This document shows, piece by piece, positions 1 through 44,396 of a stretch of 44,396 nucleotides of DNA (positions within the stretch are counted from its first letter, which is position 1; every line of letters starts with the position of its first letter). Source of the DNA: a virus; IMG/VR virus record IMGVR_UViG_3300025327_000057, positions 1-44,396 of that record, one strand, 5' to 3'. The notes under the pieces were generated by a model. It saw only the letters and a program-made list of their open reading frames with translations, was not told where the DNA came from and ran no database searches. The translations under genes were made by a program, and so were the position numbers.

Positions 1-270
1 CAGTGGGAAGGACTCTATCAGGACGCAATGGCGCGGCTGGAACAGACCCCGGCAAGCAAGGCCATTGTGTACCCGTTTGAGGATTACCGGGATGCCGAGG
101 CCGCTCAGTCGGGGATTCAGCGCCGTGCTGAGCGCCGCTTCGGAGTCAACGCTATCCGGACCGGCACGCGCCGCGATCCGCCACGCCTGTGGGTCCAGCG
201 CGGCCCGGCATGGGGCAAGCGCCTCGATCCTGAATTAGCCGCCCTGAATCGCGATATAGAGAAAGGATAA
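1..270 (+). CDS. Hypothetical protein, probably 5'-truncated by the window edge
   Basis: The reading frame is open from base 1. An ATG at 28 gives 80 residues, but no Shine-Dalgarno sequence precedes it and the codons before it read normally, so the gene probably begins outside the window. The visible part is rich in Arg and acidic residues (RRAERRFGVNAIRTGTRRDP) with no motif I recognise. It ends TAA 4 nt before the next ATG, so the two are likely cotranscribed. Function unknown. Confidence 0.55.
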   Translation, partial: QWEGLYQDAMARLEQTPASKAIVYPFEDYRDAEAAQSGIQRRAERRFGVNAIRTGTRRDPPRLWVQRGPAWGKRLDPELAALNRDIEKG

Positions 271-274
271 ACCC

Positions 275-1114
275 ATGAATAACGCCAACGGTCCACTCCA
301 TTCCGAACGCCCGACCCCCGCGCCGCTCCCTGACCCCGACGAAAATCTGTCGCTGTCGCAGTTAACGGAGAGAGATGCGCGCGATTTTGTACAGGATGTC
401 ACGCAGAAGTTGGAGGCGCTGCTGAACGCCCCCACGCCCCCGCTCGACACGCCCGCCGTGCCGCTCGGCGATCTGCTCGCCGAGGCCAAAGAGATGGCGC
501 TGGCGGGAGTCGCTGCCCAGGCCGACGTGGATGCCATTCTGTCCGCCGGGCCCACACCGGAGCAGATCAGCGCGCAGATCAGCGCTGAAGAGTGCGCCTC
601 CCCCTGCCTGCCGCCGTTTGCGGCGCTCCAGGCGTGGTGCGCCGCTCAGCCGCCACTGACGGCCTATGACCCCATGTGGCAGAGCAACCCCGACATCCAC
701 GCTATCATCGCGGCCCATCTGCGTGAGGACATCAAGGCACTGAGGGCCCAGGGTGCGGGTCTGGAGCAATGGAAAACCGTCGCCGAACGACGAGAACTGG
801 AAATCAGCGCCGCTCGCGACGCGATTCAAAAGCTGGGCGGTAAGGGGTTTGGTCTGCACCTGGCCCAGGCCGTTCGCGATCTGGTATCTGCCCGCGACGA
901 GGGGCTGGCCGCCATCAAAGAGGCGCTATCCGCCGAGGGTCATACTGGCAACCCGCTCGACGCGATTCGCGTCCTCCTGGCCGAGCGCACCGAATTGAAG
1001 GCTGACCGCGACCAGTGGAAGCGGCAGGCGGAGGCCAGCGCCGCCAGCTACCGCGCCCTGTCCAAGCGCGTCGAGAAGAGCGCGCATGACCAGACGGTGG
1101 AGGTCAAGCTGTGA
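275..1114 (+). CDS. Hypothetical protein with helical C-terminal half
   Basis: 279 residues. The ATG follows a GAGAAAGGA ribosome-binding site inside the end of the previous gene. The first third is Pro-rich and acidic; from about residue 150 on it is Ala/Glu/Arg-rich with heptad-like spacing, suggesting a coiled coil. No catalytic motif is visible. It sits in the plus-strand cassette and its TGA overlaps the next ATG (TGATG), so translation is probably coupled. Function not recognised; early-region phage proteins of this composition are often unannotated. Confidence 0.7.
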   Translation: MNNANGPLHSERPTPAPLPDPDENLSLSQLTERDARDFVQDVTQKLEALLNAPTPPLDTPAVPLGDLLAEAKEMALAGVAAQADVDAILSAGPTPEQISAQISAEECASPCLPPFAALQAWCAAQPPLTAYDPMWQSNPDIHAIIAAHLREDIKALRAQGAGLEQWKTVAERRELEISAARDAIQKLGGKGFGLHLAQAVRDLVSARDEGLAAIKEALSAEGHTGNPLDAIRVLLAERTELKADRDQWKRQAEASAASYRALSKRVEKSAHDQTVEVKL

Positions 1115-1719
1115 TGCCCCCAAAGGCTCCCGGCCAGTGCATGACTATCGGCTGCAACCACGACGCCGCGCCCGGCTACGACCTGTGCCCTGCCTGCCTG
1201 GGACGCAACGGCGGCGTCACCCGGCCTGAGATGCCCATCAGCATTGTGGCGACGGGCTACGACGGCAATCAGGACATCCCCGACTTCGCGGGCATCCTGG
1301 CGATGGACGACGGCCTGAGCCTGAGCGACGACCTGGTAGCGATCATCGTCAACGCGCTCAACACGGTCAGTACCTTGACCGAGCAGGTCGCCGAACAAGA
1401 CCAGGTGATCCGCCGCCAGCAGGCGCAGCTGACCAGCCTGTGGACGCATGTGACGGAGCGCGCGGCGACGATTGAGGCCCTGCATCGCCAGTTGGCACTG
1501 GAGCAGTCGCGGGTGATCGGCCTGGAGGATCAGGTCAATGGCCTGGCGCACGAACTGGCGGGGCACTTCCTGGCGGGCTACGTCGTCGCCACGGAGCCGC
1601 GTGACACGAGTCCGCGCGCGGAGGGGTTGGTGTTCATGCGGGCGATCCGGAACCCGGACACCGGCCAAGAGGCGTTTTGGCTGTGGAAACGTTCGGCCCG
1701 AAATGGCAGAGGTTGTTAG
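1114..1719 (+). CDS. Small zinc-ribbon and coiled-coil hypothetical protein
   Basis: I chose the ATG at 1114, which shares one base with the preceding TGA, over the GTG at 1111. The N-terminus has Cys residues arranged as a C-x4-C pair and a C-x2-C pair (CMTIGC and CPAC, residues about 9-30), a likely zinc ribbon. Residues about 85-150 are rich in Gln/Glu/Leu with heptad spacing (EQVAEQDQVIRRQQAQL), a probable coiled coil. It ends TAG. A structured leader and an HNH gene follow. Function unknown; a small DNA- or protein-binding factor is possible. Confidence 0.65.
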   Translation: MPPKAPGQCMTIGCNHDAAPGYDLCPACLGRNGGVTRPEMPISIVATGYDGNQDIPDFAGILAMDDGLSLSDDLVAIIVNALNTVSTLTEQVAEQDQVIRRQQAQLTSLWTHVTERAATIEALHRQLALEQSRVIGLEDQVNGLAHELAGHFLAGYVVATEPRDTSPRAEGLVFMRAIRNPDTGQEAFWLWKRSARNGRGC

Positions 1720-1749
1720 TAGTTTTTGGCGGAGTTTCCCCGTGCGAGG

Positions 1750-1755
1750 TATAAT
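1750..1755 (+). promoter_or_regulatory. Candidate -10 box for the HNH gene at 1832
   Basis: TATAAT in the context GGTATAATCAA, 82 bases before the HNH start. The same GGTATAATCAA string stands ahead of the HNH gene at 31419. No convincing -35 box is visible. Transcription would start about 15 nt before the first leader hairpin. Confidence 0.5.
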
Positions 1756-1777
1756 CAAAGTCCAATTTCAAAACGAT

Positions 1778-1830
1778 GCCCAGGCGTGCTTGGAACACCC
1801 TGGGCAACCCCGCCTATCGGAGAGGCAGAG
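1778..1830 (+). ncRNA. Class B structured leader of HNH gene (copy 1)
   Basis: Two hairpins stand directly before the ATG at 1832. The first pairs GCCCAGG (1778-1784) with CCTGGGC (1799-1805) and extends through GTG/CAC. The second pairs GCCT (1812-1815) with AGGC (1823-1826), with the purine-rich Shine-Dalgarno segment in its loop and 3' arm. The same layout and much of the sequence precede the HNH gene at 39920-40621 on the other strand. There the first stem is GCCCTGG/CCAGGGC, a compensating A-T to T-A change. This supports an RNA structure that could control translation. Confidence 0.65.
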
Positions 1831-1831
1831 C

Positions 1832-2470
1832 ATGACCACTATATCAGGCATTCCCCATGATTTCAAGAAGTGCTCCAAATGCGGCGAGATCAAGCCGCTC
1901 AGTGAATTTGCCAGATGTGCCAAATCCCGCGATGGGTTGAAATCGGAGTGCAAGACGTGCCAAGCGGAACGCCGACGTCGATACTATGCCGAACACGCGG
2001 AGGAAGAGCGGGAACGCGCCCGCCGGTATCACGCCGAACACCCGGAGGAACGGCGGGAACGCGCTCACCAGTATCGGGCCGAACACGCGGAGGAATGGCG
2101 GGAATACCAGCGCCAGTATCGGGCTGAGCACCCGGAGGAAGTGCGGGAATACGACCGCCAGTATAAGGCCGAACACGCGGAGGAAGAGCGGGAACGCAAG
2201 CACGCCCGCCGCGCCCGCGAGATCTCTGCTCCCGGCACCCACACCGCCGCCGACCTCCGACTCCAAGCGCGCGCGCAGACCGACAAACGAGGGCGTCTGA
2301 TCTGCTGGTGGTGCGGCCAACCTATTGAGGGACCATATCAAAAAGACCACCGGATACCGCTTGGTCGGGGCGGCAGCAATTGGCCGGAGAATATCGTCAT
2401 CGTGCACGTAGAATGCAACCTGAGCAAGGGGACCAAATTGCCGGGCGAGTTCAATGGACGCTTACTCTAA
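1832..2470 (+). CDS. HNH endonuclease with zinc-finger N-terminus and tandem helical repeats
   Basis: 212 residues from the ATG at 1832; the open frame extends upstream to 1538 but those codons overlap the previous gene. The N-terminus is a Cys-rich module (KCSKCGEIKPLSEF, then CKTCQAERRR, residues about 9-45). Five 15-residue repeats (Y-x-A-E-H-x-E-E pattern) follow at about residues 51-125. The C-terminus is an HNH nuclease: CWWCGQPI, then KDHRIPLGRGGSNWPENI, then HVECNLSKG. Free-standing HNH enzymes of this sort are common mobile genes in phages and cut DNA at specific sites. It has its own leader and promoter and is probably an independent mobile gene within the cassette. Confidence 0.85.
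   Translation: MTTISGIPHDFKKCSKCGEIKPLSEFARCAKSRDGLKSECKTCQAERRRRYYAEHAEEERERARRYHAEHPEERRERAHQYRAEHAEEWREYQRQYRAEHPEEVREYDRQYKAEHAEEERERKHARRAREISAPGTHTAADLRLQARAQTDKRGRLICWWCGQPIEGPYQKDHRIPLGRGGSNWPENIVIVHVECNLSKGTKLPGEFNGRLL
1982..2206 (+). repeat. Five in-frame 45-bp tandem repeats in the HNH gene
   Basis: Units start at 1982, 2027, 2072, 2117 and 2162. Each encodes a Tyr, one variable residue, AEH, then a charged helix ending RR or RQ. The core GCCGAACACnCGGAGGAA is almost the same in each unit. Copy number could change by slippage without breaking the frame. Confidence 0.9.
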
Positions 2471-2482
2471 AGGGGAGATGCC

Positions 2483-2713
2483 GTGAACGCGATTGTGCTA
2501 AATGTCGAAACCGATGATCCGCGCATCCTGGCCGCGCTCGTGCGACCTTGGGGCGCGGTCGTGATCGAGGATGAGGACGACACCTACGTTCGCGTGGGAT
2601 TGGACACGTACCAGGTCTTCTGCTACAACGGTGAGGCGCGCCTGGTGGCCCTGGCGATTGCTTACCAGGGCCGCGGGCGCATCGTGAGCGAGTGCGCCAT
2701 CGAAGACGACTGA
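2483..2713 (+). CDS. Hypothetical acidic protein
   Basis: 76 residues starting with GTG after AAAGGGGAG. It is strongly acidic at the C-terminus (SECAIEDD) and in the middle (EDEDDTYVRVG). No motif is recognised. It lies 12 nt after the HNH gene and before a strong hairpin. Composition alone would fit a small DNA-mimic or regulatory protein, but nothing in the sequence proves that. Confidence 0.6.
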   Translation: MNAIVLNVETDDPRILAALVRPWGAVVIEDEDDTYVRVGLDTYQVFCYNGEARLVALAIAYQGRGRIVSECAIEDD

Positions 2714-2756
2714 CCGTTAATACACTGGCGTCCATCGCCAGACCCATAAACGAAGC

Positions 2757-2796
2757 GGTGGAGGGCGCTTCCCCACCAAGAGACTCGCCCTCCACC
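2757..2796 (+). terminator. 11-bp GC-rich hairpin between genes
   Basis: GGTGGAGGGCG (2757-2767) pairs fully with CGCCCTCCACC (2786-2796). No T-run follows, so it may be a processing or stability hairpin rather than a complete terminator. The Shine-Dalgarno AAAGGAG of the next gene comes 6 nt later. Confidence 0.6.
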
Positions 2797-2817
2797 TGAC
2801 CCAAAGGAGTCCACCCA

Positions 2818-3063
2818 ATGATATACCCGGTGATCCCGCAAGACAAGCGGGTGATCGTCCAGGTCCGGGCGCAGCGCTGCCTCGTGGCGCGCTATCGGCT
2901 CGTCGGCGCGCAGACCTTCGAGGTCCAGCCCGCCGCGAACTGGGAAGCCCTGGAACCTGACGCGCGCGCGGCGGTCGAGGAGCGGTTCGGAGCGATCACC
3001 GAAGACGATCAGTTCCCCTGCCCCGACGATCTGGCGGCGCGCGCCATCTGGCCCGATAATTAG
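2818..3063 (+). CDS. Hypothetical protein
   Basis: 81 residues with ATG after AAAGGAG at a good distance. A beta-rich N-terminus (RVIVQVRAQRCLVARYRLVG) and an acidic C-terminus are visible; no known motif. It lies between two short genes of the plus-strand cassette and ends TAG. Function unknown. Confidence 0.6.
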   Translation: MIYPVIPQDKRVIVQVRAQRCLVARYRLVGAQTFEVQPAANWEALEPDARAAVEERFGAITEDDQFPCPDDLAARAIWPDN

Positions 3064-3087
3064 GGCTGAGCAAGAGGAAGGAAAGCA

Positions 3088-3309
3088 ATGGAGACTGACG
3101 ACCTGAACGCGGCGCAGGCGCGCATTGGCGAGTTGGAGGCGGCGCTGCGCTTTTACGCTGACCCGGAAACGTACTCGGAATTTATCACACTGGACATCAT
3201 GCCTATCGGGGATGATCTCGGAAGGCAAGCGCGGCAGGCGCTCGGACTGCCGGAGCCAGACTGGAATAGCAGCGATGCCCTGGCCGAGACCGCGCTAGAG
3301 GATGAGTAA
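3088..3309 (+). CDS. Hypothetical protein
   Basis: 73 residues. The ATG follows GAGGAAGGA. The first 20 residues form an acidic helix (LNAAQARIGELEAALRFYAD) of a kind often annotated only as a phage hypothetical protein. It is the last gene before a clear intrinsic terminator, so it probably closes the first transcription unit of the plus-strand cassette. Function unknown. Confidence 0.6.
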   Translation: METDDLNAAQARIGELEAALRFYADPETYSEFITLDIMPIGDDLGRQARQALGLPEPDWNSSDALAETALEDE

Positions 3310-3340
3310 TCCCAGTCCCACTGTCTCGTTAATCGAGCCA

Positions 3341-3368
3341 ACCCCGCCTCGCGCGGGGTTTTGTTTTC
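3341..3368 (+). terminator. Intrinsic terminator
   Basis: CCCCGC and GCGGGG form the stem with a short CTCGC loop, followed by TTTTGTTTTC. This is the clearest classical terminator in the window and ends the unit containing 2483-3309. Confidence 0.85.
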
Positions 3369-3419
3369 TGGCAAATGTGATAGTCCGCTCACCCGGAACC
3401 GGCGCATCCTCCCATCTCA

Positions 3420-3429
3420 AGTTACGTAA
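3420..3429 (+). promoter_or_regulatory. Palindromic operator-like site, copy 1
   Basis: AGTTACGTAA contains the palindrome TTACGTAA. A copy lies at 4066-4075. In both, ATGTAGT and then ACGATA follow within about 30 nt, and then a hairpin of the same stem sequence before the start codon. This suggests a shared promoter/operator bound by a phage regulator. Confidence 0.5.
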
Positions 3430-3460
3430 GATGTAGTAGGATGTCATCAACGATAAACCA

Positions 3461-3475
3461 GGGGCGACACGCCCC
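3461..3475 (+). promoter_or_regulatory. Leader hairpin GGGGCG/CGCCCC, copy 1
   Basis: A 6-bp stem with a 3-nt loop lies just upstream of the GGGAGATTCTCCG ribosome-binding region of the gene at 3494. The identical stem with a different loop occurs at 4106-4120, again between the operator-like site and a start codon. Confidence 0.5.
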
Positions 3476-3493
3476 AGAACGGGAGATTCTCCG

Positions 3494-3982
3494 ATGCTAG
3501 ACACCGACACACTCGACACGCTCAACGCCAAAGAGCGCCAGGCGCTGGCCGCCCTCAACGCCACGCTGATCGAGCGCGCCAACGCCCTCGTGCGCGACCT
3601 GGACGACGCCGGGCGCGCCGCCGGACTCGACGGCGACCTGGTGCTCGATCACATCACCGGCTGGCTGCAGGTGACGCTGGATTACGCCCACCGGCGCGCG
3701 ACCTGGTTCGATGCCCACCGGCACGACGCAGACGAGCCGCCGCTCGCGCCCCTGCGCGACCGCGCCGACGTGTTCTTCAAGCCCGCCGCGCGCAAGCCCG
3801 GCCTGCGCTTCGAGCGCGTCACCATCGAGCGCCCGGATCGGGAGCGCGAGCATCGCCACACGTACTGCCTGTCGCGCCTGACCCCGGCCAGCCGCGCGCG
3901 CCTGCTGCGCTGCTACGACCACTACGAGTGGCCGACGCGCCAGACGACCCCCTCGGGCTGGATCGGCCTCAGTACCCGGTAA
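3494..3982 (+). CDS. Hypothetical protein
   Basis: 162 residues, ATG start after GGGAG. The N-terminal third is helical (LNAKERQALAALNATLIERA) and the C-terminal half is Arg/His-rich (DREREHRHTYCLSRLTPASR). No enzyme motif is seen. It is preceded by the palindromic operator-like site and leader hairpin and followed by a 12-bp hairpin, so it may form a one-gene transcription unit. Function unknown. Confidence 0.65.
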   Translation: MLDTDTLDTLNAKERQALAALNATLIERANALVRDLDDAGRAAGLDGDLVLDHITGWLQVTLDYAHRRATWFDAHRHDADEPPLAPLRDRADVFFKPAARKPGLRFERVTIERPDREREHRHTYCLSRLTPASRARLLRCYDHYEWPTRQTTPSGWIGLSTR

Positions 3983-3993
3983 CACCGAGAGCA

Positions 3994-4021
3994 AGTGGCC
4001 CGCTTCTCGAAGCGGGCCACT
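3994..4021 (+). terminator. Perfect 12-bp hairpin after the gene ending at 3982
   Basis: AGTGGCCCGCTT pairs with AAGCGGGCCACT around a CTCG loop. Only a weak T-containing tail (GGTTACATT) follows. It is likely a terminator or 3'-end stabiliser, and it reads the same on either strand. Confidence 0.7.
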
Positions 4022-4065
4022 GGTTACATTCCGCTCACAAATGACCGGCTGGTCCGCTCCTCCAA

Positions 4066-4075
4066 AGTTACGTAA
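4066..4075 (+). promoter_or_regulatory. Palindromic operator-like site, copy 2
   Basis: AGTTACGTAA as at 3420, followed by TCGTAACATGTAGT and ACGATA. It stands 68 nt upstream of the gene at 4143. The string GTCCGCTC also occurs shortly before both copies. Confidence 0.5.
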
Positions 4076-4105
4076 CCTGTCGTAACATGTAGTCACGATA
4101 CGAGA

Positions 4106-4120
4106 GGGGCGCACCGCCCC
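4106..4120 (+). promoter_or_regulatory. Leader hairpin GGGGCG/CGCCCC, copy 2
   Basis: The stem is identical to the one at 3461-3475 with loop CAC. An AAAAGGAG ribosome-binding site follows. Confidence 0.5.
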
Positions 4121-4142
4121 CACAGAGAAAAGGAGCACCGAA

Positions 4143-4349
4143 ATGGACGACCAGAAACGCACTGAGGTTTTCGACTACCTGGATGACCTGCGCGAGTCGG
4201 GAGCCACCAACATGTACGGAGCTAGGCCGTACCTGATGGACGAATTCGGGTTCGACCAGCAAGAGGCCACACAGTGGCTGGCGGAGTGGATGCGGACCTT
4301 TAGCGAGCGCCATCCCCGGCCAGACCGCACCGAAGACGACGAGGAATAG
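4143..4349 (+). CDS. Small acidic hypothetical protein
   Basis: 68 residues, ATG after AAAAGGAGCACCGAA. It is helical and acidic, ending DRTEDDEE, with no recognised motif. It has its own operator-like site and leader hairpin and ends TAG immediately before another GC-rich hairpin. Function unknown. Confidence 0.6.
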   Translation: MDDQKRTEVFDYLDDLRESGATNMYGARPYLMDEFGFDQQEATQWLAEWMRTFSERHPRPDRTEDDEE

Positions 4350-4352
4350 GAA

Positions 4353-4406
4353 GCGCCGCCCTGGGGGACGGCGCAAGCGGTGGGGCCGGTTGAGCGGCCC
4401 CACCGC
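4353..4406 (+). terminator. Two successive GC-rich hairpins
   Basis: GCGCCG (4353-4358) pairs with CGGCGC (4369-4374), and GCGGTGGGGCC (4377-4387) pairs with GGCCCCACCGC (4396-4406). No T-run follows; the next ribosome-binding site (AGAAAGGA) starts a few bases later. They may slow polymerase, block exonucleases or insulate translation. Confidence 0.6.
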
Positions 4407-4426
4407 CATATAGAAAGGATACCACA

Positions 4427-4690
4427 ATGACCACCCCATACGCTACACTCACCCGCAAACAAATCCTGGACCTGCTGAGCGTCGCCGGAGTCTGGCACGA
4501 CGCCCTCACCTGCCACCGCGACGGCAGCTTCACCCTCCGCTGCGGCTACCACCACAGCCCGGTGCGCGCCGAGGCCAACATCGCCACGCTGACGCGCAAC
4601 ACGAAAGCGATCATCGTCCGCGAGCGCTACAGGACCTACCACAAGCGGGATGTGTACATCGAAGTCCGCTTTGCCTTCGAGAACCAGTAG
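4427..4690 (+). CDS. Hypothetical protein
   Basis: 87 residues, ATG after AGAAAGGATACCACA. Cys and His residues are scattered (WHDALTCHRDGSF, then CGYHHSP) without a clear zinc-site spacing. The C-terminus is rich in basic and aromatic residues (RERYRTYHKRDVYIEVRFAF). It is flanked by hairpins on both sides and ends TAG. Function unknown. Confidence 0.6.
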   Translation: MTTPYATLTRKQILDLLSVAGVWHDALTCHRDGSFTLRCGYHHSPVRAEANIATLTRNTKAIIVRERYRTYHKRDVYIEVRFAFENQ

Positions 4691-4702
4691 CGGAACCATT
4701 CA

Positions 4703-4727
4703 GGGGCGCGGCAGCGAGTCGCGCCCC
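4703..4727 (+). promoter_or_regulatory. GC-rich intercistronic hairpin
   Basis: GGGGCGCG (4703-4710) pairs with CGCGCCCC (4720-4727), 22 nt before the ATG at 4750 and just ahead of the GAGAGGAGGAG ribosome-binding site. Confidence 0.5.
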
Positions 4728-4749
4728 CTACTATAGAGAGGAGGAGCCA

Positions 4750-4992
4750 ATGCCACGCGAGAATATTACCCGCGTCAGCGTCGACCTGACCCTGGATCAG
4801 CGCGAGGCGCTCGACCGGATGATCGACCGCATGAGCGCCGAGGTCAGCCAGGCGGCGGGGATTCCGATCCGGTTCGGCGTGCGCGAGTTCATCCACGTGC
4901 TGCTGAAACGCCACGCTGAGGCGGTGGAGATCGCCTGGCCGGAGAATTACCCGATGCCGGGCGGCTGGCGGGGCGGGCCGAAGGAGGACTGA
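4750..4992 (+). CDS. Ribbon-helix-helix-like regulatory protein
   Basis: 80 residues, ATG after GAGAGGAGGAGCC. The N-terminus ITRVSVDLTLDQREALDRM fits a beta strand followed by a helix as in MetJ/Arc/CopG proteins. A second helix (RFGVREFIHVLLKRHAE) lies at about residues 45-62. Such proteins bind palindromic operators as dimers, so it is a candidate to act on the AGTTACGTAA sites upstream. That link is inference. The C-terminus is Gly/Pro-rich. Confidence in the fold is moderate. Confidence 0.55.
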   Translation: MPRENITRVSVDLTLDQREALDRMIDRMSAEVSQAAGIPIRFGVREFIHVLLKRHAEAVEIAWPENYPMPGGWRGGPKED

Positions 4993-4997
4993 GGCGG

Positions 4998-5107
4998 ACA
5001 AGGAAAAGGACCGCCGAAAAGCGGTCCTCGCATTTGAGTTCAGGATGGGGAAGAGATGCTCTAGGGTAAGCGGGATTTGGGCCAGGAGCATACCTAACTC
5101 AAATGCT
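4998..5107 (-). ncRNA. Candidate small RNA with own -10 box and terminator
   Basis: Read on the minus strand, TATAAT (5119-5114) is followed by GCATTTGAGTT (5106-5096), whose exact complement AACTCAAATGC lies at 5040-5030. Nested inside, ATGCTC pairs with GAGCAT (5091-5086 with 5061-5056). A GGACCGC/GCGGTCC hairpin with TTTTCCTT after it then closes the unit like an intrinsic terminator. No open frame of useful size is present. The same hairpin could also end the plus-strand unit at 4992, so a plain two-way terminator with a chance inverted repeat is the alternative. Confidence 0.5.
5009..5027. terminator. Bidirectional terminator hairpin
   Basis: GGACCGC and GCGGTCC with a CGAAA-type loop. 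On the minus strand it is followed by TTTTCCTT (good terminator). On the plus strand the tail TCGCATTT is weak. It separates the ribbon-helix-helix-like gene from the methyltransferase gene. Confidence 0.65.
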
Positions 5108-5256
5108 GACCTCATTATACACCGATCCGCAACACGGCGCTGACCAAAGACCGAAACCGTTGGCAGCGAATGCGCAAGCCGGACGCGCACCCCGTTTCGG
5201 TTTGTGATATGCTGATAAGCGAACTGTGGGCTGGTGCGCACAGAAGGGAAACCGCC

Positions 5257-6933
5257 GTGAGCAATACGCTTTTCTATGGTGACAACCTGGATATTCTGCG
5301 CGATCCTGGTTACTTCCCAGGCGAGTCTGTGGACCTGATCTACCTCGATCCGCCGTTCAACAGCAACCGCAGCTATAACGTGCTGTTCAAAGATGAGGGC
5401 GGGCAGGACAGCGAAGCGCAGATTACCGTTTTTGAGGATACCTGGCACTGGGGCGACGTGGCAGAACAAACCTACTATGAGTTGGCGATGCAGGCCCCGC
5501 CCCGCGTTTCGACGGCGATTGAGGCCCTGCGCGCGCTGATCGGCACGAACCAGATGATGGCCTATCTGGTCATGATGGCTGCGCGGCTGGTGGAGCTGCA
5601 CCGCGTTTTGAAGCCGACAGGGAGCCTATACCTGCACTGCGACCCGACGGCCAGCCATTATTTGAAAATCGTCCTGGATACGATTTTTGGGCCTGAGAAT
5701 TTTCGGAATGAGATCATCTGGAAGAGAACTACAGGTCGTAGCCACACTAACCAGGAAAGCAAGCGTTGGGGAGAGATGACCGACATCTTGCTTTTTTATT
5801 CACGTAGCCAGGAAACTCCGCTAAAGATGGTCTATCGCCCTAACGACCCTGAATACATCAAACAGCATTTTCGGCATAAAGACCCCGATGGAAGAATATA
5901 CCGTATTGACAACTTGGCAAGCCCATCACCGAGACCTAATTTAATGTATGAATATAAAGGCTACAAGCCGCCAGCGAAAGGATGGGCTATTTCGCGAGAG
6001 AAAATGGAACAGTGGGATCGAGAAGGGCGACTATACTTCCCCAAATCGAAAGAGAGCAGAATACAGCGAAAGAGATATTTAGATGAGTTACTTGGCGAGA
6101 CTGTTCAAAATCTATGGGATGATATTCCAGCGATTGGTTCCCAGGCTGCCGAACGCCTCAACTACCCCACCCAAAAACCCCTCTCCCTTCTCGAACGTAT
6201 TATTGAGGCGAGCAGCAGTCCGGGCGACATCGTATTAGACCCGTTCTGCGGCTGCGGAACGGCTATCGCCGCCGCCCACACCCTGGACCGCCACTGGATC
6301 GGGATCGACATCACGCATTTGAGCGTCGCGCTGATGAAATACCGCCTGCGCGACATGTTCGACCTCAAGCCCTACGTCGATTATGACGTGATCGGTGAAC
6401 CGGCAGACGTGCCCGGCGCGCAGCAGTTGGCCCACGAGGACCGCTTCCAGTTCCAGTTCTGGGCGCTGTCGCTGGTTCAGGCGCGGCCATTGGGCGGCGA
6501 GGTCGGCAGCCGGGAAGGGAAGCGCGGCAAGGATCGCGGGATTGATGGGGTGATCACCTTCGCTGACGACAACACTGGCAAAATGAAACGGGTGATCGTT
6601 CAGGTCAAGTCAGGACACGTCAAGAGCGGAGACGTGCGCGATCTGGTGGGCACAATGGAGCGGGAAAAGGCCGCCATGGGAGTCTTTATCACCCTCGAAG
6701 CGCCAAGCCGCGACATGAACACCGAAGCCGTCAGCGCCGGATACTACCACTCGCCCACCTGGAGCCGCGACTATCCCCGCGTCCAGATTTTGACCATTGA
6801 AGACCTGTTGGACGGCAGAGAGATCAACATGCCGCCTGCGCAAGGCACGTTCAAACGGGCGGGGCGAGTCACTAAAGGGCCGGAAACGGGTCAACTCGGA
6901 CTGTTTGACGAGGGAGAAGAACAGGACGGATAG
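5257..6933 (+). CDS. DNA methyltransferase fused to an Mrr-like nuclease domain
   Basis: 558 residues from the GTG at 5257 (AGGGA 8 nt before it); the frame is open from 5170 but that start has no ribosome-binding site. Residues 25-37 carry the N4/N6 amino-methyltransferase motif IV (LIYLDPPFNSN). Residues about 328-340 carry the AdoMet-binding motif (DPFCGCGTAIAAA), the order typical of beta-class enzymes. The middle part (about 5690-6170) is clearly more AT-rich than either side and probably holds the target recognition domain. The C-terminus has the Mrr/PD-(D/E)xK pattern (RGIDGVITF, then VIVQVKSG, residues about 427-452). It could modify phage DNA against host restriction; whether the nuclease domain cuts is unknown. 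Confidence 0.85.
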   Translation: MSNTLFYGDNLDILRDPGYFPGESVDLIYLDPPFNSNRSYNVLFKDEGGQDSEAQITVFEDTWHWGDVAEQTYYELAMQAPPRVSTAIEALRALIGTNQMMAYLVMMAARLVELHRVLKPTGSLYLHCDPTASHYLKIVLDTIFGPENFRNEIIWKRTTGRSHTNQESKRWGEMTDILLFYSRSQETPLKMVYRPNDPEYIKQHFRHKDPDGRIYRIDNLASPSPRPNLMYEYKGYKPPAKGWAISREKMEQWDREGRLYFPKSKESRIQRKRYLDELLGETVQNLWDDIPAIGSQAAERLNYPTQKPLSLLERIIEASSSPGDIVLDPFCGCGTAIAAAHTLDRHWIGIDITHLSVALMKYRLRDMFDLKPYVDYDVIGEPADVPGAQQLAHEDRFQFQFWALSLVQARPLGGEVGSREGKRGKDRGIDGVITFADDNTGKMKRVIVQVKSGHVKSGDVRDLVGTMEREKAAMGVFITLEAPSRDMNTEAVSAGYYHSPTWSRDYPRVQILTIEDLLDGREINMPPAQGTFKRAGRVTKGPETGQLGLFDEGEEQDG

Positions 6934-6987
6934 GGCTGCGCAAAAGTAGGGGGCCGCGCCGCTTTCAAGGGTCGCCTGCGGGACAAG

Positions 6988-7005
6988 GTCAACAAGGGGG
7001 TTGAC
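6988..7005 (+). promoter_or_regulatory. Hairpin presenting the ribosome-binding site in its loop
   Basis: GTCAAC (6988-6993) pairs with GTTGAC (7000-7005), leaving AAGGGG in the loop, directly before the ATG at 7008. Confidence 0.4.
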
Positions 7006-7007
7006 GC

Positions 7008-7157
7008 ATGTCAGACTGGCTCAGACGGCGCGCCGGGAAGCGCGAGTCAGAGCGCATGAGCACGCGGACCTGCACGGCGATTGTGATTCTCTACTGGCTG
7101 GTGCTGCTGGTGATCGTGCTGATTGCGGACGGGGCGATTTGGCGCTGGCTATTCTGA
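7008..7157 (+). CDS. 49-residue single-span membrane protein
   Basis: ATG after AAGGGGG. The first 24 residues are basic and polar (SDWLRRRAGKRESERMSTR). A single hydrophobic span follows (AIVILYWLVLLVIVLIADG), then a short Trp-rich tail (AIWRWLF). The positive N-terminus predicts N-in topology. It is the last gene of the plus-strand cassette, facing the late minus-strand genes. Size and shape would allow a small holin, antiholin or other membrane-active phage peptide, but nothing proves this. Confidence 0.6.
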   Translation: MSDWLRRRAGKRESERMSTRTCTAIVILYWLVLLVIVLIADGAIWRWLF

Positions 7158-7174
7158 TCGTCCTGGGATGACGG

Positions 7175-7405
7175 TTAGTTCCAGCCTTCCAACTGGATGA
7201 ACTCATGAAAACCGCACTTCTCGGTTGGGCAAACGACGCTGGGCTGCACCATGCCCTCAGCGTCGATCTCGTGATCGATCAGCACTGCTGTCTTTCCGCA
7301 TTTCGGGCACGTAAACGAGGCGCTGCGGCCACCGGTGGAGAGTGTGAGGCCCTTCCATGTACCGGGCGCATACTCGTTATTCTGAGGGTAGCTGCGCGCG
7401 GTCAT
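7175..7405 (-). CDS. Small zinc-ribbon hypothetical protein
   Basis: 76 residues from the ATG at 7405, which overlaps the preceding stop as ATGA and follows GGAGG at 5 nt; a GTG at 7417 is possible. A zinc-ribbon pattern is visible: CPKCGKTAVLID, then CPTEKCGFHEF (C-x2-C and C-x4-C). It is the last gene of the long minus-strand late unit, directly after the lipoprotein gene, with which it is translationally coupled. Function unknown. Confidence 0.65.
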   Translation of the reverse strand: MTARSYPQNNEYAPGTWKGLTLSTGGRSASFTCPKCGKTAVLIDHEIDAEGMVQPSVVCPTEKCGFHEFIQLEGWN

Positions 7406-8892
7406 GACTGCCTCCACGCCTGGATAAACGCCCGCGCCGCTTCTGCCATCCGCCCGTTCATGCTATATCCGAACCACTGGCCCGCCGTCCACCAGGCTGT
7501 CATCTCGATAAACGTGTCCTGCGCGAGCGCCAGGTGGAACTCGACAAAATCGCTCAGGTCGAACTCGCCGCCTGCGCCGGTGCCGACCTCGGTGGCGCAA
7601 AACGGAATGTTGGCGTAGCGCCGGTCGACGGCCATCATCCAGCGGCGGATCAGCCGGTGCCGGAAGCCGAGCCAGATGCCGCTGTCCACGACGCGGACCC
7701 CCGGCGTCACCGCATAAGCGTGATACCCGAAGCACGCGCCTGTCTCCAGGATAGCGTCCAGCACGGGACCGATGCGCGCGATCTCGTCCTGGTTCCAATA
7801 CCCCGGCCCTTGCGTGGGAAAAATGAGATGCAGCCCGGCGGCATGAGCGCGAGTCAGCAACCGCACGCCGTAGACGTTGAACCACGCCAGGTCCTCTTGA
7901 TACGGGCATTCATTGTCGGCTTCGAGGTAGGTGGTGCCCAGGCCCCGCGACAGCGCGATCAGAAAGTCCGCGCGCCGATCCGCTTCCTTAACCGGGTCCT
8001 TCGTCATGTCCGCGCAGTCGCCATACGACCAGGGGCGATAGTACCCCAGACCGCCGCGCGCCTGGGCCTCGCGCCACGCCATGTCCTCAACCGACTTGAC
8101 CGCCGGGCATATCTCCCCGCCGACCAGCGCGTCGAGCGCCAGCCTCAGATCAGGCAGATCGACGCCCGGCGTCTTGGTGTGAAATCCGACGCAGAGGCTG
8201 TAGGCCACCGCGTCGGGCGGTATCTCCAGCCACGTCGGCCAGCCGGGAACCTCCTGCGGCGAGCAAAACTCGGCATAATCGGAGAGCGCTCGCGCCCACC
8301 AGCGGCCCCACAGCGCGTCGTAGAACGCGATCCAGCGCGGCGGCTGCCCGTTGGGGGAGAGGCGCGCCCAGACGTAAGTCTGCCGGTCGGGATCACCTGG
8401 TACCGGCGGCTCCTCATAGGCCGCGAAGACCTGCACCTCGGTATTATACGCCAGAGCGTAAGGCGGTATGGCACTCAGCGGGTAGCCGGTGCCGGGCCCG
8501 GTCCGCACGCGGATGTTCTGAACGTCCCCCGATCCGGTCAGCAGGCGGCAGCCTGGCCCTGGAATCAGCGTTGGCAGCGGAATCACGGTCGGGACCGGGG
8601 TGGTCTCCTGGGTCGGAGTCGCGTCCGGCGGAACGGGAGTGATCGTCGGCGAGGGCATCGTCGTCGCGGTTGTTACCGGCGGCGGGCTGGCCGTCGCTGT
8701 GGACGACGGCGTTGGCGTGTCCGTCGCTGTCTGAAGAGTAGGAGCAAGAGTCCAGGTGACATAGCGGGCTTCCCCTTCGCAGCGTCCTGTCGCTTCGTCG
8801 CATTCCCATGTGAATGCGACGTTGCCGCAGGCGGCCAGGAGGATCGCCAATGCGACCATCATGATGAGCAAGACAAGAGGCGGTGTTTTCAC
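7402..8892 (-). CDS. Secreted lipoprotein: SH3-like domain plus glycoside-hydrolase-like domain
   Basis: 496 residues, GTG start. A lipoprotein signal peptide ends in LLAAC with the lipid-accepting Cys at residue 22. A Thr/Pro/Ser-rich linker (about residues 55-110) is followed by an SH3-like segment (NIRVRTGPGTGYP, about 125-175). The rest (about 225-496) reads like a TIM-barrel glycoside hydrolase: Trp/Tyr-rich with YLEADNECPY, GPGYWNQDEIARIG and CATEVGTGAGG, the Glu residues being candidate catalytic acids. I cannot name the GH family. Its place at the end of the late unit fits a cell-wall-degrading or host-surface enzyme. Membrane anchoring is odd for an endolysin, so a lysogenic-conversion or superinfection role is also possible. 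Confidence 0.7.
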   Translation of the reverse strand: MKTPPLVLLIMMVALAILLAACGNVAFTWECDEATGRCEGEARYVTWTLAPTLQTATDTPTPSSTATASPPPVTTATTMPSPTITPVPPDATPTQETTPVPTVIPLPTLIPGPGCRLLTGSGDVQNIRVRTGPGTGYPLSAIPPYALAYNTEVQVFAAYEEPPVPGDPDRQTYVWARLSPNGQPPRWIAFYDALWGRWWARALSDYAEFCSPQEVPGWPTWLEIPPDAVAYSLCVGFHTKTPGVDLPDLRLALDALVGGEICPAVKSVEDMAWREAQARGGLGYYRPWSYGDCADMTKDPVKEADRRADFLIALSRGLGTTYLEADNECPYQEDLAWFNVYGVRLLTRAHAAGLHLIFPTQGPGYWNQDEIARIGPVLDAILETGACFGYHAYAVTPGVRVVDSGIWLGFRHRLIRRWMMAVDRRYANIPFCATEVGTGAGGEFDLSDFVEFHLALAQDTFIEMTAWWTAGQWFGYSMNGRMAEAARAFIQAWRQS

Positions 8893-8907
8893 CCGATGCG
8901 GTTCTCC

Positions 8908-9195
8908 TTAGACGACACTATGTTCAATCTCGAATTCTTCTTGCTCAGCGCCATCCGGGCCTGTAGTGATGAACTGGATACCCCATTTGCCGCCTATCGG
9001 GAAGTACAAGTCAACGTAGTAGATTCCCGTGTCCGCTTTCTTCAATGGCGTATCAGTCGGATAGGTATAGGTCACGGTAGCCGCATAAGGCGCTTTATAC
9101 TTAAACTGGATCGTGGTCGGATCGACAATCGTTCCTGCCGAATTGCGCACCTCACAGACCAGATGCCGCGTTACTCCCCACGCAAATTTACTCAT
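8908..9195 (-). CDS. Small virion-associated protein, Ig-like beta fold likely
   Basis: 95 residues, ATG overlapping the preceding TGA. A beta-rich sequence (HLVCEVRNSAGTIVDPTTIQ, then KADTGIYYVDLYFP, then GKWGIQFITTG) is typical of Ig-like domains in phage decoration or tail accessory proteins, especially the alternating strands and TGIYYVD motif. It sits after the large tail fibre gene, so it may be a fibre-associated or baseplate accessory subunit. Exact role unknown. Confidence 0.6.
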   Translation of the reverse strand: MSKFAWGVTRHLVCEVRNSAGTIVDPTTIQFKYKAPYAATVTYTYPTDTPLKKADTGIYYVDLYFPIGGKWGIQFITTGPDGAEQEEFEIEHSVV

Positions 9196-9404
9196 AGTTC
9201 GTCCCCTGTGATGGTAATTTGCGCAGTCAGTTCGGATGTCAAGGTGAGAATGGGAATGTCGCTTGACGTGATGGAGAGAACCGCCAGCGGTGTGTTCATA
9301 ATCGTAAGGGAGGCATAGTCCTCTGCGCCCGCGTCACCCGATTTCGGGCTGAACGATTGCGGCTTCGCGGGAATGCTGAATACGCCTAGTGTCGAGACGG
9401 CCAT
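9192..9404 (-). CDS. Small hypothetical virion-region protein
   Basis: 70 residues, ATG start, coupled to the following gene by ATGA. Composition is Ser/Thr/Leu-rich with short strands (SLTIMNTPLAVLSITSSD). No motif is recognised. It lies 4 nt after the stop of the tail fibre gene. Likely a structural or fibre accessory protein by position only. Confidence 0.55.
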   Translation of the reverse strand: MAVSTLGVFSIPAKPQSFSPKSGDAGAEDYASLTIMNTPLAVLSITSSDIPILTLTSELTAQITITGDEL

Positions 9405-9408
9405 AGGC

Positions 9409-12084
9409 TCACACGATAATGAATGTATCGCCCGCGATGGGCGCTTCGGTCACGGCGACAAAGACCAGCTTCTTCGACGCGCCCACGTAATCCGTGATGG
9501 CCGTCGCCTGCCGCAGCAGCGCGCCACCGGTCCAGATCAGCGTCCGCCCGTTGTAGTGATCGTCCGTCGCTTCGGTCAGGTCCGTCGTCATCTCCATCGT
9601 GGAGAGCGTCCCTGTGACCGCCGCCCCGGTTTCCATCGAGAGCGCGCCGAGTTCGAGCTTGTCCGCGGCGGGGGCGCTGCCGGAGATCGCGACAGCATCC
9701 GAATTCATGCGACCACCCACTAGGGCCGTAGGCAATCGGGTTTGAATATCATCCAGGTCCGCTTGCGCGGTGCTGAGCGCCGCCGCTGTTGCCAGGCCAC
9801 TCTGAATCTCGGTCACGGCGTCCGCCGCCAGTCCCGCTGCGTTCAGGCCCATCAGATCGCCCGGAGCCGCGCGCGTCGAGGTCGCTACGTCCGCATTATC
9901 CAGCTTCGCCGCCCGTGCCCCGGTATAATCGGCGTTGCTCACTGCGGTGGCCGCCAGCGCCGCGCCGTTCGTGCCGCGCTCCGTCTGGCGAATCTCAGTA
10001 TAGAAGCTGCGCCCAGTGGCATCTGTCACCTCAAAGTCATTTGTTGCGACGGTGATTTTCTGCCCCTTGAACGTGATGCGGATGCTATCGCCCTCGGCGT
10101 AACCCGTCCCAACATCGAACACCTCATCGAAGTACACCAGTCCGGCAGCTTCCGAACAGGCGGCGTCGGTCACAATGGCCGTCCAGGACGTTGCGCCAAT
10201 CGCCTTGCGGTCAATGCTGATGGTGCCAGGCGTAATCTCTGCTGTCGTGGGCAGATCGTCTATGGCATTGGTCAACATCAGGCCCAAGCGCCAGGACGCG
10301 GTATTGGCGAGGTCGATGGAAATGGGAATGTTCGGAACGACATTTAGGATGTCAGTGATTGAACCGCCACCCCCCGTTATCCAGGCCACATCGCCGCGAT
10401 CCCGGATGGCTTGCAGACTGTCTGTGGCGCGGTCATAAACCGCCGCGCCATCGTCCATCATCTGATCGAGATAGGTGCCTGCCGGGATCGCCGGAATGCC
10501 CGTTGCTGTTCCCGCGATATGGTCGAGGTTGTGAACCACCAGCGCATCGTCCACTTCGCTTTCTACCTGAGCGTCCCAGGCTGCATTCCAGGGCACGGCA
10601 GTCAGACCCGCTCCCGCTACGCCGATGTCATCCGTCTGCCCCCCGATAGTTTGCAACTGCCCGCCCGTGGCCGCGACCTTCGTGCCATCCACGCCCAGCG
10701 CGTCGCGGATTTGATTGCGCTCTCCCGCGCTCCAATCCGTAGCCCCCGCGCCCGGCGCTTCTAGCGCTGCCGACCGCAGGATGATATAGGTATGGCCTGC
10801 CGCCACCGCCTGCGTGAATGCGCTGGCGACGGTGAGCGTGTCTGTCGCCGGGTCAAACGCCGAGATGCGCCGCGCCTGCCCGACCGCCGGTCCGCTCGTC
10901 ATGACCACAATCGACCCGGCCCAGTAGTCCGTGTCCGCTTCAGTACGCTCGGCGTCTACGATGGTCGTGGTCGAGCCGGAATCCGCCGTGCCGCTGGCCG
11001 CCTTGATAATCTTATCCGCCGCATCCTGCGCCAGCGCGTCGGCGTCAATCGCGCCGGTGGCAATCCCCGCTGCCGTGATCGCGTTCGCCGCGACTGCGCC
11101 CACACTGCTATCCATCCTGCCGCCCACCAATGCAGCGGGCAGACGGGTTTGAATATCGTCGGTATCAGACTGGACCGTCGCGAGCGCAGCGCTAGTCGCC
11201 AGCCCGCTTTGAATCTCCGTCACGGTATCGGCGGCTAATGCTGCCGCTGTCATCACGTCGGCTGCCATCGCGCCCACACTAGCGTCGATCCGCCCTGACA
11301 CCAGCGCCGCAGGAATCCGGGTCTGGAGATTGTCCGTATCGGCCTGGACCGCAGCCACGTCCGCGCTCACGCTTGCCCCCCCCGGAGCGCCCAACCGCGC
11401 AAAGCTGTCACCCGTTTGCGGCGTGTTGCCGGTATAGGTGGTCAGGGTATCGGTCAACACGACGCCCTGCACTTTATTGGTGGCTGGATCGTAGCCCTCG
11501 TCCGCAAAGTCTTTGAGGTCGGTCGCCGATTGCGCTGCCCCGCCGAGGTGAGTCACGTCTACCTCTGGCACGCCCGCGACAGTCGGCGTCGCCGCCGCCG
11601 TGCCCAGCCAGTGGGTCACATCCACTTCCGGCACACCTGCTACTGTAGGCGCGGCGACTGCCGACCCATTCCACTGCGCGACGTTCACGGCCTGATTTGC
11701 GGTGATCTCTGCGCCCCCCGTAGCATCCACGTCGATGCCGCGCCCACTCACGACCGGGAAGGCCAGATCGTCGACCTGCCGCACCGACGTGGCAATGTCG
11801 ATGATCAGATCGCACCATTCCGCGCCTGCCGCGTCCGCAAAAATAATCGAGATGCGATCCCCGTTCATTTCGCCCGCCGACAGCGCCACCTTGACGCGCT
11901 TGGTAAAATCGGCGTCCACGACCGGCAGCGTTGCCAGGTTGTTCGGTGCGCCGTCATCAATCGCTACCTTGACATCGTCCGCCGCCAGCGTGGGGCTGAC
12001 CTGCAAGATTTTGGTGTTCGCTTGCGACACGAGGCCGACGTAAAAGGTGAACGCGGTGTTTTTCTTCGGCGGCGAGCTTGGCAT
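9409..12084 (-). CDS. Long tail fibre / appendage protein with internal repeats
   Basis: 891 residues; the ATG lies 1 nt after the previous stop, with GGAGG in that gene's last codons. The N-terminal domain (about 1-110) resembles an Ig-like module and reappears in looser form near residues 570-660. Between them are repeated units containing EIQSGLAT, DDIQTRLPAALVGGRM and similar, a pattern found in fibre and collar proteins of many tailed phages. Two copies of VAGVPEVDVTH lie near residues 145-180. Low-complexity Ala/Asp/Thr-rich stretches suggest a trimeric fibrous shaft. Likely involved in host attachment; receptor unknown. Confidence 0.75.
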   Translation of the reverse strand: MPSSPPKKNTAFTFYVGLVSQANTKILQVSPTLAADDVKVAIDDGAPNNLATLPVVDADFTKRVKVALSAGEMNGDRISIIFADAAGAEWCDLIIDIATSVRQVDDLAFPVVSGRGIDVDATGGAEITANQAVNVAQWNGSAVAAPTVAGVPEVDVTHWLGTAAATPTVAGVPEVDVTHLGGAAQSATDLKDFADEGYDPATNKVQGVVLTDTLTTYTGNTPQTGDSFARLGAPGGASVSADVAAVQADTDNLQTRIPAALVSGRIDASVGAMAADVMTAAALAADTVTEIQSGLATSAALATVQSDTDDIQTRLPAALVGGRMDSSVGAVAANAITAAGIATGAIDADALAQDAADKIIKAASGTADSGSTTTIVDAERTEADTDYWAGSIVVMTSGPAVGQARRISAFDPATDTLTVASAFTQAVAAGHTYIILRSAALEAPGAGATDWSAGERNQIRDALGVDGTKVAATGGQLQTIGGQTDDIGVAGAGLTAVPWNAAWDAQVESEVDDALVVHNLDHIAGTATGIPAIPAGTYLDQMMDDGAAVYDRATDSLQAIRDRGDVAWITGGGGSITDILNVVPNIPISIDLANTASWRLGLMLTNAIDDLPTTAEITPGTISIDRKAIGATSWTAIVTDAACSEAAGLVYFDEVFDVGTGYAEGDSIRITFKGQKITVATNDFEVTDATGRSFYTEIRQTERGTNGAALAATAVSNADYTGARAAKLDNADVATSTRAAPGDLMGLNAAGLAADAVTEIQSGLATAAALSTAQADLDDIQTRLPTALVGGRMNSDAVAISGSAPAADKLELGALSMETGAAVTGTLSTMEMTTDLTEATDDHYNGRTLIWTGGALLRQATAITDYVGASKKLVFVAVTEAPIAGDTFIIV
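9705..11365 (-). repeat. Diverged repeat units within the tail fibre gene
   Basis: Copies at about 9705-9850, 11100-11240 and 11265-11350 (last partial) share GGGTTTGAATATCRTC-like and TGAATCTC-GTCACGG-like strings. They encode the EIQSGLAT / DDIQTRLP units. The two short VAGVPEVDVTH repeats lie at about 11550-11640. Confidence 0.65.
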
Positions 12085-12085
12085 C

Positions 12086-12673
12086 TTATCCTCCCGACAC
12101 GATCACCATATCGGTATCTAAAACCAGTTTGGTCGCCCGATTGTCTGTCACCGGATTGCTGATGGTGATGCTGGGCACCACATCCATCGTCACCGCCCAA
12201 TCGGGGCTGGTGAAGCGGAAGTCGATCACGTCCCCATCCGCCAGATCGGTCTGCACGAACCGCAATCCGCATTCGGTCTCGCTGCATCCTGACGCCGCAA
12301 TGTCATTTTGAACGCCCCCTGAAAGGCCATCTTCCGTGCACCCGTCACCGCTGCTCTCGAAGGTCCCTATGCCGCTCAGCCGCTTGGTGGCATCCTGCCC
12401 GTTGGTGAAGGCGACGGCGGCGACGGCTCTCACATTCGCCGACGACGTGGTGATCGCCGTCCACGCCCCCGCGTTCTTCCGGTACTCAAACTGGGCATCC
12501 GTGTTGCCTGCTGCCGTGCCGCCCTTCTCCTGCTCGTTGAAGCGCAGCAGGAATACCGCCCAGGCCCACGTATGGCTGGGGTTGACATCCTCGGCGGCGT
12601 ACCAGCCATGCGTGCTCTCGGCCAGTTCGTCCACGCCAAAACGGAAATGATCGCCACGCAGATCGACGGCCAT
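12086..12673 (-). CDS. Virion-associated hypothetical protein
   Basis: 195 residues, ATG start. It has many aromatic residues and beta-strand patterns (YAAEDVNPSHTWAWAVFLLR, then WTAITTSSANVRA). The cluster CTEDGLSGG / SGCSETECGL holds four Cys residues that could form disulfides. The VFLLRFNEQ and FTNGQDATKRL region resembles phage tail or fibre accessory proteins only generally. Located between fibre and putative lysis genes. Function unknown. Confidence 0.6.
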   Translation of the reverse strand: MAVDLRGDHFRFGVDELAESTHGWYAAEDVNPSHTWAWAVFLLRFNEQEKGGTAAGNTDAQFEYRKNAGAWTAITTSSANVRAVAAVAFTNGQDATKRLSGIGTFESSGDGCTEDGLSGGVQNDIAASGCSETECGLRFVQTDLADGDVIDFRFTSPDWAVTMDVVPSITISNPVTDNRATKLVLDTDMVIVSGG

Positions 12674-12688
12674 TTACAATCCCCTTCT

Positions 12689-12970
12689 TTAGACTGTCGG
12701 CACGATCCAATCCATCAGGTTGCCGAAGTTGGTATCGGCGGCCAGTTCCGATACGGCTCCGGCCACCAGGTTGTACAGCTCGTCCCCTTTGCCCGCCATC
12801 ACGCCGAATTGCGTCTCGATGTTGGTGTACGTCACCCCATCCGTCATGTTATCCATCAGGTCTTTGATCGCGGCGAGCCTGGCCTGGTTGTCACGCAGCG
12901 CTTCGACCACGCGCAGGAGATCGGCCCCCTGCTGTTTGCTGCGATCCACGGTGATGTAATTGACTGGCAT
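12689..12970 (-). CDS. Small helical hypothetical protein of the tail region
   Basis: 93 residues, ATG start after GGAGACACGTC. It is helical (ADLLRVVEALRDNQARLAAI, then KDLMDNM). Small helical proteins of this kind are often seen next to tail genes, but the role is not clear. It lies 15 nt upstream of 12086-12673, in the same late unit. Confidence 0.6.
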   Translation of the reverse strand: MPVNYITVDRSKQQGADLLRVVEALRDNQARLAAIKDLMDNMTDGVTYTNIETQFGVMAGKGDELYNLVAGAVSELAADTNFGNLMDWIVPTV

Positions 12971-13005
12971 TGACGTGTCTCCTGTGTGTGTTGTTTATTC
13001 GACTG

Positions 13006-13383
13006 TTATCCGATGTTGTTCTCCGGCGCGGTTTCGCCCTTCGGTAATCCTTCCGTTGGGGGCACGCCGTCGGTCAGCGCGGCAACTTCCATGATCGCCG
13101 TCCGCAGGGCCGTCAGAACTGCCGGGTGAGAAAACAGCGCCTTGACCAGCGTGTCACTATCCTCATCAATAAGCGTTCCCGCTGCCTCGATCAACTGGTG
13201 TGCGGGACTCAACGCCGGACCGTAGGGGGCCAGCGCGACATCTGCGCGGGTCACGAGGGCGCGGGCGAGCGGGTCCAGTAGCGCCGCCACGTCGCCGAGC
13301 TTCTTGCCGAAATAGGCGAAGACGGACAGCGCGGCGATGCCGAGCAGTCCCAGGACCAGGATGATCAACTCAGTTTGGTTCAT
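13006..13383 (-). CDS. Small membrane protein, holin candidate
   Basis: 125 residues from the ATG at 13383 (AGGAAGGA upstream); the open frame reaches 13536 but those codons lie in the previous gene. One hydrophobic span at the N-terminus (ELIILVLGLLGIAALSVFAYFG) is followed by helical, partly amphipathic sequence and an acidic C-terminus (TAPENNIG). One-span holins of the LLH type look similar. Its start overlaps the end of the other N-anchored protein, 13370-14083, by 14 nt. The holin assignment is by shape and position only. Confidence 0.55.
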   Translation of the reverse strand: MNQTELIILVLGLLGIAALSVFAYFGKKLGDVAALLDPLARALVTRADVALAPYGPALSPAHQLIEAAGTLIDEDSDTLVKALFSHPAVLTALRTAIMEVAALTDGVPPTEGLPKGETAPENNIG

Positions 13384-14083
13384 GACTTCCTTCCTGTTCG
13401 CTGTTTGGTTTTGTGTCCGGCGCGGGCGCAACGCTCTCGCCCGGCTCCTGCCGGTCCTGCAATTGAACGCGCAGGGTTTCGACCATGCGCGAGAGGTTAT
13501 CAATCTGCGCGGTGCTGCGCTTCTGATACGTGTCAAATTCCGCCTTGAGCATGGCGCGCATCGAGGGAGTCAGGTGTTCGCCCTGCGCCTCAATCTTTTC
13601 AATAATCGCCCTGCTGACCCGCTCAAAGCCATGCTCGACCGACTGGCGCAGGTCGGTGATTAGCGGTTCGATGCCCGCGCGCGTATCGGTCGGGATTTTG
13701 GATAAGTCCGGTTTGATCAGGCGCGCGGTTTCCGCCGGGATGGTCTTGAGGTCAGTATGGAGGGCGTCCTGCCAGCGCACGCGCGCTTCCGTCACCGCCG
13801 CCATCCGCGCGTCCGTCTGGGTCATGTAGTCATTGAGGGTCTTGACGTGCGTTGTCAGACCCGTCACGGCAACGGTCAGCGCCGTCGTGTTGGCGTTGTC
13901 GAGTTCCATCTTGCCGCTGATCGCGGTCAGCGCCGCCACCATTTCGCGCTGCACTTTATGGCCCGTTGCCCCATTTGAGATAATGCCCAGGAGCACGGGG
14001 CGCAGAATATAGGAGATGAGCACTAACCCGCCCATCAGCCCGATGTCGCCCCAATTGATGCTCCGAATGATGTCGTCAATCAT
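13370..14083 (-). CDS. Membrane-anchored coiled-coil protein
   Basis: 237 residues, ATG start. One N-terminal transmembrane segment (IGLMGGLVLISYILRPVLLGI) precedes long helical stretches with heptad pattern (about 45-210) and a Pro/Glu-rich tail. Its start codon is preceded by a hairpin whose loop contains AAAGG. The pair with 13006-13383, both N-anchored, might form a lysis or membrane complex. Alternatives are a tail-associated membrane-penetration or superinfection protein. Confidence 0.55.
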   Translation of the reverse strand: MIDDIIRSINWGDIGLMGGLVLISYILRPVLLGIISNGATGHKVQREMVAALTAISGKMELDNANTTALTVAVTGLTTHVKTLNDYMTQTDARMAAVTEARVRWQDALHTDLKTIPAETARLIKPDLSKIPTDTRAGIEPLITDLRQSVEHGFERVSRAIIEKIEAQGEHLTPSMRAMLKAEFDTYQKRSTAQIDNLSRMVETLRVQLQDRQEPGESVAPAPDTKPNSEQEGSHEPN

Positions 14084-14087
14084 GAGT

Positions 14088-14104
14088 CCCCGTCCTTTAC
14101 GGGG
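14088..14104 (-). promoter_or_regulatory. Start-proximal hairpin with ribosome-binding site in loop
   Basis: On the minus strand CCCCGT pairs with ACGGGG and leaves AAAGG in the loop, 4 nt before the ATG at 14083. The 14105-14174 gap also holds GCCGCAGGCGG, a short GC-rich hairpin, and no gene. Confidence 0.4.
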
Positions 14105-14174
14105 GGTCTATGGTAGAATGATGATAGCCGCCTGCGGCGGCGCGAGACCCCTTCGCGCGCGCGGGCGGTGTTCG

Positions 14175-14882
14175 TTACTCCAGCCTCATCATCGTCTTGA
14201 ACAGTTGTGCCATCTCGAACCCCAGATCACTAACTATCGCGAGAATTAGATCATTCTCCGTCTTCCCCGCCGGGGCGTCCACAATCGCGGTCATTGCCGC
14301 CGCCGCATAGTCCAACAGAAGGAGCCGGTCCCGCATTGCCTTGACCCGCGCACGTTGCTGGTCGTCGCTGAGACCCGTCGCCGTCTGGACCGCGTTCGCC
14401 AGAAAGCGCGTGGTGTTGGCCGGATCGAGCGCCGCCAGCGCGCCCGCTATGGGTCCGAAGCCAAGCGTGGTGTAGATATGCTCATGTAGAACTTTTAACT
14501 TGGCGGCGGTTGACCACACGCGCCAGAAAATGGCCTTGCGTCCCCACGCCAACGGGAGACGCGCATCGCTCAGGGTATAGAGTTGGTTCAGGTTGGCTCC
14601 CCGCGTCTCTGTCGTGTAAGCAATCGGATAGCGCACCCGAAGTCGCCAGCGAAGCGGATCGTCTGGGGGCTGGCGCAACTCCGCCTGAAACTCGCCCGCG
14701 CCCACCCCGATCTCCGCCGCGATTTCCTCTGGCGTGGGGTCGTGGTCAAAAAGGATGAGGCGATCATCATATTTGATGCGCTCTGGAAAGAGATCGCTCT
14801 CGAAATCAGGCGTCCAGTCGTCGGGAATGGACAGAACACTCACTGCCGGAGTGACGAAGATCACTGTGTATCCAGTCGCCAT
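14175..14882 (-). CDS. Hypothetical protein of the tail region
   Basis: 235 residues, ATG after AGGAGAGGA. The mixed alpha/beta N-terminus (YTVIFVTPAVSVLSIPDDW) is followed by a helical second half (IYTTLGFGPIAGALAALDP, then TRFLANAVQTATGL). No known motif. It stands between a large carbohydrate-binding-like fibre and the two membrane proteins. Function unknown. Confidence 0.6.
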   Translation of the reverse strand: MATGYTVIFVTPAVSVLSIPDDWTPDFESDLFPERIKYDDRLILFDHDPTPEEIAAEIGVGAGEFQAELRQPPDDPLRWRLRVRYPIAYTTETRGANLNQLYTLSDARLPLAWGRKAIFWRVWSTAAKLKVLHEHIYTTLGFGPIAGALAALDPANTTRFLANAVQTATGLSDDQQRARVKAMRDRLLLLDYAAAAMTAIVDAPAGKTENDLILAIVSDLGFEMAQLFKTMMRLE

Positions 14883-14893
14883 AACATCCTCTC

Positions 14894-16492
14894 CTAAGCG
14901 TAAGCCGCATACGAATAGACATTCGTCGGGAAACCTTCGACGCCCTCAAAATAGCTGGCTGCGTCTGTCGAGAACAACGCGACTTTCGTATTCGCGCTGG
15001 TCAAGGTCGTGGTCCATTCACCCACGTATGCCCCATTGTAGAAGGCCGTGACGACGTCCCCGATCCGCCGCACCTCAAGGTATGCCCCCGCGCTGTACGT
15101 CGCCGCCACGCCCGCTAGTTTGTCTGCGCTCCACACCCCCGCCGCCAGTTCCCGCGCGTAGATTTTCGCATCCACGCGGTCATACCAGACGTGAATGCAG
15201 TTCGCGGGCGTGGTGAAATCGTCCAGGTTGATGACCATGCCCGCTTGCGTGTCGGAGGTGATGGTCATCTTCACAGCGGGATAGTATTCGTTGGCGAGGG
15301 CCGGGCTGACGACGCGCAGGCAGTCGGCGAAGGTGAGAGGTAAAACGCTTACATTATCTATAGCGCCATTTGCTGTAACGTTGGGCCACACCGCAAAAGC
15401 AGATGATCCCATTGCTCGTTTTGTCTCATTAAATACGGCGGCGGAAGCTCTATACGCGCCTTCCACTGTGCCATACCGTAAACTAAAAATTCCGGCCACA
15501 AATGTAGTTACAGTAAAGGAAGAACGATAAAATACATTAAGAATCAGTGGAGGAACCGCTTGTGATAATAACGTATTAGTCCCAGGCGCATGAGTAGCGA
15601 CGCCTGCCGCAATTGTCCATGAAGCATCGTGTGTCCAGTTGGTATCTGCCGCGAACGCCCCGTTGACCACGACATCACTGCCCGGCGTCGGCGCGATGTA
15701 TCCTTTGTTCCCTAAATTCGAAAACGAGCCGACACCCTCCCACGTCAGCCCCGCCCCGTTGACACCGCCTGCTTCGATGTGCGCGAGGCCGTCGGTGATC
15801 AGGGGCGCGACGGTATCCGAGAAGGTGTCGCTCAGTGTCGGCGTGGGGAACAACGTCGGGTTGGTGAGGGGCAGGTCCGCGATGCCCGCATTATCCACGC
15901 GAAGATCGCAGGCGGCATCAACGGATCGGCCCATCGCATGAGGATATACAATAGCGGCATTATTAAGACGATAAATGTGATGCAATGTGTTATTAATTAC
16001 TGTGAAATGACCGATAGAACGCAAAATAATTTTGACATCAGTGAGGGTTCCGGGGGTATAACTGGCAATTCTTGTATTGATAGGTTGCGCTGATATAGTT
16101 GCGGTTTGCCCAAGAATGCCTAGCGTTTGCGAAGCGTCAGGGGTGGTTAGTGTTGTAGCTGCCCCTACCAACCACGTATTGTCAGCGGCCAAGTTGGCAA
16201 AATACTCAAATTTTAACATTCGGCCCGCCCCGCGCGCCCACCCCGTCGTATAGCGCAGCCAGGGATCGCGCAGCCCCGCAATCGCCGTCACCTTGAACTG
16301 CCCCCCAGTGATAACGGCGTTCAGGGCAGTGTCAGTCACGGTGCGCACGTGACCGCTCGGCTCGGAGAGCGTGGCGTTGATGTCCCCGGGACCGAGAGGC
16401 GTGGTGAAACGGTCCAGGAGGAGCCAGTTGATAACGGCTCCGCCCGACAGCTGCGCGGGCCATTCAAAGATCCAATCCATCACATCGGCCAT
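14894..16492 (-). CDS. Lectin-like tail fibre / receptor-binding protein
   Basis: 532 residues, ATG after AGAGGA. The pattern DTFSDTVAPLITDGLAHIEA and the later GAYLEVRRIGDVVTAFYNG segment are typical of concanavalin/laminin-G-like jelly-roll domains in fibre proteins. A carbohydrate-binding-module-like middle part reads NGAFAADTNWTHDASWTIAAG. Two stretches (about 15340-15640 and 15930-16230) are visibly AT-rich compared with the rest, suggesting domains exchanged with other phages. Likely contacts host surface sugars; ligand unknown. Confidence 0.65.
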   Translation of the reverse strand: MADVMDWIFEWPAQLSGGAVINWLLLDRFTTPLGPGDINATLSEPSGHVRTVTDTALNAVITGGQFKVTAIAGLRDPWLRYTTGWARGAGRMLKFEYFANLAADNTWLVGAATTLTTPDASQTLGILGQTATISAQPINTRIASYTPGTLTDVKIILRSIGHFTVINNTLHHIYRLNNAAIVYPHAMGRSVDAACDLRVDNAGIADLPLTNPTLFPTPTLSDTFSDTVAPLITDGLAHIEAGGVNGAGLTWEGVGSFSNLGNKGYIAPTPGSDVVVNGAFAADTNWTHDASWTIAAGVATHAPGTNTLLSQAVPPLILNVFYRSSFTVTTFVAGIFSLRYGTVEGAYRASAAVFNETKRAMGSSAFAVWPNVTANGAIDNVSVLPLTFADCLRVVSPALANEYYPAVKMTITSDTQAGMVINLDDFTTPANCIHVWYDRVDAKIYARELAAGVWSADKLAGVAATYSAGAYLEVRRIGDVVTAFYNGAYVGEWTTTLTSANTKVALFSTDAASYFEGVEGFPTNVYSYAAYA

Positions 16493-16503
16493 CGTCGCAT
16501 CCT

Positions 16504-17748
16504 CTAACTGAAGTCCAGCCTGGCGGCCAGCAACAGCGCGTCAACACTCAGCGAGGCTGTCTCGCCGGAGGGGTGGCGCTGGATTTTCAGCGTCAGCAGC
16601 TCGCCCGGTATCCAGGCCGATACGTCGAGCGCCAGGCTGATCACGTGATCGTCCTGGACGGCCAGCAGCGCGTCCTCGGCAAACGTTTCGGTGATCCCTG
16701 CCACATCGAGCGGATCGCCATCCCCCGCGGTGTGGTGCGCCGCTCGCCACAGGACGTTTTGTCCCGGCGTGCCCCCCGCTGCCGTCCAGTGCAGGGTCAG
16801 ACTGCACGCCGTAAAGGGGGTGTCGGGCAGTGCCATCGCCCAGGTCACGCCCTGCGTCGCCGCATTGGTGTAGGCCCACACGGCATAGGTGAAATCGGCC
16901 AGGACCAGCGTGGTCAGCGCGACAATCGCGCCATGCGCTTCCCCGGCCCGCATCGCCAGCGTCACGGGCGACACGCTTTCCGCGATTTGACCGCCCGGCA
17001 GCTGGCACGAGGCGAAGATGTCGTAGGCCTCGATGGCCGTCTGTCCGGCATAGAGCCGCACCGCCGCGCCCGGCTTAAAGGCAGCGTCGGCGTCGGTGTT
17101 GAGCAGGGCCGCGATGTCCGTCAGCGTGTACCACAGCGTTGGGTCGTAACTGAAATCCACGTCGCCGGAGACCACCGCCACCACATTCGTGGCACGGTCC
17201 AGACCCACGATGACCAACCGCTGTCCGGCGGCAGGTGGCACGAGCGCCGTCAAGTCCAGGGTATCATCCCCCAGCGCCTTCCACTCGCCCCCATACCGGT
17301 AGATGCATCCCCCTATGTTGACACTCAGCGAAGTGGGATCGGTCGGGTACACGCGCAGCGCCATCACCTGCCGCAAGTCCACCCACGTCGGATCAAACGA
17401 TCCCCAGTAATGCAGCGAGCCGTGCCGTCCCGCGTTGCCGCTTACACCGGCGCTGCCCCAGAAGTCGGGCGCGAACTCGGCGTCCTCTTCCATGACCTCC
17501 CAGACCCCGCGCGTATTCTGGCGCACGATCACCGGCAAGTTGCAGACCGGCGCGACTTTGGCGCAGTAGACCTCGCGCTCGACGACGCCGGTGGGCAGCT
17601 GGAGCCGGGCATACACGTAATTCGCCCGGTCTGTTTCGGCGTAGAGGGTGCCGTCGGCCAATCCCAGCAGGCCGCGCACCTCGGCGCGTTTGGCGGCGCG
17701 CCGCAGGGCCCGGTCCAGAGCAGAGTCAAAGCGTCGCTGCATCATCAT
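16504..17748 (-). CDS. Tail tip / baseplate-associated hypothetical protein
   Basis: 414 residues, start ATG overlapping the preceding stop. The basic N-terminal helix (QRRFDSALDRALRRAAKRAE) is followed by beta-rich sequence, including VDLRQVMALRVYPTD and CSLTLHWTAAGGTPGQNV, the latter like a jelly-roll domain. Translational coupling with the 1009-residue tail protein suggests both belong to one tail-tip assembly. No catalytic motif is recognised. Confidence 0.6.
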   Translation of the reverse strand: MMMQRRFDSALDRALRRAAKRAEVRGLLGLADGTLYAETDRANYVYARLQLPTGVVEREVYCAKVAPVCNLPVIVRQNTRGVWEVMEEDAEFAPDFWGSAGVSGNAGRHGSLHYWGSFDPTWVDLRQVMALRVYPTDPTSLSVNIGGCIYRYGGEWKALGDDTLDLTALVPPAAGQRLVIVGLDRATNVVAVVSGDVDFSYDPTLWYTLTDIAALLNTDADAAFKPGAAVRLYAGQTAIEAYDIFASCQLPGGQIAESVSPVTLAMRAGEAHGAIVALTTLVLADFTYAVWAYTNAATQGVTWAMALPDTPFTACSLTLHWTAAGGTPGQNVLWRAAHHTAGDGDPLDVAGITETFAEDALLAVQDDHVISLALDVSAWIPGELLTLKIQRHPSGETASLSVDALLLAARLDFS

Positions 17749-20700
17749 GCAATCCAGATCGGGACGGCCCAGACGCCCTTGTTATAGCCAACCCACTGCT
17801 TTTCGACCCACGTAAACCCGCCGTCCGTCGAGTACCAGAGTTTCTCGTCGCCGGACACAAAATAAATGTCCGGGTCAAAGGGCCAGCCGCCGATGTTAAA
17901 CGCGGCGCGCGGAAACGTGCTGCGGTACTGCCAATCCGCGCCGGAGTCCGGCTCCACGTCGCTGACGAAAAAGTGCCAGGGGCCGTTGTCCTTGCTGCCG
18001 ATGAACGCGGCCGGCAGCGACGGGTTGGCCGCGAAGAGGTGAATGGGGCGCGTGATATACGAATTGCGGTCGCCGACTCCCCATATGGTACTGTCGTAGA
18101 TCGGCGACACGTCGATCATGGACGCGCCGCCGTTCTCGGAGCGATAGATGCGCCCAGCAGTCCCGGCGCTATTGAGCGGACGGCTGACGTACAGCTTCTC
18201 CTCGGTCGGGTTGTCCAGCCAGGGCATCCACAGGCCGGTGGGCTGCTGGCCGTCCGGCCAGGTATAGACCGTATTGAATGTCGCACCATAGTTATCGGAG
18301 CGTTTCAGCGCCGCCTTGCCCGCGCTCAGGTGGCCGACGTATACCTTGCCGTCGCTCAGGCTGGCGGCACGCCCGGACAGCACGAAGCCGCACGCCGCGT
18401 CGTAGGCCGCGCCGGTCCAGGCCCCAGCGATCACGCTGGTGATCGTGGCCCAGTTGTCGTGCGTGTGGTGGACTTCCACTACGTTGCCCGTCGTGTTGCA
18501 GAGGCGCAAGAACCAGGTATTGGCGAACTGCACCGTGGGCGTGATCTGCGCGCTCGGCGCATACGCGCTCGAGAACGTGCGCAGCAAGGTCCAGGTCGGC
18601 GTCGTATCATCCAGGTTGGTCGTGCCGTAAATGAAGATCGTGCCGAGGCCATCGGTGGTTACGATCTGCGCCGTGTTGAGCGGGTCGAGGAAATCGACCA
18701 TCCAGTCCAGGATGCTCGCCACCGTTTCGGTGTACACCGTCTCCCAGGTCGGCGTCGCGCTCGACCAGTCGCGCGTGCGCCGGAGCTTCAGCGCATCCGC
18801 CGCATACACCAGTTCGGGCGCGCCGGGGGGCGCGGAAGGAGTCGGCTCAGGCACAACCGTGATCGGCGGAATCCAGGGCGGCGCGGGTTGGTCGGTGACT
18901 TTCTCGGACGGCACCGCCTCCGTCGCCGCGGACGCGCCGTGCGCTTCCTCCTCGACCGTGAGCCGTTCCAGGCTCGCACCCGCCGCATGGTCGTAGAGAA
19001 TGTCCAGCGCGCTCGGCACCACCCGCGCCTGGTCGAACGCGAACCCGCGCCGGTTGGTCGCCGCGTCCAGCGTCAGCGCCACCGGTTCCTGCCAGGCCGG
19101 GTCGATCACATCGCCCCCGTGCGCCAATGTCAGAGTCCCGGCCAGCGCGCGCGCCCCATCGCGACGGCGCTGTCGCTGCGCATAGGCGTGCCCCACCCGC
19201 TCGTTGAATTCCGCCTGCGACAGCACCAGCAGCCGGTCCAGGCTGTCGACCATCGTGCCCTGGCCAGGGGTCTTGCCGGGCGCAATCGCCAGCAGCGGCA
19301 CGGACGTGGCCGTATCGGCGATCAGGGCCGAACTGCGGAGCCAGGCCAGCCCATCGGCGTGCGCGCGCTCGAACTGCGGGCCCTGCGCCTGGTCGTCCGC
19401 CGCCAGGTCCGCCGCCGTCAGCTCCACCACCGGCGGCCAGGTAGCGCGCTCGGCGTCGGTCATGGTGTGCGGCACACGGCGCAGGAACAGCCGCCCGCGC
19501 TGGTCGCAGGTCAGCCGGGCGAAGGCGGCGCTGGCAAGGAAGTCAATCGGATCGGCCAGGCTGCCCGCCTCGGTATCCAGGCGCGGCACGGGATAATCCG
19601 CGTAGAAGGACGGGCGCTCCAAATCGCACAGCTCCAGGATATTCGAGTGGAACTTGAGCAGGTACACGACGGCTTTCCACCAGTCGAGGCCCTTGACCTG
19701 GCTCCACTTGACGGGCGCGGCCTTGCGGCGCATCGTCTGCGGAAACGCCGGGCGCTGGCGCAGAAGGCCGAGCGGCCCCAGCGCGTTGACGGCGTGGTCG
19801 GCCCATAGCGGCTCCATCTGGAGCGTTTCGTCGGTCAGCCAGCCCAGGAAGGCGACTGGGCTGAAGATGGAGCCGTGATACGCCCCGAAATACTCGTCCT
19901 TGACGAAGATCACCAGCGCCTGGTCCGGGATGCTGGATAGGTCGGGATCGGCCAGGTCCAGCGACAGTTCCCACCCGGCCTCGTGGCTGTAGGCGCGGCG
20001 GGACAGGATCGCGCGCCGGAAGGCGAACTCTCCATCGTCGGCGGCCCAGATGGGCACGCGCTTGATCGCCGTCGTGCCGTTGCTGTCGGTAATAGTCAGC
20101 TTCACCCACCGCTTGCCGGGCGGGAAATCGACGGTCAGCGCCGGGCTGCTGATACCGCCGCTGATGACCTCGCCGTCTTTGATGTCCCACGCATAGGCCG
20201 CCAGGGTCGCCGAGGTCGCCATCGCATAGCTGGGCAGCTCGCCCAGGGCATCGAAGGACACGCGCAGCCGGTTCGTGGCCGCATCGACCGTCCCGGCCAG
20301 CGTCGAGGGATTGGCGTTCGCCACCGGCGCGAACTCGTCCGTCTGGTCGGTATACGCTTCATCGTAATTCTTGTAGAGTGTGCCGGTGGTCGGCTCGATG
20401 TAGGGAATCAGGGCGTAGGGCCGGAAATCGTCCCAGAAGTCCAGGATGTCGTCGTCGGCGAACTCGACATCCCCCTGGCCAGTGGGATGGAGATAGACCA
20501 CGCTGCCCGACGGCGCGCGCAGCGCCCGCGTCCAGCCCTTGAACACCCCAGCGCTGGTCGAGACGCCGATCATCATGTCGGCCTCGACCTCGGCTATGCT
20601 CCCCGTATCGCCGTCCGGGTTATCGAATTGCAGCTGCGACACCGGGTAGGCGAATGCGCCCTGGTTGACGCGGCGGCGCGCGATCCGATCCGGCTCCCAG

Positions 20701-20774
20701 ATCGCCACGTGGCCGGTCACGCGCTGCGGATGCGCGCGCCAGCGGGCCAGGTCGGTCACGGACAGAACGGGCAT
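17745..20774 (-). CDS. Large tail tip protein with PKD-like and Asp-box beta-propeller domains
   Basis: 1009 residues, ATG start. The N-terminal part (about 1-130) looks like a phage tail hub or adaptor. Residues about 190-250 (AYAWDIKDGEVISGG, then VDFPPGKRWVKLTITDSNG) match a PKD/Ig-like domain. After a Pro-rich linker near 630-660, the C-terminal third carries Asp-box repeats: RSDNYGATF, RSENGGASM, STDGGFTW, as in sialidase- and sortilin-type propellers. Such propellers bind or cleave glycans, so a host-recognition role is likely. Enzymatic residues cannot be assigned. Confidence 0.7.
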   Translation of the reverse strand: MPVLSVTDLARWRAHPQRVTGHVAIWEPDRIARRRVNQGAFAYPVSQLQFDNPDGDTGSIAEVEADMMIGVSTSAGVFKGWTRALRAPSGSVVYLHPTGQGDVEFADDDILDFWDDFRPYALIPYIEPTTGTLYKNYDEAYTDQTDEFAPVANANPSTLAGTVDAATNRLRVSFDALGELPSYAMATSATLAAYAWDIKDGEVISGGISSPALTVDFPPGKRWVKLTITDSNGTTAIKRVPIWAADDGEFAFRRAILSRRAYSHEAGWELSLDLADPDLSSIPDQALVIFVKDEYFGAYHGSIFSPVAFLGWLTDETLQMEPLWADHAVNALGPLGLLRQRPAFPQTMRRKAAPVKWSQVKGLDWWKAVVYLLKFHSNILELCDLERPSFYADYPVPRLDTEAGSLADPIDFLASAAFARLTCDQRGRLFLRRVPHTMTDAERATWPPVVELTAADLAADDQAQGPQFERAHADGLAWLRSSALIADTATSVPLLAIAPGKTPGQGTMVDSLDRLLVLSQAEFNERVGHAYAQRQRRRDGARALAGTLTLAHGGDVIDPAWQEPVALTLDAATNRRGFAFDQARVVPSALDILYDHAAGASLERLTVEEEAHGASAATEAVPSEKVTDQPAPPWIPPITVVPEPTPSAPPGAPELVYAADALKLRRTRDWSSATPTWETVYTETVASILDWMVDFLDPLNTAQIVTTDGLGTIFIYGTTNLDDTTPTWTLLRTFSSAYAPSAQITPTVQFANTWFLRLCNTTGNVVEVHHTHDNWATITSVIAGAWTGAAYDAACGFVLSGRAASLSDGKVYVGHLSAGKAALKRSDNYGATFNTVYTWPDGQQPTGLWMPWLDNPTEEKLYVSRPLNSAGTAGRIYRSENGGASMIDVSPIYDSTIWGVGDRNSYITRPIHLFAANPSLPAAFIGSKDNGPWHFFVSDVEPDSGADWQYRSTFPRAAFNIGGWPFDPDIYFVSGDEKLWYSTDGGFTWVEKQWVGYNKGVWAVPIWIA

Positions 20775-20781
20775 CAGACTC

Positions 20782-21183
20782 CTACTTCGTCGCTACTACC
20801 AGCCATTGGCTGCCATCGCACCAGATCACAACCGCGTCGTACTGCGCGGCCAGGGCATAGGTCGTCGCGCCGGAGATCGTCTCGCTGAGATTCGCGTCCA
20901 GCGTGACCGCGCCCGCGCCCGCGTCGACCTTGACCACCGCGTAGACCTTATACTGAGAGGTGGCGGCGGCGGGCAGCGTCAGGGTGATCCCCGGCGTGCC
21001 GCCGGTCGCGGCGATGACGATGTCGTTCGCGTCCAGATCGTCGCTGGCGCTCACCGCGCGGCCATAGAGAGAACCGACGGCGGAGATCAACAAGTCCCGG
21101 AGGTCCTGGGCGGAAATCGCCTTGGTGGTGTTGTCCGGCAGCAGCGCCTGGAGCGCGCTCAACGTCCGCACCGTGTCAGCCAT
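20782..21183 (-). CDS. Small tail appendage protein
   Basis: 133 residues; the ATG overlaps the preceding TAA (TAATG). The N-terminal helix (LSALQALLPDNTTKAISAQD) and the beta-rich C-terminus ending WLVVATK resemble small fibre or head-decoration proteins of phages. The repeated TLPAAA/VTLD beta pattern is typical of fibre trimerisation segments. Role by similarity of pattern only. Confidence 0.6.
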   Translation of the reverse strand: MADTVRTLSALQALLPDNTTKAISAQDLRDLLISAVGSLYGRAVSASDDLDANDIVIAATGGTPGITLTLPAAATSQYKVYAVVKVDAGAGAVTLDANLSETISGATTYALAAQYDAVVIWCDGSQWLVVATK

Positions 21184-21620
21184 TATTCAAACTCTCCCGT
21201 AAAGGCGCTCGAAAACGCGCGCGGCAGGTATTCCACCAGCGCCAGCTCGAATACCATCTCGCCAAACCGCGCGAAGGTGTATTCCGAGCGGGGATGGTAG
21301 ATGGTGCCGTTCCAATACTCCCAGTCGCGGTCCTCGCCCGGCGTGCGCACCGTCACGTCCCGGCTGTCGATTTCCACCGCGCCCGCGCGCAGCCCCATTT
21401 GCTCCAGCAGCTGGCGCAGCCGGGTCGTCGTCAGGTAATCCGCATACACCCAGCGCGTCAGCGTGTAGCCGTCGGCCTGGCGCGCGCGGTTCAGCAGCGT
21501 CAGACGGCGCGCGGGGGCCGTCAGCGGTGAGCGCGGCTCAAACAGCTTGACCGGCTTATCTGCCACGTTTTGCAGCGCGTCGATCTGGTCCCAGCCGATG
21601 GCGATCTGGTGCGTGGTCAC
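21183..21620 (-). CDS. Minor tail protein, possible distal tail component
   Basis: 145 residues with GTG start overlapping the tape measure stop (GTGA). Beta-rich sequence with DWEYWNGTIYHPRSEYTFAR and MVFELALVEYL, a pattern seen in small minor tail proteins found immediately after tape measure genes, where distal tail or tail-completion proteins are encoded. Position supports a tail-tip connection role. Confidence 0.65.
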   Translation of the reverse strand: MTTHQIAIGWDQIDALQNVADKPVKLFEPRSPLTAPARRLTLLNRARQADGYTLTRWVYADYLTTTRLRQLLEQMGLRAGAVEIDSRDVTVRTPGEDRDWEYWNGTIYHPRSEYTFARFGEMVFELALVEYLPRAFSSAFTGEFE

Positions 21621-24313
21621 GAGGCCCGGCCTTCCATAAAATCGACCATCAGGCGCGGCACCACCCGCTTGAGAAAGCCTTCCAGACGAGCCTGCTCGCG
21701 GGCCGAGGCCAGCGCCGAGGGCGCGCCGCCGCCGAGGGTGATAGGCACGTTGACGGTAATGTGTTCCTTGGGCAGGCGCTCGCCGTGCGCGAACACGCGC
21801 CAGGGGCCGCCGTAGAAGCGGGCCGTCTCCATCCCCCGTTCGCCGAGCAGCGCGTCCTGGCCGGGTGTGGGCCAGCCGCCGCCCGCGTAGGGCGTAATGA
21901 ACCGCCCGCCCCCTGGACCCACCAGCGGCGACCCGACGGCAGTGGGCGGTGTGAGGGCGGCGGCGCTGGCCCGCATTCGTTCCAACGATTGAGCAAAGGC
22001 CAACTCAGTCGCCCCCATGCCAGACTGCGTGATGCTGGTCACAGTCTTTTGATGTGTCGTGGTGGCCGTTTCCACACTGGCATGGAAATTCCCCAGGCTG
22101 GTGAGTTGTTTGCCGTACTGAGTCTGGCGCGCGTTGTCCTCGTTCTGCCAGGCCTGCTGCTGCCGCTCCAGACGGATGCGCCGGTCCTCGGCTTCCAGCT
22201 GCTGTTTGCGGCGGAATTCGGTTTGCAGCGCCGTCCGTTCCTGCTTGTGCTGCTTGTCCAGGTCCTTGAGCGCCTGCTGCCCGGCGGCCAGCTTCGCGTC
22301 GCGCTCGTCGTCCAGTTCGTCGAGACGGTCCTGGAAATCCTCGGCGCGGCGGCGGCGCTCCAGGTTGTACTGGCGGGCCTCGGCGCCCATCTGCCGCGCG
22401 CCTCCCTGCTGGGCGGCGATGACAGCCCGCGCGTCGAGCGTGGCGGCGGCGTCCCGGATTTTCTGGCGCGTGTCGCGCTCGATGTCGCCCAGTTTCAGCA
22501 GGTGATCTTCAGTGCGGCGCAGGTCCTCTTTGTTGTAGGCGTCGAGGGCCTTCACCTGTTTTTGGCGTTCTTCATCCGCCGTCTCGCCCAGACTGGCGAT
22601 GATGTCGGCGCGTTTCTCGTAATAGTCCTGGTCTACTTTGGCGAGATCGCGATAATGCTCGGCCAGATCGCGGGTCTGCTTGAGCGCCCAGTCTTCCTGT
22701 TCCTGGATCGTCTCGGTGCCGCGCTTGGCCTCGATCTCCGCCGTCTTGTCGGCGAAGTCTTCGCGGAGCTCCTGAGCCTTCAACGCCGCCTCGCGCGCGT
22801 CTTCCACGGTGCTGGCTCTGCGCAAGGCCGTCGCCTGGCTATCAATTAATGCAACGGAGTGTTCAATGGCCCGCGCTTCCGTTTCACGCGCGCGAGCCGC
22901 ATCCAGCACCAGCGTGTTATCGTCGGCGATGGCAATGTTCAAGCGCTCGACCGCCTCAAAAGAGGCCGCCATCGCCGCGAGATAATCCTGGCCGGTAATG
23001 GTGCCCGCTTCGAGGGAGGCATTGAGCCGGTCCTGGTCATGCAATGCGACATCACGCTGGCGCGTCAGGTCCTCGACTTCTTTTTCAACCTGGTCTGTGC
23101 TGTAAGTCGCCACCTTGCGCCGCAGATCAAGCTCGTAGCGCGCGTCCTCTTGCAGTTGGCTCAAGACCTGCTGAGAAGCTTTCTGGCGCTGATCCGCCAG
23201 CGCTTCCTCTGCGGCTGCCGCATCGTTGGCAGCGACAGCGCTGCCAGCCAGAGCGTCGCGATAAATGACTAACGCGTCGTTTTCTTTTTGCTGGTCGACC
23301 AGCAGTTCCGAGATACGTTGGTCGAGGTCGTCTAGCCCTTGATTGAATACTCCTAGGGTTTCGCCTGAAAACTCCAAGAAATTCTGCGACTTCGCCAGGG
23401 CATCGCGGTCGGCTATCTTCGCCGCCAGCTCTCTATCGCGTATTTCAAACCGCTGTTGGCTGGCGTCAATTTCCGACTGGACTTGCTTCGACGTCATGGC
23501 ATTGACGGCGAATAAAATCTCAGTGCGCTGCCGGTCGAGCGCAATGTCCGCCAGCACTCCCGCGCGGCGATTGTTTGCCTCATCGCCCAGCAGCTTGATG
23601 CCCAGCGCCAGCGCGCCCACGGCAATCCCGGCTACACCCAAACCCAACGCCAGATTGCCTACACCCCCCGCCGCCGCAACCGCCTGCGTCGCCAGTTTGG
23701 GCAACTCTGATTCTAAATACTGAAAACCCGCGACTGCGCGCAGTACCGCGCCAGGCGCGCCAGTCGCCATACCAGACGGCAACGCAAATGCCGCCGCCGA
23801 CCCAATACCGCTGATCGCTTCCGCGCCTCCTCGAATACCACGCAGTTGTTGCCGAATTGTAGGAACTTTTGGCGCAATAATCTCAGCCCCACGCCCGGAT
23901 TGCGCAGACTTATAGAAACTCTTAATGGCGTTATCTGTCTCGCGGATCGCTTCTGTCGTCATGCCAAAAGCATTGTCAGCTTTCTTAAGCTCACCAGTCA
24001 GCCGTGTGTTTTCGGCAATGTAGCGTTCTTCAGAAACGCGTCCCTCTTTGTAAGCATCATTGAGGTTGGCAATCCGCCTGTTCAGCTCAACCGCAGTCCG
24101 CCCCTGTTGCCGAAATGCTTCCTGAAGCGCATTGCCCCGCGCCGTCAGGCGGTCATACTCGGCCCGCGTGCGCGCCGTTTCCTGCGTAATACTTTTGGTG
24201 TCAGCACGCAGTTCTTTGAGGCGTGACGACAGCGCGTCCACCTGTTTGGTGACCTGGACGTTTTGCGGGTCCGGCTTGAGCCGCACCAGCGTTTCAGAGA
24301 TCGACTGCGGCAT
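21617..24313 (-). CDS. Tape measure protein
   Basis: 898 residues, ATG start, 20 nt overlap with the frameshifted chaperone product. Long coiled coils occupy the N-terminus (residues about 15-130) and most of 260-800. A hydrophobic Gly/Ala-rich region at about 165-245 (VGNLALGLGVAGIAVGALAL) probably inserts in the host membrane during DNA injection. Size, helical content and position between tail chaperones and minor tail genes are all standard for tape measure proteins, which set tail length. The first 300 bp (about 23850-24100) are AT-richer than neighbours. Confidence 0.85.
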   Translation of the reverse strand: MPQSISETLVRLKPDPQNVQVTKQVDALSSRLKELRADTKSITQETARTRAEYDRLTARGNALQEAFRQQGRTAVELNRRIANLNDAYKEGRVSEERYIAENTRLTGELKKADNAFGMTTEAIRETDNAIKSFYKSAQSGRGAEIIAPKVPTIRQQLRGIRGGAEAISGIGSAAAFALPSGMATGAPGAVLRAVAGFQYLESELPKLATQAVAAAGGVGNLALGLGVAGIAVGALALGIKLLGDEANNRRAGVLADIALDRQRTEILFAVNAMTSKQVQSEIDASQQRFEIRDRELAAKIADRDALAKSQNFLEFSGETLGVFNQGLDDLDQRISELLVDQQKENDALVIYRDALAGSAVAANDAAAAEEALADQRQKASQQVLSQLQEDARYELDLRRKVATYSTDQVEKEVEDLTRQRDVALHDQDRLNASLEAGTITGQDYLAAMAASFEAVERLNIAIADDNTLVLDAARARETEARAIEHSVALIDSQATALRRASTVEDAREAALKAQELREDFADKTAEIEAKRGTETIQEQEDWALKQTRDLAEHYRDLAKVDQDYYEKRADIIASLGETADEERQKQVKALDAYNKEDLRRTEDHLLKLGDIERDTRQKIRDAAATLDARAVIAAQQGGARQMGAEARQYNLERRRRAEDFQDRLDELDDERDAKLAAGQQALKDLDKQHKQERTALQTEFRRKQQLEAEDRRIRLERQQQAWQNEDNARQTQYGKQLTSLGNFHASVETATTTHQKTVTSITQSGMGATELAFAQSLERMRASAAALTPPTAVGSPLVGPGGGRFITPYAGGGWPTPGQDALLGERGMETARFYGGPWRVFAHGERLPKEHITVNVPITLGGGAPSALASAREQARLEGFLKRVVPRLMVDFMEGRAS

Positions 24314-25024
24314 CGCTCACCAATCCAAACACCTTCTGCGTCTCGTCCAGGCGGCGCTTGAAGTCCAGCGCCTCCAGGCACGTGCCGAAATCCTCCAGGA
24401 ACATCAGGTCGTACTGGAACCGGCCCCAGAGCGCCAGCAGAATCCCCGCCTCCTGGCCCGTCTGGTGCCAGAACCGGAACAGGGGCCAGATGGTGTCGCG
24501 GGGATAATTGAACCCGATGTCGGGTTCGATCAGGTCGCCGTCACCGTCGGCTTGGCGCTCGTCGAGTCGTCGGAGGTCGCGCCAGACGGCGGCCTGCCAT
24601 TCCGCCCGGCGCTCCTCAGATTTTTTCGCTCGTCCTCGGTCAACCGGTGCGTCGGCCAGAACTCTTGCGCGTTCGGCGCGCGATCCACGTCCTGCAGCGC
24701 CTCATACCAGGTGTCGAGCAGCTTGCCCGCCATGCGCAGGAACAGGTCGTAGGCCGCGCGCCATTCGTCCGGCGACGCGCCGGTCTCCGGAAACGCCACG
24801 TCGAGACCCTCGATCTCCACCGACTGCGCCACCGCGCGCGCAAAGGTGGATTGGTAGATCCGGTCCACCTCGTCGGCAGGCGTCGGCAGCGCGGCCAGGA
24901 TGCGCGTGACCAGCACCGAATGGTAGCCCGTCTGCCGTTCGACCGTGATCGTCACCGCCCCATAGGTAAAGGTTTGGGTGGGCCACAGCGGATCGCCCAC
25001 CGCCGCCCGTTGTCGTTTCGCCAT
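24294..25024 (-). CDS. Tail assembly chaperone, -1 frameshift product (GT-type)
   Basis: The zero frame (24530-25024) reads through the slippery A AAA AAT at 24626-24620. A -1 slip there continues without a stop to TGA at 24294, adding about 108 residues (beginning SEERRAEWQAAVWRDL and including DIGFNYPRDTIWPLF). The extension overlaps the tape measure start, the arrangement of lambda G/GT and of most long-tailed phages. The extended form normally recruits the tape measure and the short form binds it. The total would be about 243 residues. The frame choice is read directly; that slipping occurs is inference from the conserved system. Confidence 0.8.
24530..25024 (-). CDS. Tail assembly chaperone, unshifted form (G-type)
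   Basis: 164 residues, ATG with GAGGGA upstream. The helical acidic body (VDRIYQSTFARAVAQSVEI, then DLFLRMAGKLLDTWYEALQ) resembles tail assembly chaperones. Its last 40 residues beyond the slippery site are low-complexity (GRPPSGATSDDSTSAKPTVT), as expected for a tail made only when no slip happens. It lies between the major tail protein and tape measure genes. Confidence 0.75.
   Translation of the reverse strand: MAKRQRAAVGDPLWPTQTFTYGAVTITVERQTGYHSVLVTRILAALPTPADEVDRIYQSTFARAVAQSVEIEGLDVAFPETGASPDEWRAAYDLFLRMAGKLLDTWYEALQDVDRAPNAQEFWPTHRLTEDERKNLRSAGRNGRPPSGATSDDSTSAKPTVTAT
24620..24626 (-). promoter_or_regulatory. -1 programmed frameshift slippery heptamer
   Basis: A AAA AAT on the minus strand in codon phase CGA AAA AAT. 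This is a canonical X XXY YYZ heptamer. GC-rich sequence follows that could form a stimulatory structure. Confidence 0.8.
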
Positions 25025-25036
25025 GCGTTCAGTCCC

Positions 25037-25110
25037 TCAGTTCTTAGCTGTTAGTCGTTAGCGCTTAGCTAAAAGCTAACTACGCGCGCAGCGCGCCTAA
25101 TGGCTAATCG
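25037..25110. repeat. TTAG heptamer array and hairpins ahead of the tail chaperone gene
   Basis: TTAG occurs at 25044, 25051, 25058 and 25065, exactly every 7 bases, then TTAGCT-AAA-AGCTAA forms a hairpin (25065-25079). A GCGCGC-rich palindrome and a CTAATGGCTAATCG string follow. The stretch has no gene and separates major tail protein from tail chaperone. Confidence 0.6.
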
Positions 25111-25115
25111 CTTTT

Positions 25116-25973
25116 TTAAACGTACTCGTAGCGGATTTCGACCTTGACGCCTGCGCCCGGGATCGCGCCGGCCTCGAACGTGACCGTCTTGGTCGCGACC
25201 ACCACGGTGAAGTGAGTCGTGGGCGTCTTCGCCACGCCATCATAGTAGACAAACACCCGCTGCGGCGAGGCCGCATGATCCCCGGCAGGCGTCCGGTCCA
25301 GCACCACGTTGTTCAGCGAGCCGTTGCCGACAAAGGCGTGCAGGTCGACGAAGTAGTCGCTGGTGAAGGGGATCATCAACCCTTCGGTCGCGCCCTCAGT
25401 CGCCAGGGTGAACGCTTTGCCCCAGGGATAGGTATCCGCGCTCTGAACCGTCAGGGCGAGCCGGGCGTTGAGCGCCTGCCGCTCCGTAAACGTGCCGATG
25501 CCCAGCACGACCGCCGAGGCCTTGGGGACGAGCAGGCCGAACTTTTTCGACAGGCCCACATACCCCGATGTCTTGCTGAAGGCCGAACTTTGCAGGATCA
25601 GGCAGATGTCTTTCGGATCGGCCTCTTTCGCGCCGAGCACCTGCATTTCAAGGCCGCCCTCCGTGACTTTCTTGATCCCCTCGAGGGCGACGTTGAGGTC
25701 CATGTCGAACACGGCGGCCTCAACGCTGCCGCGCGGGGCCGCGCCCAGCGGCCAGGTGAACGCGCCCTGGAACTGGTCGTCGCCGGTGATGTTCGTCTGC
25801 TCTGGCTCCGGGACCTGGAGATCGGCAGTCTTGACGGCCAGCAGCTCATACGAGCCGCTGTCCTCGCCATTCGCCAGGGCGCCGAGCAGCCCCATCGCGT
25901 AGCCGACGGTGTCGAGCCGGTGCAGCTTGGCGGTGCGAAAGCCCGCCTGAATCACTTGCGCTGCGTATGCCAT
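25116..25973 (-). CDS. Major tail protein
   Basis: 285 residues, ATG start. Beta-rich throughout with an Ig-like C-terminal end (AKTPTTHFTVVVATKTVTFE, then GVKVEIRYEYV), typical for tail tube proteins. The position directly upstream of the frameshifted chaperone and tape measure genes, and downstream of the connector genes, supports the assignment. Tail tube subunits polymerise around the tape measure. No sheath gene is present, which points to a siphovirus rather than a contractile tail. Confidence 0.75.
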   Translation of the reverse strand: MAYAAQVIQAGFRTAKLHRLDTVGYAMGLLGALANGEDSGSYELLAVKTADLQVPEPEQTNITGDDQFQGAFTWPLGAAPRGSVEAAVFDMDLNVALEGIKKVTEGGLEMQVLGAKEADPKDICLILQSSAFSKTSGYVGLSKKFGLLVPKASAVVLGIGTFTERQALNARLALTVQSADTYPWGKAFTLATEGATEGLMIPFTSDYFVDLHAFVGNGSLNNVVLDRTPAGDHAASPQRVFVYYDGVAKTPTTHFTVVVATKTVTFEAGAIPGAGVKVEIRYEYV

Positions 25974-26005
25974 CCTTTACGCTCCTGTTGATGGGCGGGA
26001 GGCGC

Positions 26006-26272
26006 TTACGCGCTGTCGCCCGCTTTGCTTTTGGACGGGGGCGCGGCAAACCACTCCCGCGCCTGCTGGGTGATCCGGGCCATCTCGTCCGCCGTCAGCC
26101 GCGCCACCTCGCCGGGCAGCACCTTGAAAAACACGCCGGGCAGCTCCGGCACGGGCTTGGTGATCGTCCCGCGCCCGGCCGCCAGCCGCTGGCCGAAAAT
26201 GGACCGGTTGGTCGTGGTCGAGACGACGCCGCCCCGACGCACTTCGAAACCCTCATTGTCATGCATGGTCAT
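26006..26272 (-). CDS. Small hypothetical head-tail region protein
   Basis: 88 residues; ATG overlaps the previous TGA (ATGA). The N-terminal half is Gly/Thr/Arg-rich (RRGGVVSTTTNRSIFGQRLA) and the C-terminal half helical (ARLTADEMARITQQAREWF). No motif is recognised. Lies between the tail-terminator-like gene and the major tail protein; a connector accessory role is possible. Confidence 0.6.
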   Translation of the reverse strand: MTMHDNEGFEVRRGGVVSTTTNRSIFGQRLAAGRGTITKPVPELPGVFFKVLPGEVARLTADEMARITQQAREWFAAPPSKSKAGDSA

Positions 26273-26730
26273 TGCTCCTCAATATAGGTGATGGTTTCCA
26301 CCGTAAAACTCACGCTCGTGCCGATGTACGGTCGCCCGGTGTAGGGAATTTGGGCGACGCCCGTGTCGCCGCGCGCGTGCAACAACACGTCGAAGCCGCG
26401 CCCATCGTCCAGGACCACACGCCCCAGCGCCGCCAGCGCGTCGGGGAGGCGGCTTAGGAACGGCTTGGCGGCCTGCTCGGACTGGAACTCGCGCCCGGTC
26501 ACGCCTTCGGCGGCGAACAACACCGCGCGCCATTCGCGCCGCACCAGCAGGCTGTCCGCGCCATAGGTCTCGCGGTCGTAGCTGGCGGCCTTCGGCGACA
26601 GGACGACGGCGGGCAGTTCCCGACTCTGCATCTCGTCCGGGAAATCCGTCCACACCGTCACTAGGCCATCAATCGCCTGAAAGAAGGGCACCAGCGCGTC
26701 CTCGATCTCTTCCACTGTGATCTGGCTCAT
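26269..26730 (-). CDS. Tail terminator / minor tail-like protein
   Basis: 153 residues, ATG overlapping the previous gene by 4 nt. The start EEIEDALVPFFQAIDGLVTV, with a helix followed by strands, and the end SVSFTVETITYIEE are typical of tail terminator (gpU-like) or head-tail joining proteins. These sit in this place, just before the major tail protein, in siphovirus genomes. Function assigned by pattern and gene order. Confidence 0.6.
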   Translation of the reverse strand: MSQITVEEIEDALVPFFQAIDGLVTVWTDFPDEMQSRELPAVVLSPKAASYDRETYGADSLLVRREWRAVLFAAEGVTGREFQSEQAAKPFLSRLPDALAALGRVVLDDGRGFDVLLHARGDTGVAQIPYTGRPYIGTSVSFTVETITYIEEQ

Positions 26731-27599
26731 CGCCGCAGATAGTCCTCCAGCACGTCCATGATCAGGCGCGGCACCTCGCCGCTCACGATGCGCGTGCCCT
26801 CCATCAGCACTTGAATCTGGTCGCCCGCGCTGCCCTTATTGCGATACAGCCAGGCCACCAGCGCGATGCAGATTTGCTCCAGGTTACGCATCGGCGCGTA
26901 GCTGTACAGCGGCTTGTCCTTCGCGTGGGTCGCCGCCGTCGTGCCGTTCGCGCCGCGCAGCACCGTCAACTGGTTGGTGGCGTCGGCCACCACCGCCAGC
27001 ACCTTCAGGAACTCGCTCTCCACTTTGAGCAGCTGCCCGACCGCAAACCGCGTCTGGTAGCGCGCGTCCTGGCCGTCCGCATCTGTGACGGTGATGGTCG
27101 GCGTCGTGGCGTTGATGCCGCCCGTGTCCTGCACGCTGTCCAGCGTGTTGACCCAGGCGTGGGCATAGTCCTCGTGATACCCCCACAGGCCGTCGAGGGT
27201 GATCGCGCCCTGCCAGTCCACGCCATCGTCGGTCCAGATCAGGCTCGACGATGGCAGCAGCTCGATCCCATACTTGGGATACCCGGTGCGCGGCAAGAGC
27301 GCGTATTGGCCGCTGGTGATGACCGTCCCGTCGCCGTTGGTCAGCGTGACGATCTCCAGCAGATCGGCCCCGACGTTCAGGCAGGCCCCATCCACGTGCA
27401 GGCCGCGCGCATCCACCGCGCGCGTCTCGCGCACCGGGATAAACGACCGCGCGCATTCCTGGGTCATGAAATCGGTGGCCGCGCCGATCAAGCGCTGGAT
27501 CACGGCATCGTCGCCAGGATTGATCGGCGGAGTCACGCCCAGTAATTGCGCTTTGACCGCCGCCAGGGTCGTCAGGTCCACGTCCGCAAAATGCGCCAT
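26727..27599 (-). CDS. Head-tail connector protein (gp6-like) with extra beta domain
   Basis: 290 residues, ATG directly after the previous stop (TAAATG). The N-terminus (TLAAVKAQLLGVTPPINPGD, then DDAVIQRLIGAATDFMTQE) matches the adaptor family of phage gp6-like connectors, which is usually about 100-200 residues. The longer middle (about 60-210) contains a beta domain with Ala/Thr/Gly-rich strands. Connector proteins form the ring between portal and tail. Confidence 0.7.
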   Translation of the reverse strand: MAHFADVDLTTLAAVKAQLLGVTPPINPGDDAVIQRLIGAATDFMTQECARSFIPVRETRAVDARGLHVDGACLNVGADLLEIVTLTNGDGTVITSGQYALLPRTGYPKYGIELLPSSSLIWTDDGVDWQGAITLDGLWGYHEDYAHAWVNTLDSVQDTGGINATTPTITVTDADGQDARYQTRFAVGQLLKVESEFLKVLAVVADATNQLTVLRGANGTTAATHAKDKPLYSYAPMRNLEQICIALVAWLYRNKGSAGDQIQVLMEGTRIVSGEVPRLIMDVLEDYLRR

Positions 27600-28088
27600 T
27601 TACGCCGCTATCGCCTGTTGGATGACGAGGGGCAAGCCTACCTCGATCCGCTCCGTTAACTCGATACTCAACCCCTGCGCGATCTCCACCGCGTTCGGCC
27701 AGCCGGTGTTCTGGTGCATTGCTTGCTGCTGCCACCCGCCGACGTAGGTCGCGCCGTCCCAGTCGTGGCGCAGCGTGATGCCGCTGAACACGTCGGTATA
27801 GTCGCCCTCCACGTGCCAGCCCCGGACGTAGCGTCTGGTGCGCTGGTAGGGCAGGTTGCCCTCCGCGCGCAGCTTCGCCATGACGTAGCGCCGCTGGCGC
27901 GCGCTGGTCCACTGGATCGGATAGACGACTGGCCCCGGTTCCTGCCGCAGCGTGCGCTCCACGCGCTGGCTGGCGTAGGGCCGCAGCTGCTACGGCACGT
28001 AGCGCGCAATCGCATCCGGGATACGCCGGTGCGCCTCGCGCAGCGCCTGGAGCGCCGTATCGTCCACGACCAGGTCGACGGCGAACAT
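27600..28088 (-). pseudogene. Head-tail joining protein (HK97 gp10-like) interrupted by an amber codon
   Basis: An ATG at 28088 overlaps the previous TGA (TGATG). The frame reads FAVDLVVDDTALQALREAHR up to RYVP, then TAG at 27992-27990. It continues in the same frame QLRPYASQRVERTLRQEPG to a TAA at 27600, for 162 codons in all. Both halves fit one protein of the gp10-like family, which needs about this length. Other genes in the window end normally in TAG, so general TAG recoding is unlikely. A CAG-to-TAG change, readthrough or a sequencing error would explain it. An alternative start in the second half (GTG before ERTLRQ) would give a short 121-residue product. Confidence 0.65.
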
Positions 28089-28468
28089 CAGTGGACGCGC
28101 GGGTTCTCGACCAGTTGCAGCGTGACCACCACCGCGTCGGCCAGGGCGTCGCACCCTTCCACGTTGACCTGGATCGGCCCTTCCACCACGTAGGGGACCA
28201 GGCCCGCGCCCTCCACCCCGCTCGCATTGTGCAGCGCGTGGCGGGGATAGTACACGCCGTCGGTCGCGGTGTTGGCGACGGCCAGCAGCTCGCGGCCCAG
28301 GCCCCCCGTCTCGACGATGCTCACGTCTGTCGTCGCCGGGGCGCTGGCGTGGTAATTCAGCTTGATCGCCTCCAGCAGACACGGACGTTGATCAAAGCCC
28401 AGCGTCGCCGTGCCGGTGGCGCTGCCCGCCGTGCCGGTGGTCGTGACTCGCAGTTCGCGCAGGGCCAT
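28088..28468 (-). CDS. Hypothetical head-region protein
   Basis: 126 residues, ATG start, beta-rich with repeated Thr/Gly strands near the N-terminus (LRVTTTGTAGSATGTATLG) and DALADAVVVTLQLVENPRV at the end. It lies between the decoration-like gene and the interrupted connector gene. No motif is recognised. Could be a head decoration or tail-completion protein. Confidence 0.6.
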   Translation of the reverse strand: MALRELRVTTTGTAGSATGTATLGFDQRPCLLEAIKLNYHASAPATTDVSIVETGGLGRELLAVANTATDGVYYPRHALHNASGVEGAGLVPYVVEGPIQVNVEGCDALADAVVVTLQLVENPRVH

Positions 28469-28471
28469 CCG

Positions 28472-28891
28472 CTACATCTCCCAGTTTTCGAAGGCCACGA
28501 CCAGCCACACGGCCAGGTCCGCCGTCGTCGCGTTCCACGAGCCATCGGTCGTGATCTCCACCCCGATCTGGTTGCCCGCCGCAAAGCGGGGCGCCACGTC
28601 GTTCGTCTTGAAGGCTGCGTAGCCTTCGACCGCTGTCGTCACCGTCTGCCGGGTGTTCGCGTTCTCCGTGCCATCGATGGACGCGCCAATCGTCAGCGTC
28701 CCCGCCGAGGCCGCCGCGCTGAGCGTCCACAGCAGTCCGACGATATGGCCCGCTTTCGGCATCACGATGCCGTCGTTGACGACGCCGACGACGATCAGCT
28801 GAGCATCGGTCTGGCTCGCCGCGACAGCGGCGTCGATAAACGGCCCGAAGGCCATCGCCGGATTCTTCACGCCAATCGCTTCTTGAAGCAT
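28472..28891 (-). CDS. Head decoration-like hypothetical protein
   Basis: 139 residues from the ATG at 28891 with AGGAG 8 nt before it; the open frame continues upstream through noncoding sequence. Beta-rich and Gly/Ala/Thr-rich (GLLWTLSAAASAGTLTIGAS, then VEITTDGSWNATTADLAVW). Its location right after the major capsid gene is where decoration or capsid-stabilising proteins are often encoded. Confidence 0.6.
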   Translation of the reverse strand: MLQEAIGVKNPAMAFGPFIDAAVAASQTDAQLIVVGVVNDGIVMPKAGHIVGLLWTLSAAASAGTLTIGASIDGTENANTRQTVTTAVEGYAAFKTNDVAPRFAAGNQIGVEITTDGSWNATTADLAVWLVVAFENWEM

Positions 28892-28907
28892 AGTTTCTTC
28901 TCCTGAA

Positions 28908-28927
28908 GGGGGCGGCGAACCGCCCCC
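28908..28927. terminator. Stable GC hairpin after the capsid gene
   Basis: On the minus strand GGGGGCGG-TTCG-CCGCCCCC, a perfect 8-bp stem with a stable TTCG loop. No T-run follows (TTCAGG), and the ribosome-binding site of the next gene starts right after. It may cut readthrough after the abundant capsid message or stabilise its 3' end. Confidence 0.65.
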
Positions 28928-28956
28928 CCACTCGTGTCCATTGAAACGCCAGACTA

Positions 28957-30450
28957 TCAGACGGTGATGTTGTACAGCGCCGCAGCGACCTCGGAATCGA
29001 AATTGATGAACGCCAGCCGGATCGTCGCCACCAGCTGGTAGGCGTCGTAGTACGGCAGGTAGCTCATCGTCGCGGCGATGCGGCGGCGGTAGCCCACCAC
29101 CCACCCGGGTCGGTAGGCGCACACCGCCTGGCCCTTGGTGTTGTTGGACGGCGTGTCATACGACAGCTTGCCATCGGCTTCTGTCAGCGCCATTTCCGCC
29201 GTGGGAAGGACCGGCACGCCGTAGATCACGCCGACCTCACCGGTCAGGATGCTCGCGCTCTGACCGTACTTGTCGACGGTGACAATCTCGTTGGCTTCGA
29301 GCAGCTTGCCATACGTGCCGCTGTCGACGAGGTAGACGCACTGCTTGGGTTGCAGCGCATAGCGATTCGACATCAGGAACCGCGCCTGGCGCATCAGCGA
29401 GGCCGTCGGCGCGCCCGCCGCATCCAGTTTGTTCGCCGTGGTGGTGACCAGCGGCAGCTTGCGCAGGCCGTCGAACGCCATGAACTTGTTCGTCGCGGCA
29501 GGCGCTTCGTCGTCGCTGTTGATGTTGCCCGTCGCGCCGGCTTCGGTGTCGCCGTTGAGCAGGACGTTGTCGATGGCGTCTTCCATGACGCGGATGGCCT
29601 GCTCCCGGTACAGCGACAACACCGGCACGATGGAGTCCTCGACCAGTTCCGCCGAGAACCCGACCCGGACGGCGAATTTCTTGGCCGAGAGGGTGACTTT
29701 GCCGCTCCCGACCTGGCTGTCAGGCATGGGATTGCCCGCCCCGGACAAGAGCAGATCGTCTTCGTCCTTGGTTTCGGGCACGAAGTACACGGTCGGGTCC
29801 GTGCCTTCGATGGGCAGCTCGAAGGGATTGCTGGGCATTTCAATCGAGCGAAACAACGGGAGAATCACGTTGTCCACGCGCGCCTTGCGCCACAGCTCCG
29901 ATTCCCACAAGTCCGGGACCCACTCGTCGCCGTAGTTGGCGAGAGTCGAATACATCAGCTCATTGGCTTTCATCGCCCGGTAGGACGGCTCTTTGAACGC
30001 CGCCGGATCGAGGCGATAGCCTTCGCGCCAGGCCTTGTCGAGCAGCGCGGTTTTGAAGGCGTCGCTGGGATCGAGCGCCTTGCCCGCGTGACGCAGGCCG
30101 CGCAAGACCGTCCACCCATAGGCCATATCTGCCGCCGACAGATTGTCGTAAGGGGACATGACCTGGATGATCGGGATAAGGGTTTTCGTGGCTGTCTCAT
30201 CGACCGCGACCAGCGCGGTGCGACCTTCGTCACCGCCCTCGTCGTCGGTGTGACCGGGCAGACGGCGGGCCGGTTGGCCCGGGGCCGTTTGCGCCTTGAG
30301 CGCCGCGTTTTCGGCTTCCAGCGTATCGACCCGCGCGGCCTTCTCCACCAGCGCCGTCTGGTCCGCTTCCGCTTGTTTCTGCGCGAGGACGGTATTCACG
30401 CCCTCGGCGATCATCTGCTGCACTTTCGCAGCGTCGAGCGTATCAGGCAT
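28957..30450 (-). CDS. Nested scaffold-capsid product from internal start
   Basis: Inside the fusion gene an ATG at 30450 (MPDTLDAAKVQQMIAEG) is preceded by GGAGGG 7 nt upstream, a stronger ribosome-binding site than many gene starts here. Starting there gives 497 residues containing only scaffold and capsid domains, as in lambda-like nested protease/scaffold genes. It would supply many capsid subunits per protease. The site is seen in the sequence; its use is inference. Confidence 0.6.
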   Translation of the reverse strand: MPDTLDAAKVQQMIAEGVNTVLAQKQAEADQTALVEKAARVDTLEAENAALKAQTAPGQPARRLPGHTDDEGGDEGRTALVAVDETATKTLIPIIQVMSPYDNLSAADMAYGWTVLRGLRHAGKALDPSDAFKTALLDKAWREGYRLDPAAFKEPSYRAMKANELMYSTLANYGDEWVPDLWESELWRKARVDNVILPLFRSIEMPSNPFELPIEGTDPTVYFVPETKDEDDLLLSGAGNPMPDSQVGSGKVTLSAKKFAVRVGFSAELVEDSIVPVLSLYREQAIRVMEDAIDNVLLNGDTEAGATGNINSDDEAPAATNKFMAFDGLRKLPLVTTTANKLDAAGAPTASLMRQARFLMSNRYALQPKQCVYLVDSGTYGKLLEANEIVTVDKYGQSASILTGEVGVIYGVPVLPTAEMALTEADGKLSYDTPSNNTKGQAVCAYRPGWVVGYRRRIAATMSYLPYYDAYQLVATIRLAFINFDSEVAAALYNITV

Positions 30451-31290
30451 GGTATTGCCCTCCATAGGAGATAGTGGTCTGTCGTATGTCTGAGAAGCCC
30501 CGGCTTCGTCGCTCCCCTCCTGGTCTCTGGCCGGGTCGCCCTCACTGGCGGACTCCGGCGCTACCAGATCGGGCACGGTCAGCCCGGCGCTTTTGTAAGC
30601 AAGAGAAACAGTCTGAGCATCACTATAGTGCTTCAGACTGACAGCATCCGTGTCGCGCGGCTCGGCGGGCGTGGGCGTCAGACTGCCCTCGACCACCGGC
30701 CAGCGCTTGATCTGGCCGTCGCGCGCCACCTGGACCATGTGCGGCAAACTGCCGCTGCTCCAGCCCAGCGCGCCGTTCTTGACCAGGTTCCAGACGGCCT
30801 GGGTATAGCGGTCGCGCAGGTCCAACTGCGCTTCGACCCACAACCCCACGTCGTTCGGCGTCATGGACTCCATCTGGCCCACCATCTTGATGCCCAGCGT
30901 GGTGTCCAACCCGTGATGGTAGAGAACGGGGCGGCGCGGGTACCAGTCGAGCGCCAGATCCGTCTCCGGCGTGAAGTATTCGCCTTGCAAGTCTTTGCGC
31001 GCCGGGCTGCCCCAGACGACCAGATAGCCGCCGATGCGCCCGGACTCGTCGAGCGCTTTGACACAGGTCAATTTGCCCATCATGCGCTCGCGCCGCTGGC
31101 GTTCCTCGTCGTCATCCATCATGGGCCTATCACCCTTGACGGCGGCGTTGGCCTGCCTCATCGCCTCACTTTCGTCGCCGGTGTCGTCCAGCACGCGCTC
31201 GAACACTGCGATCCACTGGCGGCGCTGCTCCTCAGAGAGCGCCTGCACGTGCTTTGGGAGCGATGTGTCATTCACAGATTCGTATGGCAT
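28957..31290 (-). CDS. Prohead protease-scaffold-major capsid fusion protein
   Basis: 777 residues, ATG with GGAGG 7 nt upstream. Residues 1-52 look like a ChaB-type domain. Residues about 72-215 read as an S78-type prohead protease, with His at YHHGLD (124-126) and Ser at GWSSGS (176-181) as likely catalytic residues. Residues about 285-340 are helical (scaffold-like). Residues about 370-777 form an HK97-type major capsid domain (SIEMPSNPFELPIEGTDPT, then FGNF-like parts replaced by SAKKFAVRVGFSAELVEDS). These are normally two or three separate genes. An internal start at 30450 may make the scaffold-capsid part separately. Confidence 0.8.
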   Translation of the reverse strand: MPYESVNDTSLPKHVQALSEEQRRQWIAVFERVLDDTGDESEAMRQANAAVKGDRPMMDDDEERQRRERMMGKLTCVKALDESGRIGGYLVVWGSPARKDLQGEYFTPETDLALDWYPRRPVLYHHGLDTTLGIKMVGQMESMTPNDVGLWVEAQLDLRDRYTQAVWNLVKNGALGWSSGSLPHMVQVARDGQIKRWPVVEGSLTPTPAEPRDTDAVSLKHYSDAQTVSLAYKSAGLTVPDLVAPESASEGDPARDQEGSDEAGASQTYDRPLSPMEGNTMPDTLDAAKVQQMIAEGVNTVLAQKQAEADQTALVEKAARVDTLEAENAALKAQTAPGQPARRLPGHTDDEGGDEGRTALVAVDETATKTLIPIIQVMSPYDNLSAADMAYGWTVLRGLRHAGKALDPSDAFKTALLDKAWREGYRLDPAAFKEPSYRAMKANELMYSTLANYGDEWVPDLWESELWRKARVDNVILPLFRSIEMPSNPFELPIEGTDPTVYFVPETKDEDDLLLSGAGNPMPDSQVGSGKVTLSAKKFAVRVGFSAELVEDSIVPVLSLYREQAIRVMEDAIDNVLLNGDTEAGATGNINSDDEAPAATNKFMAFDGLRKLPLVTTTANKLDAAGAPTASLMRQARFLMSNRYALQPKQCVYLVDSGTYGKLLEANEIVTVDKYGQSASILTGEVGVIYGVPVLPTAEMALTEADGKLSYDTPSNNTKGQAVCAYRPGWVVGYRRRIAATMSYLPYYDAYQLVATIRLAFINFDSEVAAALYNITV

Positions 31291-31316
31291 TTTTATGCCT
31301 CCGCGTACCTTTGCGG

Positions 31317-31410
31317 TATAATCAAGGTGTGGGCTAGTGCGGCCTCATGAACCGCATGAACCGCGTGTCCTACCGCTTGCCCACACCCTCGCAAGTAGGA
31401 TCTGTAGGAG
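31317..31410 (+). ncRNA. Class A structured leader of HNH gene (copy 1)
   Basis: TATAAT lies at 31317-31322. The RNA would start near the closing stem GTGTGGGC (31327-31334) / GCCCACAC (31379-31386). Inside are hairpin GCGG/CCGC (31339-31342 with 31352-31355) and a short hairpin whose loop holds TCCTAC (31368-31373). GTAGGA, the complement of that loop, occurs twice downstream (31395-31400 and 31404-31409), the second overlapping the ribosome-binding site. The leader at 37822-37917 has the same plan and conserved TAGTGCGG and CCGCATGAA strings, with compensating changes in stem and loop pairing. Confidence 0.7.
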
Positions 31411-31418
31411 AAAAACAA

Positions 31419-32027
31419 GTGCCACGCCATACGATTGATTTCACTTGTGCCAATTGCGGAAAAGAGGTTCACCGAGAACCGCGAAAACTTAATCCGGATC
31501 AAAACCTCGTTTTCTGCAACCGTGAATGTTGGCGCGAATACAGACGGCAAAATCCGATCAAGCCTACCCCCCAATTTTTCGAAGCGGGACGTCAAATGTC
31601 GGCACAGGCCAAACGAAAACCCAAGACATATATCTGTGCCCAGTGCGGAACGGAATTTCAGCGTGTGACCAAATGGCCGGAGCATGATCAGTCGTTTTGT
31701 AGCCGTGAGTGCGCATTCAAGGCTGCTTCTCCCTGGGCACGCTGGAAAAAAGGACGCGAGCGGTCTTCCCCTTCTGCCCGTCAATCCATGAAACGTCGCT
31801 TTATAGATTGTTGTGCTATATGCGGCTGGGCAGAAACGAGTTGCGATGTCCATCACATAATTCAAACGAATACAGGCGGATCGAATAAATTCGATAACCT
31901 TATTATTCTCTGCCCCAATCATCATCGCCTGGCTAATAAAGGACTGATTACCATTGAAGAGCTTTTTGAGGCTTGGCATAATATGAAGCTCCTCCCAGGC
32001 GTTCCAGACAAAGCGGTTGAGGAATAG
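31419..32027 (+). CDS. HNH endonuclease with two zinc-finger motifs
   Basis: 202 residues from GTG at 31419, 8 nt after TAGGAG; an ATG at 31347 falls within the leader and is unlikely. Two Cys-pair motifs (CANCGK, then CNRECW; CAQCGTEF, then CSRECAFK) are followed by a C-terminal HNH domain: CAICGWAE, CDVHHIIQTNTGGSNKFDNL, ILCPNHHRLA. It lies antisense between portal and capsid genes, a usual place for free-standing homing endonucleases to enter without harm. The low GC content relative to both neighbours suggests recent arrival. Confidence 0.88.
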   Translation: MPRHTIDFTCANCGKEVHREPRKLNPDQNLVFCNRECWREYRRQNPIKPTPQFFEAGRQMSAQAKRKPKTYICAQCGTEFQRVTKWPEHDQSFCSRECAFKAASPWARWKKGRERSSPSARQSMKRRFIDCCAICGWAETSCDVHHIIQTNTGGSNKFDNLIILCPNHHRLANKGLITIEELFEAWHNMKLLPGVPDKAVEE

Positions 32028-32034
32028 CCAGCCA

Positions 32035-35000
32035 CTAGGCGGCATCATCCACCTCCACCGCAAATATCACCTGCAAATCGGTCTCGCCGGTGATCTCACT
32101 GCCCATCAGGGTCAATCGCGGGTCGATCATCGACAATCCCGTCTGAACGTTCTCCGCCGTCAGTTTGGCGTAATACCCCGCGTCCTCGCGCAGGGTCATC
32201 ACATAGTGCGCCGGACCGTCGGCCTCGCGCGGCGCGGCAGTCAGGTCCAGAATACGCCGCCCGAAGACGCGCGTCAGTTCGGCTTTGATGTCTGCCGGAA
32301 AGCCCTCCGGCCACTCCCTGACCATCGGCGTCCCTTCCTCGTGTTCCGCCTTGCCCGCGTGGAGCGGCACGCTGTCCAGCCGCCCCACAGCGCGCCCTTC
32401 GGCCCGCAGTAAATTGCAGCCACAGGCGAAGCCTTTGCAGATCAGCGTGTCCGCCTTGGGCACGATTTTGCGCCGGTGCCAGTCGCCCAGGCGGTGAACC
32501 TGGCCGGACGCGGTGTGGCAGCTGCGGCAGTTCTGCTTGAGCGGGTTCAGCACCCACAGATACATGCCGTTCTTATCGGCGCTCAGCCGGCCTGCCTGGT
32601 ACAGCGGCAGCACGCTCTTGTTGAACCACATCCCCGGCTTGACGGCGGCTTGGCCCTCACTGACGCCGGTCTCGGAGCGGAACAGCACCCGCCCTAACTC
32701 GGTCACGTACTGGCTTTGCGTGGTGAGCAGGCCTCCCAGCGCTGAGCGATCCTCCGGGGCCAGCGGCTCGTCATCGCCATAGGTGACCCCCCCATCCGCC
32801 AGGCCGTCGCGGTAGGCTTTCTCGCCGTATTTGCGCAGCAGGGTGCGCGTCCGCGACGCCCACTCGCGCCGGTCAATCTGGGCCTCGCGACCTGCCGCCA
32901 GCAGCGTCTCGAACTCACTCTCGAAGTCCAGACGGGTCGCCTGGATCGCCTTCATCGACTCCGGTTCGGGCGTTGACTCTGGCAAGGCCACCATTGCCAC
33001 CCCCCCCGCGCGGGCATGGATGGTCTCATACTCGCCCCGCGTAAAGGCCAGCGTGTCGGCGCGGCAGCCGAATTCCAGCGCCAGGTCGGGCATCAGACCC
33101 ATCGTGTCCCGGTAGGCCCGCTCGACGTAGCCCAGGGTAATGTGCGGCGTCCAGAGATCGGGTTGGCTGTACTCCGAGACGGCGATGCCGCGCACCGCAA
33201 ACCCGGCCCAGATCAGCTCGTGCAGCGCCCGCAGCGCGTCGGTCGGGTCCACCAGCGCCACGATGGGCACGGCCTCGCCGTCGCCCTCGAAGGTCGTCAC
33301 GCGCAGCGCGCGCAGGTCGAGCGCCGCAAATCCGACCGTCTCCTGGAAGATCTGGCGGAAGGTTGGCTCGTCCACCAGCGGCGCGTCGATCATGGTCACG
33401 TGCAGCTGCTCGCGCGGCGTCCAGCGCGCCGGGGCATCGGCGGCCATACTGCGCTGCGCCACCTGCTGGACCAGCAGGATGTCTTCGACGTCGCTCAGTG
33501 TCAGCACGACCGTGCCGGACGGCGGGCCGTAACTCGATTTCGCGCCCGGCCAGCGGCCCTCAGCCAAATCGTGCAGGCGCGCAAAGACGGTCTTAATCGC
33601 CTGCCCATCCTGACAGTCGGTGAGTGCCGCGCGCGCCACGTCCGCCAGAAACGGCGGGATGGTTTCAGTTTTAAAGGTGCGCTCTAGGGGCTGTCCCACC
33701 CGCCGCAGCGCGAACCGCTCCCAGGCCGCCAACTCGCGATGCACGGCGCTCTTGTCCGCCACCTCGCCCACGTCGTCGCCCCCCTCATCGCCCGCGCTCT
33801 CACGCTCCTCGGCATTCTCCTGGGCATCCTGTGCCTCCGGGGGTGGCGGCGGCTCATCAGGCGGCGCTTCGACCGGCGGGGGCGCGGGCGGTTCGGGCGG
33901 CGGGGGCAGCGCGTCCACCTCGAACTTCACCTTGTCGCCCGCCTGGACGTGCACGAACAGCACGTCGTCGCCGCCGTCCAGCGGATCTTTGCCGCGCGCG
34001 GCGCGCCATTCGTTCAGCGTGATGCCCTTCGCCTCTTCGCGTTCCTCTTCCAGATCGAGCGCGCGCTCGCGGGGCCGGATGTCCTCAAACGCCGCTTCCA
34101 ACAACCCCGCGCCATCGCGTGGCCCCCAGAAGCTGAAATACTCGTCGGTCAGCGTTTCGGCCACATAGCTCAGCAAGGGCCAGGCGTGGTTCTCCAGGAA
34201 CTGGCGCTCGTTGACCTTGCGGTCATCGGCGAACTCGGCGGGCAGCAGATGGTAGGTGCCGAACACCCGGTAGATTTTCTCGGCCTCCCACTTGGCCCCT
34301 TCCAGAAAATCCACGTCCTTCTGCGAGAGGCCGATGGGCTGAAATTGCACCTTGCCGCCGCGCAGAAAGGCCGTCCGGCGTTCTTTGCCGCCGTAGGACG
34401 TGCGCCATTCCGCCTTCATCCGCTCGTAGTCGGAATCCGACATATTCGTTTCGATGTTCACCACGCCCGCCGGCACCGCAAAATCCCGGGCGAACATCTT
34501 GCGGTTCCACTCGGCCATCTCGCGCCCGGTCTGCGCGGCCAGCGCCGCGACCGCCAGGTCCCCCAGGCCATAGAGCGTGTCGACCAGCACCGGGTTAGGC
34601 GCGCGAAAGTGGATCACTTCCTCGCGCCGGAGCGGAATCAGCCGGCTGTCGATCTCCGTCACGTAGCCCCCAATGTACTCGCGCGTACTGCGCACGATGC
34701 GCGTCATCTGCGGCGCGCAGCGCCAGATTTCCACCGGCGCGCCAGAGTGTGGTCCGGCCAGGAACCAGTAGGCATTCCCCGCCAGTTTCAGGTCCGCGAC
34801 GGTGTGCCACAGCAAATCCCAGCGCCGCAGAAACGGATTGGGGTTGCGCAGCAGCGTCAGGGCCGGGTGCGCCTTGACTTCCTCACGCTCGCCCTCCGTG
34901 GAGGTGTGTTTGTAAAGGAGCAGCGCCGTCGACGCGATCCGGTTGGCGAATTCCTTGACCGCCGCATTGACCGCCTCGCTGGTGCGGTAATGGATCGGCG

Positions 35001-35169
35001 TCGCCGTGACTTCGACCGGCGGCGGTTCGCCATACCAGCCATACATATCGGCGGGCCAGATCACGCTCGGCGCGCGCTTGGCGGCCTGGTACTCGCGATC
35101 CCAGCGTTGGAGCAGCGCCGCGCCCTGACTCAGGGGCACGCGCGTGCGGTCTGATACTACAGCAGCCAT
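32035..35169 (-). CDS. Portal protein fused to 2H phosphoesterase-like and MuF-like domains
   Basis: 1044 residues from the ATG at 35169 (GAGG 6 nt before); a TTG one codon earlier is also open. Residues about 1-400 fit an HK97-type portal. A Pro/Glu-rich linker (about 420-446) leads to a 2H phosphoesterase-like domain with the two His motifs HVTM (590) and HITL (676), as in LigT/2'-5' RNA ligase-like proteins. The C-terminal part (about 740-920) resembles a MuF head-morphogenesis domain with NCRSCH and CKGFACGC as a likely zinc site. Portal and MuF proteins are usually encoded separately. Confidence 0.75.
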   Translation of the reverse strand: MAAVVSDRTRVPLSQGAALLQRWDREYQAAKRAPSVIWPADMYGWYGEPPPVEVTATPIHYRTSEAVNAAVKEFANRIASTALLLYKHTSTEGEREEVKAHPALTLLRNPNPFLRRWDLLWHTVADLKLAGNAYWFLAGPHSGAPVEIWRCAPQMTRIVRSTREYIGGYVTEIDSRLIPLRREEVIHFRAPNPVLVDTLYGLGDLAVAALAAQTGREMAEWNRKMFARDFAVPAGVVNIETNMSDSDYERMKAEWRTSYGGKERRTAFLRGGKVQFQPIGLSQKDVDFLEGAKWEAEKIYRVFGTYHLLPAEFADDRKVNERQFLENHAWPLLSYVAETLTDEYFSFWGPRDGAGLLEAAFEDIRPRERALDLEEEREEAKGITLNEWRAARGKDPLDGGDDVLFVHVQAGDKVKFEVDALPPPPEPPAPPPVEAPPDEPPPPPEAQDAQENAEERESAGDEGGDDVGEVADKSAVHRELAAWERFALRRVGQPLERTFKTETIPPFLADVARAALTDCQDGQAIKTVFARLHDLAEGRWPGAKSSYGPPSGTVVLTLSDVEDILLVQQVAQRSMAADAPARWTPREQLHVTMIDAPLVDEPTFRQIFQETVGFAALDLRALRVTTFEGDGEAVPIVALVDPTDALRALHELIWAGFAVRGIAVSEYSQPDLWTPHITLGYVERAYRDTMGLMPDLALEFGCRADTLAFTRGEYETIHARAGGVAMVALPESTPEPESMKAIQATRLDFESEFETLLAAGREAQIDRREWASRTRTLLRKYGEKAYRDGLADGGVTYGDDEPLAPEDRSALGGLLTTQSQYVTELGRVLFRSETGVSEGQAAVKPGMWFNKSVLPLYQAGRLSADKNGMYLWVLNPLKQNCRSCHTASGQVHRLGDWHRRKIVPKADTLICKGFACGCNLLRAEGRAVGRLDSVPLHAGKAEHEEGTPMVREWPEGFPADIKAELTRVFGRRILDLTAAPREADGPAHYVMTLREDAGYYAKLTAENVQTGLSMIDPRLTLMGSEITGETDLQVIFAVEVDDAA

Positions 35170-35181
35170 CAAACGCCTCGT

Positions 35182-35664
35182 TTACGGCATCAGCAGGGCG
35201 ATCAGGTCCGCTTTCTTGAGACGATAGACGGGCAGCTCCACGCCCTGGCGTGCCGCCAGATCGCGCAGCTCGTCGACCGTCATCGCTTCCAGTTCCGCGA
35301 GGGCGTCCTGCCGGGCCGCCTCATCCAGGACTGGCAGCGGCTGCCACGGATCGGGCGTTTCTAAGGCCATCGTCGCCTCGCCTGTGATGGCGATCTCCTC
35401 GCCAGAGTCCGGGGCGTCTGCCGTCGGTTCTTCAAGCGCAGACTCAACCAGCGGTTCCTGACCCGTCTCACCGGGGGGCGGCTCCTCTGCCTGGACCGCA
35501 TACGCCGTCACCTGCCCGGTGTCGACGAGATACCGCGCCAGGGCCTCCGGCACCGTATGCGCCGCGATGTCGAAATCCCCCACCGTATACTCACCGGGGG
35601 GCAGATACAGGGTGTTGGTTTGGGGGCCGCGATAGCCCGTAATGCGGATGCTTGCGATGATCAT
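35182..35664 (-). CDS. Hypothetical protein with C-terminal Rho-N/SAP-like helical motif
   Basis: 160 residues, ATG start. The N-terminal 60 residues form a small beta domain (NTLYLPPGEYTVGDFDI). The centre is acidic and Pro/Glu-rich. The last 40 residues (LEAMTVDELRDLAARQGVEL, then LKKADLIALL) match the Rho N-terminal or SAP-type helix-turn-helix fold that binds nucleic acid or protein. It lies between terminase and portal and might help DNA packaging. Exact role unknown. Confidence 0.6.
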   Translation of the reverse strand: MIIASIRITGYRGPQTNTLYLPPGEYTVGDFDIAAHTVPEALARYLVDTGQVTAYAVQAEEPPPGETGQEPLVESALEEPTADAPDSGEEIAITGEATMALETPDPWQPLPVLDEAARQDALAELEAMTVDELRDLAARQGVELPVYRLKKADLIALLMP

Positions 35665-35672
35665 TGCTCACC

Positions 35673-37175
35673 TCACACGAACTCGACGGAGGCGCGCCCA
35701 TAGCCCTGCGCCCCGTACCACGCCAGCAAAATCGCATCCCCTTTATCCGGGGAGCGGCCAATGCGCGCTTTCACATCCTCTTTGGCCTCGATCTGAATGC
35801 CGCTCTTGCCGATCTTGAAGCGCGGCGCGCACAGATCGACCTTGACCTGCCGGTCCGGGGGCAGGGCCATCGCATGGTCGCTCTGCGGATCCAGGGCTTC
35901 CCGAAAGCGCCAGACGACTTCCGCCCGCAGGTTGAAAAATGGGAACTTGCCGGTTTTGTCCATCCCCTGGCTGCCCTCGCCCACGTTGACCGGGTACGCC
36001 GTCACGCCGTCTCGCCCTTTGAGACTGTCATACGCCGACGCCCCATAGCCGATCACGTCCACGAAAAACGGCGCGGGCGCATCGTCCAGACACGCATTCA
36101 ACGCGTGGTCCGCCGCCGCCGGGCCGTCCGGGATCGCCTTGCCCGGCCAGCTGTGCAGCTCAAACCATTCGTGATAGAGCTTGGCGGCCACCGTCTCGTC
36201 TTCCCCGCCGCGCGATACGTCCAGCCCGACGGCGCGCAGCGCCACGTCCGGGCGTTGGCCTGCGCGGTAGCGGTCCTGCGCCGCCTCGACCCAGGCGGTC
36301 GGGATCGCCTGCCAGAGATCGTCCTCGGCCCGCACGTTGAATTTGCCGTCGAGCAGAATGTCGGGCAGCACGCCCGGCAGGTTCTGGAGCACCGTCCGGT
36401 AATCCGTGTCCCGGTAATACGGGTTATCGCCCAGATAGGCCGGGATGAAGGTGCGCGAGATGGGACGGATCGTGTCGCCTTTATGCGTGATGGGTTCTGG
36501 CCCTCCGACCTCAACGGTCTCATCGTCCAGCACGGCAAACCAGCGCAGCTCGCCCGGCGGCGCCGGATTCGGATGCTGATCGTCCAGCCAGGGCGCGAAT
36601 TCCTGGATGATCCATTCCCCTTCGGGCGACAGGGGCGGGTTGCCCAGCAGCAGGACCCGCGTGCGCTGGGTGGGATCGCTACTGCGCCGCCAGGCGGTGA
36701 TGAAGCGCACCCACTCGCGCAGGAAATAGGTCACCTCGTCGAACACGTACAGGTCGCGCGGGCGGCCCTGGTACTTCTTCAAGTCCCGCGGGTGATCTAT
36801 CGCGCCCAGCTCGACGAACCGCCCGCCAAATTCCCAGCGCCGTCGCTGGTGGTTGAAACTCACCTGGTACGGCGCGGCGATGTCGTTGCCCCGGTCAACC
36901 ACGTCCGTCAGCTGCGTGTACTCGCGCCGGAAAAAAATGGCGCGTTGGTGGCATTCGAAGGCCATGCCCAGACCCAGATCCGTCTTCCCGCCGCCCGCCG
37001 CGCCGCCGTAGTACAGTTCGTCCGCGCGGCTGAGCAGGGCCTGCCACTGCTTAGCGCTCTGCGGCGTCCAGATCGCCGTCCCCGTCAGCGCCCGCCTCAG
37101 GTAGGCTTGTTCCGAGGGCAGCAGCGAGTGATTCAAGCGCGCGCTGATACTGGTCAGTATCGAGTCGGTGGTCAT
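35673..37175 (-). CDS. terL: Large terminase subunit
   Basis: 500 residues, ATG with AGGTGAGG upstream. The ATPase domain has a Walker A (GGAAGGGKT, residues 57-65) and Walker B (VFDE, residues 144-147). A C-terminal RNase H-like nuclease is marked by GLDVSRGGEDE at about residue 340 and further acidic residues. It pumps DNA into the prohead and cuts it at the end of packaging. The start overlaps the small terminase gene by 125 nt. Very good match to the family. Confidence 0.9.
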   Translation of the reverse strand: MTTDSILTSISARLNHSLLPSEQAYLRRALTGTAIWTPQSAKQWQALLSRADELYYGGAAGGGKTDLGLGMAFECHQRAIFFRREYTQLTDVVDRGNDIAAPYQVSFNHQRRRWEFGGRFVELGAIDHPRDLKKYQGRPRDLYVFDEVTYFLREWVRFITAWRRSSDPTQRTRVLLLGNPPLSPEGEWIIQEFAPWLDDQHPNPAPPGELRWFAVLDDETVEVGGPEPITHKGDTIRPISRTFIPAYLGDNPYYRDTDYRTVLQNLPGVLPDILLDGKFNVRAEDDLWQAIPTAWVEAAQDRYRAGQRPDVALRAVGLDVSRGGEDETVAAKLYHEWFELHSWPGKAIPDGPAAADHALNACLDDAPAPFFVDVIGYGASAYDSLKGRDGVTAYPVNVGEGSQGMDKTGKFPFFNLRAEVVWRFREALDPQSDHAMALPPDRQVKVDLCAPRFKIGKSGIQIEAKEDVKARIGRSPDKGDAILLAWYGAQGYGRASVEFV

Positions 37176-37755
37176 GCCTCACCTCAATCGCCGCCGCCGG
37201 CAGCCCCGCCGCTGCGCGCTGCAGGTCGCTCGCCAGCTTCAGCGCCTTCAGCATCGCGTCGATGTCGATGCCGACCGTGATGATCTCCCGGTCCGTCGCG
37301 CCGTCTCGACCTTTGATCAGCCGCCGCGTCGTCTTCAGGAACTGCGGCGTCTCGGCCAAAATACGGGCCGCCAGGTCGCGCAGCTCGTCGCCGGTCTGAA
37401 AATCGATCTCGCGCAGTGCCTGCCGCCGCGCTTCCCATTCCGCTATCGCCGCCCGGTCCCGCTCCTCGGCGTAGGCCTCCAACCGCGCCTGCCACTCGAA
37501 CCTGGACGACCACTCCATCAGCGTCCGCAGGCGCGTCGTCGGCGGCTTTTCTGTCGCCAGTCCGTCGCCAGTCCGTCGCCAGTCCACGTACCGCGCGTGG
37601 AGCTTGCGCAGGCTGCGGCCCGGGCCCATCCGGACGTACTCCAGGAAGGCCGCGTGCGCTTTGGCGGTCTCGCCGTCGCGCCGCGCTAGGGTCTCCCACG
37701 CCGCCGGATCGAGCGGCTGGTCGAGCAGCGCTTGGACGGTGTTCGCGTCGGCCAC
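37051..37755 (-). CDS. Small terminase subunit (putative)
   Basis: 234 residues, GTG start just after the TGA of an upstream open frame. The mid-helical part (RTLMEWSSRFEWQARLEAY) resembles the DNA-binding helix-turn-helix of small terminases, with later helices (DAMLKALKLASDLQRAAAG) typical of their oligomerisation domains. It is directly upstream of and overlapping the large subunit. It probably recognises the packaging site. Contains three 11-bp tandem repeats. Confidence 0.75.
   Translation of the reverse strand: MADANTVQALLDQPLDPAAWETLARRDGETAKAHAAFLEYVRMGPGRSLRKLHARYVDWRRTGDGLATEKPPTTRLRTLMEWSSRFEWQARLEAYAEERDRAAIAEWEARRQALREIDFQTGDELRDLAARILAETPQFLKTTRRLIKGRDGATDREIITVGIDIDAMLKALKLASDLQRAAAGLPAAAIEVRHDHRLDTDQYQRALESLAAALGTSLPEAGADGDGDLDAAER
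37553..37585. repeat. Three 11-bp tandem repeats in the small terminase gene
   Basis: GTCGCCAGTCC is present three times in a row without change. Gain or loss of one unit would shift the frame; three together keep it. Confidence 0.9.
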
Positions 37756-37821
37756 ATCACGCGCCCTCGGTCACCGGCGACGACTCGAGCAGGCGAACTT
37801 TGCGTCCCCCGCGAAACAGGA

Positions 37822-37917
37822 TATAATTCCTGAGTGGAGCTAGTGCGGAATAGCTACCCGCATGAAACCGGAGCCTTACCCGGCGCTCCACACCCCGACA
37901 GTAAGGCCAGTAAGGAG
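37822..37917 (+). ncRNA. Class A structured leader of HNH gene (copy 2)
   Basis: TATAAT at 37822-37827 stands 7-8 nt before the closing stem GTGGAGC (37834-37840) / GCTCCAC (37885-37891). Inside: GCGG/CCGC (37845-37848 with 37858-37861) and CCGG/CCGG (37868-37871 with 37880-37883) with loop CCTTAC (37874-37879). GTAAGG, complementary to the loop, occurs at 37901-37906 and again at 37910-37915 touching the GGAG ribosome-binding site. Stem and loop pairings differ from copy 1 at 31317 but stay complementary, strong evidence for a conserved RNA fold. Confidence 0.7.
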
Positions 37918-37924
37918 AGACCCC

Positions 37925-38428
37925 ATGTGTATCAGGATTCCCCTCACCAAAGGGAAATTTGCCCGCTTTGACGACTGCGATGCGGCGCTGGCGAAGACGA
38001 GTTGGTACTTCCACACTGGCGGCTATGCGGCGCGTAAACCCTACAAAGGATCGCACGAGTACCTGCACCGCACGATAGCCGCACGGTTGCTTGGCCGCGC
38101 GCTCCAACCGGGCGAAGTGGTTGATCACATCAATGGCGATCAACTGGACAATCGCCGCCAGAACATTCGCATAACGTCGCACGCCAAAAACCTCCAAAAC
38201 CAACATAGGCGTTCGGACAACCAATCGGGATACAAAGGCGTTCGATACAATCGTTGGACCAAAGGGCTGCGGTTTCGCTGGTCTGCCGAGATTAAAGCTG
38301 ATGGCATTCGTCATTATCTTGGCTATTTCCCAACCGCTATAGCTGCCGCTGAAGCATACGACGATGCAGCCCGGCGATTGCATGGCAAATTCGCCCGATT
38401 GAATTTCCCTGACTCAGTGAGCGCATGA
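37925..38428 (+). CDS. HNH-AP2 homing endonuclease
   Basis: 167 residues from ATG at 37925 after TAAGGAG; an in-frame ATG at 37862 lies within the leader. An HNH core (YLHRTIAARLLG, then VDHINGDQLDNRRQNIR) is followed by an AP2 DNA-binding domain (QSGYKGVRYNRWTKGLRFRW, then LGYFPTAIAAAEAYDDAAR). This combination is characteristic of phage homing endonucleases. It lies antisense between the small terminase gene and the start of a ParB-like gene which it seems to have broken. Confidence 0.9.
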   Translation: MCIRIPLTKGKFARFDDCDAALAKTSWYFHTGGYAARKPYKGSHEYLHRTIAARLLGRALQPGEVVDHINGDQLDNRRQNIRITSHAKNLQNQHRRSDNQSGYKGVRYNRWTKGLRFRWSAEIKADGIRHYLGYFPTAIAAAEAYDDAARRLHGKFARLNFPDSVSA

Positions 38429-38570
38429 CCGCATCCAGCGCGCTTTTCTGCGCGTCGGGATGCCGCCGCCAGTTGCGCGGATTGTCGAGCAGCGCGCCCA
38501 CGGGCATGACCCGCAAGCCGATGATGCGGTTGCGGTAGGGGCCTATCGTTGCGGGAAGAGAAGCGTCCAC
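38429..38570 (-). pseudogene. N-terminal remnant of a ParB-like protein
   Basis: A GTG at 38570 with AGGAG 5 nt upstream starts about 47 codons (ATIGPYRNRIIGLRVMPVG, then LLDNPRNWRRHPDAQKSALD). This matches the start of phage ParB-like nuclease-domain proteins, which continue into a conserved GWV/VNxxTGHLxDG segment. Here the frame runs into the HNH-AP2 gene in antisense and loses that segment. A short open frame on the far side (ending EGA, TGA 37757) may be its distal end. Its ribosome-binding site overlaps the stop of the upstream membrane gene. Confidence 0.55.
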
Positions 38571-38578
38571 GGATGCTC

Positions 38579-39235
38579 CTACAGAAACGCAAACCCCCAG
38601 CTGGCGAGACTCAGCGCGCAGCCAGTTTTCGGATGCCGTCGCGTCACGGCGACCAGCGCGGGCACGAGCGAGTACAACGCCAGATAGGGCGTCAGCAGCA
38701 CGGAGGCGATGCAGCCCCACATCACCGAGCGCTGCGCCCACGCGCGCCACGCGGCCCACAGACCGACCGGCCAGGTCATGCGCCACAGCGCCCAGTTGTG
38801 GCCGTAGGCGGTGATCGTCTGGCGCTGCTCGACGATGACCAGCGGCCAGCGCCAGAGCAACAACGCCAGGGCGCTCGCCAGAGCCAGGGGCACCAGATAG
38901 CGCGCGCGCTGCGGGTTGACATAGGCCGCCAGCGCCAGGCCCGTCGCCTGCGGTTTCACGGTCAAGAACAACGGCGCGGCATAGCCCGCGCCGACCAGAC
39001 CGAACAGCGCGAGCCAGTCCGTATTTGCCAGCCAGGTCAACAGCACGAAGGGCAGCGAGAGACCGACGATAGGCACCAGCGCCATGACCCGTGAACGGCG
39101 CGCAACTGCCAACAGCGCGAGCCAGGGCAGCGCGGGGGCCAGCGCCTCGGGCACCCAGAGCAGCGGGATGAGCAGCACGAACAGCCAGGGCGCGTGGTAG
39201 ACCCCGTCCCTGCCATAGGGGTTCTGGCCGCGCAA
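38579..39235 (-). CDS. Polytopic membrane protein, GT-C/GT87-like, start disrupted
   Basis: At least six hydrophobic spans (WLFVLLIPLLWVPEALA, then MALVPIVGLSLPFVLLTWLA, then LVPLALASALALLLWRWPL). The upstream segment reads NDWHIFTGAARALLRGQNPY, a loop typical of GT-C/GT87 membrane glycosyltransferases. Before it lies WTATISDTALAFGVVSFLLW, a first span in the same frame, but separated by a TGA at 39292-39290. So the natural start near 39355 is followed by a stop; the coordinate given is the open part only (TTG). It could be a broken gene, a gene with a later start, or contain a sequence error. A sugar-modifying role at the host envelope is possible. Confidence 0.5.
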   Translation of the reverse strand: MRGQNPYGRDGVYHAPWLFVLLIPLLWVPEALAPALPWLALLAVARRSRVMALVPIVGLSLPFVLLTWLANTDWLALFGLVGAGYAAPLFLTVKPQATGLALAAYVNPQRARYLVPLALASALALLLWRWPLVIVEQRQTITAYGHNWALWRMTWPVGLWAAWRAWAQRSVMWGCIASVLLTPYLALYSLVPALVAVTRRHPKTGCALSLASWGFAFL

Positions 39236-39368
39236 GAGGGCGCGCGCCGCGCCGGTGAAAATGTGCCAGTCGTTCAGCCCGCCCTGCCTTCACCACAACA
39301 AAAACGACACGACGCCAAAAGCCAGCGCCGTGTCGCTGATGGTCGCAGTCCACACGGGGACCGCTCAT

Positions 39369-39641
39369 CTCATTGCTTCCCGGTGATCAGGCGGGAAGGT
39401 CGGTCCGAACCGCCTCAGCCATGCCTGTCTTGGCGGTTCAATTCGCATTGGGAATGGCATGGCACCCAAAGGGTTAACAAAACGGGCAAGGGGGCCACAG
39501 ATTTGCGGCAAAAGGCAGGGGGAAGCCCGCGCGCCACGCTGTAGCCCCTACGTCCGGTGCGCGCTCCCGGTCATCGTCCGAGAGCCTGCTTTTAGTGTAG
39601 CGCAGAATTCGGGGCGAGTGAGGTTGTAGGTTTACCGTGAC
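39369..39641. other. Gene-free stretch with hairpins
   Basis: No open frame with a ribosome-binding site is visible on either strand. Two inverted repeats are clear: GAACCGCC/GGCGGTTC (about 39398-39439) and TTCCCGG/CCGGGAA-type pairing near 39367-39391. A TACACT string on the minus strand (near 39600) could be a -10 box for the membrane gene, but no matching -35 is present. I see no tRNA cloverleaf. Confidence 0.4.
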
Positions 39642-39923
39642 TTAACTAGCAGTGGAAACTTCACTATGTTCGGGGCGTTCCCAGCGGGATTTATCTACGA
39701 AGTAAATTCGTTGTGACAGCCAGCGAATGCGACCATCACGGGGATCGGACAGCACATTCATCATGATGCTGATCAACTGCTGCGAGCAGCCTAGTTCATT
39801 GGCAACCATGCTTTGCGTCGGCAAGGCAGAATGCGCCTCGGCAAACGCGCAAATCGCATTGTAGACATCATCGGGCGTAATGGCAGGTCTACTGTCGCGG
39901 GCTGTCCGTTTGGAGCCATTCAT
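39642..39923 (-). CDS. Small winged-helix DNA-binding protein
   Basis: 93 residues, ATG overlapping the HNH stop (ATGA). ITPDDVYNAICAFAEAHSAL and then QSMVANELGCSQQLISIMMN form a helix-turn-helix like the LexA N-terminal domain, with a winged C-terminal part (GRIRWLSQRIYFVD). It lacks the protease domain of LexA. Likely a transcriptional regulator of the early phage region; translationally coupled to the HNH gene. Confidence 0.7.
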   Translation of the reverse strand: MNGSKRTARDSRPAITPDDVYNAICAFAEAHSALPTQSMVANELGCSQQLISIMMNVLSDPRDGRIRWLSQRIYFVDKSRWERPEHSEVSTAS

Positions 39924-40621
39924 CCCCTACTCTCCAGCCGTTCAAACCACATCTTGAAGTAAGCCGAGATGTCAGCCATTTTGTAGATTGCCCTCCGATG
40001 TCCAAGTTCCTTAACCAACCAATGAAACGGCTCACTATCTCTCTTGTGGCTATTGCACATGAGACACAGGGGCACGATGTTGGTGGGTTCTGAGCCAGGG
40101 AACAGATCGGAAAAATGCGGTATCCAGTGATCTTGCACCAGTCGGTTATTCGGCGTGGGCGCTGTGCCACAGATCGCACAGACATTCCCCCAATAGGCTA
40201 AACATTCCTGCCATGTTTCATCGGGTAGAAACTCGTATAGAATGGGCTTAACTTCTGGATTAACCGCATGGCCTCGCTCCTGAAGCATCTGAATCGTCCG
40301 TTGGCGCTCCTGTTTGCCTAAGCGATTGAGGGCGATCTGTCCGCTGGGGAGTGTTCCGGTTTCCAGAAACTCAATCAACTGCGCTACGCTTTTAATGCCC
40401 GCCTGTCGATAGAGACGGAAGGCATGGTCCTCAAGCGGCAAGTGCCAGATGTCATCAGGATCGGGCATTTTGGGCGACTGAGGATGCTCATACCAGTCAT
40501 AGAGAATGAGCCGAATTTGAGCAACACGCATCCTGAACTGAGCAGCAACGTCGTACATCGTCGCGCCATCAATCAACGCCTGAACAACCGCCGTATTGCG
40601 TTCTGTGGTATCATTGGACAT
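39920..40621 (-). CDS. HNH endonuclease with helix-turn-helix N-terminus
   Basis: 233 residues from the ATG at 40621; the upstream ATG at 40642 lies within the leader hairpin. The N-terminal part (AVVQALIDGATMYDVAAQF) looks like a helix-turn-helix. The C-terminal HNH nuclease has CAICGTAP, QDHWIPHFSDL, then NIVPLCLMCNSHKRD. Its class B leader is shared with the plus-strand HNH gene at 1832, though the two proteins are of different kinds. Lower GC content than neighbours fits transfer. Confidence 0.85.
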   Translation of the reverse strand: MSNDTTERNTAVVQALIDGATMYDVAAQFRMRVAQIRLILYDWYEHPQSPKMPDPDDIWHLPLEDHAFRLYRQAGIKSVAQLIEFLETGTLPSGQIALNRLGKQERQRTIQMLQERGHAVNPEVKPILYEFLPDETWQECLAYWGNVCAICGTAPTPNNRLVQDHWIPHFSDLFPGSEPTNIVPLCLMCNSHKRDSEPFHWLVKELGHRRAIYKMADISAYFKMWFERLESRG

Positions 40622-40626
40622 GCTGT

Positions 40627-40673
40627 GCCTCCCTATAGGCATGGCTGCCCTGGGTGCTGATACACGCCAGGGC
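40627..40673 (-). ncRNA. Class B structured leader of HNH gene (copy 2)
   Basis: On the minus strand GCCCTGG (40673-40667) pairs with CCAGGGC (40653-40647), and GCCT (40640-40637) pairs with AGGC (40630-40627) around ATAGGG, burying the ribosome-binding site. Ordering, spacing and the string GCCTAT-GGAGGC match the leader at 1778-1830, with a compensating base-pair change in the first stem. Confidence 0.65.
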
Positions 40674-40675
40674 GA

Positions 40676-40909
40676 TCACCCCCCAGGGTGACGACGAAAA
40701 GCGTTGGTTGCCGCTTCTGCGATCACATTTCTGAGCGCGCGACCTTCAATAATCTGCCAGCAGAGAGGGCACAAGGCCAACAGATGGCCGGCCTCGAGTT
40801 CAATCAGCGTCGCAGTGTTCGTTAATTTGGGCTGGTGTTCTCCCATCGGGATATGAGGACAACACGTCCATTTGGTTTTCCGGGAAACATCATCCGTTAT
40901 TTTAACCAT
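40676..40909 (-). CDS. Small Cys/His-rich protein
   Basis: 77 residues from the ATG at 40909, with GAGGGA just upstream and an 8-nt overlap with the Pol X-like gene; an in-frame ATG at 40927 lacks a ribosome-binding site. Cys and His residues (WTCCPHIPMGEHQ, then LCPLCWQI) could bind zinc. It is likely a small accessory factor of the replication block. Function unknown. Confidence 0.6.
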   Translation of the reverse strand: MVKITDDVSRKTKWTCCPHIPMGEHQPKLTNTATLIELEAGHLLALCPLCWQIIEGRALRNVIAEAATNAFRRHPGG

Positions 40910-41576
40910 TTGTCCCTCGTTTCGCATTTTCGCGCAACGCCCTGCTCAGCATCTCGGCGCTGCGATCTGCCGGCTCGATCCAGGGCACACCCAACACCTC
41001 GAAATACGCCCGCTCGGTGGGCGTGTGGGCTTCCTTGCCCGTGCCCCGGTGAACCAGCCGCCCGTCGTCCTGCCGCCACAGCGTATGAGCGTTGATGTGG
41101 CGCATCAGCGCCTGGCCGAACTCGCCCGGCCCGGTGCGGATGGTGAAGATCGGTCCCCACTGCGCAGGCGGCGTAACCAGGAACAGGTCGACCTGGACGT
41201 ACTCGCCGAGGTCGTTGAGCGCTAACCAGAACCGCTTGTATTTCTCGCCCCACACGCCCTTGTCGTGGGTATAGGGACGATCCCGGTGGATCTCCCCCAC
41301 CGCCGCCAGGCGCTCCAGGAGCGGGTCGAGCAGGCTCACTCGCTCGACGGTCGCCGGTTGGTCGCCACCGAACAGCCCCAACTGCCCGGCGACCGGGCGC
41401 TCCTCGACCAGGGGCCGGGCGACGATCTCGATGTCCCCCACCGTCGCCTTGCCGCGCCGGAGACTGCCCGCGATCTCGATCTGCGCGCAGGCCGGACGCA
41501 GCGCCTCGACCAACGCTTCAGCCCTGGGCAGGGCGTGTTCGCGCTTGAACCGATAGCCGCCGCTCACAGTCCCCAC
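40902..41576 (-). CDS. Pol X-like nucleotidyltransferase
   Basis: 224 residues. The palm of family X polymerases is clear: GSLRRGKATVGDIEIV with acidic residues at 48-50 and a second acidic site in VQVDLFLV (D130). The fragment TGPGEFGQALMRHINAH corresponds to the later conserved part. It lacks the N-terminal lyase and PHP domains of bacterial PolX, making it a short catalytic core. Probably fills short gaps or repairs phage DNA; a template-independent transferase is also possible. Confidence 0.8.
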   Translation of the reverse strand: MGTVSGGYRFKREHALPRAEALVEALRPACAQIEIAGSLRRGKATVGDIEIVARPLVEERPVAGQLGLFGGDQPATVERVSLLDPLLERLAAVGEIHRDRPYTHDKGVWGEKYKRFWLALNDLGEYVQVDLFLVTPPAQWGPIFTIRTGPGEFGQALMRHINAHTLWRQDDGRLVHRGTGKEAHTPTERAYFEVLGVPWIEPADRSAEMLSRALRENAKRGTNG

Positions 41577-42409
41577 TCCTCGCGCCGCTCACGCGCGTAA
41601 TCGAGCAGCCCGTCCGCATGGTCCGACATGCCCAGCCGCTCCAGGCCCCCCGCCGCGTCTTCCAGGTGTTTGACGACCGCCCGCTTGATCTGCGTCGCAG
41701 TCGGCCCCTGTTTGGCGCGCTTTTTATTAGCCGCCGCGATGCCGTCCACGCGCATCGTTTGACCCGATTTTGTCACGATTTTTTTCTCGCGATGTTCTCT
41801 GACTGGTGCGTGCGCACCAGTGCGGTGTTGCCATTCCAGACGCCAGCGCCCAATCGTCGTATGCGCTACGCCGAGAGTTTGAGCGATCTGGCGATTGGAA
41901 ACGTCGACTCCATAATAGCCCCGCTCCAACCGCCGATAGAGCAAGTTCTTGAGATCATCCGTGGTCAGTGGCTCGCCATGCCGAAGGTTGGCCTCTTCAG
42001 CAAATTCGAGCGCTTCGTCAAATCCGCCAGGATGAAAGTTCGCCATCAGAGGGGCAAGTGCGATCTCGCCGGATACAACGCCAGGATCGGCTAACGCGCG
42101 CAGATATGCTTCGCGCCGGTGTAGGCCGTCGGCCAGGATCAGGCCATCCTGGAATAGATCAATCGGATCTTCAAACGCGCCGCCATTGAGAAGCACTTGC
42201 ATCAGCCGCTCGACGCGCTCCTCGTTCAGCCCTCCGATCCGGACCTGGATAGCCGAATCAACGGTGATTTGGTTGGGGTCCACGCTGACTGGCGCTTCTG
42301 GATCGATGATATACAGGACACGCCGCACGTCATTGTGATCGTTCTGCGCCGCCATATCCTGACTCTGCGCGCCGAGCCGTGTGCCCTGCCGTAATTGTCG
42401 ACTGCCCAT
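41564..42409 (-). CDS. ParB-like protein with helix-turn-helix
   Basis: 281 residues from the ATG at 42409, overlapping the ParA stop by one base (TGATG); a GTG two codons earlier is open. A ParB-like nuclease fold is indicated by QVRIGGLNEERVERLMQVL and LILADGLHRREAYLRAL. A helix-turn-helix follows (VSNRQIAQTLGVAHTTIGRW). The partner gene is ParA, so together they may partition the phage genome as a plasmid prophage or act in transcription. No parS-like site was found by eye. Confidence 0.75.
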   Translation of the reverse strand: MGSRQLRQGTRLGAQSQDMAAQNDHNDVRRVLYIIDPEAPVSVDPNQITVDSAIQVRIGGLNEERVERLMQVLLNGGAFEDPIDLFQDGLILADGLHRREAYLRALADPGVVSGEIALAPLMANFHPGGFDEALEFAEEANLRHGEPLTTDDLKNLLYRRLERGYYGVDVSNRQIAQTLGVAHTTIGRWRLEWQHRTGAHAPVREHREKKIVTKSGQTMRVDGIAAANKKRAKQGPTATQIKRAVVKHLEDAAGGLERLGMSDHADGLLDYARERREEWGL

Positions 42410-43200
42410 CACCACACCGCCTTTGCGTCCAGCGCATCCCAGGCCATCTTGACGAACTGCGCCGCTTCCCGAACCGCCTTATGCTGGCGCGGCGCATAGG
42501 CGAAGATGCTCTTGCCAAAGCTGGGCGCTTCGGTCCAGGGCGAGCGCTCGCCGATGACCGGCCACACTTTGCCGTCGTACAGGTCGTTGAGCGTCTTCAA
42601 GTTCTCCTGACACTCGATCTGCCGTGCCGCGTGGCGTGTGGGCTGAATGCCCAGCACCGCCAGGCTGATCTGGTCTTGGACCGCCTCGATCCGGTCCATC
42701 GTCTTGATGACGCCGTTGACGCTCAACACCCGCGTTTCCGTCGGGATGATCGCCCAATCCGCCGCCAGGAAGATGTTCGCCATGAGTTCGGTCACGGTCG
42801 GGGCCGTGTCCAAAATGACCACATCCACACTGTCGCGCAGCGGCTCCAGCGCCTCGCGCAGCTTGCTCGCGGGCGCGCGATCCACCGCCAGCGCGACGCC
42901 TGCCGTCGTGGTGCGCGCGTTGCCGGGCAGAATCGCCAGCACGCCGCCCGTCTCGCCCGGCCACCACTGCGCCGTCGGCACCAGGCGCAGCACCTCCGCG
43001 ACGTGGCGCTCTTTGATCAGCAGGTCGTACATGCCGCTCTCTTCGGCCATGCCGAACCACTTGGCGACGTTGCCCTGCGGGTCGGTATCCACGAGCGCGA
43101 CCTTCTTGCCCGCCCCGGCGAACCCGGCGGCGAGCGTGACGGCCAGCGTGGTCTTGCCCACGCCACCCTTGCTGTTGAGGATGGCAATAGTTGTGCTCAT
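42409..43200 (-). CDS. parA: ParA/Soj-type ATPase
   Basis: 263 residues, ATG start. The deviant Walker A motif (KGGVGKTT, residues 11-18) is followed by VALVDTDPQGNVAKWFG (Walker A' region) and VDVVILDTAPTVTELM (Walker B). These are hallmarks of ParA/MinD ATPases that dimerise on DNA with ATP and move ParB-bound DNA. No N-terminal DNA-binding domain, so it is the short type (Ib/Soj). Directly coupled to the ParB-like gene. Confidence 0.9.
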   Translation of the reverse strand: MSTTIAILNSKGGVGKTTLAVTLAAGFAGAGKKVALVDTDPQGNVAKWFGMAEESGMYDLLIKERHVAEVLRLVPTAQWWPGETGGVLAILPGNARTTTAGVALAVDRAPASKLREALEPLRDSVDVVILDTAPTVTELMANIFLAADWAIIPTETRVLSVNGVIKTMDRIEAVQDQISLAVLGIQPTRHAARQIECQENLKTLNDLYDGKVWPVIGERSPWTEAPSFGKSIFAYAPRQHKAVREAAQFVKMAWDALDAKAVW

Positions 43201-43202
43201 AT

Positions 43203-43550
43203 TTAATTCCTATCCGCTTTGGCGCGTTTATCACTGAGCAGATCGTACTTCCCGCGAAATTGAAACAGTGGGACGGCTTGCCAATTGAGATAAAACAACA
43301 CGCCACCGTAAATGACGTTTAACCATGCGCGATCAAGCGGATCGTTCTCATAATCCACCATAATCACGGTCACTGCTCGTCTATTGGCGGTGTTGTAAAT
43401 CCACACGCGCGAGCGTTCGGATTCCCAAATTTTCGGCTCCTCGAAGTCGAACCAGGTTTCGCCGCCGATCTTTCGAATGGTAACCTTCAGATCAGGAACG
43501 ATCTCAGGCCATTCGAGCAAAGCGGAATGCAGATCAGAATTTTCCATCAT
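43203..43550 (-). CDS. Hypothetical protein
   Basis: About 115 residues from the ATG at 43550, or 114 from the ATG that follows, which is better spaced from GGGGGA; the longer open frame overlaps the previous gene. Mixed alpha/beta sequence with several Trp and acidic residues (GGETWFDFEEPKIWESERSR). Beta strands such as RAVTVIMVDYEND are visible. Located just before parA in the same unit. Function unknown. Confidence 0.6.
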   Translation of the reverse strand: MMENSDLHSALLEWPEIVPDLKVTIRKIGGETWFDFEEPKIWESERSRVWIYNTANRRAVTVIMVDYENDPLDRAWLNVIYGGVLFYLNWQAVPLFQFRGKYDLLSDKRAKADRN

Positions 43551-43875
43551 GTTCCCCCGTTTTATCCGGCAGCTGCGGCAGCAGCTTATGCCCTTCGCGC
43601 CGAAACCACTCTTCAGCTTCTTCGCGAGAGCTATCAAAATCGCCATCTACCACGCGCTGCGCCATAGCCGGATGTCCCGCCGCCATCAAATCGGTGTACA
43701 GTGTCACCAGGGGTGTGGCGAGCGGTGTTTTGAAATCATCATAGTACCCTTCGCGTGCCAGCCCGATCATGTCAGTCAACGCAGGATCGTTCAGTGATTC
43801 CAACGCGCGCGCCAACTTCTCCGTCGTTGGAAGCGGCGGTTTTCGCTTCTGCATCTGCGGTCGTTTCTTGCTCAT
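43534..43875 (-). CDS. Small hypothetical protein
   Basis: 113 residues from the ATG at 43875, overlapping the previous stop (ATGA). The basic N-terminus (SKKRPQMQKRKPPLPTTEK) precedes a mostly helical body (LARALESLNDPALTDMIGLA). It reads like small phage proteins of the replication region. Function unknown. Confidence 0.6.
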   Translation of the reverse strand: MSKKRPQMQKRKPPLPTTEKLARALESLNDPALTDMIGLAREGYYDDFKTPLATPLVTLYTDLMAAGHPAMAQRVVDGDFDSSREEAEEWFRREGHKLLPQLPDKTGEHDGKF

Positions 43876-44387
43876 CGCGCTTCCCCCCTTCCATCCCCCA
43901 GTAGCGGCAGCAGCGCGGGCATCGTGCCATTGAGGTAGGCCCGCTCGACCTGCGGTCCCATCCACTGGGCCACCGTTTGGCCGTCCGGCAGCAGCGTATT
44001 CGCCAGGAACTCGTCCTCGAAGGTGGCGATCCCGCTCTCGATAGATTCCAGCTTGGCTTTGATGAGCAGTGCCAGCGCGCGCCACTTCTGCCTACAGGCT
44101 TGTTCCCAGGCGTCCAATGCTTCATCAGGGGTCGCCTTGCGCTCTCGTTCGTACCGAGAGTAGGCATTGGCCCGCGTGACCGTCCGGGTCTGGAACTGGG
44201 GCGCGGCCCGGTCCGGCAACGGCAGCAGGAACCGGATCATCCGTCCGTTCATGCGGAACGCCACCATCGCCTGCGGTCCCTCGTAGCCGTACATGAAGCC
44301 GGTGGCGCCGTAGCGTTGCAGCGTGCGCTCGATCTCGGCGCGGCTTTTGTCCGCGCTGACCTGGGTGTCTTTCGCGTAAATGCCCAA
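43872..44387 (-). CDS. Hypothetical phage protein
   Basis: 171 residues. The open start is a TTG at 44387 with AGGTGA just before it; the true start may lie outside the window. The N-terminus (YAKDTQVSADKSRAEIERTL) and MVAFRMNGRMIRFLLPLPDR are typical of a conserved phage and Chloroflexi protein of unknown function. It appears in the replication block ahead of ParA. Confidence 0.6.
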   Translation of the reverse strand: MGIYAKDTQVSADKSRAEIERTLQRYGATGFMYGYEGPQAMVAFRMNGRMIRFLLPLPDRAAPQFQTRTVTRANAYSRYERERKATPDEALDAWEQACRQKWRALALLIKAKLESIESGIATFEDEFLANTLLPDGQTVAQWMGPQVERAYLNGTMPALLPLLGDGRGEAR

Positions 44388-44396
44388 TCTTCACCT

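Follow-up and report, generated by a model that had tools for sequence, protein, structure and literature searches.

In phage T4 and phage Aeh1, RNA hairpins cover the ribosome-binding site (RBS) of endonuclease genes, namely those of I-TevI, I-TevII and I-TevIII, segB and, in Aeh1, mobE, a group that includes an HNH enzyme and free-standing genes (PMC2988022), and these hairpins are bypassed by a late promoter lying immediately upstream. Three other described RNAs are relevant here. The HIV-1 leader trades dimerisation against pairing at the gag AUG, and RNA homodimers are said to be seldom seen in nature (PMC7357161); the HIV-1 DIS loop has 9 nt, arranged 2-6-1. The pRNA of phage phi29 is a phage three-way-junction RNA whose copies make loop-loop contacts through two different complementary loops, forming rings in DNA packaging. 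HEARO, the IsrB-associated RNA (Rfam RF02033), is a structured RNA that adjoins an HNH-containing gene, and is a guide-type RNA longer than the one discussed below.

The locus described here lies on a tailed-phage contig of 44,396 nt (IMG/VR record IMGVR_UViG_3300025327_000057, positions 1 to 44,396; the whole analysed stretch is called the window), whose large terminase is 42-46% identical to the terminases of podovirus BPP-1, Limnohabitans phage DC33 and Acinetobacter phage 4316. It carries two leaders, A and B, which we interpret as 5' leaders of stand-alone HNH endonuclease genes and as putative members of a structured-RNA family of tailed phages, with further copies elsewhere designated C, D, E and E2. 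Such a leader fits among the RBS-controlling leaders of phage endonucleases, the RNA family itself being previously uncatalogued. As with the T4 and Aeh1 hairpins, an RNA structure is inferred to cover the RBS of a phage endonuclease gene directly downstream; unlike them, the leader has a three-way junction (stems P1, P2 and P3), two alternative partners for its P3 loop and a palindromic P2 loop, and it is common to HNH genes of different types in different viruses. The elements concerned are as follows.

31317 to 31322, plus strand: -10 element TATAAT of leader A, with the transcript start predicted at the 5' strand of P1
31326 to 31387, plus strand: three-way junction of leader A, supported by pair counts, a structural descriptor and model recovery of copy D
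31326 to 31334 with 31379 to 31387, plus strand: P1 of leader A, 9 bp
31337 to 31342 with 31352 to 31357, plus strand: P2 of leader A, GUGCGG/CCGCAU
31343 to 31351, plus strand: P2 loop of leader A, CC-TCATGA-A, with a 6-nt palindrome; predicted kissing or dimerisation loop
31363 to 31365 with 31374 to 31376, plus strand: P3 of leader A
31368 to 31373, plus strand: P3 loop segment TCCTAC of leader A, complement of both downstream repeats and anti-Shine-Dalgarno in sequence
31395 to 31400, plus strand: repeat 1 of leader A, GTAGGA, putative decoy partner of the P3 loop
31404 to 31409 (part listed as 31404 to 31410), plus strand: repeat 2 of leader A, GTAGGA, merging into the Shine-Dalgarno AGGAG
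31419 to 32027, plus strand: HNH endonuclease gene A (PF13391/PF01844), flanked by the capsid-protease gene and the portal gene and antisense to both
37822 to 37827, plus strand: -10 element TATAAT of leader B
37834 to 37893, plus strand: three-way junction of leader B, supported by pair counts and the structural descriptor
37849 to 37857, plus strand: P2 loop of leader B, AA-TAGCTA-C, with a 6-nt palindrome
37875 to 37880, plus strand: P3 loop segment CCTTAC of leader B
37901 to 37917, plus strand: repeats 1 and 2 of leader B, GTAAGG, period 9, the second merging into the Shine-Dalgarno AGGAG
37925 to 38428, plus strand: endonuclease gene B, HNH_3 and AP2-like (PF13392), adjoining the gene for the terminase small subunit, to which it is antisense
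L324 12442 to 13330, minus strand: HNH gene of copy E2 with its leader, in the IMG/VR record of copy E (G002)

We delimit leader A as 31326-31410 and leader B as 37834-37917, the sequence having been examined directly over 31317-31421 and 37822-37927, respectively. The Shine-Dalgarno sequence of leader A lies 8 nt 5' of a GTG start at 31419; gene B starts with ATG at 37925, and the stems of its leader are P1 GTGGAGC/GCTCCAC, P2 GTGCGG/CCGCAT and P3 CCGG/CCGG. The AP2-like end of the gene B protein scores below the Pfam cutoff. BLAST between the two HNH proteins of the window found no similarity; the endonucleases are thus unrelated, and the leader is therefore a module common to different endonuclease genes. 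Both leaders recur unchanged in a near-identical record (IMGVR_UViG_3300025313_000614). As a separate observation on this part of the genome, a 777-aa protein encoded at 28957-31290 on the minus strand has profile matches to head maturation protease as well as to major head protein, which suggests a protease-capsid fusion.

The two leaders were first recognised in a sequence-only reading, which proposed a structured, covarying leader with a closing stem, two hairpins and two downstream complements of the second loop, the second of these touching the RBS. Every element it listed was found in A where it had been placed, with the same plan in B, and the second complement does merge into AGGAG in both. 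The compensating change it claimed for the closing stem and for the loop/repeat pairing also held: in the A/B alignment the structure including the pseudoknot comprises 25 pairs, 96% of cells are paired, and 8 pairs have changed on both sides (four in P1, two in P3 and two in the pseudoknot between P3 loop and repeat), against 0-2 double-compensated pairs when partners are slid by 1-3 columns. One correction is needed, in that A and B share P2 (GUGCGG/CCGCAU) unchanged, its covariation being seen in copies D and E; and the reading missed the 6-nt palindrome that both P2 loops contain, with which a dimer becomes a likely further state. Single-sequence folding was only mildly better than that of shuffled sequences (z-scores of -2.1 and -1.5), so that folding energy alone is insufficient to reveal the leader, which covariation does. 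A motif-free descriptor, requiring only P1, P2, P3, two downstream complements of the P3 loop and then a start codon, was run over the two strands of the 44-kb window and picked out A and B and nothing else. The sequences thus show that the three-way junction is under selection, and the data support an HNH-gene leader with two mutually exclusive P3-loop partners; the two-state RBS switch that the same reading proposed remains inferred rather than shown.

That reading had also called for a search beyond the two copies, and the search returned three motif copies in IMG/VR (C, D and E) and one that shares the architecture only (E2), among them independent copies that precede other HNH genes and show compensating changes beyond those between A and B. 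D (L219) and E (L293) came from an IMG/VR scan for TATRAT...CTAGTG...CATGAA in which P2 was left free; these two are a lower bound, and further copies probably exist. Since MAFFT misaligned E, models were built only from A and B (R1) and from A, B and D (R2). The model from A and B alone recovers D with 34.3 bits (E 6.6e-6 in 41 kb), a copy in which P1, P2, P3 and the repeats all differ from those of A and B and which precedes an Endonuclease_7 gene (PF02945); R2 scores E at 22.7 bits (E 0.0011 in 27 kb). In copy E, P2 has 8 pairs and P3 has 5; the loop is TCCTGA, followed by two TCAGGA copies, the second within AGGAGG, and an HNH_3 gene lies downstream. E2, at a second HNH gene of the same virus (PF01844/PF14279), repeats the architecture without CTAGTG or CATGAA, having P1 GAGTGGC/GCCACTC, P2 GGGA-TGGCCA-TCCC, the P3 loop TCGTCTCA and the repeats TGAGAC and GAGAC. 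Across A, B, D, E and E2, then, P1, P3 and the loop/repeat pairing remain intact despite different sequences, and the P1 pairs adjoining the junction (C-G, G-C) are constant. An HNH gene lies directly downstream of five of the six leaders, C being the exception, with the domain types HNH_2/HNH, HNH_3 plus AP2-like, Endonuclease_7, HNH_3 and HNH/HNH_5; the association of leader and HNH gene is thereby shown. The record with E and E2 also contains an IS605 OrfB/TnpB-like gene (PF01385, PF07282; L325 9993-11045, minus strand).

The sample remains small, at six copies from four viruses, the near-identical record not being counted, and C is its weakest member. Found by an IMG/VR pattern scan 3' of a DNA polymerase gene (L005 6823-6970), it scores 22-28 bits, has a poor P3, and matches its repeats over no more than 5 and 4 nt; downstream there is no HNH gene but a 12-codon open reading frame (ORF), which overlaps the stop of the leader ORF (ATGA), and a terminator-like hairpin. 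This copy may be a remnant or decayed cassette, or a stand-alone RNA. A strict descriptor that includes the promoter found A, B, D, E and one probable chance match in 2.8 Mb, against 10 matches in 27.8 Mb of shuffled DNA. A loose structural descriptor gave 75 matches, duplicates included, against 33 in shuffled DNA, and with so high a false-positive rate only the stricter forms count. Exact-core pattern matches in IMG/VR and GTDB contigs, other than C, A/B and the near-identical record, were attributed to chance, being coding or lacking P1 and the repeats. Among the rejected candidates, L179 and L028 have P1-like inverted repeats around the core and neither has tandem repeats, L179 reading as zinc-ribbon coding sequence; L079 has an R2 score as high as that of C, but lacks P3 and the repeats. 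BLAST of the leaders against a phage collection gave two chance 19-nt matches for A and none for B and C; the HNH homologues of cultured phages lie mostly in operons, with no such leader at any of them; R2 found no match in 300 genomes of one bacterial order; and the TATRAT/CTAGTG pattern found only two chance matches in 694 genomes of two phyla.

Each leader is preceded by its own promoter-like element. The exact hexamer TATAAT lies 5' of A, B, D, E and E2, and TATGAT 5' of C, this TATAAT-like box being within about 25 bases upstream of P1. A consensus scan called no -35 box for leader A, and no late promoter was found inside the leader, the only -10 match near it being that 5' of P1. Since this element sits at the 5' edge of P1, the whole leader is in every transcript. 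At the other end, A, B, D and E have two non-overlapping 6-mer complements of the P3 loop, an arrangement that arose in shuffled tails 1, 6, 112 and 75 times, respectively, out of 20,000 each. In A, B and E, repeat 2 overlaps the Shine-Dalgarno sequence and complements the P3 loop, the pairing itself being inferred. The better-pairing repeat varies among the leaders, and without a consistent difference in strength between copy 1 and copy 2 the favoured state cannot be read from the sequence.

The simplest rival explanation, and a possible one, is plain masking of the RBS, in which the leader, like the T4 and Aeh1 hairpins, would reduce or hold back the synthesis of an expensive endonuclease with neither a signal nor a dimer involved, and the two repeats would merely tune the level. 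In its favour, RBS-covering RNA is known at stand-alone phage HNH genes (segB, mobE, I-TevI-III; PMC2988022), and the Shine-Dalgarno sequence lies within repeat 2 in A, B and E. Against it, a simple hairpin would be enough for this purpose, leaving the three-way junction, the conserved decoy copy and six palindromic loops unneeded, and the promoter position puts the whole leader on every transcript, unlike the late-promoter bypass in T4.

The P2 loops carry the second line of evidence. From A to E2 they read CC-TCATGA-A, AA-TAGCTA-C, CT-TGATCA, AC-TTCGAA-C, C-TGATCA and TGGCCA, so that all six contain a 6-nt palindrome, five of these being different. Palindromes of this length occur in the loops of 87 of 3523 perfect control hairpins (2.5%), and the chance of such a set in random loops of the same lengths is ~5e-9, or ~1e-7 without C. 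A descriptor that includes the palindrome, and neither motif nor promoter nor HNH gene, has E, E2, A, D and B as its best matches in 2.86 Mb, its three further weak matches being near the shuffled level (roughly 11 distinct sites in 22.9 Mb). Because the letters vary and self-complementarity is kept, the pattern speaks for one molecule of the RNA pairing with another identical one. Moreover, the window virus and E's virus have two leaders each, and both the palindromes and the loop/repeat pairs differ within each virus; with a private palindrome and loop/repeat pair, each leader should recognise only itself. We read the palindromic loops as a self-pairing signature of a leader able to homodimerise; dimerisation is an inference, the folding tools used omitting kissing loops.

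The comparison with known dimers is instructive. Like the HIV-1 DIS kissing loop, the leader has a 6-nt palindrome in an apical loop, and the P2 loops of A, B and D have 9 nt, the palindrome being preceded by 2 nt and followed by 1 nt, as in the DIS; unlike it, this is a phage mRNA leader with no sequence relationship, a dimerisation that is only inferred, and no conservation of the flanking purines that the DIS requires. The likeness to phi29 pRNA, a phage three-way-junction RNA making loop-loop contacts, is likewise partial: the leader has one self-complementary loop in an mRNA and fails the criterion for a phi29-type pRNA, since the P3 loop pairs with the downstream repeats and not with the P2 loop. 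The inverted repeats might also act as DNA, as an operator or as a recombination or insertion end of the HNH cassette. P2 is indeed an inverted repeat with a near-central palindrome, and HNH cassettes look like mobile insertions; we consider this very unlikely, since a protein site would keep its sequence, whereas in these leaders it is the pairing that is kept while the letters vary, the centres of palindrome and stem lie half a base or more apart in A-E, and the P3/repeat complementarity stops at the Shine-Dalgarno sequence, which is sensible only in mRNA.

A riboswitch, in which the junction GCUAGUG...CAUGAA would bind a small molecule or ion and thereby set the P3-loop choice, perhaps with the dimer as part of the ligand-bound form, must also be considered. 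A and B, neither of which came from a pattern search, have exactly the same junction elements GC-UA-G and CAU-GAA but changed stems, and a three-way junction with a pseudoknot pairing to the Shine-Dalgarno sequence is a riboswitch-like plan. We nevertheless regard it as unlikely: the conservation of CTAGTG and CATGAA in C, D and E is a product of the search patterns, E2 has the architecture without the motif, a gene context consisting only of endonucleases suggests no metabolite, and no Rfam riboswitch matches. Indeed, no Rfam 15 family reached its gathering threshold in the window, and with E up to 5 none covered A, B, D, E or E2, in agreement with the sequence-only reading, which could match the leader to no named family; HEARO, too, is set apart by the absence of any Rfam match for the leader. 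The open-access literature searched, with few subscription papers, yielded the T4 endonuclease hairpins and general RNA-dimer reviews and no such family.

It is also improbable, in our view, that the AUG of CAUGAA serves as the start of a small ORF in the leader, the translation of which would open up the fold and be coupled to that of the HNH gene. This frame is open in all five motif copies (product of shuffled open fractions about 0.04); in A and B it is in phase with the HNH gene, and in C, D and E it stops beside the start codon, with the ATGA overlap in C. On the other hand, no Shine-Dalgarno sequence lies 5' of that AUG, its AU is paired in P2, and compensation is seen in the base pairs but no relatedness among the encoded peptides. 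Apart from its function, at 31347-31418 and 37862-37924 of the window the reading frame that begins with the ATG of CATGAA has no stop and is in phase with the HNH gene, so gene callers may place HNH protein starts inside the RNA leader.

The reading we prefer is a translational switch between an RBS-covered and a decoy-paired state, in a leader able to homodimerise; with no expression or probing data, we consider it likely, at a probability of about 0.68. According to this model, transcription from the TATAAT promoter would begin at the 5' strand of P1 and the RNA would fold into the P1-P2-P3 junction, whose P3 loop would mimic the anti-Shine-Dalgarno sequence and hold only one of its two tandem complements at a time: with copy 2 bound, the RBS would be covered (OFF), and with copy 1, the decoy, bound, it would be free (ON). 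As the palindrome differs in almost every leader, two identical transcripts could join by a P2 kissing loop, and dimerisation, and hence the amount of the leader's own mRNA, would bias which copy the P3 loop holds, the endonuclease then being made at a chosen transcript level or time. The direction of the effect is the most inferential part of all: repression at few transcripts and relief at many is a likely one on the analogy of T4 endonucleases, which are synthesised only late (PMC2988022), and negative feedback is equally open. A bolder formulation, which we put forward as a hypothesis with rather less than even odds, is that leaders homodimerising through P2 kissing loops are protein-free sensors of their own transcript concentration that time the synthesis of HNH homing endonucleases, the private palindrome and loop/repeat pair of each gene preventing cross-talk within one phage.

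The control of phage homing endonucleases has so far been known mainly from T4-like hairpins. The leaders described here present a single architecture attached, across different viruses, to five or more arrangements of HNH domains, each leader with its own self-pairing and RBS-pairing sequences, and if the dimer does regulate translation, they would constitute a compact, orthogonal and protein-free gene switch that reads the abundance of its own message.
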